Source: Gammaproteobacteria bacterium
GTDB lineage: Bacteria > Pseudomonadota > Gammaproteobacteria > Pseudomonadales > Pseudohongiellaceae
Assembly (NCBI GenBank): GCA_017853205.1
Contig: JAFMKB010000008.1
Coordinates: 1-62,187 of the forward strand
Length of the DNA stretch: 62,187 nt
Direction of reading: 5' to 3'
Shown here one piece after another: positions 1 to 62,187 of the stretch; the first letter of the stretch is position 1, and each line of letters starts with the position of its first letter. The notes under the pieces were generated by a model. The model saw only the letters and a list, made by a program, of their open reading frames with translations. It was not told the origin of the DNA and did no database searches. The translations under genes and the position numbers were made by a program.

Positions 1-3
1 TTT

Positions 4-63
4 CTAACCGATCTATCTCTAACTGACCTATCTCTAACCGATGTATCTCAAACCGGTCTAACT
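4..63. repeat. 15-bp tandem repeat, four copies
   Basis: Four contiguous 15-bp units lie at 4-18, 19-33, 34-48 and 49-63. The first three are of the form CTAACCGATCTATCT with one to three changes, and the fourth is more diverged. The array may continue to the left of the window. It ends about 60 bp before the mscS start, so it occupies the place of that gene's promoter or leader. No protein is encoded in it. Confidence 0.85.
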
Positions 64-123
64 TTTTAGACTAATCGCGCTAGAATCCTTCGGGATCAAT
101 TGGATGAACTCAGGAAGCTGAAC

Positions 124-930
124 ATGGAATTTTCACAAGAAACGATTATGGCGCTTGCCGTGCAATGGGGCACCTCTCTGGTACTCTCATTGGCGACGCT
201 GATAGCTGGGCTCTTTGTTGCTGGCCTCATAGGTCGACTGCTTGGCACGGTGTTAGATCGTGCGCAGGTAGATCCCTCGCTTCGCAGTTTTCTCTCGAGT
301 CTTACGTCTATCTCGCTCAAGATCCTCGTCTACATTACCGCCTTGAGCGTGCTCGGCATCGAGATGACGTCATTTGTCGCTATTCTCGCTGCTGCTGGAC
401 TCGCCGTGGGTATGGCGCTTTCGGGTACTCTGCAGAATTTCGCGGGAGGCGTGATGATTCTGCTTTTTAAGCCGTTTAAGGTCGGTGATTTTATCGAGGC
501 ACAGGGCTATTCGGGCGTGGTGAAAGAGATTCAGATCTTTATCACTGTCATGACAACAGGCGACAATAAGACGGTACTGATCCCCAACGGAGGATTGGCC
601 AATGGCTCGCTGATTAATTACTCAACACAGCCTCTGCGCAGGGTCGATTGGACCTTCGGCATCGCATACGGTGATGACATCGACAGAGCGTATGAGGTTC
701 TGAGCACGATGCTCGCTGCTGATGAGAAAATACTGCAGGAGCCGGCGCCTTTTGTCGCGCTCGCAAGCCTAGGCGACAGTTCGGTCAACCTTGTGGTTCG
801 TGCGTGGGTGAAAGCGCCGGACTATTGGGAAGTCTATTTTCGCATGAATGAGAATGTGTATCGGAATTTCGGCGAGAATGGATTACACATTCCTTTCCCG
901 CAGTTTGACGTGCATGTTCACGATAGTTAG
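124..930 (+). CDS. mscS: Small-conductance mechanosensitive channel MscS
   Basis: Inner-membrane channel of the MscS family that opens under membrane tension to release solutes after hypo-osmotic shock. It has 268 residues, close to the 286 of E. coli MscS. Hydrophobic helices lie near residues 8-40 and 58-80, followed by the Gly/Ala-rich pore helix with AAGLAVGMALSG and a FKPFKVGDF element. The beta domain contains VLIPNGGLANGSLINYS, and the C-terminus ends FPQFDVHV, all typical of the family. A TTG at 100 is in frame, but the ATG at 124 has AGGAAG six bases upstream and is preferred. It stands alone and is preceded by a tandem repeat array. A second, longer MscS homologue lies at 7373. Confidence 0.93.
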   Translation: MEFSQETIMALAVQWGTSLVLSLATLIAGLFVAGLIGRLLGTVLDRAQVDPSLRSFLSSLTSISLKILVYITALSVLGIEMTSFVAILAAAGLAVGMALSGTLQNFAGGVMILLFKPFKVGDFIEAQGYSGVVKEIQIFITVMTTGDNKTVLIPNGGLANGSLINYSTQPLRRVDWTFGIAYGDDIDRAYEVLSTMLAADEKILQEPAPFVALASLGDSSVNLVVRAWVKAPDYWEVYFRMNENVYRNFGENGLHIPFPQFDVHVHDS

Positions 931-975
931 CACGCACAAGGCACGCGGCAAAGAGCGTAAATTTGCGGCGCAATG

Positions 976-1779
976 CTAGCGAATACAATCAGGTGTTGCG
1001 CCGCGCGCCTGTGCGGCATCGAGTTCGGCCTCCGCTGCAGGCATGCGCAACCGTAGCTCATCCATGCGCGTGCTCGGCGAGGGGTGTGTTGATAGGAGTT
1101 CCGGCGAGCGTTCACCTGCTGAAGCCGCCATGTTTTCCCAGAGGCTTATGCTTTCATCCGGCTCAAACCCGGCCCGCGCCATAAGCGTCAGGCCTATCAC
1201 ATCGGCCTCACTTTCTTGCGTTCGGTTAAACGGCAGAAAGAGACCGAGTTGGGTGCCGACATCGAGTGCGCGCAGCGTAGACTCCGACGCGCCAAGTATT
1301 TGTGCGACACCGAAGCCAACGTTACGAAGCGCTGATTGACTCGCTCGCTCATTGCTGTGACTAGCGAGCACATGACCGACCTCGTGCGCCATGACTGCGG
1401 CGAGCTGATGCTGATTGATTGCGACTTCCAGCAATCCCTCATAGACGCCTATTTTACCGCCAGGTAGCGCAAAAGCATTAACCTGCTCACTTGCAAACAG
1501 GGTGACTTCCCAACGTGTGTTTTCACGCTGCGCCTCCGGCAGAGCCTCGACGACGTGGTCGGCGACACACTGCACATAGCGCGTCGCTCGCTGGTCCTCG
1601 CTCGCGGGTATCTCTGCGCGCATCTGTGAATAGGCGGCTTCGCCTCGTGCGGTCATGTCGGCTTCGGAATACAACACAACCTGACGTCGCTCTAAAGGCG
1701 AACTCGCGCAAGCAGCTAATAGAGACAACAGAACGAGGAGCATGCCTGTTGCTGCGCAGGGGTATAAACGAGTCATCAT
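976..1779 (-). CDS. M48-family metalloprotease, lipoprotein
   Basis: Zinc metallopeptidase of family M48 (the Oma1/BepA/LoiP group), probably anchored to a membrane facing the periplasm and acting in protein quality control. From the preferred start, a hydrophobic signal ends in the lipobox LAAC with Cys24. The zinc motif HEVGH has its first His at residue 132, and the third-ligand region ESEADVIG follows about 50 residues later, as expected for M48. The open frame extends upstream to 1836, but ATG codons at 1779 and 1776 follow AGAGG at a good distance, and only these give a proper lipoprotein signal. There is no TPR region, so it is closer to the short LoiP/YcaL type than to BepA. The substrate is unknown. 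Confidence 0.88.
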   Translation of the reverse strand: MMTRLYPCAATGMLLVLLSLLAACASSPLERRQVVLYSEADMTARGEAAYSQMRAEIPASEDQRATRYVQCVADHVVEALPEAQRENTRWEVTLFASEQVNAFALPGGKIGVYEGLLEVAINQHQLAAVMAHEVGHVLASHSNERASQSALRNVGFGVAQILGASESTLRALDVGTQLGLFLPFNRTQESEADVIGLTLMARAGFEPDESISLWENMAASAGERSPELLSTHPSPSTRMDELRLRMPAAEAELDAAQARGATPDCIR

Positions 1780-1876
1780 CACGACCTCTCCGGCTTTTTG
1801 GAATAGTTTCACAATGCTACTGAACGCCGTTATCACCTAAGTATAGCGCGGACGAACAAGCCGAATCATCACCGCT

Positions 1877-2593
1877 TCATAGCTCGCACTGGGCTGGGTC
1901 GAGCTGTTGGCGAATCTCATTGCCGAGACTATCTCGACTTACATCGAAGCAGTTCCCTTCAATATCTATCAGCAACCGACGTGTGGCTTCAGGAAGGCGC
2001 CTTGGCAGTTCTCTAATGGAAGGTCTGGTAACGATCGGTGTAGTGACTATCGACGTTGCCACAACAGGTGCGGGATTGATGACGGTCTGATAGACCACTG
2101 TGTTCGAATCTCGGCTTCCTCGCCGCGCATCAAATCTGCTGCCATAAATGCGTCCGGATCCGCTGAATGTTGGGCCGAATGTAGGGTAGTAGCTTGAGCG
2201 CCGATAGCCTGTCCTCCGTCGTAAGTCGAATGGACGACCGTGGTGGCCACCATAGTGGAGTGAGCCACGATGATTGCTTGTATAAAATAGGTTGGCGCTT
2301 GACTGATTGCTGCTCAGTAGCGATCCCAACACGACACCTCCGAAAAAACTGCCGCTATCGAAGCGATTGTCGCGTCGATAATCACGTCTGCGCGGCTGGT
2401 TAATACGCTCGTTGCGGTCGCCGTAGTGAGCACGACCGCTCCGATCGGTGTGCCGACTGAAGCCAGGTTTGTCGAACTTGCCACCTCGGCGATCGCCTCT
2501 GTCGTCTGCAAACGCCGTGTTTGCTCCCAAAACTAGTGAGACGGCCATCAGGATGGCGATGCCCGTTTGCGTAATAAGCGTTGATAGCCGCAT
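1877..2593 (-). CDS. Secreted basic Arg/Gly/Ser-rich protein, unknown function
   Basis: I do not recognise this 238-residue protein. An N-terminal signal peptide (residues 1-29) ends AFADD, so it should be exported. The mature part starts with a very basic, Arg/Asp/Gly-rich segment of about 50 residues. A short glycine-rich hydrophobic patch, SFFGGVVLGSLL, follows near residue 83 and may be membrane-associated. A Tyr/Gly/Arg-rich middle leads to a Val/Thr/Pro-rich linker and a C-terminal domain with two Cys (NCFDVSRD and AQCEL) that could form a disulfide. The start is supported by AAAGGAG eight bases upstream. It sits alone between the M48 protease and the LysR gene. Confidence 0.75.
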   Translation of the reverse strand: MRLSTLITQTGIAILMAVSLVLGANTAFADDRGDRRGGKFDKPGFSRHTDRSGRAHYGDRNERINQPRRRDYRRDNRFDSGSFFGGVVLGSLLSSNQSSANLFYTSNHRGSLHYGGHHGRPFDLRRRTGYRRSSYYPTFGPTFSGSGRIYGSRFDARRGSRDSNTVVYQTVINPAPVVATSIVTTPIVTRPSIRELPRRLPEATRRLLIDIEGNCFDVSRDSLGNEIRQQLDPAQCEL

Positions 2594-2716
2594 AGAAATA
2601 ACTCCTTTAGTTGAGGACAGTGAGTTTTCTCGACTTTGAGTCTACCGGGCGGGTCTTAATCTAAACTGAATGAGCAGCGCCTAAGGTTGGAAGCGCTACG
2701 CTTAGACACGGGCAGA

Positions 2717-3601
2717 TTAGTTGCCTAGTTTAGTGATCAGAATCTCTGCGAGTCCGAGCGTTGCGGGTCCTGCCGCGTGTTTGGCGGCGACCAGCAAGTA
2801 AAGCGGTATGTGTCTGTCCATCGGCACACCCAGCGGGATGGGCACAAGACACCCCGTTCTCAGCTCATCTACTATCCATTCTTTTGGTACAAAGGCAAAG
2901 GCAAGCCCGCTTTTTAGGAGTTTTAGGCTAGTTGCAAAATGGCTCACCGTCCAACGCTTCTCAGCTTGTAACCAACCGGCATCGACATTGCGCCGCAGGC
3001 CCGAGTCCCGCAATACGAGTTGGCGATGACCGCGCAGCTCTGTCTCTGAGACTTCACTTCTGCCGAGGCAGAGCGGATGATTGGGTGCCGCTACGGGGAT
3101 AAGTGTGGCGCCGCGGAGCGACCGGCCTGAAAAGCCAACAGGCACTTCGGGCGTAATCACGAGATCGGCTTTGCGCTCTAGCAGCGCTTCGGTAGTGCCA
3201 GACAGCGTGGTTTCGAGCACGCGCATACGCGTGTGCGGGAACTGATCGGAAAATGCAGAAAAAGAGGCCGCGAGCGCGCCGACATCCTGCAGAGCATCGA
3301 TCGCGAGGGTGACTTCAGACTCGAATCCCATCGCGAGCGAGCGTGCAACAGCTTCGGCGTCGCTAGCCTGCTTGAGGAGTTGTTCGGCATGGCGATAAAG
3401 AATTTTTCCTGCCTCTGTTAGGACCGAACGACGTCCTTCGATGCGCAGAACTGGCTGCGGCAGCTGCGTATTGAGCTGCCCAATGGCGTAGCTAATGCTC
3501 GACTGGCTTTTGTTCAGTCTCTCCGCAGCGCGGGCGAACGAGCCCTCATCGACAACGCAGCGGAATGTCTGCCACTGTTCAAGTGTGATCTTCGGGCTCA
3601 T
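2717..3601 (-). CDS. LysR-family transcriptional regulator
   Basis: LysR-type regulator of 294 residues, the usual family length. The N-terminal winged helix-turn-helix covers residues 5-65, with the characteristic SFARAAERLNKSQSSISYAI recognition segment. The rest is a periplasmic-binding-protein-like effector domain with the family's ITPEVPVG and LVLRDSGLR regions. It is divergent from the azoreductase gene; the 150-bp gap contains a perfect inverted repeat matching the T-N11-A box. Autoregulation and control of azoR are therefore likely. The inducer is not known; quinone or electrophile stress would suit the azoreductase and pirin that follow. The start follows GAGG at five bases. Confidence 0.9.
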   Translation of the reverse strand: MSPKITLEQWQTFRCVVDEGSFARAAERLNKSQSSISYAIGQLNTQLPQPVLRIEGRRSVLTEAGKILYRHAEQLLKQASDAEAVARSLAMGFESEVTLAIDALQDVGALAASFSAFSDQFPHTRMRVLETTLSGTTEALLERKADLVITPEVPVGFSGRSLRGATLIPVAAPNHPLCLGRSEVSETELRGHRQLVLRDSGLRRNVDAGWLQAEKRWTVSHFATSLKLLKSGLAFAFVPKEWIVDELRTGCLVPIPLGVPMDRHIPLYLLVAAKHAAGPATLGLAEILITKLGN

Positions 3602-3638
3602 GGGGGCCTCGCGGTGCGGCGCGTGAGTTCACAATTAT

Positions 3639-3653
3639 ATCTAATAATTAGAT
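3639..3653. promoter_or_regulatory. Candidate LysR operator between lysR-type gene and azoR
   Basis: ATCTAATAATTAGAT is a perfect inverted repeat (seven-base arms, one central base) and contains the LysR consensus T-N11-A. A second small palindrome, TAATATTA, directly follows at 3654-3661. Its place in the divergent promoter region of a LysR gene and its neighbour fits a regulator binding site. The assignment rests on position and symmetry only. Confidence 0.65.
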
Positions 3654-3751
3654 TAATATTAGCAGTATTTTGCGCTTTTAAAGCCACTTATTTGTTCTAT
3701 TATCCCGTCAACGCACCTTAATTACCGATCAAAGCAGCGGGAGCCAAGAAA

Positions 3752-4354
3752 ATGACTAAGGTTTTACACATAAACAGCAGCATTACCGGCGATAACAGCG
3801 TGAGTCGTGAACTGAGCCGCGAGCTCATCGAACGGCTCGCCCAAGCCTCGGAGGGTATCGAGCTGATCGAACGGGATTTCAGTAAGGAGCCCATCCCCCA
3901 TTTAGACGGCGCCCGGCTCGGTGCACTTTTCACTCCGGCGGAGGCTAGAAGCGCAGAGCAAAAGGACGCGGTTGCGTTCGCCGATCAATTGATCGATGAG
4001 CTCATGCAGGCTGATACGCTGGTCATCGCGCTGCCAATGTATAACTTCAGCATTCCTTCGATGCTGAAGGCATGGATTGATCATGTGGCGCGCGCGGGCG
4101 TGACATTTCAGTATACCGACACTGGGCCGGTTGGATTGTTGTCGGGGAAAAAAGCGTATCTAGTCAGCGCGCTTGGCGGCAAACATGAAGCGGGCGGCAG
4201 CGACTTTATGCGTCCCTACATGAAGTTGATACTGAATTTCGTCGGTATCACTGATATTGAATTCATCAGCGCCGACGGGCTAAGTATGGGTGATGACCCA
4301 CGGGCCGCCGGACTCGCCGCGGCACGAGAGACGATTAGCCAGATCGCTGCATAG
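3752..4354 (+). CDS. azoR: FMN-dependent NADH:quinone oxidoreductase / azoreductase
   Basis: Cytoplasmic flavodoxin-fold enzyme that reduces quinones and azo compounds by two electrons with NAD(P)H. The 200 residues match the AzoR/AcpD length. The N-terminal phosphate-binding loop INSSITGDNSVSREL, the flavin-contacting MYNFSIPSMLKAWIDH segment near residue 95 and the SALGGKHEAGG loop near 143 are all family signatures. ATG 3752 follows GGGAG at eight bases. It is divergent from the LysR regulator and 90 bp upstream of the pirin gene on the same strand; the trio looks like a quinone/electrophile response unit, which is inference from context. Confidence 0.92.
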   Translation: MTKVLHINSSITGDNSVSRELSRELIERLAQASEGIELIERDFSKEPIPHLDGARLGALFTPAEARSAEQKDAVAFADQLIDELMQADTLVIALPMYNFSIPSMLKAWIDHVARAGVTFQYTDTGPVGLLSGKKAYLVSALGGKHEAGGSDFMRPYMKLILNFVGITDIEFISADGLSMGDDPRAAGLAAARETISQIAA

Positions 4355-4447
4355 CGCGAATCTGAGGAAATAGTTAGTGTTCACTTACACAAAAGAAGCT
4401 GCTGGCTCTGGTTGGCAGGTAATGAAAAGAGTATGACAGAGGTCAAC

Positions 4448-5320
4448 ATGAACAATGCGAAGTACAGGAAAATCGAGGAAGTGCTTGTCGCTCAAAGTGC
4501 GAGCGATGGTGATGGCGTGCGACTCAAGCGCGTCTTCGGCGGTGGTAATCTCTCGCGCTTCGATCCCTTTTTAATGTTGGATGAATTCGGATCCAATGAT
4601 CCAAGCGATTACATCGGTGGGTTTCCGTCCCATCCGCACCGCGGTTTCGAAACGGTAACCTATATGCTCGAGGGGCATATGGAACACCGGGATCACATGG
4701 GCAACGTCGGTCAGCTCATGGCCGGTGATGTGCAGTGGATGAAGGCGGGTGCAGGCGTCATTCATTCGGAAATGCCAAAGCAGGAAGAGGGTCGCATGCG
4801 TGGTTTTCAGCTTTGGGTGAATTTGCCCGCGCGAGAAAAGATGACGCCCGCGCACTACACGGAGCTCGCCGCGGCCTCGATTCCGCAATACGACATAGAT
4901 AACATTCGTGTTAAGGCGATCGCAGGTGGGTTGACTGTCAACAATCAAGCCGTGAAAGGCTCTATTTCTGGGCTTTCAACCGAGCCGGGCTATTTGGACA
5001 TAACCGTTGACCCGTCTGACCAACCCCCAAAGGCGCTTTCGGTTGGCGTGCCAGAGGGCCATACGGCACTTGTGTATGTTTACGAAGGCGAGCTTCAGAT
5101 CGGCGCCGACGCTTATTTGATAAAGGCTGGGAGCCTCGCGCGGCTGAGTCTATCGGGTGACCTCGTCATCCAAGCCAGCGCTAACACCCGTCTGCTGGTC
5201 ATTACCGGCAAACCGATCGGCGAGCCGATCGTGCAGCGCGGGCCGTTTGTCATGAATACGGCCGAGGAGATTCATCAAGCGATTCGAGATTACACTGACG
5301 GAAAACTAGTCGCGGTTTAG
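4448..5320 (+). CDS. Pirin family protein
   Basis: Bicupin of the pirin family (YhaK/YhhW type). Some members are metal-dependent quercetinases and others redox-sensing cofactors; the activity here is not determinable. The N-terminal cupin carries the conserved GGFPSHPHRGFETVTY and the downstream HRDHMGN and GVIHSEMP elements that supply the His/Glu metal ligands. A second cupin occupies the C-terminal half. The frame is open from TTG 4412, but ATG 4448 has AGAGG five bases upstream and starts at the usual point of the family (KYRKIEEV), giving 290 residues. It follows azoR on the same strand. Its stop overlaps the convergent uup stop by 4 bp. Confidence 0.88.
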   Translation: MNNAKYRKIEEVLVAQSASDGDGVRLKRVFGGGNLSRFDPFLMLDEFGSNDPSDYIGGFPSHPHRGFETVTYMLEGHMEHRDHMGNVGQLMAGDVQWMKAGAGVIHSEMPKQEEGRMRGFQLWVNLPAREKMTPAHYTELAAASIPQYDIDNIRVKAIAGGLTVNNQAVKGSISGLSTEPGYLDITVDPSDQPPKALSVGVPEGHTALVYVYEGELQIGADAYLIKAGSLARLSLSGDLVIQASANTRLLVITGKPIGEPIVQRGPFVMNTAEEIHQAIRDYTDGKLVAV

Positions 5321-7245
5321 CCTTCGAGTACTTCCCAGTCGGCGTAGGCTTGAGCGAGAGCTTCCGCAACACTCGCGACCTCTTTGAGGGTTTCGTTAAC
5401 TTGACTCGACTCGCCCTCGTAAAATGTTGGATCAGAGATTAGCGCTTCGAGATGAGCCTGCTGCGCTTCGAGTTCGTCGATACGCTTAAGCGCGGCTTCA
5501 AGCGCGCGCTTCTCGCCATAGCTTAGTTTCTTTTTGGGGGCTGGCCCAGGCGCGCCGAGATCTACTGCAGGCTGAGTGCTTGCGGCCGGCGCCGAACCCT
5601 CGATCGACTGTGTAGCGACGCTTTTCGCTGGGCCGGCCTGTGGCGCAGCAAAGTCACTAAGATTGCCACCGTGACGAACCCAATCGCTATAGCCTCCCAC
5701 GTATTCGCGCACGTTCGAATCTTCTTCGAACACCATTATCGAGGTGACGACGTTATCCATGAATTTTCTGTCGTGGCTAACGAGTAATACGGTGCCGTCG
5801 AACCCGAGCAGCAAATCTTCTAGGAGTTCAAGCGTTTCTATATCGAGGTCGTTGGTTGGTTCGTCCAATACGAGAATGTTGGCGGGGCGGCTAAACACTT
5901 TGGCGAGTATCGCGCGATTCTGTTCACCACCCGACAGTGCTTTGGCGGGTGTTCGTATGCGATCCGGCGTAAACAAAAAATCGCTTAGGTAGCTGATCGC
6001 GTGTTTACGCTTACCACCAATCTCAATGTACTCCTGCCCGCCACACACATTGTCGATAAGGTTTTTCTCGAGGTCCAAGTGTTCGCGCAACTGGTCGAAG
6101 TAGGCTACCTCGAGTTTGGTGCCCAGCTTTACCTTGCCTTCGGTAGGTTCGAGTTGACCCAACAGAATTTTGAGCAGCGTCGACTTGCCCGCGCCGTTAG
6201 CGCCGACAAGACCGATTCGGTCGCCACGCATCACCGTGGTGGAGAGCTTGTTGATGACTAGCTTGTCGCCAAAGCGTTGGGTAATTTCAGTAAGCTCGGC
6301 AACGATTTTGCCGGAACGCTCAGCGCTGCTTACCTGAAAGTTCGCCTTACCCTGCTGTACGCGGCGCTCGCCGCGTTCCTTGCGCATCGCCTCGAGCGCA
6401 CGGACACGGCCCTCGTTACGTGTTCGGCGCGCCTTGATGCCCTGTCTGATCCACACTTCCTCTTCGGCGAGCTTCTTGTCGAAAAGCTTGTTGGCAGTCT
6501 CCTCAGCGGCAAGCTGCTCTGCGCGGTAGCGCAGAAAGCGCTCAAAAGTGCCTTCGAACTGGTAGAGATGCCCACGGTCAAGTTCGACAATCTTATTCGC
6601 AACATTTTGCAAGAAGCTCCGGTCATGCGTAATAAGCATGAGGGCGCCATGATAATCCTGAAGCTGCTTCTCGAGCCATTCGATCGCTGGGATGTCGAGG
6701 TGGTTGGTTGGCTCGTCGAGCAATAAAAGCTCGGGCTCGCGCACCAGTGCGCGGGCGAGGGCAACGCGTTTGCGCCAGCCGCCCGAAAGCTCTTTCATGA
6801 GCTTGTCAGCAGGCAGATCGAGCTGCGAAATGACCGTGTCGACCTTCTGACTCAGGCTCCAGCCATCTTTTGCCTCGAGTGCACTCTGCACGCGTTCGAG
6901 TTGAGTCATGTCGGCGTCCTCGTAATTCGACGTGAGGTGGTGATACTGTTTGAGCAATTCTCCAACCTCTGCGAGGCCATCGGCGACGAGATCGTAAACA
7001 GTTTGCTCGTCGGCATCTGGAAGGTTCTGCTCAAGCCATGCCACCTTTACGCCCGGGCGTAGCCAACGCTCGCCACCGTCGAGCCCCATGATTCCTTCAA
7101 TTACTTTCATCAGGGTGGTTTTGCCGGCGCCGTTGCGGCCGAGAAGGCCAATGCGGGCACCGCGTTTAATTTCGAAATCGACCTCATCTAAAAGCACATG
7201 TGTGCCGAAGTTAAGGGAAGCTTTGTCGAGTCTGAGCAGAGGCAT
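5317..7245 (-). CDS. uup: ABC-F ATPase Uup
   Basis: Soluble ABC-F protein with two ATPase domains; the family acts on ribosomes, and Uup has also been linked to transposon excision and replication intermediates. Domain 1 has Walker A GRNGAGKTTL near residue 40, signature LSGGWRKR and Walker B LLLDEPTNHLD. After the Arg/Lys-rich interdomain linker, domain 2 has GANGAGKSTL, LSGGEQNR and LVLDEPTNDLD. The C-terminal 60 residues form the charged coiled-coil that separates Uup from EttA-type paralogues. Length 642 is normal. No strong ribosome-binding site precedes the ATG. It is a single gene whose 3' end overlaps the pirin gene tail to tail. Confidence 0.94.
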   Translation of the reverse strand: MPLLRLDKASLNFGTHVLLDEVDFEIKRGARIGLLGRNGAGKTTLMKVIEGIMGLDGGERWLRPGVKVAWLEQNLPDADEQTVYDLVADGLAEVGELLKQYHHLTSNYEDADMTQLERVQSALEAKDGWSLSQKVDTVISQLDLPADKLMKELSGGWRKRVALARALVREPELLLLDEPTNHLDIPAIEWLEKQLQDYHGALMLITHDRSFLQNVANKIVELDRGHLYQFEGTFERFLRYRAEQLAAEETANKLFDKKLAEEEVWIRQGIKARRTRNEGRVRALEAMRKERGERRVQQGKANFQVSSAERSGKIVAELTEITQRFGDKLVINKLSTTVMRGDRIGLVGANGAGKSTLLKILLGQLEPTEGKVKLGTKLEVAYFDQLREHLDLEKNLIDNVCGGQEYIEIGGKRKHAISYLSDFLFTPDRIRTPAKALSGGEQNRAILAKVFSRPANILVLDEPTNDLDIETLELLEDLLLGFDGTVLLVSHDRKFMDNVVTSIMVFEEDSNVREYVGGYSDWVRHGGNLSDFAAPQAGPAKSVATQSIEGSAPAASTQPAVDLGAPGPAPKKKLSYGEKRALEAALKRIDELEAQQAHLEALISDPTFYEGESSQVNETLKEVASVAEALAQAYADWEVLEG

Positions 7246-7372
7246 AGTTGGATTGGCTTCTTGGCTGAGAAAATCAGCATGGGATTGAGAGTGCGCATTC
7301 TACCCTAGCGATGGCATGCTGAAGAGCTAATTTAGCATTTATGTTCCACACTATGACGAGTACGATTGCCCT

Positions 7373-8368
7373 ATGGCAAATATCTGGTTAAAAATCATAA
7401 AACCCAGTCGCAGCGCCGCTAAGTGGCTGCTGTTCATGGTACTCATTGCCGTAGTGTCGGCGACGTACCTGGGCTATTTCGATTCGGTGCGCACAGTGCT
7501 CGATACGCCTGCCTTGACGCTTCGAATCGGCAGCTTTGGAATTTCCGCCTACACGCTACTAAGCTCTTTAATAGCTATCGCGTTGGTCTTTTGGACAACG
7601 GCGATTATCGTCGACACCGTTGAACATCGGATTTCGAGGCTTCAGAGCCTGCGGGCGGCGAACCGCGCCTTGGTTCTTAAGCTTGCCCAGATCGTAATCT
7701 ATTTAGTTGCCTTTTTAATTGGACTCGATTTTGTAGGTATTGATCTCACCACGCTTACTGTCTTCAGTGGTGCGGTGGGTATCGGGCTTGGCTTTGGCCT
7801 ACAAAAAATAGCCTCGAACTTTATTTCCGGCCTCATCCTCCTGATGGAAAAATCGATCGAGGAGGGCGACCTCATAGAGCTTTCCGACGGCACGTTCGGC
7901 TTCATACGCCGAGCAAGCGCACGGTATACGCTCGTCGAGACTTTCGATAGCAAGGAAATCCTCGTTCCCAATGAAGACCTGATTACCAGCCGTGTGGTCA
8001 ACTGGACATTCTCCAATGCGAGCGCCCGCGTAGAGGTCGAGGTTGGTGTCTCGTATCACAGCGATATCGAACTCGCCAACGACCTGATTCTCGCCGCGGC
8101 ACGCGAGCATCCAAGGTGTGCGACTCACCCGGAGCCCGCCTGTTTTCTACGCTCCTTCGGCGACAGTGCGGTCAACTTCACCCTACATTTCTGGGTTGAT
8201 GATGTCACTTTAGGACGCTGGCCTCCGCACAGCGAGGTTATGTTTTCGATTTGGCGTAAGTTTAAAGAGCATGGCATTGAAATCCCGTTCCCTCAGCGCG
8301 ATTTGCATATAAAGGGGGCGCTCGATTTCACGCCACCGGTGAAAGCGGCGGCGGATAAGGAAGGATAA
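7373..8368 (+). CDS. MscS-family mechanosensitive ion channel
   Basis: Larger MscS homologue of 331 residues. It has four predicted helices, around residues 17-36, 54-80, 95-120 and 122-150; the last is the pore helix, with SGAVGIGLGFGLQKIASNF and the ISGLILLMEKSIEEGD gate region. The beta domain contains LVPNEDLITSRVVNW and the C-terminus FPQRDLHIKG. Canonical MscS has three helices, so this belongs to an extended subgroup. The CorA/ZntB-type gene starts two bases after its stop, so the two are co-transcribed and may serve ion or osmotic balance together. The start has no strong ribosome-binding site. Confidence 0.88.
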   Translation: MANIWLKIIKPSRSAAKWLLFMVLIAVVSATYLGYFDSVRTVLDTPALTLRIGSFGISAYTLLSSLIAIALVFWTTAIIVDTVEHRISRLQSLRAANRALVLKLAQIVIYLVAFLIGLDFVGIDLTTLTVFSGAVGIGLGFGLQKIASNFISGLILLMEKSIEEGDLIELSDGTFGFIRRASARYTLVETFDSKEILVPNEDLITSRVVNWTFSNASARVEVEVGVSYHSDIELANDLILAAAREHPRCATHPEPACFLRSFGDSAVNFTLHFWVDDVTLGRWPPHSEVMFSIWRKFKEHGIEIPFPQRDLHIKGALDFTPPVKAAADKEG

Positions 8369-8370
8369 GT

Positions 8371-9408
8371 ATGGTCGACTGCAGCGGGATTATTTACGCC
8401 TACCAGATTGGCGAAGACGGAGCGGCGAAGTCTCTGCTACCAATTCAGCTCGACAGCGAAGGACTGCCAACGAGCGGCACCGTTGTGAATTCGGAGGTCT
8501 CAGCGCGAATCACAGCCTCACTCGAAGGGAGTGATCTTACTTGGGTACACCTCGACATAAACGATGCTAGCGCTAAAAGGTGGGCAGACGCCGAATTACC
8601 GTTTCTTGACTCGCTCACGCTCGACGCACTTTTTGCCGAGGAGACAAGACCGCGCATACTCGAATTCGACACCGGCACAATGCTTATCCTACGCGGCGTT
8701 AACCTCAACGCCAACGCCGAGCCTGAGGATATGGTTTCTATCAGACTGTGGATCGATGGCTCGCGAATAGTCAGTGTTCGTAAGCGTCGGCTTAAAGCGA
8801 TTACCGATCTGCGCGAAAGACTGGAAGCCGGTGTCGGCCCATGCAGCGCAGGGGATTTCATTACGCAGTTAACGAGCCGTCTGTTCGAGCGCATGGAGCC
8901 TGTTTTTACCGAGCTCGACGAACTATTAGACGACGCCGAAGAGCGGGTAATGGAAGCGGCAGATACGAAATACCGTGGGCAAATTACAGACATTCGCAAA
9001 CAGGCAATTGTTTTCCGACGATATATCGCACCGCAGCGCGATGTCATTGCTGCGCTGCGCGTATCCGACAAGCCTTGGCTAAACGAATTGCATAAAAGGC
9101 GACTACAAGAGTCATTAGACCGTGTGATTCGGTATTTAGAAGACATCGATACGATTCGAGAACGCGCTCAAATCGTAAAAGACGAACTAACGAGTGCGCT
9201 GTCTGACAAGATGAATAAGAACTTATATCTCTTGTCGGTCATTGCTGCTGTGTTTTTGCCACTGGGTTTTTTAACCGGCCTGCTCGGCGTCAACGTCGGT
9301 GGCTTACCCGGAGTCGATGACCCCGCTGCGTTTTGGATTTTCAGCGGCTTCCTTACAGTAATCATTGCGCTGCAGATTTGGCTATTTAAACGTTGGAAGT
9401 GGTTTTAG
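8371..9408 (+). CDS. zntB: ZntB/CorA-family divalent cation transporter
   Basis: Inner-membrane CorA-superfamily transporter of 345 residues: a large N-terminal cytoplasmic alpha/beta domain, a long charged helix (residues 190-290) and two C-terminal transmembrane helices (about 292-314 and 320-340). The pore motif between them is G306-V-N followed by VGGLPG. Canonical CorA has GMN; E. coli ZntB has GVN-LGGIPG, so this is the ZntB type and zinc is the likeliest ion, although the specificity is not proven. AAGGA precedes the ATG. It is the second gene of an operon with the MscS homologue, two bases after its stop. Confidence 0.87.
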   Translation: MVDCSGIIYAYQIGEDGAAKSLLPIQLDSEGLPTSGTVVNSEVSARITASLEGSDLTWVHLDINDASAKRWADAELPFLDSLTLDALFAEETRPRILEFDTGTMLILRGVNLNANAEPEDMVSIRLWIDGSRIVSVRKRRLKAITDLRERLEAGVGPCSAGDFITQLTSRLFERMEPVFTELDELLDDAEERVMEAADTKYRGQITDIRKQAIVFRRYIAPQRDVIAALRVSDKPWLNELHKRRLQESLDRVIRYLEDIDTIRERAQIVKDELTSALSDKMNKNLYLLSVIAAVFLPLGFLTGLLGVNVGGLPGVDDPAAFWIFSGFLTVIIALQIWLFKRWKWF

Positions 9409-9437
9409 CGGGAAGTCGCAATACTCAGGTTAAACCC

Positions 9438-9857
9438 TTATGCCGGGCTCAGGCGATGACGCGATCGCCACGCGACGTACGCGAGTCCGATAAAGGGAAT
9501 GGCAATTAAGAGCGCGGTTGGCTCGTTACTACCACGCGGGTCGGTCAGTCCCCAGTAAGCCATGCCAAAGGCAATCTGCAGTAAATACAGGCTCATCCAA
9601 GGTTGCAACCAGCTGCGCATGCGCCAGAGTCCGAGTGTGCCAGCACCATAGACGAACCAGTGGAGCAGTGCTCCAGCTTTGGCCGCCCAGCCGGTAAAAA
9701 GCACGCCAAACCAGACTTCCTGATCGACTTCTAAAGGCTTGATGAAAACATCCCAGGGCAGGTAGATAAACGTCATGTAGGCGCAAAAAGCGAGAATGGC
9801 ATTCATCCAAAGTGGCCTGCGCGCGAGGCCCTCGCGGAGCCAAATTACTGTAGTCAT
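9438..9857 (-). CDS. Four-helix inner-membrane protein, unknown function
   Basis: Small membrane protein of 139 residues that I do not recognise. It has four hydrophobic segments near residues 17-38, 50-78, 83-104 and 112-130, and many tryptophans (for example FTGWAAKAGALLHWFVYGAG). The C-terminus is short and basic. The frame is open to 9929, but ATG 9857 is preceded by AGGA and excludes a charged non-hydrophobic leader, so it is the better start. It lies 31 bp after the MOSC gene on the same strand, as the last gene of a cluster that begins with the CHRD gene at 13504. Confidence 0.7.
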   Translation of the reverse strand: MTTVIWLREGLARRPLWMNAILAFCAYMTFIYLPWDVFIKPLEVDQEVWFGVLFTGWAAKAGALLHWFVYGAGTLGLWRMRSWLQPWMSLYLLQIAFGMAYWGLTDPRGSNEPTALLIAIPFIGLAYVAWRSRHRLSPA

Positions 9858-9888
9858 TGGTTTTTTCCTGCAGCGTTGGAATGGAGTT

Positions 9889-10362
9889 TTATCCTTCTGT
9901 AATTGTCGAGCCGATCTCTGCGCTTCCACTTTTAATGATAATCGCCCTTAGTCCGCCGCGGTTGACTAGACCTGGTAGCACGCCTCGGTGCACCGTCGCT
10001 GCGAGGAACGCGCAGGGTTCGCATAGCTCTACGCCGCGGCAGCGAGCGCTGCCCACCATGAATTCCTTGTCGACTAACGCATTAAGATCGATGCCACTCG
10101 TAATGAGGTTGCGGCGGAAGTCGGCGTAGGTTAAGTCCGAATCTTTGGCCTGATTCGCTAAAAAATCATCGAGCACTGATTTGTCGATCAGGCTGAGGTG
10201 ATTTTCGGGCACGGGGTCTTCTGTCGAAAGACAGCGTTTGGCATGGGTATGATAGCGGTCGCCTACGATGCCTAGCCCAGCCTCTAGCTCAATTTTTTCG
10301 CGCGCCTCGGTCTCGCCGCGCTTCTCGGCAACGAGATAAATATGTTCAAGTGTGCCCGTCAT
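9889..10362 (-). CDS. MOSC-domain protein
   Basis: Stand-alone MOSC (molybdenum cofactor sulfurase C-terminal) domain protein of 157 residues. It shows the conserved early GLGIVGDRYH segment, the DFRRNLITSGIDLN region and, near residue 111, the Cys-containing CRGVELCEPCAFL loop followed by GVLPGLVNRGGLRA. MOSC proteins handle sulfur bound to molybdenum cofactor or detoxify N-hydroxylated compounds; which applies here is unknown. AAGGAG precedes the ATG at six bases. It lies between a VOC protein and a small membrane protein on the same strand. A molybdenum hydroxylase of the window (34.6-37.3 kb) is a conceivable but distant client. Confidence 0.85.
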   Translation of the reverse strand: MTGTLEHIYLVAEKRGETEAREKIELEAGLGIVGDRYHTHAKRCLSTEDPVPENHLSLIDKSVLDDFLANQAKDSDLTYADFRRNLITSGIDLNALVDKEFMVGSARCRGVELCEPCAFLAATVHRGVLPGLVNRGGLRAIIIKSGSAEIGSTITEG

Positions 10363-10418
10363 CTTCTACTCCTTTGAACCCAGTTAACAGCGCCGCGTTT
10401 GAGCTTGGAGCCAGTGGT

Positions 10419-10838
10419 TTAGTCGGACAGCAACGCCATGACCGCCCCTTCCGGATCTTTGATCACGCAAAAGTTGCTGCCGCCCATGCGCCGAGGGCCG
10501 TCGAGTACTTCGCCGCCTAGGCGTCTGCAAGTGTCTGCGCTTTCGTGTACCGAGGCAACGCGCACATAGACCAGCCATTGGCTCGGCAGGTTTGCATTGG
10601 GCCCGCGTGAATGGCAGATACCGGCAACGGTGTCTCTGCCCTCGGGTGTGTGTATGCTGTAGTCGCTATAGCTGCCCATGTCGACATCATCAGCTTTCCA
10701 GCCAACCACCGACGCGTAAAAATTCTTTACTCGGGAAGCATCATTGACGGTTAGGTCGAGCCATTCAATCTGACCGATTACCTGGCCGTTTTCCTGTTCG
10801 TCTTCCTGTTCGTCTTCGCGATGCTCTTCTTCGTTCAT
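10419..10838 (-). CDS. VOC (glyoxalase/bleomycin resistance) superfamily protein
   Basis: Single vicinal-oxygen-chelate domain protein of 139 residues. The core starts at IGQIEWLDLTVNDASRVKNF and contains the paired beta-alpha-beta modules, ending CVIKDPEGAVMALLS. This resembles the YycE/CarboxyVinyl-like VOC proteins of unknown substrate. The first 20 residues are an acidic Glu/Asp/Gln stretch partly made by a 12-bp DNA repeat (10791-10814). The expected first metal His is not obvious, so enzymatic activity is uncertain. It starts three bases after the stop of the PQQ dehydrogenase gene, with GGAAG inside that gene's end, so translation of the two is probably coupled. Confidence 0.8.
   Translation of the reverse strand: MNEEEHREDEQEDEQENGQVIGQIEWLDLTVNDASRVKNFYASVVGWKADDVDMGSYSDYSIHTPEGRDTVAGICHSRGPNANLPSQWLVYVRVASVHESADTCRRLGGEVLDGPRRMGGSNFCVIKDPEGAVMALLSD
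10791..10814. repeat. 12-bp direct repeat inside VOC gene
   Basis: TTCCTGTTCGTC occurs twice in tandem, followed by a partial third copy. On the coding strand it encodes the repeated Asp-Glu-Gln-Glu acidic leader of the VOC protein. Copy-number slippage here would change only the length of the acidic tail and keep the frame. Confidence 0.8.
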
Positions 10839-10841
10839 GAT

Positions 10842-12989
10842 TTATTCTTCCGGAAGACTAAAGACATAAAGCGCATTACCCCAACGCGGATAAGTTATCT
10901 CCGTCGCGATAACGTCGGGCACTGTCCGCGGACTCGTGCCACCAACCGCGCTTGTTACCGCGATGTATTGCTTTCCGTCGATTGCGAAACTCACGGGATG
11001 ACCTTGAACGGAGGTACCTAGGCGTGTCTCCCACAGTACCTCTCCAGTACGCGCGTTAAGCGCCTTGAAGCGGCGATCTAAGTCGCCAACGAAGACGAGA
11101 TCGCCGCCGGTCGACATTGTGCCCGTGTGGAAAGAAGCCCGCTGCTGATGGCTCCAGACTTCTTCCATTGTATCGACATCGTAGGCGCCGATTTTGCCGA
11201 GATTGCCGTCGGTGCCGGGCATTTCGAAAAACTTTCGGCTCGCTGCTAAACCGCCACCGCCTTGTACGAGGGCAACTTCGCGTGCCGCGTTTTCTAAACA
11301 GGTTTGGCTAAGCGGGGCGATCATCAAGCCGCTAGGTTCATGATAGGTCATTGAGTGCCAGTCTTTGCCGCCTGCGCTGCTCGGGCATGCCGACGTCCAC
11401 TCGTTAAGTTTGGCATTCTGGATATCTTCCCGGTAGGTTACGCGGCCGGTAACGGAATCGATATCGGTAAAGGCGTTTTGGAATACTGTTTCCTTATAGC
11501 CTTTAAATTCACCAGAGACGCGATCATGCTTCCAGAGAATGCCGTATTTGCCGAGCGAGAACACAAGCTTCTCTTCTCCACGGTTTACGAGTACGCGCTC
11601 AAACACCTCGTCCAGATCGAGTGCCTCGGCGGGCACGTGCTGGAAATGCCAGTTGAGTGTGCCATCGTCTATGTTGACGGCAACTGTCGAATTAGTGAAA
11701 AGACCTTCATCGTGAATCGTGAGATGACGACTCACGGGCACCCAAGGCTTTTGCTGTGCCGTGCCCCAGTAGGTGAGCTTAAGCTCGGGGTCATAGCTGC
11801 CGGTTATCCATGTCTCACCGCCCGCGCGGAAAATATCGTCGAGCTCACCCCACGTATCGCCGCCCGGCTCATTGGCCTTGGCAATAGTGTTGAAGCGCCA
11901 TTCGAGTTTGCCAGTGTTAGCGTCGTGGGCGCTGATATAGCAGTCGTCCTTTATGTAACGAGCGCAGCCCGCTAGCCCGAGAATCACCCGTCCGTCGGCA
12001 ACGATCGGTCCGCTCGAATTCTCGAAACCCTGAGAGTTGTCTGCAACTGCGGTCTCCCATAATTGCTTACCGGTGCGCGCATCCAGGGCAACGAGTCTTG
12101 CATCGGTAGTTGCTTGGATAATCTTGTCGTCATAGATTGCTATGTTGCGCATATCCTGGCGATTCGCAGGCCCCGTCCAGTGTTCCCAAATTAACTCACC
12201 TGTCTTGCCGTCGAGCGCCTGAATAACGTTCCCGGGGTTAATAAGATAAATAATCCCGTTGTACACCAGAGGCGAAGGCTCTGAATCCCCCTCGTGCATA
12301 TTCCAGACCCATTCGAGACTGAGGCTGCCGACATTGGTGGTGTCTATTTGATCGAGAGGGCTGTAGCTATGCGCGTCGTAGCTCCGTCTGATCATTGGCC
12401 AGTCTGCGGGATTCGGTGATTCGAGCATCGCATCGGTAATCGGCACGAAAGGTACAAATTCGTCGACGTTGCCGGCGACAGTAATTCCCTCGGGTGCAGG
12501 CGGCTCGCTTCTCTGGCGATTGGCGAGTTGCGCTGAGGCATTCTCCGCAATCTTAAATTCGGTCGTAGTGGTTATCGCTGCGGTTATCCCATCGACACCG
12601 TTGGTGTTGAGAATGTGTGCGGTGATTGCTAGGTAATCGGCATCAACCAATCCTTCGTTTCCACCTGGGGGCATGTTTGCCTTGATATTGCTGAACAAAA
12701 GACTAGGCGTTCGTTCACCCCAGCGCTGCATAAAGGGCCTACCCGAAAGCAGCGGGCCGAGCGTCGTACCTTCGAGATTTGCGCCATGGCACGCGGCGCA
12801 GTTGGCTGCGAATTTTTCCGCGCCGACTGCAGCTTGGTCGCCAAACGGGCTGCTCGTAGAGTCGGCAGAAATGGTCTCTATCTCCTGCTCCGGCGCTTCA
12901 TTGCAAGCAGCCAAGCCAAAGGCTATCGGTAGACAGAATAGCGCGCTGCGCAAGAAACTGGGTTGGAGGCGTGACTTTTGCATTTTCAT
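10842..12989 (-). CDS. Lipoprotein cytochrome c-PQQ dehydrogenase (quinohemoprotein)
   Basis: Periplasmic quinoprotein dehydrogenase with its heme domain at the N-terminus. A signal ends in the lipobox LAAC (Cys29 from the chosen ATG). A class I cytochrome c domain follows with C64-AAC-H68 and a likely Met ligand in NMPPGG. From about residue 170 on there is an eight-bladed PQQ propeller with repeated W-motifs such as DGKTGELIWEH, DARTGKQLWET and NARTGEVLWET. Soluble quinohemoprotein alcohol dehydrogenases usually carry the heme domain at the C-terminus. The substrate, presumably an alcohol or aldehyde, is unknown. The frame extends to TTG 13016, but the ATG at 12989 gives a better signal peptide; its ribosome-binding site is weak. 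It follows the CHRD gene by 38 bp and is followed by the VOC gene. Confidence 0.87.
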   Translation of the reverse strand: MKMQKSRLQPSFLRSALFCLPIAFGLAACNEAPEQEIETISADSTSSPFGDQAAVGAEKFAANCAACHGANLEGTTLGPLLSGRPFMQRWGERTPSLLFSNIKANMPPGGNEGLVDADYLAITAHILNTNGVDGITAAITTTTEFKIAENASAQLANRQRSEPPAPEGITVAGNVDEFVPFVPITDAMLESPNPADWPMIRRSYDAHSYSPLDQIDTTNVGSLSLEWVWNMHEGDSEPSPLVYNGIIYLINPGNVIQALDGKTGELIWEHWTGPANRQDMRNIAIYDDKIIQATTDARLVALDARTGKQLWETAVADNSQGFENSSGPIVADGRVILGLAGCARYIKDDCYISAHDANTGKLEWRFNTIAKANEPGGDTWGELDDIFRAGGETWITGSYDPELKLTYWGTAQQKPWVPVSRHLTIHDEGLFTNSTVAVNIDDGTLNWHFQHVPAEALDLDEVFERVLVNRGEEKLVFSLGKYGILWKHDRVSGEFKGYKETVFQNAFTDIDSVTGRVTYREDIQNAKLNEWTSACPSSAGGKDWHSMTYHEPSGLMIAPLSQTCLENAAREVALVQGGGGLAASRKFFEMPGTDGNLGKIGAYDVDTMEEVWSHQQRASFHTGTMSTGGDLVFVGDLDRRFKALNARTGEVLWETRLGTSVQGHPVSFAIDGKQYIAVTSAVGGTSPRTVPDVIATEITYPRWGNALYVFSLPEE

Positions 12990-13027
12990 GTCTGTTCTCG
13001 CTTCAAAAAATTTCAATAGAGTTGCGG

Positions 13028-13504
13028 TTAGGGCTGCGCAAACAACCAGCCGCGGAGTTCGCCAGCAGGGTTTGTTGCGCTATGAATCTGCACGTATAGG
13101 GCGTTCGCTTTTAGCGCTGCCACCTGTTCGTCCGTAAGCTCAATTTCAGCGCTTAGTTTACCGCTTGTACCCGCGGTCGCGGTGAGCGCTGCAACAACCG
13201 GACCTGGTTGCGCGGGCGGGCCGTTGTGAATATGCGCCATGGTGGCCGCTGAGCTCATGCCGGCAAACTCTCCTGTTAGCGTGAGCCTATTGCCTGCGAG
13301 AGAGGCGACAGCCTCGCCGCCGCCGGTAATAGTGTTCTTAGTCTGAGGCGTGGTAGGCATGGGAGAAAGTCGCGCGCGAAAACCGCTCGCTTCGGCGGCT
13401 ATCGCTTCGTTCAGAGTGAGGCTCGACGCGGAGATCACGAGAACGAGAGATAAACAGAGCTTCGATACGCGGCTCAGAGTCTGAGTAAGCTTGGAATATG
13501 TCAT
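13028..13504 (-). CDS. Exported CHRD-domain protein
   Basis: Exported protein of 158 residues with a single CHRD domain, a fold first described in chordin and frequent in bacterial secreted proteins of unknown role. The signal peptide ends near AIAAEASG. The domain shows the marker segments GEAVASLAGNRLTLTGEF, TMAHIHNGP, LYVQIHSATNPAGELRGWL at the C-terminus. The two conserved His residues (AHIHNG and VQIHS) are present. ATG 13504 follows AAGGAG at five bases; the frame upstream to 13552 is therefore not used. It is the first gene of the five-gene minus-strand cluster, and a 20-bp palindrome lies just upstream of its ribosome-binding site. Confidence 0.87.
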   Translation of the reverse strand: MTYSKLTQTLSRVSKLCLSLVLVISASSLTLNEAIAAEASGFRARLSPMPTTPQTKNTITGGGEAVASLAGNRLTLTGEFAGMSSAATMAHIHNGPPAQPGPVVAALTATAGTSGKLSAEIELTDEQVAALKANALYVQIHSATNPAGELRGWLFAQP

Positions 13505-13518
13505 AGCTGCTCCTTTAT

Positions 13519-13538
13519 TTTTAATGACTACATTAAAA
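13519..13538. promoter_or_regulatory. 20-bp palindrome ahead of the CHRD-PQQ cluster
   Basis: TTTTAATG (13519-13526) and CATTAAAA (13531-13538) form a perfect eight-base inverted repeat around ACTA. It ends four bases before the AAGGAG ribosome-binding site of the CHRD gene (minus strand). It could be an operator for a regulator not encoded next to it, or a leader hairpin. A second inverted repeat, AGAGAC-CAGC-GTCTCT, lies at 13560-13575 further upstream. Confidence 0.6.
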
Positions 13539-13604
13539 CGCAGCCCGACCAAAAGGTATAGAGACCAGCGTCTCTCATCCTACTTGCCTGCGACTTACTT
13601 GCTA

Positions 13605-13663
13605 CTTGAATGGCCGCTTGAATGGCCGCTTGGATAGCCCTTGAATAGCCCCTTGAATAGTCA
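13605..13663. repeat. 11-12 bp tandem repeat, five copies
   Basis: Five contiguous units beginning CTTGAATGG or CTTGAATAG lie at 13605-13616, 13617-13628, 13629-13639, 13640-13651 and 13652-13663. The first two are identical, the third is one base shorter. The array sits between the CHRD operon and the SRAP gene, whose ATG is 70 bp downstream, in the region expected to hold its promoter. Confidence 0.82.
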
Positions 13664-13733
13664 CGGTGCGCATTATAAGTTCGGGCCTACCGCGCGGCTA
13701 AACTGTGGCGCGGCAAAATCCCGGAGGTCATTC

Positions 13734-14426
13734 ATGTGTGGTCGATTTAATCTGATAGATAGCCCGCAGGTACAGCTTCTTTGCGCCATGTTAGGTGTTC
13801 CCGTGCCAATCAATAATTTTCGCGCCGACATTGCACCTGGCGCACCAATCGCGATCGTTCTCGAACAAATCGATGCGCAGGGATTGAAGGTGCGTCAGGT
13901 GAGCGAGGCAATCTGGTGGTTGCTGCTAGACCCCAAAAGTCTTGCACCTAACTACAAGTACGCAAGCTTCAACTCGCGGTCCGACAAACTCGATAGTCCG
14001 CGGGCGGCAGCCTACGCGCCTTATCGCGAGTCACGCTGCATCATCCCAGCGAGCGCATTTATTGAAGGACTCGGTGATAAGAAAACCTATCATAAGATCG
14101 AACTTGAAGAGTCGGCAATTGCTTTCGGCGGTGTGTACAAACGCTATTTGAACAGAGAGACGGGGGAGTCGGTGCTTGGCGCATCAATAATTACGTTGCC
14201 ACCACTACTCCCGCAATGGCAGCATATTCATCCCAAATCATTACCGCTGATGCTCGATATGAACAACAAAGAGCTGATCGATCGGTGGTTAGATCCCGCG
14301 TTTGATCGCGTCGAAGAGTTTGCAGAGGTGCTTGAACCAAGGGTGATAGCAGCAATGAAAGTAACGCCAGTCGACAGACCTAGCCGCTGGAATCCAATTG
14401 CGGATTCCTTCCTGATCGTGGCCTAG
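13734..14426 (+). CDS. yedK: SRAP (HMCES/YedK) abasic-site DNA-protein crosslink protein
   Basis: SOS-response-associated peptidase family protein of 230 residues. Family members use Cys2 to form a thiazolidine crosslink with abasic sites in single-stranded DNA and so shield them. Here the protein begins M-C2-GRFNLID, and the exposed Cys2 fixes the start: ATG 13734 has GGAGG six bases upstream, whereas the longer frame from 13641 would bury the cysteine. Further family features are NFRADIAPGAPIAIV, CIIPASAFIEGL (active-site Glu region) and HIHPKSLPLML (conserved His). It is a single gene; no LexA box was recognised upstream. Confidence 0.93.
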   Translation: MCGRFNLIDSPQVQLLCAMLGVPVPINNFRADIAPGAPIAIVLEQIDAQGLKVRQVSEAIWWLLLDPKSLAPNYKYASFNSRSDKLDSPRAAAYAPYRESRCIIPASAFIEGLGDKKTYHKIELEESAIAFGGVYKRYLNRETGESVLGASIITLPPLLPQWQHIHPKSLPLMLDMNNKELIDRWLDPAFDRVEEFAEVLEPRVIAAMKVTPVDRPSRWNPIADSFLIVA

Positions 14427-14468
14427 TTGATTAAACAGCGCCTCTCAATACGAGACGAAGGCCAGTGC

Positions 14469-15905
14469 CTAGATTGCGAACCAAATGATCAGTGCGCAGC
14501 ATCCTAGTAAGAACTGGCTGCGACGGTCCTGCATAGCAAACCTGACTGGGTCCTCCTGTAATTCACCGGCGCGCGCAATTCGCCAAAGCCGCAGCACGAG
14601 GTAAATCATGGGCGGACAAACACCGAGTAGGATTAGCGGTTCGCTGTAGAGTTGAGTGGTCGACGGTGCCAACGCATAGAATGCGAAGACGCCAATCGCT
14701 GCGAGATTTGCCGCGAGGCCAAGTCTTCGAATGAGCGCTAAATGGGACACATGATAGCCGCGCCCTGCGCTTGTCAATTTTCCTGCACTCTCCAGATTCA
14801 TGAGTTCAGCGTGGCGTTTAACAAGGGCGAGGCCAAAGAACAGGAAAAGTGAGAAAGCGAGTAACCAATCGGTAGTGGTTACCCCAATGGCGGCAGAACC
14901 CGCAACGATACGTAGTGTAAATAAGCCAGCCAACACTAAGGCGTCGATTAGAAAATAAGCTTTGATATACAGGCTGTATAAAAGGGTTGTCGTCCAATAC
15001 GCGGCGAGCGTAAAGACAAATACCGAAGGCAAGGCTGTCGCAATCACAAGCGAGGCAAATAGAAGAAGAGGCGCCGCGACAAAGCCGACACGCAAAGACA
15101 GCTCTCCAGATGCGAAGGGCCTTTTGTGTTTACTCACGTGCTGGCGATCGCTTTCTAGGTCGAGCATATCGTTAAGCAAGTACACGCTGGATGAACACAG
15201 GCTAAAGCTCATAAAGCCAACGCAGGCGGCGAATAGCAGCGATAGGTCGTCTGCTTGGTGAGACAGGAGTAACGGTAAAAACAGCAGGCTGTTCTTTAAC
15301 CATTGATGGGGTCGCAGCGCGCGGTAGAAGGCCTTCATGCGCGAACTCGGCACATCAAAATGAAGTGTTTCCCTACCTGTTTGCTCTTGCGAATCAAGCT
15401 GCGCTCGAATGGTTTTAGATGCGTTGACTGTGATTCGCTGCTCGGCCTGTTGCCAAATAATAAGATCTGGCGCCGAGTCACCCGCGTAGCCAAATGCTCC
15501 GTCGCCGCACAGATGCCGAATACGTAGCAGTTTGTTTTGCCCTTTAAGATTCGTGTGTTCGTCGCTACCGATGGCATCGACGAAATGCCCCAAGTGAGCA
15601 GCGACGAGTCGCGTTAACCGCTGATCGCTTGCAGAAATCAAAATCAGATCGCGTCCTCTGTCGGCCTCGCAGCGAAGAAAGGCCTCGAACTCAGGATTAC
15701 GAGGCTGACTTTCGATAATCGGCTGCGCGTGATTGGCGACTTCGAACTTGAGGCGCGCTCGCCCGCGCAAGAGCCAGAAAGGGGCGAGCAAAAGAATCCA
15801 AGGTCTATGCCGCAATAGCCAGAGCACGGATTCAAATAATAAGTCCGATTTCAGCACCGTGCCATCAAGGTCGACAAAAAGAGGAATAGTTTTATTTGGG
15901 TGCAT
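14469..15905 (-). CDS. HAD phosphatase-UbiA prenyltransferase fusion (polyprenyl-P phosphoribosyltransferase type)
   Basis: Two-domain protein of 478 residues. Residues 1-195 are a HAD hydrolase: motif I DLDGTVLKSD near residue 12, motif II LILISAS near 90 and motif IV FGYAGDSAPD near 147. Residues 205-478 are a UbiA membrane domain with about eight helices and the Asp-rich motif NDMLDLESDRQHVSKHKRP near 265, like decaprenyl-phosphate 5-phosphoribosyltransferase (Rv3806c) of mycobacteria. In that pathway a separate phosphatase removes the 5-phosphate, so the fused HAD domain could do this step (inference). It lies 16 bp after the DprE2-like gene and is the last gene of the DprE1/DprE2/UbiA operon. 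Menaquinone or ubiquinone synthesis is less likely in this context. Confidence 0.85.
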   Translation of the reverse strand: MHPNKTIPLFVDLDGTVLKSDLLFESVLWLLRHRPWILLLAPFWLLRGRARLKFEVANHAQPIIESQPRNPEFEAFLRCEADRGRDLILISASDQRLTRLVAAHLGHFVDAIGSDEHTNLKGQNKLLRIRHLCGDGAFGYAGDSAPDLIIWQQAEQRITVNASKTIRAQLDSQEQTGRETLHFDVPSSRMKAFYRALRPHQWLKNSLLFLPLLLSHQADDLSLLFAACVGFMSFSLCSSSVYLLNDMLDLESDRQHVSKHKRPFASGELSLRVGFVAAPLLLFASLVIATALPSVFVFTLAAYWTTTLLYSLYIKAYFLIDALVLAGLFTLRIVAGSAAIGVTTTDWLLAFSLFLFFGLALVKRHAELMNLESAGKLTSAGRGYHVSHLALIRRLGLAANLAAIGVFAFYALAPSTTQLYSEPLILLGVCPPMIYLVLRLWRIARAGELQEDPVRFAMQDRRSQFLLGCCALIIWFAI

Positions 15906-15921
15906 GACGGCGGCGAGCCTC

Positions 15922-16656
15922 TCAGAACCTAAGGCGTTTGAAAAGTCGCTGTGGAATCGCCTTTACGACCAACATGACGAAGCGCCAATAGCCGGGCGCA
16001 TAGAGTGTAGTACGGTTTTTTTGGATGCCTTTTACAATACAGCGCGCGACCCGTTCGGGCGTTGAGAATAACGGACCTTTTTTTAGCTCACGTGTCATCG
16101 GCGAGTCTACAAGACCCGGACGTATGTCGATGACGTTAACACCGCTGTCGTGAAGCCTGCCTCGCAGACCTTCTAAAAAAGTTGAGATCATCGCTTTGCT
16201 CGCGCCGTAGACATAGTTGCTGCGCCTACCACGATCCCCTGCCACCGAGGTAATAACGGCGAGCGATCCCTTGCCCTGCGTTTCAAAGTAGTTACCTAGC
16301 TCGACGAGTAACGACAGGGTGCTGATGACGTTCACATCGAGGCTTGCCTGCAACGCGTTGAAGTGACGTTCGCATTTTTCTTGGTCGGGCAGGACTCCGT
16401 GACAAATTATCGCGAGATCGATTGCGCCCAGGGCAGTTTCGGCTCTTTCAACCAGTTCTGTGTGACGTGCCGTATGTGTAATGTCCAATTCAACGAGGGC
16501 AACTTCCACTGCACCGCGAACGGTGATGTCGTCGCGCAGAGTCTCAAGCTTTGTTAAATCTCGCCCAACCAAAAATAAGCGATGGCCGTCGGATGCGTAA
16601 AGGCGAGCCACTGCCGTTGCAATAGCGGAGTTGGCGCCTATCAAAAGTATGTTCAT
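15922..16656 (-). CDS. dprE2: SDR oxidoreductase, DprE2-like (decaprenylphosphoryl-2-keto-ribose reductase)
   Basis: Classical short-chain dehydrogenase of 244 residues. It has the NAD(P)-binding LLIGANSAIATAVAR at the N-terminus, the catalytic Ser in ITSVAGDRGRR and the YVYGASK (Tyr-x3-Lys) active site near residue 150. The C-terminus, YAPGYWRFVMLVVKAIPQ, closely resembles that of mycobacterial DprE2. With the upstream DprE1-like oxidase it would epimerise polyprenyl-phosphoryl-ribose to the arabinose form, DprE2 doing the reduction. The frame extends 64 codons upstream into the preceding gene, but the Rossmann fold begins at MNILLIGA, so ATG 16656 is chosen despite a weak ribosome-binding site. 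The gap to the oxidase stop is 80 bp. Confidence 0.85.
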   Translation of the reverse strand: MNILLIGANSAIATAVARLYASDGHRLFLVGRDLTKLETLRDDITVRGAVEVALVELDITHTARHTELVERAETALGAIDLAIICHGVLPDQEKCERHFNALQASLDVNVISTLSLLVELGNYFETQGKGSLAVITSVAGDRGRRSNYVYGASKAMISTFLEGLRGRLHDSGVNVIDIRPGLVDSPMTRELKKGPLFSTPERVARCIVKGIQKNRTTLYAPGYWRFVMLVVKAIPQRLFKRLRF

Positions 16657-16736
16657 AGATAAGAGTCGGGCTCGCAGCGTGTGAGAGGCAGACTTTACAG
16701 GACTCGACGCAGGTTGAGTAGCCGTGAGGAGCCGCT

Positions 16737-18092
16737 TTAGCCGAGACCAAGTCTGCGTGACTGCAGGGAAGAGAATTGTCCACGCGGGTCTAATTTCTGT
16801 TTCAGTTCGGCGAATCGCTCCCATTGAGCATAAGACTGGCGGAAACACGCTTTGCTCATGCGCGCGTCTTTCGCAAGATAGAGCCGGCCCCCGTGCGCCA
16901 GGACGATCGCGTCGAGTTTGTCTAGCAAGGGGAAGAGAGAATCCTCATATTTAAAATCAAGCGCTAACGTATAGCCTTCGATGGGAAACGAGAGGAGATT
17001 GTTATTCGCCTTGCCAAACTTTTTTAGCACCGAGAGAAACGACCCTTTACCAGCCTGCGAGGCGCAGCTAAGAACCGCGCTGACGCAGGCATACGCAGAT
17101 TCCGGGGGGACCGCCAGCTGGTATTGCAAAAATCCCTTAGACCCGTAAAGCCGATTCCAGTTGCGCAGCCTTTCCAACGGAAAGAAAAACGCGTCGTAGT
17201 CGATTCGTTTGGGCGCGATGCGGTTTTTTTGCAGTGCGTAATAGGCGCTGTTGAATCCCATCATGGTGTATTTGTTGAGAAGGAAAGACGGCGCATCGAA
17301 GGGGATTTTGAGTTCGCTGCGTTTAATCGCGCGAAGGCCTTTGCGGCCTGATTTAGATTTCTCTCGAGCGTCTTTCTCATCAACGTGTTCGCCTAGGTAG
17401 AGCACCGAGCGACCCTGTGCCGCGCCAGATGCGAGGCAGTCTATCCACGCGACGCTGTATTTCGATTCGTGATGTTCATCCATCAATTCCATACAGTCCT
17501 GAAGATTGTCCGCCACGAGGGTGCGTTGGGCAATGTCTAACGAAGGCATTGGAACGAGTTTGATTGCGGCGTCGAGTATTATTCCAGTCAGCCCCATGCC
17601 GCCGCAGGTTGCATGAAATAGCTCGGAGTAAGCGTTGCGATTGCAGTTGATTATCTCGCCGGTGGCGAGCAGTACCTGCATAGACTCGACGTGGTCGCAG
17701 AAGCTGCCATCGATATGGTGATTTTTCCCGTGGACATCCGCGGCGATAGCGCCGCCAACGGTAACGGCTTTAGCACCGGGCAAGACGGGCAAGAATAGAC
17801 CCTTTGGGATTATGGTCTCGAGCACTTTTTCGAGACTCATGCCCGACGCGCAGCGCAGCACTGTATGACCATGGTCCGACGTGGTCAGGCTTGAAAAGTT
17901 GTCGAGATAGCGCGTACTGACGAGTGTTTCTGCGAGCGCGCTGTCGCCATAGCTGCGACCTGCGCCGCGGGCGATGATGGATGGGCCCCACTGGCCTGAA
18001 CCACCTAAGCTCTTCTCGATCTCAAAGGTCGAAATAGGCTCAATCAACCGCGACTCGAGGCGCGGGTATCTACCCCATCCAGAAAAGGTCAT
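16737..18092 (-). CDS. dprE1: FAD-binding oxidase, DprE1-like (decaprenylphosphoryl-ribose 2'-oxidase)
   Basis: Flavoprotein of the vanillyl-alcohol-oxidase fold: PCMH-type FAD domain in the first half (ARGAGRSYGDSAL, AVTVGGAIAADVHGKNHH) and a substrate domain. It matches mycobacterial DprE1 in length (about 450 residues), in the HGKNHH-x-DGSF segment and in GGRLYLAKDAR, which holds the catalytic Lys. The position of the benzothiazinone-reactive Cys387 of the M. tuberculosis enzyme (GWNVCVDF) reads GYTLALDF here, so that Cys is Ala. The frame also allows GTG 18113; ATG 18092 leaves the TFSGWGR start typical of the family. Neither has a strong ribosome-binding site. It is the first gene of the operon with the DprE2-like and HAD-UbiA genes, divergent from the IMPase gene. 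Confidence 0.88.
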   Translation of the reverse strand: MTFSGWGRYPRLESRLIEPISTFEIEKSLGGSGQWGPSIIARGAGRSYGDSALAETLVSTRYLDNFSSLTTSDHGHTVLRCASGMSLEKVLETIIPKGLFLPVLPGAKAVTVGGAIAADVHGKNHHIDGSFCDHVESMQVLLATGEIINCNRNAYSELFHATCGGMGLTGIILDAAIKLVPMPSLDIAQRTLVADNLQDCMELMDEHHESKYSVAWIDCLASGAAQGRSVLYLGEHVDEKDAREKSKSGRKGLRAIKRSELKIPFDAPSFLLNKYTMMGFNSAYYALQKNRIAPKRIDYDAFFFPLERLRNWNRLYGSKGFLQYQLAVPPESAYACVSAVLSCASQAGKGSFLSVLKKFGKANNNLLSFPIEGYTLALDFKYEDSLFPLLDKLDAIVLAHGGRLYLAKDARMSKACFRQSYAQWERFAELKQKLDPRGQFSSLQSRRLGLG

Positions 18093-18136
18093 ACTGGTCT
18101 CAAAGGTGTTCACTTAACGATTTTGCAGCTTAGTCC

Positions 18137-18148
18137 AGTCAGCTGACT
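18137..18148. promoter_or_regulatory. 12-bp perfect palindrome in the dprE1-like/IMPase divergent region
   Basis: AGTCAGCTGACT is fully self-complementary. It lies in the 169-bp region between the two divergent start codons, closer to the dprE1-like gene, where an operator could act on both promoters. No regulator gene is adjacent, so this is only a positional suggestion. Confidence 0.4.
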
Positions 18149-18261
18149 ATATCTAGCTTCCAAATGGTTTACACTCGCCAAACTCAGCTGTTTTGGTAAG
18201 CACGAGGACGGCAATTTTTTCTTTTCGCTTAACCCGCGCAATTCGCAATTGAAGGTAGATA

Positions 18262-19074
18262 ATGCAATCGACATATGAATTTTCTCTCGATGTTGCACGC
18301 CGAGCAGGAGCATTGATCGCCGAAAAACGCCGCAACGAGCCCCTGCAGCGCGATTTTAAGGGTGGCATCGAGATCGTCACTCAGGCAGACATCGCCGCGG
18401 ACGAACTCATTTCGGAGGCCATCCGTGCCACGTATCCGAATCATCAGATTCTCTCGGAGGAATCCTCGCCCGACCTAGGCCGTGTCCAAGATATAAGAGG
18501 GCCGCTGTGGATCATCGACCCGATAGATGGCACGGTGAACTTTGCCCATGGGCTCAATCAGTCGGGTGTTTCGATCGCTTTCGTTAATGAAGGTCAGATT
18601 CAGCACGGCGTGGTGTTTAATCCCTTTAGCGACGAACTCTTCGCAGCGCAGCGAGGGTGCGGCGCAACGCTAAATGGGACACCGATTGGTGTTGCGGAGG
18701 AGTCGCGTCTCGATCGCGCCATAATCGCCACGGGCTTTCCGTATGTTAAAACCGGTCTCGAACCCATGATCAAGCGCCTAAGCGTCATTCTGGCGGAGTG
18801 TGCAGACATCCGGCGGTTGGGCTCGGCTGCCTTGGATATCTGCTTTGTCGCCGCAGGCAGGCTGGATGGCTATTACGAAAGCCTTAGCGTCTGGGATTAC
18901 GCAGCGGCGCAGCTCATCGCAAAAGAGGCTGGAGCGGTCTACGGGCATTTCGGTGACGTACCCGAAGGAGATGACCCGCAATTCTGCAGCGCTGACATCT
19001 TGGTCGCGAACGCGGCACTTTTCGAGCCTCTCAGAGCGCTACTGCGTTCGGCTAGCGACAATGCCGCAGTCTGA
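18262..19074 (+). CDS. Inositol monophosphatase family protein
   Basis: Mg2+-dependent sugar-phosphate phosphatase fold, 270 residues. The metal ligands are in EESS near residue 70 and in DPIDGTVNFAHG near 90; the third site is WDYAAAQLIAKEAGA near 213. The GIEIVTQADIAAD element is the usual loop motif. Such enzymes hydrolyse inositol-1-phosphate, histidinol-phosphate or 3'-phosphoadenosine-5'-phosphate, or act as SuhB; the substrate cannot be read here. A good ribosome-binding site (AAGG) precedes the ATG. It is divergent from the dprE1-like operon, so a role in supplying or trimming a phosphosugar for that route is possible but unproven. Confidence 0.88.
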   Translation: MQSTYEFSLDVARRAGALIAEKRRNEPLQRDFKGGIEIVTQADIAADELISEAIRATYPNHQILSEESSPDLGRVQDIRGPLWIIDPIDGTVNFAHGLNQSGVSIAFVNEGQIQHGVVFNPFSDELFAAQRGCGATLNGTPIGVAEESRLDRAIIATGFPYVKTGLEPMIKRLSVILAECADIRRLGSAALDICFVAAGRLDGYYESLSVWDYAAAQLIAKEAGAVYGHFGDVPEGDDPQFCSADILVANAALFEPLRALLRSASDNAAV

Positions 19075-19188
19075 GGTATTGACTTGAAGGCTCGGAATTC
19101 GTAAATTCGACGCGTATAAAACTGATTTAAAAAGATTTTTCCTCATACCGCAGCACATTGCGTCCAGTATTTAGGATAGGAGTCAGAC

Positions 19189-20898
19189 GTGAAAAAAACC
19201 AACTGTTTAATCGCCGCGGTCGCTGCGGCGGGCGCTGCAGGGTTGCTTCCCAGCGCTTTGATTGCCGCCGATAGAGTGGGGGATTTCTCCCTTCTCGATC
19301 AAGATGGCTATTACCATTCTATGAGCTGGTACGACGACCACAAGACCATCGCTCTTCTGGTTCAGGCCAACGACAGTGCCGCGACGGCAGCCGCTGTGCC
19401 CGACTTTGCGCAGCTCAAGGCAAGCTATGAAGACGCGGGCGTCGAGTTTTTTATGCTCAACCCAATGGGCAAGCGAAATCGCGCAGAGGTGAAGGCCAAG
19501 CTCGCGGAATACGGTGTCGACATTCCTGTGTTAATGGATGATGCACGTGTGATTTCCGAGACGCTCGGTATCGAACGAACCGGCGAAGTAGTGCTGTTCA
19601 GCCCGAGTTCCTTCGAAGTTGAATACCGCGGCGGTCTTGCCGGCGCGAAGGCAGCAATCGACGAGATCTTGGCTGGCGAGGCGGTAAGTGTCGCGATGAC
19701 TGAAACCAATGGTTCGATGGTGAGCTACGAGCAAATGACGGCCGTGCCTTCTTACTCAAAAGACATCGCGCCGATACTTGCGGAAAACTGCGCTGCTTGT
19801 CACCGTGAAGGGGGTATCGCGCCGTTTGCGATGGACAGCTATACAATGGTCAAAGGCTGGTCGCCGATGATCCGCGAAGTGTTGATGACAAAGCGTATGC
19901 CGCCGGGTCAGATCGACGGTCATATTGGCGAGTTCATCAACGACATGCTGATCGAAGACCAAGAAGTGCGTAACATCATCGCTTGGGTGGAAGCCGGTGC
20001 GCCGAAGGATGACGCTAACGACCCGCTGGCAGAGCTTACGTGGCCCGAGACAAAATGGGCGTTTGGCGAGCCCGACTACATCATTAAAGTGCCACCTCAG
20101 TCAGTACCAGCGACCGGTGTACTCGACTACCGAGACGTGGCAGTGCTTATCGATATTCCTGAGGATCGCTGGCTACGTGGTAGCCAATACATTGCGGGCG
20201 ACCGCACTGTGTTGCACCATACGATCAACCGGCTCGATTTTCCCGGCGAAAGCCGCGGTGGGTTCCTCGGCAGAGGCGATCCCGATAAGGCAAGCATCAC
20301 CGCGTATATCCCCGGTGCGACGCCGCGGCTAAATCCGCCCAATACCGGTGGCTTGATCAAAGCGGGATCTGTGCTCAATCTCAATCTTCACTACACGACA
20401 AACGGACGTGAATCCGTCGATGCCGGTGAAATTGGCCTTTGGTTCTACCCAGAAGGCGAAATACCCGAAGAGCGTATGTCTGGTCAGTGTGCTTGTATTT
20501 TCCCAAATACGTGGACGACGATTCCGGCAAACGACCCTGCGTTCGAGCAAACCGCGTCGATCATCGTTAAGAAAGATGCGAAGCTCCACAGTTTCCTCCC
20601 GCACATGCACTTCCGCGGCAAATACATGCGTTTTTATGCGGACTATCCTGACGGCACGCAGGAGGAGCTGATCAACATCGCCCAGTACAACTATGCTTGG
20701 CAACTAAGCTACACCTATGCCGAGCCTAAGTTTGTGCCCGCGGGTACTAAAATCACTGCAGTTGGGGCTTTTGATAATTCGGCTCAGAATCCTGCGAACC
20801 CAGATCCGGAGCGAGATGTGCCTTGGGGCCAGCAGAGCTGGGACGAAATGTTCTTCGGCGCAGTCAACTGGAAGTATATCGATCAAGGCGGCGATTAA
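19189..20898 (+). CDS. Exported redoxin-cytochrome c-PHM-like copper monooxygenase fusion
   Basis: Exported 569-residue protein with three domains. A signal peptide (residues 1-26) leads to a thioredoxin/peroxiredoxin-like domain (30-165) in which the usual peroxidatic Cys position reads QANDSAATAAAVPDF, without Cys. A heme domain has C201-AAC-H205 and a KRMPPG segment. The rest resembles the peptidylglycine-hydroxylating monooxygenase (PHM) core: H343-H344, H401, H472-M-H474 and M554 match in order and approximate spacing the CuH (two adjacent His plus one) and CuM (HxH plus Met) ligands. Substrate and product are unknown. The start is GTG with AGGAG six bases upstream. A strong terminator follows, shared with the convergent RND gene. 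Confidence 0.82.
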   Translation: MKKTNCLIAAVAAAGAAGLLPSALIAADRVGDFSLLDQDGYYHSMSWYDDHKTIALLVQANDSAATAAAVPDFAQLKASYEDAGVEFFMLNPMGKRNRAEVKAKLAEYGVDIPVLMDDARVISETLGIERTGEVVLFSPSSFEVEYRGGLAGAKAAIDEILAGEAVSVAMTETNGSMVSYEQMTAVPSYSKDIAPILAENCAACHREGGIAPFAMDSYTMVKGWSPMIREVLMTKRMPPGQIDGHIGEFINDMLIEDQEVRNIIAWVEAGAPKDDANDPLAELTWPETKWAFGEPDYIIKVPPQSVPATGVLDYRDVAVLIDIPEDRWLRGSQYIAGDRTVLHHTINRLDFPGESRGGFLGRGDPDKASITAYIPGATPRLNPPNTGGLIKAGSVLNLNLHYTTNGRESVDAGEIGLWFYPEGEIPEERMSGQCACIFPNTWTTIPANDPAFEQTASIIVKKDAKLHSFLPHMHFRGKYMRFYADYPDGTQEELINIAQYNYAWQLSYTYAEPKFVPAGTKITAVGAFDNSAQNPANPDPERDVPWGQQSWDEMFFGAVNWKYIDQGGD

Positions 20899-20917
20899 GC
20901 CTCGATCATCCTAGTTT

Positions 20918-20956
20918 GAAAAAGCCCGACGCTCTCACGAGAGTCGGGCTTTTTTG
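20918..20956. terminator. Rho-independent terminator, probably bidirectional
   Basis: AAAGCCCGAC and the complementary GTCGGGCTTT pair in a GC-rich stem, extended by CTCTC/GAGAG around a short loop with a two-base bulge. An A-tract precedes and a T-tract follows, so it can terminate the fusion gene on the plus strand and the RND gene on the minus strand. Confidence 0.9.
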
Positions 20957-20996
20957 TGTCTGAAGAGACGCGGAACTGATCGATTCAGTAAGGAAT

Positions 20997-23306
20997 TTAG
21001 AAAACGTTAGGTGCGAATCTGCGGAGAATCGCCGGCAAGTAAAAGAGATCCAGCAGCAATGCGAGCACCACAATCGGCACGAGCAGCTGAGCTGCCTGCT
21101 GAAAGTAAAGCGTGTTGGCCCATATCAGAATCGTTGCCCCCATCGCTAAAACGAGGGTCGTGATACTCAGGGCAGGGCCAGCCGTCAGAATTGCTTCGTT
21201 CATTGCAACCTCGCCTTCGATTCCCTCGCGCCGTCTGTGCAAGTAGTGGCTAAGCAGATGCACGCTGTCATCAACAACAAGGCCAATGCTAATGCTAAAC
21301 AGCATCATAACGAACGGATTTATCTGGCCTACGGTAATAGCCCAGATGCCGAAGACGATTGTCGCAGGAAGCAAATTGGGGATGATGCTCAACAGACCGA
21401 ACTTAACACTGCGCAAACCGACTACGAGGCAGAGCGTGATGAGAAGCAGACTAAGCGAATAGCCTTGTAGTAGTTCGACAGTGACGAGTTCATCCATGCG
21501 CGAGAAGAGAAGCAGTGTTGACCCGTGCAAAAGCTGAGCCTCGGGAAAGCGGCGAGCAAACTCCTCGCTCAGCAGCGAATCGGTCGCTAGTAATTCTTTG
21601 TTGGTCGACGGTGTCGCGTTGAGGAAGAATCGCGTGAGTGCAAAATCTTCGGTGATGAAGTCGCTAAGAGGGAAATCGTCACTCTGAACCACGGCGTAGG
21701 CGAGGAGTGAATTTGCCACCGCATCGGTGTCATCAGGGATGCGATAAAACTCTGGTTTGTCTTGGTGCTGGGCGCGGTTAACGGCGCGCGCAATGTCGAC
21801 AATGCTCGCGACGGATTCAACGCCCTCTTGCTCGCTAGCCCACACGAAATACGCGTCTAGTCGGGCGAGAAATTCGGGGTCTATGGCGCCGTCTACCCTT
21901 CCTGTTTGCACGCCATAGGTGAGAAGTGGGCCGCGATTAATGCTTGCGCCTACGATGTCATAGTAGCCCGTGAGTTCAGGGTCGCTTCCCAGAAAATCGA
22001 GGCGGTTAAAATCCGATTCATTAAGTGGCAGAAGCGCAAGCGTCACGACCGCGAGCAGTGTGCAGCCCCAAAATATCCCGCTATCGAAGCGTTTTCCTAA
22101 CATGACAAGGCTCGTTAGAAGCGAGGATGTGCGTTCACTGTTAGTAGGAATCACCTCGACCTTCGGCGCGAGAAGCATGAGTAGGGCAGGAAGAAAGGTA
22201 AGGGTAAGAACGAAACCAAATCCGATACCTATGCCAACGATAACGCCAAAGCCCTTGATCGCAGGAGAGGAGCAAAGCAGTAGCGACACGAAGCCGATTG
22301 CCGTCGTGAGTGCAGCGAGTGAGATAGGTACGACATTGTGCGCAAGGCTCGCCACCATTGCGTCGATTTTAGTGGCGCCGTATTCGAGGCTTTGGCGAAA
22401 GAGTGAGATGATGTGCACGCTGTTGGCGACAGCGATGATGACGACTATTAGAGGCGCGATCACCGAAATGCTGTTGAAACTGAAGCCGCTGTAGGCGAGA
22501 AAGCCGAGTGTGCAGAGGCAGGTCGCGAGGGTATGAGTGAGAATGCCGACGCCGAAACGGATAGAGCGGAAGCAAAAACAGATGACTAGCACGCAGAGAA
22601 TGATGACAAAAGGGAGGAGCTGCGAGAGATCATCAAGCATCGCTTGCTGACTCGATTGCTGGAGAATCACATCGCTCATCGCATAGACACCGATTTCTGG
22701 ATGCGCGGTACGGAGTGAATCGCGGAGGTCTTCGATGGCCAGCGCCGTGCGCTTCCGGTCCTCCCCCTCGAGTTGATCGACCCAAAGAGAGATAATCGCG
22801 AACGTGAGCTGACCTTCGCCTGCGAGCAGGCTATTGGTGAGCAGACGGTCAGCGAGAGCAGGTTCGAGTAGCGCATCGAGCTCATCTTGACTGTAGCGGT
22901 CTAGCGGGAATTGGAACAGACGGGTTTGGCTTTCGGGCGAATAAAAGTCTAGCAGCGAACTGAGGCGCTCAGCATAGGGAATTTGGGTGTAGCGTGCTTT
23001 AAGTTCACTAAGCGCATCTATCATGCGGCGATCGAACACTGTTGCATCCGAAGGCGAAGTCAGCGCAAATCGCACTTCGAGGGTTGTTGGGAATTGCGCC
23101 TCTAGCGTTTCCACTTCAGGCAAAAAAGGATCGCTTTTAGTCAAAAGGGCATCGAGCGAGGTATCAAATTGACTTTGTGGTATGACGCTAGCGAGCAGAA
23201 TGCAGACTGCAACCGAAACCAAGGCAAGTAACAGGCGCCAAGTGACTAAAAACTCTGCGAGGTGAAGCCGGCGCGACTGCGAACTGCGCTCATTTTGAGC
23301 ATTCAT
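20997..23306 (-). CDS. RND/MMPL superfamily exporter
   Basis: Inner-membrane protein of 769 residues with the RND repeat pattern: one helix near residue 30, a periplasmic domain (45-220), five or six helices (230-390), one helix near 415, a second periplasmic domain (440-610) and five or six helices (620-765). The helices carry the sterol-sensing-domain-like segment (PLIVVIIAVANSVHII and FSISIGLVVDDSVHL, with the acidic residues expected for proton relay). This is the MMPL/PatchedC-like class that exports lipids or hydrophobic compounds rather than the AcrB drug-efflux class (about 1,040 residues). No periplasmic adaptor or outer-membrane factor is adjacent. AAGGG precedes the ATG. It is convergent with the fusion gene and divergent from fpr. 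Confidence 0.86.
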   Translation of the reverse strand: MNAQNERSSQSRRLHLAEFLVTWRLLLALVSVAVCILLASVIPQSQFDTSLDALLTKSDPFLPEVETLEAQFPTTLEVRFALTSPSDATVFDRRMIDALSELKARYTQIPYAERLSSLLDFYSPESQTRLFQFPLDRYSQDELDALLEPALADRLLTNSLLAGEGQLTFAIISLWVDQLEGEDRKRTALAIEDLRDSLRTAHPEIGVYAMSDVILQQSSQQAMLDDLSQLLPFVIILCVLVICFCFRSIRFGVGILTHTLATCLCTLGFLAYSGFSFNSISVIAPLIVVIIAVANSVHIISLFRQSLEYGATKIDAMVASLAHNVVPISLAALTTAIGFVSLLLCSSPAIKGFGVIVGIGIGFGFVLTLTFLPALLMLLAPKVEVIPTNSERTSSLLTSLVMLGKRFDSGIFWGCTLLAVVTLALLPLNESDFNRLDFLGSDPELTGYYDIVGASINRGPLLTYGVQTGRVDGAIDPEFLARLDAYFVWASEQEGVESVASIVDIARAVNRAQHQDKPEFYRIPDDTDAVANSLLAYAVVQSDDFPLSDFITEDFALTRFFLNATPSTNKELLATDSLLSEEFARRFPEAQLLHGSTLLLFSRMDELVTVELLQGYSLSLLLITLCLVVGLRSVKFGLLSIIPNLLPATIVFGIWAITVGQINPFVMMLFSISIGLVVDDSVHLLSHYLHRRREGIEGEVAMNEAILTAGPALSITTLVLAMGATILIWANTLYFQQAAQLLVPIVVLALLLDLFYLPAILRRFAPNVF

Positions 23307-23408
23307 GTTTTTCCCTTCTTGTCACTTCTTGAGGATTCCCTGTCGATCGGTCACGAACCGCCTAGTGTTCATATTCCGACAAGTTATAAGAACCCTCGTT
23401 ATTGGTTT

Positions 23409-23437
23409 TTGCAGGACTAGCAGATAGTCCCTATAAT
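23409..23437 (+). promoter_or_regulatory. Sigma70-type promoter of fpr with internal inverted repeat
   Basis: TTGCAG at 23409-23414 and TATAAT at 23432-23437 are separated by exactly 17 bases. The spacer region contains the perfect inverted repeat GGACTA-GCAGA-TAGTCC (23414-23430), a position where a bound repressor would block RNA polymerase or an activator could remodel the spacer. The fpr TTG start lies 132 bp downstream of the -10 box, leaving a leader of about 120 bases. Confidence 0.75.
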
Positions 23438-23568
23438 CCGCACTCTTTTGAGCTATCAAGTACTGCCGACTTAAAGCAGCGCATGATCGCTATTTGGTGT
23501 GAATCTCACAAGTACTTACGCGCGTATCCGAATTATCCGATCTAAAACCCCTTGCAGGAGCTAGACAG

Positions 23569-24339
23569 TTGGCCGCTATTACCACGCAACGCGTCACCGC
23601 AGTGAATCACTGGAACGACACGCTTTTCAGTTTTAAGACCACCCGCGACGCGGGGCTCAAGTTCGAGAACGGCCATTTTGTCATGATTGGCATGCACGTA
23701 GAGGGTAAACCGCTCATGCGTGCCTACAGCATCGCGAGCCCTAACTACGAAGAGGAGCTCGAGTTCTTTAGCATCAAAGTGCCAGACGGTCCGCTGACCT
23801 CGCGCCTTCAGAATATTCAGGTGGGTGATGAGCTTCTTGTGAGTAGCAAACCCACTGGCACGCTTGTAGTCGACCATCTACTTCCCGGGCGCAATTTGTA
23901 TCTAGTTAGTACCGGCACGGGTCTTGCGCCGTTCATGAGCATCATCCAAGACCCCGAGGTCTACGAGCGCTTTGATAAAATTATTCTTACGCACGGCGTG
24001 CGCGAGGTCTCTGAGCTTGCCTACGAAGAGTTTATTACCTCAACTCTGCCAAACAACGAGTTCTTCGGCGAGGAAGTGCGCGAAAAACTTATCTACTATC
24101 CTACCGTCACGCGAGAAGAATTCCGCACTCGTGGCAGACTTACCGATGCTATGTCCAGCGGAAAGCTGTTTGACGAAATAGGGTTGCCAATGCCAACTCT
24201 CGATGACGACCGCTTTATGATTTGCGGCAGTCCGTCTATGCTAAAAGACACCTGCGCCATCATCGAAGCCTGGGGCTTTAAAGAGTCGCGCCATGGCATT
24301 CAGGCGCATTATGTTATCGAGCGAGCTTTCGTCGAGTAA
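23569..24339 (+). CDS. fpr: Ferredoxin/flavodoxin-NADP+ reductase
   Basis: Cytoplasmic FAD enzyme that transfers electrons between NADPH and ferredoxin or flavodoxin. The 256 residues match the bacterial subclass. The FAD motif RAYSIASPNY is near residue 45, the NADP-binding GTGLAPFMSI near 114 and FMICGSPSMLKD near 221. The C-terminus, YVIERAFVE, resembles the family's usual aromatic/Glu end. The start is TTG, with GGAG eight bases upstream and no better ATG nearby. A clear promoter with an internal inverted repeat lies upstream. Its stop is 11 bp from the stop of the convergent ovoB-like gene. Confidence 0.92.
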   Translation: MAAITTQRVTAVNHWNDTLFSFKTTRDAGLKFENGHFVMIGMHVEGKPLMRAYSIASPNYEEELEFFSIKVPDGPLTSRLQNIQVGDELLVSSKPTGTLVVDHLLPGRNLYLVSTGTGLAPFMSIIQDPEVYERFDKIILTHGVREVSELAYEEFITSTLPNNEFFGEEVREKLIYYPTVTREEFRTRGRLTDAMSSGKLFDEIGLPMPTLDDDRFMICGSPSMLKDTCAIIEAWGFKESRHGIQAHYVIERAFVE

Positions 24340-24350
24340 GCCGCTTTCTC

Positions 24351-25508
24351 TCAGTGGCGCACCAAGAACTCTACAAATCGCGCCCAGACTTCAGGGAAGT
24401 CCGCAAGACCATAGCCGAGGCGAATGCCGCCGGTGAGTGTTTTCGCTCCCTCCCTGTCACCGGCCTCAGCGCTGCCAACGAAGCAGCGCTGAGGAATCAA
24501 CATGATTCCAATCTCTTCGATGCAGCGCTGATCGAATCCATCACCGAGCGTGATAAGCGGAAATGCAACGCAGCCCGCCGCAGGCTTCGTCCACGTGAGT
24601 CTGCCGTCGAGCATAGGCAGCGATTCTTCGATTTGCTCCACATGACGCCGTAAGGTGTGCAGCGATGCTGTGCGCAGGGTTTGAGAATGCGCGAGTATCA
24701 ATCGCGCAAGCCATTCGTCTGTGGTGCCCGAACAGACTGACAGAGACCGGCGAATGGTTACTGCCCGTGTCAGCAGCTCTGAATCTTGGCTAACCATCCA
24801 GCCGATCCTGACACCGCCAGCGCCATGCGGCTTCGCGAGCGAACCGATACTTACGCCGTGCGCCGTTAGGGTCGCTACGGGCTCGAGCGTGGCGCCCTCG
24901 GCATGTTCTAAACCTCGGAACACCTCGTCAGCAATTAGGCGCGTGCCGTGTGTCTCGCAGTGTGCAACGAGCTCGGCAAGCTCGGCGTGGTCGATAAGCG
25001 CGCCGGTAGGATTGTGTGGAAAATTAATAAACAGCTGATTGCTCTTGGCAATCGCTTCTCGAATTTCGTCGCCGTCGAGAACCCAGCGCGCCTCTGCGGC
25101 TTCTTCCCCCTTGCGCCGCAGTGGAATGCAATTCACTGCCGCGCCGATCGATTCGGGTATTTTTGCCAGTGGCTCATAGCAGGGTGTAATAACCGTGCAG
25201 CGATCGGACTGTTTGACTGCGGCGTGGATGCAGCAAAATAGAGCCTCCGTAGCACTAGAGAAAACAACCACGTTGTCTGCTGAGAGGCCCGAGTAATTAG
25301 CCGCAATCGCAGCACGCAGTTCGATCCCGCCGCGGTCTGGCACGTAGTTGAGAGTAAGGTTTTGCCACTCCGAGAGCTGCGCGGGGGTGGCGAGCGCGAG
25401 TACTTGGCTCAGACTCATCAATTCCAGCGAGGCAGCGCCGAGGCGTGCTGATGCCTTGGAGTTGTTTTGTGCTTGATACTCGGTAAGCGCGTAGCTTGGA
25501 AACCGCAT
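24351..25508 (-). CDS. ovoB: PLP-dependent aminotransferase-fold enzyme, probable OvoB sulfoxide lyase
   Basis: Class I/II aminotransferase-fold PLP protein of 385 residues. The cofactor Lys is K226 in SIGSLAKPHGAGGVRIGW; FPHNPTG near residue 170 and LIADEVFRG are the other standard PLP-site motifs. The gene starts nine bases after the ovoA stop, with AAGG ahead of its ATG, so the two form an operon. In ovothiol synthesis OvoB is the PLP lyase that cleaves the histidyl-cysteine sulfoxide made by OvoA to 4(5)-mercaptohistidine, and this context makes it the likely role. By sequence alone it could be read as an ordinary aminotransferase. Confidence 0.82.
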   Translation of the reverse strand: MRFPSYALTEYQAQNNSKASARLGAASLELMSLSQVLALATPAQLSEWQNLTLNYVPDRGGIELRAAIAANYSGLSADNVVVFSSATEALFCCIHAAVKQSDRCTVITPCYEPLAKIPESIGAAVNCIPLRRKGEEAAEARWVLDGDEIREAIAKSNQLFINFPHNPTGALIDHAELAELVAHCETHGTRLIADEVFRGLEHAEGATLEPVATLTAHGVSIGSLAKPHGAGGVRIGWMVSQDSELLTRAVTIRRSLSVCSGTTDEWLARLILAHSQTLRTASLHTLRRHVEQIEESLPMLDGRLTWTKPAAGCVAFPLITLGDGFDQRCIEEIGIMLIPQRCFVGSAEAGDREGAKTLTGGIRLGYGLADFPEVWARFVEFLVRH

Positions 25509-25517
25509 AGCTGCCTT

Positions 25518-27671
25518 CTACTTCACGCGCTTATGCCAGACACTCATTTGTGCGATCGAGTGTTGGAACTTACGCGCGGTCTCACGGATGACGAAAGGCA
25601 CATCGCGTGGTTCATCTACAAGATCGAAATGCGGCGAGAGAAGTTCTTTCAGACCGTCGAGGGTCGTAAAGTTCTCACCGTCACGCTTGTATCCCCCGAT
25701 CCAGTTTTCAGGCTCTGTAAACTCGCTCAGCCATGTATAGGGCGAAGTAATCACGAGTAATCCATCCTCGTTGATGAGCTCATGAATTCGGGTAACAAAC
25801 TTCTCCGGCTCGTAGAGTCTATCGATGAGATTGCCTGCGAATACAAGATCGTAATTGTTGAACTTATCGCTGAGATTGCAAGCATCTCCCTGCCAGAAGT
25901 CACACTTATGCGCGGTGGCTGCGAGACCGTGCTCGGTGAGCGACGTTTCTTTAAAGCTAAACAAGTCGCCTTCATCGCGTATCGTGTAACGCTTGCTGTC
26001 GTTTTCTTTGAGCTGAGTTGCTGCCGAGACAAAGCGCGCAGAAAAATCGATACCATCGACGTGATCGAATTCGCGTGCAAGCTCGAAACTTGTACGACCA
26101 ATCGCACAGCCGAGATCCAACGCACGGCGCGACTGTTTTTTCGTCGTCTTCTCGGCGAAGTATTTGAGGCATAGCTGGCCGCAGGTACCTGCGAAATTCG
26201 GCACGCCGTGATAATCGCTACCAAAATGGAACTCGATGTATTGAGAGACCTGCTCGTCAGTTTCGTAAGGGTTGCTTGTGGTGATAATTGGCTCCTCGCC
26301 TTCGATATATCGAAATCCGGCATGTTGGAAAAAGTGTCGTCTAAACGCATAACGTGAATCTTTGAGAGCGCTATTTCCTGTTGAGAAATAGCTGCCACCC
26401 TTGATGAGATTGTGTTGCCCGTCGAAGGTCGGCGTCGAAAAGTCGTCATAGACCTCGTGAACCTCGAAACCCGGCAAGCCGTCGATTGGCGTCTGAGTCC
26501 ATTGCCAAACATTACCAATAATATCGAAAAATTCTTCGCCGCGTTTTGTGACCGTACCAAAGCGATCGACAGGGCAAGCTGACGCGCCGTGCTCGAGATT
26601 TATATTTCCGGGCGCAGACTTCCAATTGGGTTGGTCGCTTGGGATCTCCTCGCGCAGGCAAAACCATTCTGCTTCGGTTGGCAGGCGAACATTCTTACCC
26701 GTTTTCGCCGACTTCCAGCGGCAGAATGCGGCCGCCTCGAGGGCGTTTACATCAACCGGCCAGTTCCAAGGCATGTCGATCTCGCTCGCAATGGTGCGGT
26801 AGCGATAGCCGGTTTCTGTCATCACCCAGAAGCTTGGATGACGCGCTTTGCTATGCTGCAGCCACCCCCAACCCTCGTCGTCCCAGTAATCGCGGGTGGT
26901 GTAGCCGTCGTCCTCGACGAACGCCAGAAACTCACCGTTACTCGTTAGGTACTTACTCGCGTTAAAGTTTGCAACCGGTGTCTCGAGATAGCCGTATTCG
27001 TTATCCCATCTATACAGCGTGTCGCGCCTGCTGCAACCCTGTTCGATTCGGCGTCCGCTTACTGGCAGCAGCACGTTAGTTGGTGCTTCGCCAGAATCGT
27101 TGCAGTCTTTGAACAAAGGAGAGGGTTTTACTAACGACAGAGGTAATTGCCGCATAAGCACGGATGACGTTTCGAGGTGTATACGCTCGTGCTCTATGCC
27201 CATCATGACAATCCAGAGAGGATCATCCCAACCAATCGGCAGCGTTATCGGAACGGAGGAAATCAGATCGTCGACTATGTCTCGTGTTTTGTTGCGGTAG
27301 TCCAATACCTCTGCGGGCGTCGGCCAATCATAGTGGGCGTCGTCAAGGTCATCCCATGACATCTCATCGACGCCGATCGCAAGCATCGACTCGATACGCG
27401 GATCGAGCCGCTCTGGGATCAACTTGGCGACATGTAGTTTGTTAATAAAAAATACAGCGGTGTGACCATAGTAGAAAATGAGCGGGTGTCGCAGCGGCGT
27501 CGCCTTCGTGTAGTAAGCGTCGTCGCAGGCAAGGCAGTCGAAAAGACGTTCGTAGAGGCTAAAGGTTTGGTGGAAATAACGGCGAATCTCTTCGCGTTTC
27601 TTCTCTGGGTCACTGCCGTCTAGATAGCAGGTTTTGGTGACAAGCGGGTCGAGCCGTTCGGGGGCGTTCAT
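25518..27671 (-). CDS. ovoA: OvoA: 5-histidylcysteine sulfoxide synthase / mercaptohistidine N-methyltransferase
   Basis: Trifunctional-looking 717-residue ovothiol enzyme. The N-terminal DinB-like domain carries the non-heme iron motif H161-x3-H165-x-E (EHERIHLE) and a further His upstream in LRHPLIFYYGH. The central FGE-sulfatase domain has NKFLTSNGEFLAFV-type and WEWTQTPIDG-like motifs (for example GNVWQWTQ) and ends GFRYI. The C-terminal third is an SAM methyltransferase (ALDLGCAIGRTSFEL motif I). This three-domain order is specific for OvoA, against EgtB, which lacks the fused methyltransferase. The frame opens at 27740; ATG 27671 begins MNAPERLDPL and has AGAGG upstream. The ovoB-like gene follows nine bases later. 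The product, ovothiol A, is an antioxidant thiohistidine. Confidence 0.92.
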   Translation of the reverse strand: MNAPERLDPLVTKTCYLDGSDPEKKREEIRRYFHQTFSLYERLFDCLACDDAYYTKATPLRHPLIFYYGHTAVFFINKLHVAKLIPERLDPRIESMLAIGVDEMSWDDLDDAHYDWPTPAEVLDYRNKTRDIVDDLISSVPITLPIGWDDPLWIVMMGIEHERIHLETSSVLMRQLPLSLVKPSPLFKDCNDSGEAPTNVLLPVSGRRIEQGCSRRDTLYRWDNEYGYLETPVANFNASKYLTSNGEFLAFVEDDGYTTRDYWDDEGWGWLQHSKARHPSFWVMTETGYRYRTIASEIDMPWNWPVDVNALEAAAFCRWKSAKTGKNVRLPTEAEWFCLREEIPSDQPNWKSAPGNINLEHGASACPVDRFGTVTKRGEEFFDIIGNVWQWTQTPIDGLPGFEVHEVYDDFSTPTFDGQHNLIKGGSYFSTGNSALKDSRYAFRRHFFQHAGFRYIEGEEPIITTSNPYETDEQVSQYIEFHFGSDYHGVPNFAGTCGQLCLKYFAEKTTKKQSRRALDLGCAIGRTSFELAREFDHVDGIDFSARFVSAATQLKENDSKRYTIRDEGDLFSFKETSLTEHGLAATAHKCDFWQGDACNLSDKFNNYDLVFAGNLIDRLYEPEKFVTRIHELINEDGLLVITSPYTWLSEFTEPENWIGGYKRDGENFTTLDGLKELLSPHFDLVDEPRDVPFVIRETARKFQHSIAQMSVWHKRVK

Positions 27672-27803
27672 TGCTGAGCGATCCTCTCTGCGGGATAAAT
27701 AATGCCAAGGGAGCCACAGGGTGGTCGCTGTGCAAGGCAAGGGTGTTGACTATGAGTGATGAAGCTGAAAAAGGGCGACGTAAGCGGTGAATTGATTCCT
27801 ACA

Positions 27804-27817
27804 TAATACTGGTATTA
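27804..27817. promoter_or_regulatory. Inverted repeat upstream of ovoA
   Basis: TAATAC and GTATTA are separated by two bases. The site lies 133 bp upstream of the ovoA start in the 229-bp gap to the ABC exporter gene. It could be an operator or part of a promoter; no clear -35/-10 pair could be assigned around it. Confidence 0.35.
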
Positions 27818-27900
27818 ACGCGCGGCGTCGGGGGCTGGATTCACCGCGCATGGTTTTGGGCATTCAGGTTTTTGGAGAGCGCTCTTGCACTTATTTGCGC

Positions 27901-29682
27901 TTAAGCGTCTCCGCCGAACTGAAGCTTGGCTAGGTTAGCATACAGCTCACAGTCTTTCAGTAACGTGCCGTGGGTCCCCGTTGCAATCAATCTGCCGTTT
28001 TCGAGCACAGCGATTCGGTCAACGTTCATCACGGTTGCTAGACGGTGTGCAATTACCAGCGAGGTGCGGCCTTTCATGAGCTTTTCGAGGGCGATTTGGA
28101 CCTTACGCTCGCTTTCTGCATCCAGCGCGCTCGTTGCCTCGTCTAGGAGCAAAATCTCCGGGTCGTTGAGGATCGCCCGCGCGATCGCGAGACGCTGCCG
28201 CTGCCCGCCGGAGAGGCGAACGCCCGCTTCGCCTAGGAAGCTGTCATAACCTTGGGGAAGTAACTCGATGAATTCGCTGGCGAAAGCCGATTCGGCGGCG
28301 GCGCGAACCTCGTCGAGCGAGGCATCTGGGCGACCGAAGCGAATGTTATCGATAACGCTGCCGGTAAACAGCGCCGGTTGCTGTGAGACGATCGCAATGT
28401 GACTGCGTAGCTCTTTCGGCGTGAGGTCGCGGACATCTATACCGTCTAGCGTGAGATGCCCCGAAATTGGGTCATAGAAGCGCAGCACGAGGTCTAAAAG
28501 CGTTGACTTACCGGCGCCAGAAGGACCGACGAGTGCCAAACTCTCGCCGGGGCGCACGGTGAGAGTTACCTCGTTAAGCGCCAAGGTATCAGGACGCGAC
28601 GGATACGCGAAGCTCACTGACTTGAAGTCGAGTTGACCGGTAAATGTGTCAACAAGCTTCGCCGGAACCGCGGGCGCCTGAATCAGGCTTTCGGCTTCGA
28701 GCAGCTCAATCAGCCTCTCCATCGCTCCCGCCGCGCGCTGAAGCTCACTGATTACTTGGCTTATCGCGCCGACAGCGGTCGCGACGATAACGGCGTAGGC
28801 GACGAAAGCGGTGAGCTCGCCAGCGCTCATGCGACCATTGATCACGTCTTGGCCACCTACCCAAATCATCACCGCCAAGGCCGCAAAGACGAGGGTCATC
28901 ACGACGGTAATGAGCACAGAGCGCATGAGAATACGGTCTTTGGCTACGTCGAAAGCGGTTTCGACATAGCGCGAAAAAACGCCGTCATTGTGCGTCTGCT
29001 GGTTGTAGGCCTGCACGGTCTTTATTTGCTGGATGCTCTCACCGACATAGGCACCCACATTCGCAATCTCGTCCTGGCTGTCGCGTGAGAGTCTGCGCAC
29101 CTTGCGGCCAAAAAACATGATGGGGCCTATGACGAGTGGGATGCAGAGCAGCACGACGCTCGTCAGCTTAGGGTTGGTGATAAACAGGAACAGCGTTCCG
29201 CCAATCATCATTAGCAGGTTACGCAGCGCGATCGATGCTGACGAGCCAATCACAGATTGAATCAAGGTCGTGTCGGTGGTGATCCGCGACTGAATTTCGC
29301 CGCTGAGATTGTCTTCGAAATAACCCGGATGCAGATTGATAATATGTTTATAGACCGCTTTGCGAATGTCGGCGGTTACTCGTTCGCCCAGCCAGGAAAC
29401 CCAATAGAAGCGTGCAAAGGTGCCGATGGCTTGCAGCACGGCTACTATCAAGAAACCGAGTATGGCTGTATTCAGCGATTCCGTTGAGCCTTCCACGAAG
29501 CCGCGATCGACGATTAGTCGCACATACTGCACGAGGCCAAGAGTGAGTGCGGCTGTGAACACCAGCGCCACAGAGGCGATGATGATCTGCTTAAGGTAAG
29601 GCTTGAGGAAAACCGAGGTGCTCGCTAATAAACGCGAACTGCTGCGGCGTTTGGCTGCCGATGGCTCTATGGATTCTGTCAT
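27901..29682 (-). CDS. ABC exporter, MsbA-like (fused permease-ATPase)
   Basis: Half-transporter of 593 residues with six transmembrane helices in residues 25-310 followed by the nucleotide-binding domain. Walker A is GPSGAGKSTLLDL near residue 389, signature LSGGQRQRLAIARAIL near 490 and Walker B ILLLDEATSALD; the H-loop IAHRLATV follows. The membrane domain has the HPGYFEDNLSGEIQSR coupling region of type IV exporters. MsbA (lipid A flippase) is the nearest familiar relative, but the divergence and location away from lpxK leave the substrate open. It is the gene after the exported redoxin on the same strand, 176 bp apart with a hairpin between. Confidence 0.88.
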   Translation of the reverse strand: MTESIEPSAAKRRSSSRLLASTSVFLKPYLKQIIIASVALVFTAALTLGLVQYVRLIVDRGFVEGSTESLNTAILGFLIVAVLQAIGTFARFYWVSWLGERVTADIRKAVYKHIINLHPGYFEDNLSGEIQSRITTDTTLIQSVIGSSASIALRNLLMMIGGTLFLFITNPKLTSVVLLCIPLVIGPIMFFGRKVRRLSRDSQDEIANVGAYVGESIQQIKTVQAYNQQTHNDGVFSRYVETAFDVAKDRILMRSVLITVVMTLVFAALAVMIWVGGQDVINGRMSAGELTAFVAYAVIVATAVGAISQVISELQRAAGAMERLIELLEAESLIQAPAVPAKLVDTFTGQLDFKSVSFAYPSRPDTLALNEVTLTVRPGESLALVGPSGAGKSTLLDLVLRFYDPISGHLTLDGIDVRDLTPKELRSHIAIVSQQPALFTGSVIDNIRFGRPDASLDEVRAAAESAFASEFIELLPQGYDSFLGEAGVRLSGGQRQRLAIARAILNDPEILLLDEATSALDAESERKVQIALEKLMKGRTSLVIAHRLATVMNVDRIAVLENGRLIATGTHGTLLKDCELYANLAKLQFGGDA

Positions 29683-29721
29683 GCGCGCAATCTAGCAGTT
29701 AAATCGAATAACACAACTAAC

Positions 29722-29751
29722 AACGCCAACTTCGTTGCCGAGGTTGGCGTT
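29722..29751 (-). terminator. Inverted repeat between redoxin and ABC exporter genes, possible terminator
   Basis: AACGCCAAC at 29722-29730 pairs with GTTGGCGTT at 29743-29751 around a 12-base loop. On the minus strand it lies downstream of the redoxin stop (108 bp away) and is followed by a T-rich but not continuous tract. The loop is long and the T-run poor, so terminator function is uncertain. Confidence 0.4.
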
Positions 29752-29858
29752 ACCTGAGCGTTGCCTCCCGACTAGTTGTCGATAGGCTTATTTATTGGTG
29801 CGGCGCGCTAGCTTCGCAATGCAGGGCCGCTGGGTACGAGGCAGAGGGCTGAGATAGG

Positions 29859-30503
29859 CTAGAAAATCGCGACTAGGCAGCCCTTCGAATCTGGCACGTC
29901 GTCCATGTTTACCTTACCGCCAGCTAGCACAGTGTTTAGAGCATCCTTTAGGTAATGCGCACTCGCCGTATTTTTTTGAGTTTCGTACCCGAGTTTGTCG
30001 TTGATTGGACCGCGGTAAAAAACCTCGCGTGACTTGGGGTCAATAACGAAGACTTCTGCGGTACGCTCGACACCCAGGGCTTTGGCAAGGGCCTGTCCTT
30101 CGTCTTTAAGCACGGTGAAATCAATACCAAACTCGTCAACCTCACGTGCGATGCGCGGGATGTTATCTTGAATGTTGGAATTGAACATCATAAATGCCAC
30201 GTTCTTAGACTCGAATTCGGCGCGAACTTCGCGATAGCTCGGCACAGCTATGCGGGCGATCGGACATCCGACGCCCTGCACATAAAGCACCAGAAGGTCG
30301 CGATCGGCGTAGTCGGCGAGTGTGTGGGTCTTGCCCGCCTGATCACTAAGTTCAAATTCGGGTATCGATCGCAGCCAATCGACTTCGGCGAATGCCTGCG
30401 AAGAGAGAGCGAGCAGTGCGCCTAGCATGCTCGCCGCAAGCGCTACACTGCGGCCAAGCCGACGCGTCATCGAGGTGCACTTCATCGTTCGTGAACTACG
30501 CAT
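29859..30503 (-). CDS. Exported redoxin (AhpC/TSA-like) protein
   Basis: Exported thioredoxin-fold protein of 214 residues. A basic n-region and hydrophobic stretch end SSQAFAEVD. The fold starts IPEFELSDQAGKTHTL, and Cys80 in VQGVGCPIARIAVPSY is at the position of the peroxidatic cysteine. A second Cys lies near the C-terminus (Cys209 in SKGCLVAIF) and could be its disulfide partner. The EVFVIDP and FYRGPIND segments are typical of the family. The N-terminal domain of the fusion at 19189 is a diverged relative without the cysteine. The ATG at 30503 has AAGGAG 11 bases upstream; an internal ATG at 30485 is possible. The electron donor and substrate are unknown. Confidence 0.82.
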   Translation of the reverse strand: MRSSRTMKCTSMTRRLGRSVALAASMLGALLALSSQAFAEVDWLRSIPEFELSDQAGKTHTLADYADRDLLVLYVQGVGCPIARIAVPSYREVRAEFESKNVAFMMFNSNIQDNIPRIAREVDEFGIDFTVLKDEGQALAKALGVERTAEVFVIDPKSREVFYRGPINDKLGYETQKNTASAHYLKDALNTVLAGGKVNMDDVPDSKGCLVAIF

Positions 30504-30838
30504 GGTTGAGGCTTCTCCTTTAGCTTAGGTTCGGAACAAACAGTCTTCTCATAGTGGGTACGAGGGTAACAACTAGGTAGACTTACGCCTAGCCCTTTTT
30601 ATTGATTAGACACAATAAGTTGCACGGTTTTCAAGCCGCTCCGGTACCTCGCGAAGCGCTGGCTAGCGCAGGACTTGCGGGTTTTCTCGAAGGGATTTCG
30701 GATCCCACTGGGATCGAATTAGACAACTAATCGGCGTATAGTGCGCGTACCTATTATGAGATAACCCCTGCCTGACAGCTGCCACTAAGTCCAGTTGGTG
30801 GCAGTCGAGATCACCTGAGCACTCGCGCGAGAGAAAGC
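30504..30838. other. 335-bp intergenic region
   Basis: Divergent region between the redoxin gene (minus) and the second RND exporter (plus). It must hold both promoters, but I could not assign a -35/-10 pair with proper spacing. No RNA gene, strong hairpin or credible small gene was seen; the short minus-strand frame at 30663-30845 lacks a ribosome-binding site. Confidence 0.6.
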
Positions 30839-33343
30839 ATGTCATTTCAGAAGAACCTCACTCGGCTTTATTCGAGCCTCGTCTTCGACCGGCCTTGGCT
30901 GACGCTCTTTTTGTTGATCCTTATCGCAGCAGGTTTCGGGTATTACACACAGTTCTTTCGACTAGATGCTTCTGCAGACTCGTTGCTGCTCGAGGGTGAC
31001 GTCGAATTGGAGTATTCCCGACAGGTTAATGTTCGCTACGGCATCAGGGAATCGGTCATAGTTGCATACACGCCTCTCGAGGGTGAGCTCTTTTCGCGCC
31101 CGGTGCTCTCGCGACTGCAATCGCTTCGCGCTGATCTCTTGACCCTGCCTCGGGTCGAATCCGTAGACAGTATTCTGAATGTGCCCATTTTCGAGGACAC
31201 GCCGCTTACAGGTATCTCCGAAGATTACCTCACCGTCGAGCAGGACATCGACCTAGCTGCGGCGAAAGCTGAGCTGATGAGCAGTCCGGTCTTTAGCAAT
31301 GCGGTTGTGAGCCCAGATGGGCAGACTGCAGGTATGCTAGTGAGCTTTGAGCTAGACCTCAAAGGACAAAACCTGCTCGCGCGTCGCTCCGAGTTACGCG
31401 AGGCAGAGGTGTTAGGCGTTCTCGATGCTGCGCAGCTTGCTGAGCTGCGCGCGGTTGAAGAAGAGTACTCGGCTTATACGGTGATGACCGGTGCGCGGCA
31501 ATCTGCCACGATCGCTGAAATTCGCGCGCTGCTGGAAAACTATCGCGGCGAGGCACAGATCTATCTCGGCGGCGCGCCCATGATCGCCGATGACCTCGTG
31601 ACCTTTGTGCGCGGCGACCTGTCTAGTTTTAGCTTTGGTGTGCTTGCCTTCATCATTCTTGCCCTCGGGTTAATCTTTCGCAAACTGCGCTGGATAGCGC
31701 TGCCGCTCGCCTGCTGCGCGATAGCAGGCGTGACCATGGTGGGAATTTTAGGCTTAATGGATTGGCGCGTGACGGTGGTGTCGTCGAATTTTATTTCGCT
31801 GCTTCTCATAATCACCATTTCATTGACCGTGCACTTAACGGTGCGCTATCGCGAGCTTCGCGCGACCCGGCGTTCGAGCAATCATGACAAGCTCATGCGC
31901 CATGCTATTTTGAGCATGTTTAAACCTTGCCTTTACACCGGACTTACCACGGCCGTCGCGTTTGGTTCGCTGATCGTTAGCGGCATCTCGCCCATTATCT
32001 CCTTCGGATGGATGATGGTGATTGGCGTGTTCGCAGCGATCGTCGTGGTCTTTGGCGTGTTCCCTTCGGTACTCAGTTTGCTGCCACAAGACCAAACTAA
32101 ACTTTCTGCTGATATTCGCCTCGGTGTTACCACCGGGCTTGCGCAAATCACGGCTCGATTGAATAACCGAGTGTTGGCCATTTATGCAGTTATCACGCTG
32201 CTTAGCATCGTCGGGCTTGCTCAGCTCAAGGTTGAGAATAGCTTCATCGATTATTTTCGCGAGAAGACAGAAATCTTCCAGGGGATGACCCTGTTCGACG
32301 AAAAATTAGGGGGTACGCTATCGTTCGACGTCATCGTCGACCTACCGGATGAACCCGAGGACGTCGATGGGTTTGATGATGGCTTTGGAGATGGTTTCGA
32401 CGATGGTTTCGGTGATAGCGGCGATGACGACGCCTACTATTTCACAGCGCCGAAAATGGATTTGGTAGAAGAGATTCACCGGTACCTCGATGATGATCCG
32501 CAGACGGGGAAAGTACTTTCCTTTGGCGCGGTCGTGCAGTTGGCGCGGCAACTCAATGGAGGCGAGCCAATAGACGGCGTGCTTTGGGCAGTCCTCTATT
32601 CGCGCATTCCTGAGACATTAAAAGACACCGTGCTGAAGCCGTTTATCTCGATTGAGGAAAACCAGCTGCGCTTCAATGTTCGCGTGATTGAATCCGACCC
32701 CGATCTAAAGCGTAATGAATTATTGCAGAGAATCGAGCGCGGAATCGAAGAAAAGTTTGGATTTAGTGACGAGCAGGTTAACGTCACGGGCGTTCTCGTA
32801 CTTTACAACAATGTCCTGCAGAGTCTTTACGAATCGCAGATACTCACCTTGGGCGTAGTGATGTTTGTGATCATGCTTATGTTTTTGCTGTTGTTCCGTT
32901 CGTTGGCTATCGCGCTAATTTGCATCATTCCTAACGCGATTGCTGCGGCCTTCGTGCTAGGAATTATGGGCTGGCTCGGCATCCCGCTCGACATTATGAC
33001 CATCACTATTGCGGCGATTTCTGTTGGCATTGGCGTCGACAATACGATTCACTATATGCATCGTTTCCGGCGGGAATACCCGCGCTTTGGCAATTACCGG
33101 CAGACAATGTTTTTCTGCCATAACAGTATCGGACGAGCGATGTATTTTACTTCGATGACTATTGTCGCAGGCTTCTCGATTCTGGCGCTGTCTAATTTTA
33201 TTCCGACGATTGTGTTTGGCCTTTTAACAAGCCTTGCTATGCTCGTCGCACTTGTTGGGTCGCTCACGTTGCTCCCTCAACTTTTAATTGTGTTTAAACC
33301 ACTTGGGCCTGAGACGCAGGCCGACGGGGCCCTACTGGGTTAG
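30839..33343 (+). CDS. RND/MMPL superfamily exporter with acidic Asp/Gly/Phe repeat
   Basis: Inner-membrane RND-fold protein of 834 residues with two sets of six helices and two periplasmic domains (about residues 45-255 and 470-670). Membrane segments include SLTVHLTVRY and ISVGIGVDNTIHYMHRFRRE, the expected position of the proton-relay Asp. It belongs to the short MMPL-like class, related to but not the same as the exporter at 20997. In the second periplasmic domain, near residues 508-532, there is an acidic insert made of a 24-bp tandem repeat (GFDDGFGD twice, followed by SGDDD). Ca2+ binding by this insert is conceivable but unproven. The cytochrome c-like lipoprotein gene follows within 14 bp. 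No adaptor protein is nearby. Confidence 0.86.
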   Translation: MSFQKNLTRLYSSLVFDRPWLTLFLLILIAAGFGYYTQFFRLDASADSLLLEGDVELEYSRQVNVRYGIRESVIVAYTPLEGELFSRPVLSRLQSLRADLLTLPRVESVDSILNVPIFEDTPLTGISEDYLTVEQDIDLAAAKAELMSSPVFSNAVVSPDGQTAGMLVSFELDLKGQNLLARRSELREAEVLGVLDAAQLAELRAVEEEYSAYTVMTGARQSATIAEIRALLENYRGEAQIYLGGAPMIADDLVTFVRGDLSSFSFGVLAFIILALGLIFRKLRWIALPLACCAIAGVTMVGILGLMDWRVTVVSSNFISLLLIITISLTVHLTVRYRELRATRRSSNHDKLMRHAILSMFKPCLYTGLTTAVAFGSLIVSGISPIISFGWMMVIGVFAAIVVVFGVFPSVLSLLPQDQTKLSADIRLGVTTGLAQITARLNNRVLAIYAVITLLSIVGLAQLKVENSFIDYFREKTEIFQGMTLFDEKLGGTLSFDVIVDLPDEPEDVDGFDDGFGDGFDDGFGDSGDDDAYYFTAPKMDLVEEIHRYLDDDPQTGKVLSFGAVVQLARQLNGGEPIDGVLWAVLYSRIPETLKDTVLKPFISIEENQLRFNVRVIESDPDLKRNELLQRIERGIEEKFGFSDEQVNVTGVLVLYNNVLQSLYESQILTLGVVMFVIMLMFLLLFRSLAIALICIIPNAIAAAFVLGIMGWLGIPLDIMTITIAAISVGIGVDNTIHYMHRFRREYPRFGNYRQTMFFCHNSIGRAMYFTSMTIVAGFSILALSNFIPTIVFGLLTSLAMLVALVGSLTLLPQLLIVFKPLGPETQADGALLG
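32369..32416. repeat. 24-bp coding tandem repeat, two copies
   Basis: Two 24-bp units at 32369-32392 and 32393-32416 encode Gly-Phe-Asp-Asp-Gly-Phe-Gly-Asp twice in the periplasmic domain of the RND exporter. The copies differ at several third positions, so the duplication is old or is kept by selection on the protein. Confidence 0.85.
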
Positions 33344-33356
33344 CAGAGCATTGGCG

Positions 33357-33845
33357 ATGGAAGCAACTGAAGGGCCTTATTCGGGTGTTACAACTTCGCG
33401 AGGGAAAACCCTCTGCTCACTGGTAATGGCTCTGGCACTGACGAGCTGTGCGGAGGAGGCGCGGGTCATAGCTGAGACCGGTCCGCAGGCTCCCTCGCCG
33501 GCCCTTGCCCGCGGCGCAGCGCTTTATGCTGGCAGCTGCAGTGACTTTTGCCATGGCAGAGGCCCTAGCGCCAGCGAGGTGGCTTCATCGATCGCCTCTT
33601 CCTCGGTTGGTTTTGAGCCTTTCGCGCGGAATGCCCCGAGTGACGCCCCCGATCTTTTTGACTGCACATGGCTTGCGACGAAAAGTGACTCTGAGATCGA
33701 ACAAGTGATCATTGCGGGCATACCCAACACCCGCATGATAGGCTTCGGGTCGAATTTCCCCGAAGGGAAGCGCGATCACGCAGCGCTCATCGGCTATCTT
33801 CGCATGGCTTCGGCCTGCGAGACGCCGTCCGATGGTACCGAGTAG
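33357..33845 (+). CDS. Cytochrome c-like lipoprotein with CXXXCH motif
   Basis: Lipoprotein of 162 residues. The signal ends in the lipobox LTSC (Cys31). The following domain looks like a mono-heme class I cytochrome c: ALARGAALYAGSCSDFCHGRGP at its start and a Met-bearing NTRMIGFGSNFPE segment near residue 125 that could give the sixth ligand, then LIGYLRMA as the last helix. The heme motif, however, is C61-S-D-F-C65-H66, with three residues between the cysteines instead of two. The start at ATG 33357 has only a weak ribosome-binding site; the frame reaches back to 33288 inside the RND gene. The short gap suggests co-transcription with the RND exporter. The partner oxidoreductase is unknown. 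Confidence 0.75.
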   Translation: MEATEGPYSGVTTSRGKTLCSLVMALALTSCAEEARVIAETGPQAPSPALARGAALYAGSCSDFCHGRGPSASEVASSIASSSVGFEPFARNAPSDAPDLFDCTWLATKSDSEIEQVIIAGIPNTRMIGFGSNFPEGKRDHAALIGYLRMASACETPSDGTE

Positions 33846-33922
33846 CCTAACAGCGAGCCACCGATTAACTAACGAATTAGTAAAACCGGATAGAAACCCG
33901 GCCAAAAACAAAGAGGAAGGTA

Positions 33923-34558
33923 ATGATTTTAGCCAGACAGAATGACCCAAAGGCCCACACGCAGTCAGCCATGAACGGAAAAGATCAGGAAACCAAAGAC
34001 GACGCTAAACCAGCGCGCGGCGGGTTAATCGATGAGAAACTATTCAACTCTCGCGCGATCACTATTTTTGGTGAGATTAACGACAAACTCGCGCGTTCGG
34101 TCACCGAGCGCCTTCTGGCATTGGCTGCTGAAAATGACGAGCCTATTTCGATCTACATCAGCTCACCCGGTGGGCATGTAGAATCCGGCGACGTCGTTTA
34201 CGACATCATCAAATTCATCAAGCCCGTTGTTCGGGTAATCGGTACCGGGTGGGTAGCAAGTGCTGCGACAACTATTTATCTCGCTGCCGAAAAAGAAAAT
34301 CGGTTCTCGTTGCCAAACACACGTTTTCTTGTGCATCAGCCTTCAGGCGGCTCGCGAGGCTCGGCGAGTGACATTGCTATTCAGGCGCAGGAGATTGTTA
34401 AGATGCGCGCGCGTATTAACAAGCTAATTGCCGATGAAACCGGTCAGCCTCTTGAGCGCGTAGCCCAAGATACCGACCGAGATTATTGGATGAGTGCTGA
34501 GGAAGCGATCGAATACGGCATCGTTAGCCGCATCGTCAAATCGGCGGCAGAAATCTAG
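33923..34558 (+). CDS. ClpP-like serine protease subunit
   Basis: Clp peptidase family protein of 211 residues. The catalytic triad can be read as S113 (GWVASAATT), H138 (FLVHQPSGG) and D187 (TDRDYW); the spacings of 25 and 49 residues equal those of E. coli ClpP. The oxyanion neighbourhood differs: SMG of ClpP is SAA here. MSAEEAIEYGIVSRIV ends the fold. The N-terminus is longer and lacks the usual ClpP beginning. No clpX or clpA gene lies beside it, so this is probably a paralogue rather than the main ClpP. GAGGAAGG precedes the ATG. Which unfoldase it pairs with, if any, is unknown. Confidence 0.85.
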   Translation: MILARQNDPKAHTQSAMNGKDQETKDDAKPARGGLIDEKLFNSRAITIFGEINDKLARSVTERLLALAAENDEPISIYISSPGGHVESGDVVYDIIKFIKPVVRVIGTGWVASAATTIYLAAEKENRFSLPNTRFLVHQPSGGSRGSASDIAIQAQEIVKMRARINKLIADETGQPLERVAQDTDRDYWMSAEEAIEYGIVSRIVKSAAEI

Positions 34559-34571
34559 AGAGCCGCTCTCT
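34557..34571 (+). terminator. Short hairpin after clpP-like gene
   Basis: AGAGAG (34557-34562) and CTCTCT (34566-34571) flank a CCG loop right at the clpP-like stop codon and are followed by a pyrimidine stretch. Stability is modest; it may act with the stronger hairpin at 34588-34613. Confidence 0.35.
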
Positions 34572-34582
34572 TCTTCAACACG

Positions 34583-36796
34583 CTAGGCTTTGGCAAGCGA
34601 GGGCTTGCCAAAGTCGTGGTTTTTAATTGGCAGTTCGCGCACGCGCTGGCCGGTTAAAATATAGATCGCATTGGTAACCGCGGCAGCAATCGGTGGCGTA
34701 GCCGGTTCGCCGAAACCGCCGAGCGTGTTATCCGACTCGAGGATATGCACGTCAATTTCAGGGCTTGTTGCCATTCGCACCATCTCGTAGTCGGGGAAGT
34801 TATTCTGCGCGACGCGACCACCCTCGATCGTAATCTCGCCATACATCGCTGCGGTGAGGCCGAAGATAATGCCGCTCTCTATCTGAGAAGCAGCGGTGTC
34901 GGGATTCACAGCAAAACCGCAGTCGATCGCACAGGTTACTTTGTGCACGACAGGACGCATATTGGCGTCCATCGAGACCTCCGCAATTTCCGCTACAACA
35001 CTGCCGAAGCTCTCTTGAACAGCGATACCCAACGCATGTCCTTCGGGCAGGTTGCGACCATAGCCTGCTGCCTCTGCCGCGGTCTCGAGCACGCGGCGAT
35101 GGCGCGGATGCTCGCTTAACAGATCGAGGCGGAACTGATACGGGTTTTTGCCCGCGCGGTGTGCAATCTCGTCGATAAACGACTCAGTGAAGAAGGTTTG
35201 TTGCGAATGGTCAACACTGCGCCACGCGGCGATCGGAATGTGGGTGGTGCCATCGACTACGCGTATGGATTGGTTGTCGATAGCGTAAGGAATGTGCGCG
35301 GCACCGGGAGTTTGCACGGGGCCGGTGAAGCGGTTGTGCCAGCCGCGAACCAGACCTGAGCTGTCGAATGCCGCCTTGAAATTGGAGGCAACGGCAGGGC
35401 GATAGTAGTCCTGCTGCAAATCGTCTTCGCGACTTAGTACTGTTTTCACCGGCACATCGAATTCTTTTGCTATTAGTGCGGCGTGGTCGATCACATTCCA
35501 GTTGAACGGCAGGCGTCGGCCGAATCCGCCGCCGACGTAGCTGTGATGGAAGGTCGCGTTTTCGGCGTCAATCCCTAGGATCGAGGCGATGCGACTCTTT
35601 ATGCCGAGCGCGTCCTGCGTGCTCGTCCAGATGTCGGCGCGCCCGTCTTTTAAGTGCACCGTGCAGTTCATCGGCTCCATCGCGGCATGGGCGAGGTACG
35701 GTACTCGGTAGTTTGCCTCAATCACGTCGGCTGCGGAGTCGAAGGCGGCCTGAGTGTCGCCGATTTCTCGGTCTTCATCGCTGTCGTCGACGGCGAGGCT
35801 GGCATCGAACTGCTCGTAAATCGAGGCGCTCGACACATTTTCATTACCTAATTCTTCAAATACCGCATCAACAGATTTGAGTGCCTCTTTCGCGCGCCAA
35901 TAGCTGTCCGCAACGACTGCTACTGAGTCTTCTAACTGCACGATTCTTTTGATGCCGCGGCGGCTCAACACGTCGCCGGCGTCGACTGATATGAGCTTAG
36001 TGCCGAAAACCGGCGCGAATCTGATGGCGGCGTAGAGCATGCCCTCTGGCTGCGCATCTATCCCATAGGGCGCTGTACCATTGACCTTGGCGGGGATATC
36101 GTTGCGCGATATCGCCTTGCCCATAATGTTGTACTGCTCGCGGGTTTTGAGCACCGGTTCGTTCGTGGGCTCGAGCATTGCAGCTTCGGCAGCGAGCTCT
36201 CCGTAGCTTAGCGAGCGGCCAGTGGCGTTGTGATGGACAAAGCTCAATGCAGTCGTGCATTCGGCAGCAGGAACTGCCCAACGGGCTGCGGCGCATTGCA
36301 CGAGAAGGTCTCGCGCGGCGGCGCCGGCGTAGCGCATAGAATGTTCACCGGTGAAGCGCACCGAGGAGCTGCCACCGGTAGTCTGGAGGTTTGCGAGCTC
36401 AGCTATCTTTACGGCGCTTACGCTGATGAGTGGCGCGAGGAAACTCGGCGCACCAAGTTCGCCTGCGAAGCCTGTAACTAGGTCGCCATTCGCAAACAGA
36501 TCTATCGCCGGCGCTTGTTCAATGTTGACGCGTTCCCAGTCCGCATCGAGTTCGTCCGCTGCCATCATTGATAGGGAGGTATGCACACCTTGTCCCATTT
36601 CAGAGTGGGGAACATAAATCGTGACCGTGTTGTCGGCCTCGATTTTAATCAGAGAGGTGACAAAGCTTTCACCCGAACCTGCAATTTCGGTATTCGCGCG
36701 CCGATGACGGCTAGGCCGCGTGGCGGTGTATCCGATTAAAACACCTCCGCCGACGAGGGCAGAGCTTAGGAGGAAACGGCGTCTATTAATTTTCAT
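34583..36796 (-). CDS. Molybdopterin-binding subunit of an isoquinoline 1-oxidoreductase-type hydroxylase
   Basis: Large subunit (737 residues) of a xanthine-oxidase-family molybdenum hydroxylase, resembling IorB. The N-terminus is a Tat signal (NRRRFLLSSALVGGG), so the folded complex is exported. Molybdopterin-contacting segments include HSEMGQGVHTSLSMMAADEL near residue 63, YVGGGFGRRLPFNW near 408 and the C-terminal GGFGEPATPPIAAAVTNA, where Glu is the expected catalytic base. It lies 24 bp downstream of the 2Fe-2S subunit gene. No FAD subunit is present, as in IorAB, so a cytochrome or quinone is the likely acceptor. The substrate is probably an aldehyde or N-heterocycle. The last codons form a perfect 11-bp hairpin. 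Confidence 0.88.
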   Translation of the reverse strand: MKINRRRFLLSSALVGGGVLIGYTATRPSRHRRANTEIAGSGESFVTSLIKIEADNTVTIYVPHSEMGQGVHTSLSMMAADELDADWERVNIEQAPAIDLFANGDLVTGFAGELGAPSFLAPLISVSAVKIAELANLQTTGGSSSVRFTGEHSMRYAGAAARDLLVQCAAARWAVPAAECTTALSFVHHNATGRSLSYGELAAEAAMLEPTNEPVLKTREQYNIMGKAISRNDIPAKVNGTAPYGIDAQPEGMLYAAIRFAPVFGTKLISVDAGDVLSRRGIKRIVQLEDSVAVVADSYWRAKEALKSVDAVFEELGNENVSSASIYEQFDASLAVDDSDEDREIGDTQAAFDSAADVIEANYRVPYLAHAAMEPMNCTVHLKDGRADIWTSTQDALGIKSRIASILGIDAENATFHHSYVGGGFGRRLPFNWNVIDHAALIAKEFDVPVKTVLSREDDLQQDYYRPAVASNFKAAFDSSGLVRGWHNRFTGPVQTPGAAHIPYAIDNQSIRVVDGTTHIPIAAWRSVDHSQQTFFTESFIDEIAHRAGKNPYQFRLDLLSEHPRHRRVLETAAEAAGYGRNLPEGHALGIAVQESFGSVVAEIAEVSMDANMRPVVHKVTCAIDCGFAVNPDTAASQIESGIIFGLTAAMYGEITIEGGRVAQNNFPDYEMVRMATSPEIDVHILESDNTLGGFGEPATPPIAAAVTNAIYILTGQRVRELPIKNHDFGKPSLAKA
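34588..34613. terminator. Perfect 11-bp hairpin over the 3' end of the molybdenum hydroxylase gene
   Basis: CTTTGGCAAGC pairs with GCTTGCCAAAG around GAGG. It covers codons near the end of the minus-strand gene (FGKPSLAKA) and lies 30 bp after the clpP-like stop. It has no T-tract on either strand, so it could aid termination or mRNA stability rather than be a standard terminator. Confidence 0.5.
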
Positions 36797-36820
36797 GGTA
36801 GTGTCCTTTTCTTCCGTTGT

Positions 36821-37294
36821 TTAGGCTGTGGCTAGTGAGCGAATGGCACGACGCACGCGAGGGTATGTTCCGCAGCGGCAGACGTTGGTGATGCTGCTGT
36901 CTATTTCGGCGTCGCTGGGATTGGGGTTCTGCGCGAGCAGAGACGAAACGGCCATAATCATTCCCGACTGGCAGTAGCCGCACTGCGGTACCTGATGATC
37001 GATCCATGCTTGTTGCACCGCGGTGAGCGCTGGGTTCGAGGGATTGCTGCCGACGGCTGCGGTCGCGAGTCCCTCGATTGTGGTAACTTCTTGGCCTTCG
37101 ATGGCGCTAACAGGAGTTACGCAGCTGCGCACCGCAACCCCGTTAATATGGACGGTGCACGCACCGCAGGCGGCGATTCCGCACCCAAATTTGGTGCCGG
37201 TCATCCCGAGCTCGTCGCGTAGAGCCCACAAAAGCGGCATATCTGGCTCGATATCGAGTGTTTTATCTTCGCCGTTAACTTTGAAATTAGCCAT
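36821..37294 (-). CDS. 2Fe-2S subunit of an isoquinoline 1-oxidoreductase-type hydroxylase
   Basis: Small iron-sulfur subunit of 157 residues (IorA-like). The plant-ferredoxin-type cluster is bound by C38, C43, C46 and C58 ([14 protein letters not shown] and RSC). The C-terminal helical domain holds the second cluster with C105-GY-C108 and C139-R-C141. Together they carry electrons from the molybdenum site in the partner subunit encoded 24 bp downstream. There is no signal peptide, so it is presumably carried across the membrane with the Tat-signal partner. The typical length and all eight Cys make this a safe family call; the physiological substrate is not known. Confidence 0.92.
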
Positions 37295-37685
37295 ATTTAG
37301 CCCCTTATAAACCTTTGTAGGAATTGCCTGTTATGCAGTCTTTGTCTGTGATTTTCCGAGTTAATTCGAGTCTATAGTAGCGCTTGTCCTTCTTCAACGC
37401 TGATGTTGGCAGGCTGGGCTGAGATGGATTTCAGTTGACTCGCGAAGTTTTAACAGGACAATGGGAACTCTGCTCGCTCATTGGGCCAGCAGCGACTCAG
37501 GCTTTTGTCAGGTTTTGCTGGGCTGAAGGCGCGAATATTCAGGTGGTGCTCTTCTTCGAGCGTTGCCGAGCCAAAGACTGGGGTGTGTCATAGATAAGCG
37601 ACTCTTATAGATCACTTACTAGACCACTCTCTCGAAACTACTTCGACAAAATTTATATCACAACACTTTTGAAGGTAAGACAATT
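37295..37685. other. 391-bp intergenic region
   Basis: Divergent region between the 2Fe-2S subunit gene (minus) and the small lipoprotein gene (plus). Only a loose inverted repeat, CCAGCA near 37486 and TGCTGG near 37519, was noticed. I see no RNA gene, coding frame of credible length or clear promoter. Confidence 0.6.
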
Positions 37686-38045
37686 ATGAAGAAAATACTT
37701 GGCGGATTGATGGCCCTCACGCTTTCTGTTCTCGTAGGCTGCGCGAGTGCGCCTGCGCCTGCAGTTGGCGTATGGTCGGTAGAATTGAACACGCCTCTGG
37801 GTAACCTGCCTGCCACGTTGACTGTCAACGCAGATGGTACTGGCACAATGGCTTCAGATGCACTTGGCGAGACTGGTATCGACGGCATTACCTTCGACGG
37901 CAACATGTTCATGTTCGACGCCGAAGTGGATGCGCAGGGCCAAATGCTCGTCTTAGAGTTTAGCGGCACAGTGGAAGGCGATTCAGTCTCCGGTGAGTTC
38001 GGTAGCGACTTTGGCGCCTTCGGCGTAACGGGCACGCGCCAGTAG
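37686..38045 (+). CDS. Small lipoprotein, unknown function
   Basis: Lipoprotein of 119 residues. KK at the N-terminus, a hydrophobic stretch and the lipobox LVGC (Cys19) are clear. The mature domain begins APAVGVWSVELNTPLGNLPATLTVNADGTG and is predicted all beta; it reads like the small lipocalin-like or heat-shock-like beta proteins that describe a ligand-free energy pattern of W-x-V, T-L-x-V and V-x-G-E-F. I cannot name a family with confidence. AAGG precedes the ATG at about ten bases. A strong terminator follows at 38086-38114. It has no operon partner. Confidence 0.75.
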   Translation: MKKILGGLMALTLSVLVGCASAPAPAVGVWSVELNTPLGNLPATLTVNADGTGTMASDALGETGIDGITFDGNMFMFDAEVDAQGQMLVLEFSGTVEGDSVSGEFGSDFGAFGVTGTRQ

Positions 38046-38085
38046 TCGAACAGCAGCGGGTGCTGACGCGCTCGAAAATGTGTTT

Positions 38086-38114
38086 AAAAAAAGCCGCAGT
38101 AATGCGGCTTTTTT
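38086..38114. terminator. Rho-independent terminator, bidirectional
   Basis: A-tract plus GCCGCA and the complementary TGCGGC plus T-tract form a 12-bp stem around a four-base loop (GTAA). It lies between the small lipoprotein gene and the convergent DUF481 gene and can terminate both. Confidence 0.93.
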
Positions 38115-38155
38115 GTGGGTGTTAAGTGGTGTCTTTGAGCGAGGAGTTGTAGCGG

Positions 38156-38872
38156 TTAAAAACTCAGGACGAGGGTTGCAGCGGTTTCCGTGTCGGTCTT
38201 TTCGCGGCCAACGGGTACCTGTGTCTGATGCTTAATCTTGATCGAGAAGCGAAGCGAAAGATTATCCATGATCTGCGATTGAATGCCGCTTTCTGAGCGG
38301 TAGATGCTGCTATCACTGCCCGAATCAAGGCTAAAGTCCTGCGTAAAAAACGCAGTAGGAGAGAGGTTCCATACATAGTTACCTTCGACGCGGCCGATCG
38401 CTTCGTTACTGCTTTTGTCCATCTGAACCGAGCGTCGCATCCCGAGGCCGACATTCATCGCAAGCGTCATCGAGCTGCTTGAACGCAGCATGTTGCGGCC
38501 ATAGTTTACTGAGAAATCGCTTTGGCTATCGAAACCACTAAAGCGGTCATCTTCGTAAGACACACGTGCATTTATAAAACTGAATTCATTGATGTTGTGG
38601 CCAGCCCGGCCGACGTGATAAAGCCGCTGTGCGTTAAGCTGATTGTTCTTAGATGACCGGAAACCGTCAGAGCTAAACCCGTAAATCCAATCACCTCGGT
38701 TCCAATCGACGGTGCCTTTGAATTTCACGTTCTGGTCATCAGAGTTACCCGAAGTCACGATTGCGCCGAATTCGATCTCGGTCGAAATGGTATTTTCCTC
38801 CTGCGCAAAAACAGGGAGGCTCAAAGCGCTCAGACACAGGAGTAAGGCAGTCGGGGTTTGAGGTCGAAGCAT
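38156..38872 (-). CDS. DUF481 family outer-membrane protein
   Basis: Exported beta-barrel candidate of 238 residues of the DUF481 (YdiY, salt-induced outer-membrane protein) family. The signal peptide ends PVFAQEEN. The body consists of alternating amphipathic strands (EIEFGAIVTSGNSDDQNVKFKG, ARVSYEDDRFSGFDSQSDFS, and others), and the protein ends in Phe, as outer-membrane barrels usually do. The SGNSD element near residue 41 is a family hallmark. AAGGA precedes the ATG at eight bases. The function is unknown in the family. It is convergent with the small lipoprotein and divergent from sixA. Confidence 0.85.
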   Translation of the reverse strand: MLRPQTPTALLLCLSALSLPVFAQEENTISTEIEFGAIVTSGNSDDQNVKFKGTVDWNRGDWIYGFSSDGFRSSKNNQLNAQRLYHVGRAGHNINEFSFINARVSYEDDRFSGFDSQSDFSVNYGRNMLRSSSSMTLAMNVGLGMRRSVQMDKSSNEAIGRVEGNYVWNLSPTAFFTQDFSLDSGSDSSIYRSESGIQSQIMDNLSLRFSIKIKHQTQVPVGREKTDTETAATLVLSF

Positions 38873-39124
38873 TGGTTATATCCTTAGTAATTGAGGCGTT
38901 GGAGCAGAATAATAACTACCCGCCGGGCAATTAGCTAGATTGAATCAATTTGATACAAAGCGAGAGTGCTTTTTAGATATAGAGTTATCGGCAGGAAGCG
39001 GAATAGTCGCAGTGGAAGTTGCGATAAAATCGTGTCTTCGTTAACCCCTTAATCGATTGGCTTGCTACACTCGGGTCGGAGAGTTGACACAAAGACGCTA
39101 CGCCGGCTCGCGAGTTAGATACAG

Positions 39125-39625
39125 ATGAAAACACTTTTTGTAATGAGGCACGCGAAGTCGAGTTGGAGCGAGCCAGGCCTTAAAGATTTCTTGCGACCCC
39201 TCGCGCAGCGCGGCCTAGACGACATTCCTGTGATGGCGAATCGATTTTTGGCGCGCGGCTGCACCCTCGATGCGATCGTGAGTAGCCCAGCAGTTCGAAC
39301 AGAGACTACGGCACGCCTTTTTGCCTCGGCGATCGGATTGCCAGCTAGCCGCGTAACGAATGATGACAGCCTCTATTTCGCGGGCGCGCCCATGCTTCTG
39401 CGCGCTGTGGGTCTATTCGATGATGACTACAGCAGGGTCATACTTGTTGGGCACAATCCAGCGATCACCGATTTCGTTAATGAACTGGCGAATATGACCA
39501 TCGACAATGTGCCGACGGGCGGAATATTGCAGTTTGAGCTTGGGATCGACCACTGGAAGCAGATTTCTCCCGGTTCCGCGAAATTGGTGGAGTTCGATTA
39601 TCCAAAAAAGGACGTTAAATGTTAG
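39125..39625 (+). CDS. sixA: SixA-type phosphohistidine phosphatase
   Basis: Histidine phosphatase (phosphoglycerate-mutase superfamily) of 166 residues. The catalytic RHAKSSW has the nucleophile His8; the second active-site His is in VGHNPAITDF near residue 107. SixA removes phosphate from His of HPt domains or NPr; the target here is not known. The gene overlaps the next by 7 bp: its last codons (AAATGTTAG) contain the ATG of the ChaN-like gene. A small operon sixA-chaN-DUF4159 follows from the spacing. Confidence 0.9.
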   Translation: MKTLFVMRHAKSSWSEPGLKDFLRPLAQRGLDDIPVMANRFLARGCTLDAIVSSPAVRTETTARLFASAIGLPASRVTNDDSLYFAGAPMLLRAVGLFDDDYSRVILVGHNPAITDFVNELANMTIDNVPTGGILQFELGIDHWKQISPGSAKLVEFDYPKKDVKC

Positions 39626-40656
39626 ATTTTCATGTGCTGCAGGACGCTTGCCTTCGTTCTGTCGCGAAGGCCCTTGTCTCTAAGAAGCTCATGTTTATGA
39701 GTGCATTAGGACTCGGGATCCTTAGTAGCTGCGCCGCAAGCGAGGATGCCGCGCAGGGAACGAGCGCTCCGAAGAACACGCCCGCGCGCGGATGGCAGAC
39801 CTCTCTGCGCGCCGACTCGCCCCTAGTTGGCGGAATTTGGGAGGTGTCGTCGGGTCGGTTCATTAGCGCTGAATCGCTACTCACAAAGTTAAAAATGACT
39901 GAGTATGTGTTGCTTGGGGAAAAACACGACAACCCTGATCACCACACACTGCAGCGCGAGTTTATCGCTGCGCTCGCCAATAACGGCGCTCTCGGAGCGG
40001 TGTCTTTTGAGATGCTCGCGACAGACATGATGCCGCGATTAGCCACGCTCGGCACGCGCCGATTTGCCAGCAGTGAGCGCTTGGCCGAGTATATCGAATG
40101 GGATCGACAGGGCTGGGACTGGAGCCTGTATGGCCCTCTAGTGTCGGAGGCCTATGAACGAGGTGTGCCTATTTACGCAGGTAACATCAGTCGCTCTGAG
40201 ATGTCCGCCCTCTATGCCTCCGACGCCTCGGTCGGCGCTGGTGCGGTTGGCGAGTTAGGGCGGGCGAAGCTCAGAGAGGATATAGACTCGAGCCATTGCG
40301 GAATGCTCCCAGAATCTCAGTTCGATGCCATGGTGCGCGTGCAACAGGGCCGAGACGAATCACTGGCTAAGAGCCTAGCCGACGCACAGCGTGATTATGG
40401 GAAACGCACCGTGCTCATCGCAGGCAACTACCATATCCGTCAGGATATAGGTGTCCCTAATTACCTTCTGCGCGCTCACGCGGGACTTGCGCGCGATGCA
40501 ATCGCAGCGGTTGCCTTCCTCGAAGTGGGCGATGAGGAGTCGCACCCCGAGCGCTATTTGGACGACTCGGTTGAACTGCAGGCGTATGATTATGTCTGGT
40601 TTACACCTGCGCTTTCCGACAAGGATTACTGCGCGGGAATGAGAGGCGAAAGCTAA
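39619..40656 (+). CDS. ChaN family lipoprotein
   Basis: Predicted lipoprotein of 345 residues of the ChaN/DUF399 family, whose members bind heme or iron. After a long basic n-region the lipobox LSSC has Cys38. The ChaN core is clear: VLLGEKHDNPDHHTLQREFI near residue 97, VSFEMLATDM near 131, the WDWSLYGPLV segment near 168 and a C-terminal TVLIAGNYHIRQDIGVP, with the conserved His residues GEKHD and NYHIR. AAGGA lies inside the sixA end six bases before the ATG, so translation is coupled. The DUF4159 gene follows one base after the stop. Confidence 0.86.
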   Translation: MLDFHVLQDACLRSVAKALVSKKLMFMSALGLGILSSCAASEDAAQGTSAPKNTPARGWQTSLRADSPLVGGIWEVSSGRFISAESLLTKLKMTEYVLLGEKHDNPDHHTLQREFIAALANNGALGAVSFEMLATDMMPRLATLGTRRFASSERLAEYIEWDRQGWDWSLYGPLVSEAYERGVPIYAGNISRSEMSALYASDASVGAGAVGELGRAKLREDIDSSHCGMLPESQFDAMVRVQQGRDESLAKSLADAQRDYGKRTVLIAGNYHIRQDIGVPNYLLRAHAGLARDAIAAVAFLEVGDEESHPERYLDDSVELQAYDYVWFTPALSDKDYCAGMRGES

Positions 40657-40657
40657 C

Positions 40658-41506
40658 ATGTGGCTGATACGTAGACGCGCAAAATATCTCGGGATCGCAA
40701 AAATAACGCTCTTTGCGACGACGCTGATCGGGTTGATGGGCTTCTCGGGTTTATTAAATGCGCAGCGGTTAGAGTCGTTTGGGCGCGGGCCGCAGCCAGA
40801 CGGTGATAACATTCTCGTTGATGATGCGGCAGGCGAATTCAATTTCGTGCGCGTTCGGTTTAACACGTATTTTAGTGGCGGTGGCTTCCGGGGAGGATTC
40901 GGTGATGGCCCATGGGCTATCGATTTTCCTGACGCGGATACTAATTTTCTGCGCGGCGTTTCGAGGCTCACCAATATTCGCGTCATGAGCAATCCTATTG
41001 TGCTCGAATTCGATGACCCAGAAATTTTTGATTACCCGTTTCTCTATATGCTCGAGGTCGGGCAGGGCGGCGGAATAGTGCTAAGTCCTGCCGAAATAGA
41101 GAACCTTAGGCAGTACCTATTGCGCGGCGGGTTTCTTCTGATCGATGATTTTTGGGGTCAGCGCCAGTGGGATAATTTCTATGCCGCCTTTTCGCAGCTT
41201 TTTCCTGACCGCGAAATCGTCGAGCTCTCGCCTGATCATGAAATTTTTCATGTCTATTACGACATTGATGGACCGCAAATGATTCCAGCGCTCTATCGGT
41301 CCGATGAATACGGCGAACAGGGGATTAACACGGCGAGCAATCACGCGATCCTCGATGATCAGGGCCGCGTGATGGTGTTAATCAATTGGAATTCAGATAT
41401 GGGAGATGGATGGGAACACACTTATCATCCAGATTATCCGACCCGATATGCTAACTCTGCCTATCGGTTAGGCATTAACTATTTGATGTATTCGCTTACC
41501 CACTAA
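40658..41506 (+). CDS. DUF4159 domain protein, exported
   Basis: Exported protein of 282 residues. A basic N-terminus and hydrophobic segment (12-35) end LLNAQRL, a signal peptide or anchor. The DUF4159 domain covers most of the rest: FNFVRVRFNTYF, PWAIDFPDADTNFLRGVSRLT, LRQYLLRGGFLLIDDFWG and NHAILDDQGRVMVLINWNSDMGDGWE are typical. The fold is thought to be glutamine-amidotransferase-like and the function is unknown. It starts one base after the chaN stop, so the three genes sixA, chaN and this are one operon. It ends 5 bp from the convergent SIMPL gene. Confidence 0.86.
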   Translation: MWLIRRRAKYLGIAKITLFATTLIGLMGFSGLLNAQRLESFGRGPQPDGDNILVDDAAGEFNFVRVRFNTYFSGGGFRGGFGDGPWAIDFPDADTNFLRGVSRLTNIRVMSNPIVLEFDDPEIFDYPFLYMLEVGQGGGIVLSPAEIENLRQYLLRGGFLLIDDFWGQRQWDNFYAAFSQLFPDREIVELSPDHEIFHVYYDIDGPQMIPALYRSDEYGEQGINTASNHAILDDQGRVMVLINWNSDMGDGWEHTYHPDYPTRYANSAYRLGINYLMYSLTH

Positions 41507-41511
41507 ACAGG

Positions 41512-42303
41512 CTAATTTTCATTCTGCACTATCTCGAAAACAACGGTAACCGACGCGTCGAATGCAATTTCATCGAAGTTGTCCATCGACGCAGGTGCCG
41601 CTATTTCATCCATCGTCATCGCTCTGCTCATCAATAATTGCGGGCGCGAATTTCGCGTTAACGTCTGCGGGTAAAAATTTATGGGTTTGAGTGCAAAGCC
41701 AAGGGTCTTAGAGTAAAAAGCTGCTTGGTCTAGCGCATCCTTCACAGCAAGCTCGCGCACCTGTTTCTCTAATTCTTTTTCTTTGCTGTGTTCAAACTCG
41801 GTTGAGACCAGTTCAACTTCCTCATATTGATCCGCGGCTGCGGCAAGCAGTTGGAGCTCTGCTTCGCTAGCCACGGTTACCTGAAGTTTAGCCCCCACTT
41901 CAAAGCTATTGGTTTTTTGTGAGAGGAATCCCTTTTTCGGGGAGCTGGAGAATTTTGCATTATTGATCGAATTGGCGTTGATTCCGGCGTCGATGAATCT
42001 TTGCGAGAGGCGTGATCGCAGCGCCTGATTGTCTCGCATCGCGGTCTCTAACGAGCGCGATTCTGTGGTCACAATCAGCTCGACCTGCGCGCTGTCTTTA
42101 AAAGTGGTTAGGGTCGCTTTTCCCTCAATCGACACTTGATCTGGTCTAGGAAAGACTATTTCGCGTATTTCTTCTTGCGTGCCTGAAAGCTGTGCCTGAG
42201 CTGAGGCGATGGCTGGGAAACACGCCATGAATGCGACCAGAGCGAAACGTCGCGAATAAAGGGCGAAGACACGAGAAAGACGGTTGTTTAATTGAGCTGA
42301 CAT
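41512..42303 (-). CDS. SIMPL (DUF541) domain protein, exported
   Basis: Periplasmic protein of 263 residues with a SIMPL (YggE-like) domain. A signal peptide ends ASAQAQLS. The domain shows IEGKATLTTFKDSAQVELIV, ESRSLETAMRDNQALRSRL, the SSSPKKGFLSQKTNSFEVGAKLQV strand pair and the final FDASVTVVFEI, all family features. The E. coli homologue YggE affects oxidative stress tolerance; the role here is unknown. The frame is open to 42432, but ATG 42303 has GGAG six bases upstream and gives a normal signal peptide. It is convergent with the DUF4159 gene; upstream lies a 350-bp region shared with the MarR-type regulator. Confidence 0.86.
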   Translation of the reverse strand: MSAQLNNRLSRVFALYSRRFALVAFMACFPAIASAQAQLSGTQEEIREIVFPRPDQVSIEGKATLTTFKDSAQVELIVTTESRSLETAMRDNQALRSRLSQRFIDAGINANSINNAKFSSSPKKGFLSQKTNSFEVGAKLQVTVASEAELQLLAAAADQYEEVELVSTEFEHSKEKELEKQVRELAVKDALDQAAFYSKTLGFALKPINFYPQTLTRNSRPQLLMSRAMTMDEIAAPASMDNFDEIAFDASVTVVFEIVQNEN

Positions 42304-42655
42304 TGATTTCTCCGGACTGCGTTTAATGAATCGCTGGGCATAGTTACTGAGTCGATTCTCAAGTTGCAAAAGTTTGCTGAATTCTATGTTGAATTCTTTG
42401 CTGGGTGCTATGTCCGCTTCTTTGACAGACACTTTGAATCACACCGGCAATGAAATTTAGTTACACACTTGTAGTCAGCTGTCCCTTGACCTATGCCCGT
42501 GTAAATGACAGCATGCTGGCATTGTAGCTAAGGTCCGCTGAGTTCTAAGGCAGACTGAAGCCGAAGACGAGTGGTACGCAACCAATTCGCTCGATGATTT
42601 ACGATAAAGAGACACTACCTTGGCATTGAATGAGTCAGACAACGGACGAGTATCA

Positions 42656-43168
42656 ATGGACGCGCTAGTCGCGCGAGTGGGCTCGATACGCGCATCAAAG
42701 TCTGCTGCGGGCGGCTCTCCCTCATCGGCACATTCGCCGAAGCGAATGCTTTTCCTCGACCTTGTGTTGTCAGTTTTTCGGTTAAACGGGTTGCTCGTCG
42801 CCGAAGGCGACGCGATGACCGAGGATCTTGGCCTGACGAGCGCACGTTGGAAGGTTATCGGCGTTGTCGCGCTCTCCACTGCAGGTCTCACTGTTCCGGG
42901 AATTGCCCGAGTGCTTGGGCAATCGCGGCAGGCGGTGCAACGCATCACGGATGTCATGGCGCAGGATGGTCTTATCACGTATCAGCCCAATCCAAAGCAC
43001 AAAAGATCGGTGCTCGTTTTGTTGACCGACGAAGGTAAGAGTGCGTACCACGCGCTGCGCGAAGTCCAGGATCCCTGGGCAATTCGCAACACCGAAGACA
43101 TTCCTGTAGAGGATCTGGAGACGGCTCTTCGGCTTGTCCGCCGTCTTATTCAGCGCCTCGATAAATAG
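42656..43168 (+). CDS. MarR-family transcriptional regulator
   Basis: MarR-type winged-helix protein of about 170 residues. The DNA-binding region reads LTSARWKVIGVVALSTAGLTVPGIARVLGQSRQAVQRITDVM, with the wing at PNPKHKRSVLVLLTDEGKSA. The first 30 residues are low in structure (SKSAAGGSPSSAHSPK), unusual for MarR proteins. The start is uncertain: ATG 42656 (weak GGA upstream) is used here, but an in-frame TTG at 42620 is possible. The ligand and target are not known. It is a lone gene 133 bp before tsaE and lies where nnr would normally be expected. Confidence 0.82.
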   Translation: MDALVARVGSIRASKSAAGGSPSSAHSPKRMLFLDLVLSVFRLNGLLVAEGDAMTEDLGLTSARWKVIGVVALSTAGLTVPGIARVLGQSRQAVQRITDVMAQDGLITYQPNPKHKRSVLVLLTDEGKSAYHALREVQDPWAIRNTEDIPVEDLETALRLVRRLIQRLDK

Positions 43169-43301
43169 CTCGTTGTTAGTAGAATTTATCACAGCGGTTT
43201 AGCCCCACCTCTTGCCCGAAAGCGAATCGCGATTCACAATTCGGCCCTGAACTTAAAACGACTCTCACACTCAACGAACTGCCGCGAGAGGGAAGCGCGC
43301 C

Positions 43302-43871
43302 ATGACCACAGTTTCTTCCGTTTCTTCAAACCATCTAGAACAGGGCGCAGGCGCTAGCGTACTCGATGCCCGTAGCGAATTCCTCGCTGACGAGGCCGCG
43401 ACAATTGCCTTTGGGTTCAAGCTCGCCCGAGCGACGCAGAGTGCGGCTAGCTCTGAGGTGCCAGAAGCTGGAATGGGCGCTGCGACAGCAGGCGGCGTTA
43501 TTCATCTGCAGGGAGATCTTGGCGCGGGCAAAACAACGTTAACCCGTGGCTTCCTGCGCGGCTATGGACACGAAGGTGCGGTAAAGAGTCCCACTTACAC
43601 GCTAGTAGAGCCTTATGAATTGGCACGCTGCAATATCTACCACTTCGATCTTTATAGGCTCTCCGACCCAGAGGAGTTTGACTATTTGGGTACCGATAAC
43701 TATTTCGAGGCTCCGAATCTCTGCCTCGTCGAGTGGCCAGAGCATGGAGCGGGCTGGGCGCCTACTGCGGATTTTCGAATTGAGCTAACCGAAACTGACG
43801 CGGGCCGGACTGCCCGTTGCAGCGCGCTTTCGCAGCGCGGGTTACAAATGCTCTCCGCTTTATTCGGCTAA
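43302..43871 (+). CDS. tsaE: tRNA threonylcarbamoyladenosine biosynthesis ATPase TsaE
   Basis: ATPase of the TsaBDE complex that makes t6A37 in tRNAs reading ANN codons. The P-loop GDLGAGKTTLTRG is at about residue 66; VKSPTYTLVEPYE and YHFDLYRLSDPEEFD are the TsaE signatures, and the C-terminal part keeps LVEWPEHG. Length 189 is longer than the 150 or so of E. coli TsaE because of an N-terminal extension of about 35 residues and a 15-residue insert just before the P-loop (SEVPEAGMGAATAGG). It heads the block tsaE-amiB-mutL-miaA-hfq. A hairpin follows at 43917-43945. Confidence 0.93.
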   Translation: MTTVSSVSSNHLEQGAGASVLDARSEFLADEAATIAFGFKLARATQSAASSEVPEAGMGAATAGGVIHLQGDLGAGKTTLTRGFLRGYGHEGAVKSPTYTLVEPYELARCNIYHFDLYRLSDPEEFDYLGTDNYFEAPNLCLVEWPEHGAGWAPTADFRIELTETDAGRTARCSALSQRGLQMLSALFG

Positions 43872-43916
43872 GCTGAAACCCTGAAGATTCGCCGCTAGCT
43901 GCCGCTCTATAAAGCG

Positions 43917-43945
43917 AGAGTGCCGACAATCGAGGTCGGCTCTCT
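43917..43945. other. Inverted repeat between tsaE and amiB
   Basis: AGAGTGCCGAC pairs with GTCGGCTCTCT with one mismatch around a seven-base loop. No T-tract follows. It lies 45 bp after tsaE and 50 bp before amiB; it could reduce read-through or stabilise the tsaE transcript. Confidence 0.5.
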
Positions 43946-43995
43946 GCTGTGCGCGGGAAAGACAGCTCGTGATCGATTCTCGTCTGGAAAGGTAA

Positions 43996-45594
43996 ATGGC
44001 ATTTCAAAAGACATCAGTTTTTTCGCATTCCCGTAACGCCCCGCAGCGTTCGGAAGGCGCACAGACGTCTGCCCTTTGTCTCACTGTGATCATCTGGCTA
44101 TGTGCCCTTATTGCGCCGACGGTTGTTGCAGCCGCGGAGGTTCGCGATCTCAGACTCTGGCGTGCGCCCGATCATACTAGGCTGGTATTCGACCTCAGTG
44201 CGGGAGTCGACTACAAGCTGTTTACCCTGGATGCGCCAGAGCGAGTAGTGATTGATATCGCTGATTCAACCCTCGCAACTCGTCTCGGAGATATCGAGTT
44301 CGAGGATAGTCCGATTACTGGGCTACGCAGTGCGACACGCGACGGAGGGCTGCTTAGAGTAGTCATCGACCTGAACACTAAAACAAAGCCGAAAAGTTTC
44401 ACGCTCGAGCCGAATGCTGAGCTTGGCCATCGACTCGTGGTCGATCTCTATGACGAAAATGCCGTCGACAAAGTTGCGCCGAGGGAGCCCACGGCAGCTC
44501 GGGCTGCAACGACTGCCGAGAGAAAACCAGATAAAGCCCCCGATCAGCGCCGCGATATAGTGGTGGCGATTTCGGCAGGTCACGGCGGCGAGGATCCCGG
44601 CGGCATCGGCTATGACGGCAAACTCCAAGAGAAGAACATCACTCTGCGCATCGCACGCGAGCTCTACGACTATCTCGACAGAATGCCCGGATACTCGCCA
44701 GTCATGGTTCGTGATGGCGACTACTATGTAAAACTCTCTCGCAGGCCCGAGATCGCGCGTGAGCGCCGCGCAGACCTTTTCGTTGCCATTCATACCGATT
44801 GGTATAAGACGTCTCGTGCACGAGGGCTCACAATTTACGCGCTTTCAGGCGATCGCGCTGACCGAGAAAATGCACGGCGTGTGGCTCAAAAAGAGAATAC
44901 CGCTGATCTTCTTGGCGGGGTCGGCAGCGATCTAAGCCTCGGTTCGTGGGATGATGACGTCGCGCTAACCCTTGTCTCATTGCAAATGGCGTGGAGCATG
45001 GAGCAGAGCGTTATAGTTGGCTCGCGCGTTCTCGACGCCGTCGGGGGCATCACAAGGCTGCGGAAAACGAAAGTTCAGCAAGCGTCTCTCGAGGTGCTCA
45101 AGTCTCCCGATATTCCATCCATTTTGATTGAGACGGGGTATCTTACTAACCCCGAAGAGGCGAAGCGCCTCAACACGTCCTCCTTTCAGAAGCAGCTCGC
45201 AGCTGGGATTGGCAGGGGAGTAATGGCTTACTTTTATGATGCGCCGCCCGAAGGAAGTCTCGTCGCGTGGCAAAAGGCGAATGGCGTGACGCCTGCTAGC
45301 TACACAGTGCGGCGCGGTGATTCCCTCTCGATGATTGCACAGCGATTCGGCACCACAATGGCTGCTCTAAAAGAGCACAATGCGCTAAAAAGTGACGGCG
45401 TGCAGATAGGCCAAGTGCTGAAGTTGCCTGGAGGACTTGAGCCCGCCACGCGCGAGCACAAGATTCAGAGCGGAGAGACGCTGTCGGGCATTGCCGCGAG
45501 ATACCGCGTTAGTCTCGCCGAACTTCGCCGCCTGAACGAACTTCGAGCGGATCGTATCCTTGTGGGCCAGGTCCTCAAGATCCCAGCAAGTTAG
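43996..45594 (+). CDS. amiB: N-acetylmuramoyl-L-alanine amidase with AMIN and two LysM domains
   Basis: Periplasmic zinc amidase of 532 residues that cleaves the septal peptidoglycan cross-bridge stem, activated in the family by EnvC/NlpD. Order of parts: signal peptide (to about 45, ending VAAAEVR), AMIN domain (45-155), linker, amidase_3 domain (190-415) and two LysM repeats (437-480 and 489-531, YTVRRGDSLSMIA and HKIQSGETLSGIA). Zinc site markers are SAGHGGEDPG with GKLQEKN, IHTDWYKTSRARG (usual HADAF becomes HTDWY) and LIETGYLTNPEE. The location between tsaE and mutL is the standard amiB position. GGAAAGG precedes the ATG. Confidence 0.94.
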   Translation: MAFQKTSVFSHSRNAPQRSEGAQTSALCLTVIIWLCALIAPTVVAAAEVRDLRLWRAPDHTRLVFDLSAGVDYKLFTLDAPERVVIDIADSTLATRLGDIEFEDSPITGLRSATRDGGLLRVVIDLNTKTKPKSFTLEPNAELGHRLVVDLYDENAVDKVAPREPTAARAATTAERKPDKAPDQRRDIVVAISAGHGGEDPGGIGYDGKLQEKNITLRIARELYDYLDRMPGYSPVMVRDGDYYVKLSRRPEIARERRADLFVAIHTDWYKTSRARGLTIYALSGDRADRENARRVAQKENTADLLGGVGSDLSLGSWDDDVALTLVSLQMAWSMEQSVIVGSRVLDAVGGITRLRKTKVQQASLEVLKSPDIPSILIETGYLTNPEEAKRLNTSSFQKQLAAGIGRGVMAYFYDAPPEGSLVAWQKANGVTPASYTVRRGDSLSMIAQRFGTTMAALKEHNALKSDGVQIGQVLKLPGGLEPATREHKIQSGETLSGIAARYRVSLAELRRLNELRADRILVGQVLKIPAS

Positions 45595-45698
45595 CTGTTT
45601 TTAGAGATATGCAACTAATTCCTAAAAAACACCGCTAACAGTAATTTTTGCACGCGTTCTCGCAATAATCCGCGGCGCGCAGAAATAAGTGTAGGCAA

Positions 45699-45707
45699 TG
45701 CTATACT
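45699..45707 (+). promoter_or_regulatory. Extended -10 promoter candidate for mutL
   Basis: TGCTATACT is an extended -10 box (TGnTATACT) 53 bp upstream of the mutL ATG. No good -35 box is present at the usual distance, which extended -10 promoters can tolerate. The amiB-mutL gap of 165 bp holds nothing else that I recognise. Confidence 0.5.
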
Positions 45708-45759
45708 CACGGCACGCCCTCATTCTGCCAAATTTAAGCTTATTGCCGGCCTCTTACTT

Positions 45760-47682
45760 ATGAATCGCATCAATCTCCTAAGCCAACGTCTTGCCAATCA
45801 AATTGCGGCGGGCGAGGTCGTCGAGCGGCCTGCCTCGGTCGTGAAGGAGCTGCTTGAGAACAGCCTCGATGCTGGCGCGACGAGGCTCGAGGTCGATGTT
45901 GAACAAGGCGGCGTAAAGTTGCTGCGAATCCGCGACGACGGCGCGGGGATACATAAAGAGGATCTCGCACTCGCGCTGAGTCGCCACGCGACAAGCAAAA
46001 TTGTCGAGCTTGATGATCTCGAGGCAATAGCGAGCCTTGGCTTTCGGGGTGAGGCGCTTGCAAGTATCAGCTCGGTCTCTCGTTTGAGAATGACTTCGCG
46101 AGCGCGCGAAGGCAGTGATGACGACACCGCGTGGTGTGTCGAGGCTGAGGGACAAGAAATGGAGGCGCGGCTGACGCCTGCAGCGCACCCGGCAGGGACA
46201 ACTGTCGAGGTTCGCGATCTGTTTTTTAACACGCCTGCAAGGCGTAAGTTTCTGAAAACCGAGAAAACCGAGTTCTCTCGCATTGAAGAAGTTTTAAAGC
46301 GAATGGCGCTGAGCCGTTTTGATGTGATGTTTGCGCTGAATCACAATCAGCGCGCTATCCACAAATTGCTTCCCGCGACTACCGAAACAGAAAGATCGCG
46401 GCGTGTTGCCCTTGTGTGCGGGCCAGCTTTTGTCGAAAACTCAGTATTTATTGAGCGAGAAGCGGCGGGCATGCGACTCTGGGGCTGGGTAAGTCTGCCG
46501 ACGTTTTCGCGCAGCCAAGCAGACCTTCAGTATTTTTATGTTAACGGCCGTATTATTCGCGACAAATTGGTGACGCATGCAGTCAAGCAAGCCTACCGCG
46601 ATGTGCTTTTTCATGGCCGTCACCCTGCGTATGTTTTGTACTTCGAAATGGACCCTGCCGGCGTGGATGTGAATGTGCATCCGACAAAACATGAAGTCCG
46701 TTTCCGCGACAGTCGACTAGTTCACGATTTCCTGTTCAGCTCACTCCACAAGGCGCTCGCCGCGATTCAGCCGCAGGATCGTCTGTCTGGCGCAGAGACA
46801 CCTACTGGCGCTGTTTTCGAACAAGGCCAAGATATACCGCAGCAGAGCAGTCTTGGGTTAGCGGAGCTTCGGCAAGGATATGGGCGGACCGAGGCATGGG
46901 CCGGTGGCACCGTCGCGCAGGACAATCAGACTGCTGGCTTCGCCGGTAATGGCGCGGCCTCTGATTTCCCGTTCTCGTCAGGACAGCCTCGCTATTTCGG
47001 AAACTTAGGTTCTAGCGGCGGAGCGATAACTCCAAACGTCGTTCGAGATCAGCTTGCGGTTTACGGCAACCTGAACGAAATCGACGGCGACAGAGAAATC
47101 CCGCCTCTCGGGTTTGCTATCGCTCAGCTCCATGGGATCTACATTCTGGCGCAGAACAAAGACGGACTTATCATTGTCGACATGCATGCGGCACATGAGC
47201 GCATCACCTATGAACGCATGAAGACGGCGTGTCAGAATGAGGAGCTCAAGACTCAGCCATTGCTTGTCCCAATCTCGATTGCCGTGAGCCGATCTGAGGC
47301 GGATTGCGCTGAGTCGCAACAGGAGGTGCTTCAAAGTCTCGGTCTTCTTCTCGAGCGCGTCGCCGATGAGTCTCTCGTGGTGCGTCAAATCCCATCAATT
47401 TTGCGCAACGCAGACGTTGAACAGCTTGTGCGCGATGTGTTGTCAGATGTTTTGGAATACGGCAGCAGCGAGAGAGTGCAGGCGCATCAAGATGAGCTTC
47501 TTTCGACGATGGCATGCCACGGCTCTGTCCGCGCGAATCGTCAGTTATCAATACCGGAGATGAACGCGCTGCTGCGTGATATGGAAATCACTGAGCGCAG
47601 CGGCCAATGCAATCATGGGCGGCCTACCTGGGTCTATCAAAGCCTAACTCAGCTCGATAAACTCTTCATGCGTGGCCAGTAA
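45760..47682 (+). CDS. mutL: DNA mismatch repair protein MutL
   Basis: Mismatch-repair ATPase/endonuclease of 640 residues. The GHKL motifs are [28 protein letters not shown] and [14 protein letters not shown]; the TSKI segment is intact. The C-terminal dimerisation domain has D474-M-H-A-x2-E-x4-E ([12 protein letters not shown]), which corresponds to the endonuclease metal motif DQHA(x)2E(x)4E with Gln replaced by Met, and ends [11 protein letters not shown]. This contrasts with E. coli MutL, which lacks the nuclease and depends on MutH; so MutH-independent nicking is likely here. The stop overlaps the miaA ATG by one base. Confidence 0.95.
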
Positions 47683-48647
47683 TGAGTGCGGCAAAGAAAG
47701 CAATGCCACCGGACGCCGTCTGTCTGATGGGCCCTACAGCATCGGGTAAAACCGCACTCGCCATCGAGCTGCTTGCCCACCATCCCTTCGAAATTATCAG
47801 CGTAGACTCGGCTCAGATCTATAGAGGCATGGACATAGGCACAGGAAAGCCAGATCCCGAGACACTTCTTCGTGCGCCTCATCATTTGCTCAGTATCTTA
47901 GATCCGGCGGAGATCTATTCCGCCGCGGATTTTCGCCGCGATGCGCTGCGGTTAATAGGAGAAATAAAAGCCCGCGGAAACACGCCTCTTCTTGTGGGAG
48001 GGACGATGATGTATTTCCGTATCCTGCGCGACGGGATGGCTTCGATGCCTGATGCCGACGCAGAGGTGCGCGCTACAATCGAGGCGCAGGCGCGTACTGA
48101 AGGCTGGGCTTCAGTTCATGCTGAGCTCCAGAAGGTCGACCCTCAGGCCGCCGCGCGGATCCATCCCAACGATCCGCAGCGATTGCAACGCGCGCTAGAG
48201 GTCTATCGTGTCTCAGGAAAAACACTCAGTGCGCTTCACGCCGAGGAGGCGGCGTCGCGCCTGAAAGGCGATAAAAGTGGGCTGGACTTAACGTTTTGCG
48301 CAATCCAAGGGGTCGAGCGAGGCGTACTGCATGAGAGAATCAAGAAGCGATTTATTCAGATGCTGGACGAAGGTCTAGTCGATGAGGTGCGGAGTCTTTA
48401 CGAGCGAGGCGATCTGTCGCTCTCGCTTCCGTCGATACGCTCGGTTGGCTACAAACAGGTGTGGCAACACCTCGCAGGTTATCTGAGCTATGAGGAAATG
48501 GTCGATAGGGGTATCATCGCTACACGTCAGTTAGCCAAGCGTCAGATTACTTGGCTACGCAGTTGGAACGATCTCCATAGTCTGCCTAGCTCCACTCACG
48601 ATTCTTTGCGCAAGCTGTTGAAAATTGTTGTACCTGCCACCATATAG
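47682..48647 (+). CDS. miaA: tRNA dimethylallyltransferase MiaA
   Basis: Transfers the dimethylallyl group to A37 of tRNAs reading UNN codons. The P-loop [15 protein letters not shown] is at residue 13, followed by [30 protein letters not shown] and the tRNA-binding [14 protein letters not shown] near 250. Length 321 is normal. The ATG overlaps the mutL stop (TAATG), so translation is coupled. hfq follows after 62 bp. The assignment is secure from motif, length and position. Confidence 0.96.
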
Positions 48648-48709
48648 TTAGCATCGTAAGATGCAAAGCCACCATAGCAGACGCATTGTCGAACGAACGG
48701 AGAACAATA

Positions 48710-48991
48710 ATGTCTAAAGGACAAACACTACAAGACCCCTTCCTCAATGTATTGCGAAAGGAAAGGATTCCCGTCTCAATCTACCTCGTGAGCGGTATTA
48801 AGCTCCAAGGCCAGATTGAGTCTTTCGATCAGTTCGTCATTCTGTTGAAGAACGCTGTCAGCCAGATGGTTTATAAGCACGCGATCTCGACCGTCGTGCC
48901 CGCGCGCATGGTTAAAATTCCGGCGCTAAATTCTGGCGAAGACGATGCAGAGATCGACGGCGACGAAGCTGACAACGAGGCGTTAGCCTAA
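48710..48991 (+). CDS. hfq: RNA chaperone Hfq
   Basis: Sm-like hexameric RNA chaperone mediating sRNA-mRNA pairing. The 93 residues start [20 protein letters not shown], identical in pattern to known Hfq; Sm1 ([15 protein letters not shown]) and Sm2 ([11 protein letters not shown]) are intact. The C-terminal tail of about 20 residues is acidic ([18 protein letters not shown]), unlike the long Ser/Gln/Gly tail of E. coli Hfq. The upstream in-frame TTG at 48686 would add eight residues, but ATG 48710 has GGAG seven bases before it. hflX starts nine bases after the stop. Confidence 0.97.
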
Positions 48992-49000
48992 GGACTCTGA

Positions 49001-50296
49001 TTGTTTTTCGATCGCCCCGACTCGGGAGAGATATCCCTTCTGGTCAATCTGCACATCGATAATGATCGTGATGCCGATGACATCGTAGAGTTCGAAGAAC
49101 TCGCACTTTCTGCAGGTGCGCAGCCGGTCGCAATTATCACCGGTAGCCGCCGCCAGCCTTCGCCAAGCTATTTCGTGGGCGCAGGTAAGCTCGAAGAGCT
49201 TCAGGCGGCGGTTGCTGCGCACAAGGCTGAGGTCGTGCTATTCAATCACTCGCTCTCGCCTAGTCAGGAGCGAAACCTCGAACGAGAGCTCAAATGCCGC
49301 GTAATCGATCGCACGGGTTTGATCCTCGATATTTTCGCGCAGCGCGCTCGCAGCTATGAAGGCAAGCTGCAGGTCGAGCTTGCACAGTTGCAGCACATGA
49401 GCAGCCGGTTGAAAAGGGGCTGGACGCACCTTGATCGCCAGAAGGGTGGTATAGGGATGCGAGGTGCGGGTGAGACGCAGCTCGAAATGGATCAGCGTAT
49501 TATCGCGCAGCGCATCAAGTCGATTAACAAAGCGCTCATCAAAGTGCGGTCTCAGCGTGATCAAGGCCGTCGCTCGCGGCGCCGAGCGGAGGTACCGACT
49601 GTTTCCTTGGTGGGTTACACCAATGCAGGCAAGTCTTCGTTGTTCAATCGCCTTACGAGTGCGCAGACTTATGCAGCAGACCAGCTGTTCGCCACGCTCG
49701 ATTCGACGCTGCGCAAGGTCGAGTTGCCCAATTTCGGGCAGGCAATTATGGCCGACACGGTTGGGTTTATTAGCCATCTCCCGCACCAGTTGGTCGAAGC
49801 TTTTCGTGCCACACTCGAAGAGACGGTGCAGGCCGACCTACTCCTTCATGTGATCGACGCGGCGCACGACTCTCATCCCGAGTTTATTTTTGAGGTCGAA
49901 TCGGTGCTCGCTGAGATCGGCGCGCAAGAAGTCCCGCAGTTGCAGGTCTTTAATAAAATAGACCTACTGCCTGGGCGAGAGCCGGAACTGCAGCGCAATA
50001 GCGCGGGGAAACCGCACAGAGTCTGGATCTCGGCTAAAACCGGAGCGGGTATTGAGACGTTATTAGAGGCTGTGAGCGAATTACTTGCAGGAGAGATGTC
50101 CGATCAGCTTCTGCGCGTAGCGCCGAGCGAAGCAAGGCTGCGAAGTAAGCTGTATGCTGCCAATTATGTCGAAAACGAAGAGATCACTGAGGACGGGCAT
50201 TACCTCCTGCGCGTCAGGATGCCACTGCAGGAATTCGACAGGATAAAGCAGCAAAGCGGAGTCGCAATCGAGGGCGCAAGGCAGACAGCGGAATAG
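49001..50296 (+). CDS. hflX: Ribosome-associated GTPase HflX
   Basis: GTPase that splits stalled or stressed ribosomes. Residues 1-195 are the HflX N-terminal domain (FFDRPDSGEISLLVNLH, then the Gly-rich RGAGETQLEMD). The G domain has G1 GYTNAGKSSLFN near residue 205, G3 DTVGF and G4 NKIDLL. Length 431 is usual. The start is TTG: the codon at 49001 gives the family beginning (M)FFDRPD and has AGGA six bases upstream; no ATG serves better. It is the gene after hfq, with hflK following at 108 bp. Confidence 0.95.
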   Translation: MFFDRPDSGEISLLVNLHIDNDRDADDIVEFEELALSAGAQPVAIITGSRRQPSPSYFVGAGKLEELQAAVAAHKAEVVLFNHSLSPSQERNLERELKCRVIDRTGLILDIFAQRARSYEGKLQVELAQLQHMSSRLKRGWTHLDRQKGGIGMRGAGETQLEMDQRIIAQRIKSINKALIKVRSQRDQGRRSRRRAEVPTVSLVGYTNAGKSSLFNRLTSAQTYAADQLFATLDSTLRKVELPNFGQAIMADTVGFISHLPHQLVEAFRATLEETVQADLLLHVIDAAHDSHPEFIFEVESVLAEIGAQEVPQLQVFNKIDLLPGREPELQRNSAGKPHRVWISAKTGAGIETLLEAVSELLAGEMSDQLLRVAPSEARLRSKLYAANYVENEEITEDGHYLLRVRMPLQEFDRIKQQSGVAIEGARQTAE

Positions 50297-50404
50297 TCCG
50301 GTTACACTGGGTTATTGGTCTCGAATTCGCTAAGATCTACTGTACGAAATACTGGACATGTCAGCAGCATGTTCATCCCGTAATACAAAGCTATGGAGAA
50401 ACCA

Positions 50405-51607
50405 ATGGCTTGGAATGAACCCGGCAACAATGGAAACGACAACGACCCTTGGGGCGGTGGCGGCCGTAAAGGGCCAGAGCAAGGCCCTCCCGATATAGAT
50501 GAGGTCATTCGCTCGCTAACCAAAAAGCTCAACGGCATGTTTGGCGGCGGAGGCTCGACCTCTGGGGGTGCGTCGACCGGTTCCAGCGGCGGTTTCTCTG
50601 GAGGGCTGCTCGCAGGCCTCGTTGTCGTTGCGGCCGTGATCTGGGCATTTGGGGGTTTCTACATAGTCGATCAGGCAGAACGCGCAGTTGTTTTGCGCTT
50701 CGGTAAGGTGCTCGACGCGACGGTTCAGCCCGGCTTGCATTGGAACCCGCCTTTGATTGATGAAGTCTCATTGGTCAATATTTCTGAGCTGAACGCCAAG
50801 ACCTACGACAGCAACGCAATGCTCACTACCGATGAGAACATCATCGATATCGAGGTTACGGTTCAATACCGCATCGATGATCCAGTGAAGTATGTGCTTG
50901 CAGTGCAGGACCCCGAGCGGAGTCTAGATAACGCCGCTGAGTCGGCAATTCGCCATGTGGTGGGTGGCAACTTTATGGATCAAATTTTGACCACCGGCCG
51001 TGAGCAGGTAGCCGATGATGTTCAGCAGCGTCTGCAAAATTACATGGACAGCTACAGTACCGGCATTCTGGTCAGTCAGGTGAACGTTGTCCAAGCGCAG
51101 CCACCGCAGGCAGTCAGGCCGGCGTTTGACGACGTGATTCGCGCGCGAGAAGACGAGCAGCGTGCACAGAACCAAGCACAGCAATATGCGAATCAGATAA
51201 TTCCTGAGGCGCGCGGCGAGTCCCAGCGTCAGATCGAGCAGGCTAACGCTTACCGCGAAGAGGTTATCGCGGAGGCTACTGGTAATGCGTCGCGCTTCAA
51301 TCAGCTGCTAGTTGAGTACCAGAAGGCGCCAGAGGTGACTCGTCAGCGTCTCTATATTGAGGCAGTTGAGGACGTCATGACGGCGAGCACTAAAATCATG
51401 ATCGACGTAGAGGGCGGCAATAACATGCTCTACCTGCCACTCGACAAAATTATGGAGCAGAGCGGCCGCGGCCTCGGTGGCGCGTCAAGCACGCAGGACC
51501 TTAGGGCCTTAGCCGAGCAGTTATCGCCGTATATGCCTTCGGCAAATAACAACAGCAACTCTATCGATCGCAGCCGCGTGCCAACGAATACACGAGGAGT
51601 ACGCTAA
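50405..51607 (+). CDS. hflK: HflK, FtsH protease modulator
   Basis: SPFH/band-7 protein that with HflC forms the membrane cage around FtsH. The N-terminus AWNEPGNNGNDNDPWGGG is nearly the E. coli beginning; a single transmembrane helix lies near residues 60-83. The SPFH domain follows (IVDQAERAVVLRFGKVLDATVQPGLHWNPP), then the long coiled-coil (residues 240-320) and the FQQLLVEYQKAPEVTRQRLYIEAVEDVM-type end. GGAG six bases before ATG 50405 decides the start against ATG 50393. hflC begins on the base after the stop. Confidence 0.96.
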   Translation: MAWNEPGNNGNDNDPWGGGGRKGPEQGPPDIDEVIRSLTKKLNGMFGGGGSTSGGASTGSSGGFSGGLLAGLVVVAAVIWAFGGFYIVDQAERAVVLRFGKVLDATVQPGLHWNPPLIDEVSLVNISELNAKTYDSNAMLTTDENIIDIEVTVQYRIDDPVKYVLAVQDPERSLDNAAESAIRHVVGGNFMDQILTTGREQVADDVQQRLQNYMDSYSTGILVSQVNVVQAQPPQAVRPAFDDVIRAREDEQRAQNQAQQYANQIIPEARGESQRQIEQANAYREEVIAEATGNASRFNQLLVEYQKAPEVTRQRLYIEAVEDVMTASTKIMIDVEGGNNMLYLPLDKIMEQSGRGLGGASSTQDLRALAEQLSPYMPSANNNSNSIDRSRVPTNTRGVR

Positions 51608-52477
51608 ATGAAAAATTTTCTCCTGTTAGCAATAGTAGCTGTGGCAGTGGCTGTTGCTTCTAACTCGCTGTTTGTCGTTAAGCAGACTGAGCGAGCGGTA
51701 ATGCTGCAGTTCGGTGAAATCGTTAATGCCGATATTGAGCCAGGCCTGCACTTTAAAATGCCCGTGGTTAATACTGTGCGTAAATTTGATGCGCGAATCC
51801 TCACAGAGGACTCACCGCGGCAGCGTTATCTGACGCTCGAACAGAAAGCGCTCGAAGTCGATTCTTATGCTAAGTGGCGGATCGTTGATGTGGGGCAGTT
51901 CTACGTGTCGACTCGCGGTGAAATAGCAACGGCGGGTAGGTTGCTTGCGCAGCGAATCAATGACGGCTTGCGCGATCAGATTGGTGCCCGCAGTCTGCAA
52001 GAGGTTGTGGCGGGCGAGCGCGATCAGCTCATGCTCGATCTGACTGCCGATCTCAACGAGAACACCGCTGCCGATATTGGCATCGAAGTCATCGATGTGC
52101 GGGTTAAGCGAATCGATCTCCCCGACGACGTACGTTCGTCGGTCTATGATCGAATGATTACCGAGAGAAACCGCGAGGCGCAAGAGTTGAGATCTCGCGG
52201 TGAGGAGCTCGCGATAGGTATTCGCGCTGACGCCGATCGACAGGCAACGATTTTCCGCGCAGAGGCCTACAGAGACGCCGAGGAAATACGTGGTGAGGGC
52301 GACGCGATGGCTGCAAGCATTTACGCTGAGGCTTATCAGAAAGACCCAGAGTGGTTCGCCTTTACCCGCAGCATCAATTCGTATCGGCAGACCTTTAACA
52401 ACAAAGGAGACGTTATGCTCCTCGATCCGGACAGTGACTATTTCAAATACTTAAAAGATGGCGAATTAGCCAACTAA
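51608..52477 (+). CDS. hflC: HflC, FtsH protease modulator
   Basis: Partner of HflK, 289 residues. A transmembrane helix occupies residues 3-20, then FVVKQTERAVMLQFGEIVNADIEPGLHFKMP starts the SPFH domain. The segment VIDVRVKRIDLPDDVRSSVYDRM near residue 165 and the coiled-coil after it are characteristic, as is the C-terminal MLLDPDSDYFKYL. ATG follows the hflK stop directly with GAGGAG upstream. A strong terminator at 52510-52545 closes the hfq-hflX-hflK-hflC group. Confidence 0.96.
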   Translation: MKNFLLLAIVAVAVAVASNSLFVVKQTERAVMLQFGEIVNADIEPGLHFKMPVVNTVRKFDARILTEDSPRQRYLTLEQKALEVDSYAKWRIVDVGQFYVSTRGEIATAGRLLAQRINDGLRDQIGARSLQEVVAGERDQLMLDLTADLNENTAADIGIEVIDVRVKRIDLPDDVRSSVYDRMITERNREAQELRSRGEELAIGIRADADRQATIFRAEAYRDAEEIRGEGDAMAASIYAEAYQKDPEWFAFTRSINSYRQTFNNKGDVMLLDPDSDYFKYLKDGELAN

Positions 52478-52509
52478 CGCTTCCCTAGGCTTATCTAAAG
52501 GCTAGAGAC

Positions 52510-52545
52510 AAAAGGCCCAGAAACTGAAGAGTTTCTGGGCCTTTT
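52510..52545 (+). terminator. Strong Rho-independent terminator after hflC
   Basis: AAAAGGCCCAGAAACT and its exact complement AGTTTCTGGGCCTTTT form a 16-bp perfect stem around GAAG. It ends in the T-tract and lies 33 bp after the hflC stop, with hisZ following. Confidence 0.95.
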
Positions 52546-52718
52546 GGGTTTCTGGCACCTCGTCTGTCTGGGCTAAAAGTAGATTCGGTGATTCTTCCGT
52601 TTATTGATGGGCGCGGCTGGCGTAAAATGACGGTTCGCGCAAGCCGACTTGCTCAATTGCCGTGCTCTTCACAACCCAAGACATGGCGGCGCTCTCTAAG
52701 GTAAGGAATGAATACGAT

Positions 52719-53909
52719 ATGACCAACGCTAAGCGCTGGCTTCTACCCGACGGCGTGGAGGAAATCCTTCCGCGCGAAGCTCACAAACTCGAATCGCTAA
52801 GACGAAAGCTGCTCGACCTCTACGTATCATGGGGATATGAGCTGGTGATTACGCCACTGATCGAATTCCTCGATTCATTACTGGTGGGCTCGTCGCATGA
52901 CCTCGACCTTCACACATTTAAAATCACCGATCAGTTGAGTGGCCGAATGATGGGAATCCGTGCGGATATCACCCCTCAGGCCGCGCGTATCGATGCACAT
53001 TGTCTTAATCGCGAGGGCCCCGTGCGGCTCTGCTATGCTGATAGTGTTTTGCATACCAAGCCTCGCGGCCTTCTGACTTCGCGGGTTCCTATTCGCGTCG
53101 GCGCCGAACTCTATGGACATGCGGGCGTTGAATGCGATATCGAATTGATTTGTTTGATGCACGCGACGCTTGAAGCGGCTTCGGTGCCGGACATCCATCA
53201 CGTGCTCGGTCACGTGGGCATTTTCCGCGCGCTAGTTGATGCCGCGCAAATCGATGAGAAAACCGAGGCGAAGCTGTTCGACGCGGTTCAGCGCAAGGCT
53301 TACGACGAGATTTCGGAGGTGCTCAATGCGTCAGTCGCGAGTGATTCGCTTCGTGATCTACTTACTCAGCTTACGCAGTTGAGCGGCGACGAAAATGTGC
53401 TCGAGGAGGCGCTGGCCGCTTTTGCCTCTGCTCCTGAGTCGGTGCGCGCGCCACTTGATGAATTGGCGGCTATCGCGTCGGGTGTGCAGGCGCGCGTGCC
53501 GGGCGTCCGACTCTGTTTCGATCTCTGCGAATTACGCGGTTATCAGTATCATACCGGCGTTGTTTTCGCTGCGTATACGCCGATTCACGGGCGAGCGGTT
53601 GCGAAGGGCGGCCGCTATGACGATATTGGCGAAGTATTCGGGCGCGCGCGTCCGGCTTCGGGTTTTGACTGCGATCTCAAAACGCTCGTTAAACTCTCGT
53701 TGAGTGATGTCCCCAAGGCACCGAGTATTGCCGCGCCACTCTCAACCGATGCTGAGCTACTCGCGCTGATCGCGACCTTGCGTGCGTCGGGCGAACAGGT
53801 CGTGTCGAGTTTGAGCGACGTGTCCGCGAGCGCCGCTCAGCTTACAGAGCAGAACTGCGACCGCGTAATCGTCAAAGGCGAGTCCGGGTGGGAAGTTAAG
53901 CCAGTTTAA
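52719..53909 (+). CDS. hisZ: ATP phosphoribosyltransferase regulatory subunit HisZ
   Basis: HisRS-like protein of 396 residues that serves as the regulatory subunit of the short form of HisG in histidine biosynthesis. It begins AKRWLLPDGVEEILPREA, the family start, and has the class II synthetase-like motif 2 region MMGIRADITPQAARID and LCYADSVLH, and RGYQYHTGVVFAAYTP near residue 280 with KGGRYDDIGE. It lacks the anticodon-binding domain of HisRS. The frame is open from 52662, but ATG 52719 fits the family start. Its presence implies a short HisG elsewhere. purA lies 97 bp downstream; hisZ-purA is a common gammaproteobacterial order. Confidence 0.93.
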   Translation: MTNAKRWLLPDGVEEILPREAHKLESLRRKLLDLYVSWGYELVITPLIEFLDSLLVGSSHDLDLHTFKITDQLSGRMMGIRADITPQAARIDAHCLNREGPVRLCYADSVLHTKPRGLLTSRVPIRVGAELYGHAGVECDIELICLMHATLEAASVPDIHHVLGHVGIFRALVDAAQIDEKTEAKLFDAVQRKAYDEISEVLNASVASDSLRDLLTQLTQLSGDENVLEEALAAFASAPESVRAPLDELAAIASGVQARVPGVRLCFDLCELRGYQYHTGVVFAAYTPIHGRAVAKGGRYDDIGEVFGRARPASGFDCDLKTLVKLSLSDVPKAPSIAAPLSTDAELLALIATLRASGEQVVSSLSDVSASAAQLTEQNCDRVIVKGESGWEVKPV

Positions 53910-53994
53910 TTTTGGATTGTGAGGCTAGCCAGACCGGCTAGGTAGTATTAGCGCCCTGCGTTTGGTGGGGTAACGATTGCAATGAGCAAGGTAA

Positions 53995-55302
<1,308 letters not shown>

Positions 55303-55306
55303 GGCG

Positions 55307-56203
55307 TTAATGCTCCCAGAGGCATGCGGCGCCGATCGCGCCGCTGGCATCGCCGAAGGTCGGGGGAACTATGCGTGTGTGGATTTGATCATTAAACACG
55401 TGTGGTCCCAACAGGGCAGGAACGCGCTTATAGAGTGAGGCGATATTCGATAATCCTCCACCTAGGACGATGACCTCTGGATCGATCATGTTGATCACTG
55501 TGGCTAAGCAGTGCGCGAGTTGGTCTGCGTAAATTTCTAGACATACCTGTGCCGGTTTGAAGCCTTTCTCTGCACGCTGAGCAATTTCTAGTGCCGTGAG
55601 TTGCTCACCTGTGGCGTCAAAATAACTCATGCTCAGCCCTCGTCCTGAAAGTAGGGTCTCGATGCAATTGACGCGGCCACAGTAACATTCCCTGTCAGCA
55701 GAAATCATCGCTCGTGCACTCGCCGGCATGCAATTGTGACCCCATTCGCCCGAGATACTGTTTGGCCCTGTGACTAACTTTTTATCAATCACTATTCCGC
55801 CGCCGCAGCCTGTGCCGACGATTACCCCGAAAACCGAGCGAGCGTTTTGTGCCGAGCCATAGCAGGCCTCCGAAAGCGCGAAGCAATTTGCATCATTCTC
55901 TATTCGTACCTCGTAGCCGAGCTTTATCTCGATATCTTCGAGCAAGCGTTTGCCATTGAGTTCAATCGCATTGCAATTTTTCATTTCGCCATTAGTGGAG
56001 AGGCAGCCCGGCGTGCCGATACCCACACTGAGATGATCCTTGAGCCGAGCTTGGAGAGACTGAATTAGTGCAGCCAAGTCGTCGAGAATGACTTCATAGT
56101 ATTCTCCTCGGGTCGGGACGCGGAGTTTATGGATTATTTCGCCGTCGTTGCGGAGGACGATACCTTCGATTTTAGTACCGCCGAGATCGATGCCGATACG
56201 CAT
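55307..56203 (-). CDS. ROK family sugar kinase, fructokinase (Mak)-like
   Basis: ATP-dependent sugar kinase of 298 residues. The ATP site IGIDLGGTKIEGIVL opens the protein; the sugar-binding ENDANCFALSEA near residue 105 and GTGCGGGIVI follow. The ROK zinc motif reads C-Y-C-G-x3-C-I-E (CYCGRVNCIET), with the preceding EWGHN giving the fourth ligand. The overall pattern and the end IVLGGGLSNIASLYKRVP resemble E. coli Mak (fructokinase) more than NagK or Glk. The frame opens at 56257; ATG 56203 begins MRIGIDLGG and is preceded by AGAGAA. It is convergent with purA and divergent from the transposase gene. Confidence 0.88.
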   Translation of the reverse strand: MRIGIDLGGTKIEGIVLRNDGEIIHKLRVPTRGEYYEVILDDLAALIQSLQARLKDHLSVGIGTPGCLSTNGEMKNCNAIELNGKRLLEDIEIKLGYEVRIENDANCFALSEACYGSAQNARSVFGVIVGTGCGGGIVIDKKLVTGPNSISGEWGHNCMPASARAMISADRECYCGRVNCIETLLSGRGLSMSYFDATGEQLTALEIAQRAEKGFKPAQVCLEIYADQLAHCLATVINMIDPEVIVLGGGLSNIASLYKRVPALLGPHVFNDQIHTRIVPPTFGDASGAIGAACLWEH

Positions 56204-56340
56204 AATTGTTCTCTGTGAGCTCAGTTTGAGTAGGTAGGTTGAGTGTATAAAAACCAAAACTAGATCTTGAAGTCTACACTAATCTCTCTAAAATCGATTT
56301 CCCGTTTTATTTTTTGCCTAAAAGGATCGGAAAGCAGCAA

Positions 56341-57420
56341 GTGACACGCGCTCGCAATCAACAGGTATCACTCGAGGATACGCCTTATTATCACTGCATT
56401 TCGCGGTGTGTTCGGCGTGCCTTTCTGTGTGGTGACGATCCTCTGACTGGCCAGAATTTTGACCATCGAAAAGGGTGGCTGGTCCAGCGAATGAAGTGGC
56501 TTGCGAGCCAATTCGCCATCGATGTCTGCGCCTATGCTGTGATGAGTAACCATTACCACTTGGTACTAGGTGTCGATGTGAACAAAGCTCGATCATGGAG
56601 CGACGACGAGGTGTTAGCTCGTTGGACCAAATTGTTCCCACGTAATGCGAAACTAATCGAAACTCTGCGCCTCAACTCGAGCAGCAAGAAAGCAAGGGAT
56701 CTCGAGGCCAAGACGTTGGCTGAGTGGCGGCAGCGCCTACAGGACATAAGCTGGTTTATGCGCTGTCTTAACGAGCGCATAGCGCGGGCTGCTAATCGAG
56801 AGGACAATTGTACCGGCCGATTTTGGGAGGGCCGATTCAAGAGTCAGGCGCTGCTGGACGAGAAAGCGTTGGTGACGTGTATGGCCTATGTCGACCTCAA
56901 TCCGATTAGAGCCGGCGTCAGTGACAGTCTCGAGGCAAGTGATTTTACGTCGATTCAAGAGCGCCTGATTCGCCAGGCGCAGCGCGTAAAAGAACCTAAT
57001 TATCGCCAGCAGCGATTGCTTAAACGCCGCAACGCACGCCATCTATTAAAGTCGAAGGTCCCCAAGCTACGCCCACTCTCCGAACCGGGGGATAAGGTGC
57101 AGGAGTCATTGCCGATTGATCGCGGGAGCTACGTTGCGTTGCTAGATGCGAGCGTGCGCGCACTGAAGGTTGAAAACGCGACTGGTGTGGAGCTGTTAAA
57201 CCCGCTAGGCAATCACTCGCTGCTTTCGCAGTTGGGCATGCAAGGTCGGGGCTGGCTTCAAGCGGTAACTAAATTCCACCGACACTATGCGCTCGCTGCA
57301 GGAAGCACCGATTCGCTTCTCAAGTATCAGGCGCGACGCGTCGAAGCTGGCGAGGCGATGCGATCTAAGACAAAGTGGGTTCGCGGAATGGCTGCGGCGA
57401 AGCTGCTGTACGAAACTTAA
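56341..57420 (+). CDS. REP-associated tyrosine transposase (Y1/HUH family)
   Basis: Y1 transposase-family protein of 359 residues, of the kind that acts on hairpin DNA. The HUH motif is H-Y-H in MSNHYHLVLG near residue 78. RFWEGRFKSQAL and CMAYVDLNPIRAG (Tyr nucleophile region) are further family marks. Its start is GTG 56341: it begins TRARNQQVSLEDTPYYHCISRCVRRAFLCG, the usual beginning, with GGAAAG upstream, while TTG 56314 would add nine residues. The C-terminal 150 residues are basic and of variable type. No terminal inverted repeats or target duplication were found, consistent with RAYTs that are single-copy domesticated-type genes. Two hairpins with identical loops lie 180 and 290 bp downstream. 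Confidence 0.9.
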   Translation: MTRARNQQVSLEDTPYYHCISRCVRRAFLCGDDPLTGQNFDHRKGWLVQRMKWLASQFAIDVCAYAVMSNHYHLVLGVDVNKARSWSDDEVLARWTKLFPRNAKLIETLRLNSSSKKARDLEAKTLAEWRQRLQDISWFMRCLNERIARAANREDNCTGRFWEGRFKSQALLDEKALVTCMAYVDLNPIRAGVSDSLEASDFTSIQERLIRQAQRVKEPNYRQQRLLKRRNARHLLKSKVPKLRPLSEPGDKVQESLPIDRGSYVALLDASVRALKVENATGVELLNPLGNHSLLSQLGMQGRGWLQAVTKFHRHYALAAGSTDSLLKYQARRVEAGEAMRSKTKWVRGMAAAKLLYET

Positions 57421-57600
57421 TCTCAGTCCGCTAATTTTTCACGCTGCGACTCCCTCCCCCCAACGCGTGCCAACGCAGATCTTTTCAGTAATCTTCCTCA
57501 TCAAGCGGCCAAGTGTCGTCTGAATTTTCTTGAATCGTAGTTTTCTAAAGCTGATTGAAGCATGCCTGCCTTTTTTCGACAGTTCTTAGCCTTTTAGACT
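57421..57600. other. Intergenic sequence between transposase and hairpins
   Basis: After the transposase stop the sequence becomes more AT-rich than the surrounding genes. No coding frame with a ribosome-binding site was seen. Confidence 0.55.
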
Positions 57601-57642
57601 AACTAATTATTTAATTGGGTGTCCTTTAATTAAAAATTAGTT
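57601..57642. repeat. AT-rich hairpin A with loop GGGTGTCCTTT
   Basis: AACTAATTATTTAATT (57601-57616) pairs with AATTAAAAATTAGTT (57628-57642), one unpaired A, around the 11-base loop GGGTGTCCTTT (57617-57627). The 16 bases at 57613-57628 recur exactly at 57719-57734 in hairpin B. It resembles a REP-like target of the adjacent Y1 transposase, although the classical REP layout (5' GTAG and GC-rich stem) is different. Confidence 0.8.
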
Positions 57643-57712
57643 CCAATTTAGGTTGCAATTGATCTGATCGTCTCAATAACAATCGTGCGACACGCGGAGG
57701 AAAGTAAAATTT

Positions 57713-57743
57713 GTTATAAATTGGGTGTCCTTTATTTTATAAC
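57713..57743. repeat. AT-rich hairpin B with loop GGGTGTCCTTT
   Basis: GTTATAAA (57713-57720) pairs with TTTATAAC (57736-57743) around a loop that contains TTGGGTGTCCTTTAT. The stem sequence is unlike hairpin A but is also self-complementary, while the central 16 bases are identical. The two lie in the same orientation, 106 bp apart. Confidence 0.78.
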
Positions 57744-57841
57744 TCATTGCCTGAGCGAGGGATTTCTCATGTAGCTAATTGTTAATGCTGTATTACGAAC
57801 GGGAATTGCGTGGTTTTTTGTATGAAACAGCAAATTCTTGA

Positions 57842-57854
57842 AGGGATAATCCCT
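57842..57854. promoter_or_regulatory. 13-bp palindrome upstream of the small-protein promoter
   Basis: AGGGAT and ATCCCT flank a single A. It ends nine bases before the TTGACA box at 57864, a position where an activator could contact RNA polymerase. Confidence 0.45.
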
Positions 57855-57863
57855 AGATATTGT

Positions 57864-57892
57864 TTGACAGAAAGTGTGCAAAACTATATCTT
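57864..57892 (+). promoter_or_regulatory. Sigma70-type promoter of the small protein/CopC-like operon
   Basis: A perfect -35 TTGACA at 57864-57869 and TATCTT at 57887-57892 are separated by 17 bases. Transcription would begin near 57900, about 46 bases before the ATG at 57946, which excludes the earlier in-frame ATG at 57874. Confidence 0.65.
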
Positions 57893-57945
57893 GCGTTATC
57901 GAACGAATTGCTAGGGTTTTGGCTAACAAGAGGGATCTTCGAGAG

Positions 57946-58149
57946 ATGAACAAGCGCGCACAGGCCTATTCCGATAACTTGAGTGCAACGAAGAGCGCTA
58001 GTGATGCTGCGTTCGATCATGATTCGAGTCACCTTGCGGCAAAAAACAGATCGCGTTCGGCACCACTAAACGAAATAGAAATTCGTGCAAGGCTTGATGC
58101 CTTCGCTAAAGAGCTTGCACAGGCGGAGCGCGATCGCGCCAAGCATTGA
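57946..58149 (+). CDS. Small charged hypothetical protein
   Basis: Predicted protein of 67 residues without a signal or membrane segment. It is rich in Ala, Arg, Asp, Lys and Ser; the last 28 residues (NEIEIRARLDAFAKELAQAERDRAKH) form an amphipathic, coiled-coil-like helix. I recognise no family. The frame reaches back to 57874, but the promoter position argues for ATG 57946, which lies in GAGAGATG without well-spaced ribosome-binding sequence. The next gene starts nine bases after its stop with a good site, so they form a pair. It may be real; nothing else supports it. Confidence 0.5.
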   Translation: MNKRAQAYSDNLSATKSASDAAFDHDSSHLAAKNRSRSAPLNEIEIRARLDAFAKELAQAERDRAKH

Positions 58150-58158
58150 GGAGAGCTG

Positions 58159-58563
58159 ATGTTTACTGCATGGCGTTTATCAGTCGTAAATTTTCGTAAA
58201 CTTCTTGCCGCCGCTTCTCTAGTCTCTTTGCTCGCGAGTTGTTCGGGCGCGAACAACTACACGCCGCTACTGAACTCAGAACCAGGTGCGGGTGAGATCA
58301 TCACCGAACGTACTCCGCGCACACTTCGGCTTTTCTACGCAGCGCTTCCCGATGTCGACAACAGTGAGCTCACACTCACGGGTCCGGAGGGAGATTACAG
58401 TCTGCGCGGTTTGCATACGATGGGCGCTGATGACCTTATGGTCGAAATTTATCAGCCGGCGCTGACCAACGGCTCCTACACCGTGCAGTGGAAAACACGT
58501 GTCGAAGGTGATCCCGCTATTTACGCCGGCCAGTACTCATTCGACGTCGCAATCCCAGAGTAA
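58159..58563 (+). CDS. CopC-like domain lipoprotein lacking copper ligands
   Basis: Lipoprotein of 134 residues; lipobox LASC has Cys28. The domain follows the CopC/YobA beta-sandwich pattern: LLNSEPGAGEIITERTPRTLRLFYAALP, ELTLTGPEG, and GSYTVQWKTRV with a final YAGQYSFDV. In CopC the N-terminal His of the mature protein and the His of the D-G-H-P turn bind Cu(II); here the mature N-terminus is a lipid-modified Cys and the turn reads EGDPAIYAG without His. Copper binding is therefore unlikely, and the fold may have another role. GAGGAG lies five bases before the ATG. It is the second gene of the pair with the small protein. Confidence 0.78.
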   Translation: MFTAWRLSVVNFRKLLAAASLVSLLASCSGANNYTPLLNSEPGAGEIITERTPRTLRLFYAALPDVDNSELTLTGPEGDYSLRGLHTMGADDLMVEIYQPALTNGSYTVQWKTRVEGDPAIYAGQYSFDVAIPE

Positions 58564-58751
58564 AGAGTTTTTCTGCATGAGCATCGTTTTTGCGAGGCGG
58601 GCATTACCAGAGTGATGGAGGCCGGTCGTTCCGCCTTCCTAATAGTTATTGGCCGCAGAAACGAGTTCAAAAGTGCTAGAGTGACACCTTTGCCTCGAAA
58701 TAGAGCTGCGTATAGAAACTGGGATCCAATGGACCTGTTCGGGAAATTTGA

Positions 58752-59777
58752 CTAGCTGTTTAGTAACTTGACGAGCGAGAGACCGAGCCGTTGTCCGCTT
58801 AAAAACGCATCCTCTATACGACCACCCAAACACCAGTCCCCGCAGGCGGCAAGCTGACTCTCCTCATCCAGCAAGAAGTCTTCATCAGCCGGAACCTCAG
58901 TCTTAGCGTAGCGCCAGCCGTGTAAGTCGCTGTGCACGATAGAAGCGGCATCGAGCTCGAGAAGCGAGCAGCTCGCATCGATTAGCTGTTGTTCAATTTC
59001 CGCTCGATCGGCGTCGAAATTTTCACGTGCCCAACGGTTGTCGCTGTGGACGAGTAGTGAGTGAGTTGCGCCGCGCCGAGGTTTACTCGCGTTCGCAACT
59101 ATCAGCGCTATCGATGATTCCTTCACCGTTGCTAGGTCGAAGTTGAGTTTGGGTGGAGCATTAAGGCCGAGCATTAGACTGAAACAGGGAAGATGCTTCG
59201 CGTCGTGCAGACGCGTGAGGTGACTAAAATTGGTATTGGCAAACAGCGTGCTGGCCTGCGCAGAGGGTGCCGTGCTCAAAACCCAGTCGAACTCCCCTAG
59301 AATCTCTTGCCGGTTATCTGTCTGCTTGGAAAAAACTCGCCAGCGGCACGGAGCGGCACCTGAGTCTATTTTTTCGAGCGAGCCTACTTCGCAGCCTAGA
59401 TGAATAGTTACGTTACCCTCCAATGCCTTAAGCGACTCCTTACATAGAGAATTCATGCTCGGTGTTGCGACGAAGTGAGGTTCGAACCACTCTCGCTTAT
59501 ACGGCGCGCGTCCCGCTTCAAGTGTGGTTAGCCGTGGCTGCCACTCTGCGATGCATGCGCCTTCGACTGGCCGCGCAAGAAACTGCTGAAAAGCTTGAGA
59601 GCGCGCGGTAAAGAACTGCGCGCCATGGTCGAATTCGAAACCCTCGCGCCGCCGTGTCGCCATGCGTCCGCCGAATCCTCGTGACTTCTCTATGAGTGTG
59701 ACTCGCGCCTTGTCTGCGAGGGTGTTCGCGAGTGCGGTCGCTGCCATTCCTGTGCCAATTATTAAAACGTCTTGCAT
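58752..59777 (-). CDS. Renalase-like FAD-dependent oxidoreductase
   Basis: FAD protein of 341 residues. The dinucleotide-binding motif at the N-terminus is VLIIGTGMAATALAN, followed by LIEKSRGFGGRMATRR (a second GG doublet typical of amine-oxidase-like enzymes) and FDHGAQFFTARS. The C-terminal FAD contact is CGDWCLGGRIEDAFLSGQRL. This pattern fits bacterial renalase, which oxidises the 2- and 6-dihydro isomers of NAD(P)H formed by mis-reduction. A generic NAD(P)/FAD oxidoreductase is the alternative. No strong ribosome-binding site precedes ATG 59777. It is convergent with the CopC-like gene and divergent from the M1 peptidase. Confidence 0.85.
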   Translation of the reverse strand: MQDVLIIGTGMAATALANTLADKARVTLIEKSRGFGGRMATRRREGFEFDHGAQFFTARSQAFQQFLARPVEGACIAEWQPRLTTLEAGRAPYKREWFEPHFVATPSMNSLCKESLKALEGNVTIHLGCEVGSLEKIDSGAAPCRWRVFSKQTDNRQEILGEFDWVLSTAPSAQASTLFANTNFSHLTRLHDAKHLPCFSLMLGLNAPPKLNFDLATVKESSIALIVANASKPRRGATHSLLVHSDNRWARENFDADRAEIEQQLIDASCSLLELDAASIVHSDLHGWRYAKTEVPADEDFLLDEESQLAACGDWCLGGRIEDAFLSGQRLGLSLVKLLNS

Positions 59778-59932
59778 GAGTAACTGCTGTCCTGCGCCCT
59801 ACCGGCGGGCGATCTTAGTGTTGACCCTGCATACGCAGAGATTTAGAAGCGGGATTCATAGTGTCGGCTGCAATGCCTCAGAGACAGCGCTACACTTAGG
59901 CATAACTAAATCATAGCGCGCGAGAGAGTACC

Positions 59933-62187
59933 ATGCAGCAAAAGCGAAGGCGTTCAACGACGGGTCAATCGAGAAGCGTACTCTTTTTGCGTGCCCTGGT
60001 CTTTTTACTAGGTATCGCTACTCTCGCGAACTGCGCGCCCACTGGAAGCGAGCATTCTCCTCAGGAACTAGGAGACTTTAATGATGACCCAAGACTTCAA
60101 AGAGGCGTCTCATGGCAGCTCTCCGAACACCGAAAGCAAACCCTGTCGGCTCTAGAGTATGATTTCAGCCTCGTGATTCCAAACGAGCGTGCTTTACCGA
60201 TCACTGGCGAAGCGACTCTGAGATTTCGGCTTACCCTAAATAGCGATGAAGATTTTCCAGTAGTAATCGACTTTGTCGACGCGGCGAGTCGGCTCGATTC
60301 TATAACAGTCAATGGTGAGCCGAGTGAGTGGTCTCTCGTAGAAGATCACGTGCTGATTCCTGCAGCACTGCTGCAGGAAGGCGATAATAGTGTGACTCTG
60401 ATTTTCGAGGCCGGCGACGCAGCTCTCAACCGTAGCACTGACTTTCTTTACACCCTGTTTGTCCCAGACCGCGCACATTTCTCGCTCCCACTCATCGATC
60501 AGCCTAACTTAAAAGGCTCTGTCGCGTGGACTATCAGCGCTCCCCACAACTGGCAGGTAGTCGCTAACGGCAGCGAGCTATCCGTCGATACTGCACCGGG
60601 TAACGGCTCCAATCAATTACAGAATCAGTCTGTTCGAACATTCGCGCGCACTGAGCCGTTGCCGACTTATCTTTTTGCTTTTGCGGCGGGAAAGTTTCAG
60701 CGTGAGACGAGAACGATCGACGATCGCGAAATGACCATGTATCACCGCGAAACGGATCGCGGAAAAGTCGATGCCAACGCGGATGAAATATTCGCCTTAC
60801 ATGCACAGGCACTCGATTGGCTTGAGGACTACACAAAGATCGAATACCCATTCGAAAAATTCGACTTCGTTCTTATCCCGGCCTTTCAGTACGGAGGCAT
60901 GGAACACCCCGGCAGTATTCTTTACCGCGAAGCGAGTCTGATGTTAGATGCGACCGCCACCCAGACTCAGATACTTGCGCGCGCGTCGGTTATAGCGCAT
61001 GAAACAGCGCACATGTGGTTCGGCGATCTTGTGACGATGAATTGGTTTGATGACGTCTGGACTAAAGAAGTCTTCGCTAATTTTATGGCGGCGAAAATCG
61101 TTAACCCCGCGTTCCCTGAGGTTGATCACGAGCTACGCTTTCACACAGCGCACCATCCGTCGGCTTATGCGGTCGACCGCACATTGGGCGCGAACGCAAT
61201 TGGGCAGCCACTCGAAAATTTGCGCTACGCAGGTACGCTTTATGGCGCAATCATTTATCAGAAAGCGCCGATCGTTATGAGACACCTCGAGAATCTCATC
61301 GGGCAAGACTCTCTGCGCGAGGGGCTGCGTGAGTATCTGCGAGAGTATGCGTATGGCAACGCTACTTGGCCGCAGTTAATCGCATTGCTTGATGGCAAAA
61401 CGGCATTGGATCTAGACGCGTGGAATAAAACCTGGGTGTACGAGGCTGGCCGGCCACGGATCATTGTTTCTAGAGAGAAGGGCGATGCGCAATTTGTTTT
61501 GCGGCAGGAAGACTCCGCCGGGTTGGGCCGGACTTGGCCGCAGAAATTACGTCTTCAATTGGTAACGGATGCAGGCGCAACGATAAGGGAGATCGAGCTC
61601 GGCGCCGATGCGATCGCTATACCCCTGCCTAGGGAAGACGCGGACACAGCTAGCCTGTTACCTAACGCGAGTGGGATTGAATACGGTGATTTTGTTCTCG
61701 ACGACATCAGCCAGAGGGGACTACTGCGGAGCATAGGCTCGATAGAGCCTGCTGTAGCGCGCGGCGCTGCATGGACGACGCTTTGGGAAGAGGTGCAAGA
61801 GAGTAGACTGTCGGCAGAGGAATTTTTCATCGCTGCATTGCGCGAATTACCATCAGAGCAAAACGAGCTTATCGTCAATCGCGTGCTTAGCACGCTCGAT
61901 GAAACCTACTGGCTTCGATTAGACCCTCAAGCACGGCTCGGGGTGAGCCAACAGCTGGAAAGTGTGCTCTGGCGAGAGGTGGAATCTTCACACAGGAGTC
62001 TCTCTGCACGTGCGGCTTTTTATCGTAGTTACCGTGCGCTTGTGACAACCGACTTGGGCGTCGCCCGACTGATTAGGCTCTGGGAGGGCGAGGAGGTGGT
62101 TGCAGGGTTGCCGCTCTCTGAAGCAGATAGGATCGCTTTAGTCTCAGGTCTAGCGCTGCGCGGAGTAGAGGGCAGTGAACGCAGGCT
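59933..62187 (+). CDS. M1 family metallopeptidase, lipoprotein (3' end outside window)
   Basis: Zinc aminopeptidase of the M1 family, open to the end of the window (751 codons seen). A basic N-terminus and hydrophobic stretch end in the lipobox-like LANC (Cys34; Asn at -1 is unusual), so it is probably membrane-anchored. The exopeptidase region reads GGMEHPGS in place of GAMEN. The zinc site is H356-E357-x2-H360 (HETAHMWFG) with E379 eighteen residues on (KEVFANF), exactly the M1 spacing. A long C-terminal helical domain follows. ATG 59933 is preceded by GAGAGAG. The last domain and stop lie beyond base 62187, so length and C-terminus are unknown. Confidence 0.9.
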   Translation, partial: MQQKRRRSTTGQSRSVLFLRALVFLLGIATLANCAPTGSEHSPQELGDFNDDPRLQRGVSWQLSEHRKQTLSALEYDFSLVIPNERALPITGEATLRFRLTLNSDEDFPVVIDFVDAASRLDSITVNGEPSEWSLVEDHVLIPAALLQEGDNSVTLIFEAGDAALNRSTDFLYTLFVPDRAHFSLPLIDQPNLKGSVAWTISAPHNWQVVANGSELSVDTAPGNGSNQLQNQSVRTFARTEPLPTYLFAFAAGKFQRETRTIDDREMTMYHRETDRGKVDANADEIFALHAQALDWLEDYTKIEYPFEKFDFVLIPAFQYGGMEHPGSILYREASLMLDATATQTQILARASVIAHETAHMWFGDLVTMNWFDDVWTKEVFANFMAAKIVNPAFPEVDHELRFHTAHHPSAYAVDRTLGANAIGQPLENLRYAGTLYGAIIYQKAPIVMRHLENLIGQDSLREGLREYLREYAYGNATWPQLIALLDGKTALDLDAWNKTWVYEAGRPRIIVSREKGDAQFVLRQEDSAGLGRTWPQKLRLQLVTDAGATIREIELGADAIAIPLPREDADTASLLPNASGIEYGDFVLDDISQRGLLRSIGSIEPAVARGAAWTTLWEEVQESRLSAEEFFIAALRELPSEQNELIVNRVLSTLDETYWLRLDPQARLGVSQQLESVLWREVESSHRSLSARAAFYRSYRALVTTDLGVARLIRLWEGEEVVAGLPLSEADRIALVSGLALRGVEGSERR

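Follow-up and report, generated by a model that had tools for sequence, protein, structure and literature searches.

A gammaproteobacterial contig of the family Pseudohongiellaceae (JAFMKB010000008.1, assembly GCA_017853205.1), analysed here over a stretch of 62,187 nucleotides (the window), carries two copies of a short repeat behind a Y1 transposase gene, and the question that this locus raises is whether the transposase would recognise these repeats by their letters or by the hairpins in which they lie. The original prediction described 16 identical bases in two inverted repeats, behind such a gene, with a fixed loop and different stems. The identical bases (AATTGGGTGTCCTTTA) were confirmed at 57613-57628 and 57719-57734 of the + strand, and the reading frame at 56314-57420 does lie upstream of both copies. 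The core common to the two repeats was a 9-bp box, TGGGTGTCC. The features of the locus are as follows.

56314..57420, + strand: Y1/HUH transposase, subclass 2.3 (RAYT-like), 368 aa from a mechanical TTG start
57601..57642, no strand assigned: AT-rich inverted repeat around box 1 (the earlier hairpin 1); folds, unconserved, judged incidental
57616..57624, + strand: putative end box 1, TGGGTGTCC, about 195 bp past the transposase stop; a box is present here in 30/30 orthologs examined
57713..57743, no strand assigned: AT-rich inverted repeat around box 2 (the earlier hairpin 2); folds, unconserved, judged incidental
57722..57730, + strand: putative end box 2, TGGGTGTCC, repeated in direct orientation 106 bp beyond box 1 and about 301 bp past the transposase stop
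57864..57892, + strand: sigma-70-like promoter, TTGACA-17-TATCTT, downstream of the boxes and perhaps belonging to the next gene

The transposase motifs read from the ORF were HuH at N79-H82, W171-E172 and the catalytic Y192 within YVDLNP. Only the right side of the gene carried boxes in the window, the left-side box being absent, and the exact 11-mer GGGTGTCCTTT had no further occurrence in the genome. No tnpB was seen among the window ORFs on inspection by eye, without a profile. The promoter scan returned four promoter-like sites versus 2.4 expected. A block resembling the promoter at 57864..57892 was visible by eye in orthologs, and between 57864 and 58563 this promoter-like block is followed by a reading frame of 68 aa and then by a protein that weakly matches a CopC domain.

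Outward-pointing boxes around related transposase genes

Of 274 genomes sampled across the Gammaproteobacteria, 41 contained a subclass 2.3 homolog, and the flanks of the best 80 of at least 590 confirmed loci were analysed. When no motif was supplied, the commonest 8-mer upstream of the genes was GACACCCA (29/80, compared with 0/80 in the opposite orientation) and the commonest downstream was TGGGTGTC (29/80 and 3/80, respectively). The pattern TGGNTGTCY was found upstream of 51 and downstream of 39 of the 80 genes, versus 1 and 4 on the wrong strand and 1 and 3 for the reversed pattern, and the orientation of the boxes was nearly always outward. In 46 of the 51 loci with an upstream box, the first such box preceded the protein match by 41-86 bp; in 34 of the 39 with a downstream box, the first one followed the stop at a distance of 165-238 bp. 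The suggested tie between the repeat and a Y1 transposase was thus borne out by the genes of relatives, which the box flanks. It is a linear element of 9 bp that points away from the gene, which it accompanies on one side or on both at a fairly constant distance.

The letters of the box varied within the family. In several loci lacking TGGNTGTCY, variants occupied the same positions: five Pseudoalteromonas genes were flanked by TG[CT]CTGTCC on either side, one locus (L090) by GGGGTGTCC and another (L129) by GGGATGTCC, likewise on either side, whereas three loci of Colwellia/Thalassomonas had GGGGTGTCC at the left end alone. The generalised pattern [TG]GNNTGTC[CT], widened after these variants had been seen, was found in fixed windows upstream in 59/79 loci, downstream in 45/73, on either side in 75/80 and on both sides in 29/80, with controls of 1 and 2 for the reversed pattern and 3 and 4 for the other strand. 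It was missing from these windows in five of the 80 loci, two of which had both flanks present. As the pattern had been widened post hoc, it was checked on eight fresh plasmid records (out of 13 matches), which have genera in common with the 80 loci. An outward box was present on at least one side in seven of the eight (upstream in five, downstream in four), the other strand giving 2 and 1 and the reversed pattern 1 and 0.

The box was specific to these genes among the Y1 groups compared. TGG[ACG]TGTC[CT] was found in 0/22 REP-type RAYT loci (8 of 30 being unusable) and in 0/20 loci of long, 2.1-like Y1 genes, the latter set having been chosen by length and motif. The 2.1-like loci (L173-L192) instead carried outward TGACCCC upstream in 10/20 and downstream in 12/20 (CTGACCC in 11 and 7, respectively). 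Read inward, this is GGGGTCA(G), which is compatible with the TIRYT motif GGGGWSAS of Di Nocera 2013 (PMC3733652); the set yields the published motif and thus serves as a positive control for the approach. Within the subclass 2.3 family, the letters of the box followed the enzyme. The upstream and downstream boxes of the same locus agreed in the middle letter in 17/24 cases (10.9 after shuffling, P 0.003) and in the last letter in 22/24 (13.2 after shuffling, P 0.0002), although these P values are too kind because the loci are related and shuffling overstates their independence. On the transposase tree (n=60; 8 of the 80 loci, lacking a clean ORF of 290-420 aa, were excluded), 11 changes sufficed for the middle letter (20.1 when shuffled, with a minimum of 16) and 7 for the last one (12.0 when shuffled, with a minimum of 9). 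The accompanying alignment, A1, comprised 44 rows drawn from the window and the 72 usable loci.

Element ends and dispersed copies

Homology between copies often broke off at a box. Three copies in Colwellia sp. TT2012 were 93-95% identical across about 1.26-1.32 kb, and the match outside them was confined to one 24-bp piece in one pair only. In 26 locus pairs of the family, chosen by hand, the left end of homology lay 17 to 0 bp outside the box in 18 of 22 pairs (35-263 bp inside in the other four), and the right end lay 0 to 23 bp past the box in 7 of 14 (29-614 bp short in the other seven), the distances being taken to the nearest box and therefore biased to small values where boxes form arrays. 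No box was found for 4 left and 12 right ends of these 26 pairs. Further homology outside the unit (24-506 nt) was seen in 8/26 pairs and none in 18/26. Among 22 copy pairs from the genus of the window (G391 and G392), the left end fell at -19 to +1 in 13/18, the remaining five lying 15-172 bp inside, and the right end fell at 0 to +10 in 9/22, with 13/22 not at a box. Three pairs of genus copies were 97-99% identical (L233/L234, L235/L236 and L240/L241), two of the three being less than 10 kb apart; the ends of L240/L241 were clean on both sides and those of L235/L236 on neither. As many as eight boxes were present on one side of a single genus copy. No empty site was found. Another dispersed repeat, roughly 30 bp long, was noticed at L240:1695-1728, with several occurrences in G391 and others in G370, G392, G021, G360 and G018.

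The dispersal of the box was assessed in 42 of the 84 genomes of the genus, sorted by transposase content before counting. In 11 of the 17 genomes with mobile-type copies, TGGGTGTCC was present in 77-282 copies, at least six times the reversed control (e.g., 275 vs 14 in G391 and 197 vs 6 in G021), the highest count being 282 in one genome versus 38 for the control. The remaining six of the 17 showed little or no excess (0.8-2.1x). None of the 25 genomes with the ortholog only or with no match reached 3x, the highest value being 2.7x in G011 (ortholog only), and in the genome of the window itself the box was not dispersed (6 vs 10 reversed). Class-wide, a ratio above 1.6 was reached by 10/29 carriers versus 0/15 non-carriers (P 0.051). 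In 800 kb of G391, 39 boxes were counted versus 2 reversed; 16 of the 39 lay inside ORFs of at least 150 aa, compared with 90% of random positions. Where boxes of this genome were neighbours within 150 bp, their arrangement was direct 17 times, divergent four times and convergent once, the direct ones being separated by gaps of 21-76 bp. Groups of ATGGGTGTCCTTTA-type boxes were also noted at L023 (G009) and L026 (G011), in genomes that yielded the ortholog alone.

Taken together, the box seems to delimit a family of mobile genes for which no end signal had previously been reported, and we consider it likely that TGGGTGTCC is the cognate end box of the subclass 2.3 Y1/HUH transposases. The enzyme would read the box by its letters and not via a hairpin, the boxes would serve the cutting and rejoining of single-stranded ends, as in the IS200/IS605 and REP transposases, and solo or arrayed boxes may come from the copying of ends.

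The window's lineage and the hairpin question

A match to the transposase was found in 66 of the 84 genomes of the genus, and 30 orthologs were examined, the best-scoring among those with loci returned. All 30 had a box 174-281 bp after the stop, and 27 had a second one, the spacing being 20-23 bp in 19 and exactly 22 bp in 15. In the window and its five nearest orthologs the two boxes were 106-157 bp apart. An upstream box was present in just one of the 30. In four orthologs (L224, L228, L230 and L231) the first box was inverted with the 22-bp distance kept, and the inversion required at least two changes on the tree; an inverted first box was also noticed in L031, L069 and L073. Comparison with the three closest relatives gave transposase dN/dS values of 0.10, 0.05 and 0.05. 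The gene is therefore under selection, and the upstream and downstream sequence that orthologs share puts it at one place, with its right-end boxes kept. The window copy looks like a settled, selected ortholog that has retained two right-end boxes. In its clade the gene is an ortholog on which purifying selection is strong; the left box is gone and a pair of right boxes remains, about 22 bp apart in most relatives. In the window, the pair is probably retained as a binding site of the settled transposase. Two side observations concern these loci. A third conserved block near CTAAGTATCAGAAAT was seen by eye tens of bp past the box pair in L010, L015, L017, L018, L021, L025 and L028, and none of this type was seen by eye in the window. 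In addition, the match was interrupted by one or two in-frame stops in the transposase orthologs L207, L210, L211, L214, L217 and L218, which may be decaying copies or have shortened ends.

Under the original prediction, the Y1 enzyme would bind a single-stranded hairpin at each site, its loop being constant and its stem varying with compensation. Both window sites do fold as single-strand DNA, as their self-complementary arms had indicated (57601-57642, -8.0 kcal/mol, z -2.9; 57713-57743, -2.8 kcal/mol, z -1.8). Selection for a compensated stem, however, was not confirmed in the clade of the window, where flank pairing stayed at the swapped-flank level: complementarity was 4.49 versus 4.56 +/- 0.20 for swapped flanks (P 0.65) in 37 copies, obtained by dropping flanks below 60% A+T and then reducing 44 copies by similarity. 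This reduction removed L020, a 95% relative whose genome was compared separately as L203. For the two window sites the scores were 6 and 8, values matched or surpassed by 22% and 3.9% of swapped pairs, respectively; the two scores are jointly unusual, yet each site was chosen post hoc. The three orthologs nearest to the window, with protein identities of 95, 95 and 89%, retained TGGGTGTCC unchanged at both places and had broken stems, the stem cells being paired in 70.6% versus 69.5% after shuffling and in 68.8% versus 67.3%, with no excess of double, compensatory changes. The conserved part is what had been called the loop, as foreseen, and it appears to be read by its letters.

Family-wide, the results were mixed. 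In 106 non-redundant copies (144 before similarity reduction), the best stem averaged 3.46 versus 3.04 +/- 0.11 and exceeded all 500 swaps, yet 85 of the 106 scored 4 or less. Upstream boxes had a fold z below -2 in 10/59 cases versus 1/57 control sites, downstream boxes folded no better than controls (3/46 vs 5/43), and clean stems were found in single copies from Shewanella (L083), Psychromonas (L098) and Thiotrichaceae (L104). Given the null result in the clade and the weak excess family-wide and upstream, the hairpin is at most a local feature of some clades; it may matter in certain of them, e.g., Shewanella, and the AT-rich hairpins around the two window boxes are judged incidental. The original prediction held that the family idea would fail if most copies lacked paired flanks: they do lack them, and the hairpin family falls on this point, but the family of boxes itself is real. 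The direct pairs at 22 bp also leave only 13 bp between the boxes. We regard the hairpin as an improbable basis of the family.

Alternative readings and comparison with known systems

Among the other readings, the boxes might be operators, bound by the transposase or another regulator for its own promoter or that of the next gene, and not cut. The upstream box lies near the gene start in most relatives having one, the window pair lies between the transposase and the next promoter-like site, the 22-bp spacing corresponds to two helical turns and is kept in direct and inverted form, and the C-terminal part of the transposase weakly matches several helix-turn-helix or homeodomain chains. Such a role would leave the boxes at element boundaries and the 77-282 copies in carriers unexplained, and it is compatible with an end function and not exclusive of it; as the sole explanation we find it possible but rather unlikely. 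The boxes could instead be those of some host protein or repeat family unconnected with the transposase and simply accumulate near these genes. This reading could draw on the boxes in the 800 kb of G391, which lie away from the listed transposase copies, and on the modest excess in G009 and G011, where the ortholog alone was found. The strand-specific and rather fixed positions, the letters that track the transposase tree and the lack of boxes around the other Y1 subclasses speak against it, as does the finding that 0/15 class genomes without a match and 0/25 genus genomes without mobile-type copies reached 3x the control; we hold this reading to be very improbable. Transcription terminators of the transposase gene would suit sites downstream of the gene with T-rich DNA after both boxes. 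The long stems, however, consist almost wholly of A-T, no terminator was listed at 57601-57743 by the scan, and relatives have boxes upstream of the gene too, so that we find a terminator role scarcely credible.

We thus return to the box as a probable end signal. A broader scenario, to which we lend about half of our credence, would have subclass 2.3 swap hairpin recognition for a short linear box. Its elements would end in [TG]GNNTGTC[CT] and seed large, non-palindromic families in direct arrays, and transposase and box would have been domesticated together, the pair about 22 bp apart being kept as a binding site at one chromosomal place throughout the genus. A concrete end sequence makes the function of subclass 2.3 genes testable, and the box links a repeat family with up to 282 counted copies per genome to its likely maker. 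The family further lends itself to studying how a HUH enzyme that reads hairpins might shift to a linear site and how a transposase turns into a settled chromosomal gene. A literature search returned no report of this box among the matches listed.

The closest of the known systems is TIRYT/TIRtron, a Y1 transposase with flanking inverted repeats, in which the TIR motif GGGGWSAS is common to only some TIRs (Di Nocera 2013, PMC3733652). The likeness extends to a class 2 Y1 transposase, two-sided inverted repeats, moderate dispersed numbers, dimers or groups and the lack of a GTAG hairpin; unlike those repeats, the box described here is [TG]GNNTGTC[CT] (inward GGACANCCA), with no GGGGWSAS. Compared with the flanking repeats of TIRYT, boxes were on both sides in 29/80 relatives and on either side in 75/80, and the window has the right side only. 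Of the C-terminal helix-turn-helix that is a TIRYT feature, the tail of the window protein gave weak matches only, several of which were helix-turn-helix or homeodomain chains. By subclass, 20 of 26 TIRYT examples were 2.1, the other six were 2.2 or 2.5, and none was 2.3 (Quentin 2018, PMC6006769).

In contrast to RAYT-REP systems (e.g., E. coli TnpAREP with GTAG REPs), there is no conserved stem in the window's clade and the boxes stand in direct arrays. A 5' GT[AG]G at the stem foot was absent from the two window sites, the only ones read, where the four bases before the stems were GACT and ATTT on the + strand and TTGG and ATGA on the - strand. REP-like dispersal is missing from the genome of the window (6 vs 10) and present in 11/17 related mobile-type genomes. 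The IS200/IS605 elements share the Y1 transposase, copies at differing sites and ends near the gene; they differ in that YVDLNP here replaces Y---Q, the subterminal hairpin is unconserved in the clade of the window and no tnpB was seen by eye.

The motifs of subclass 2.3 (NHYH, WE and YVDLNP; Table 1 of PMC6006769) were all found in the window ORF and in the A1 consensus, along with the insert after beta 3 and the long C-terminal part. The distance from H82 to Y192 is 110 residues, matching the HuH-Y distance of subclass 2.3; helices at 89-141 lie between a strand at 80-87 and a helix at 145-163 (beta 3 and alpha C being assigned by eye), and the tail spans residues about 200-368. Several divergent copies per genome and the presence of Alteromonadales among the hosts also agree with that survey (PMC6006769). 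The survey found no REP-like sequence near the subclass 2.3 genes (Quentin 2018, PMC6006769); unlike the subclass as surveyed there, the genes described here are accompanied by putative end boxes, which some genomes also contain in many dispersed copies. Y1 genes flanked by inverted repeats are already known from TIRYT, and the present family is filed with the RAYT/TIRYT kind, the end box of subclass 2.3 being its new side.
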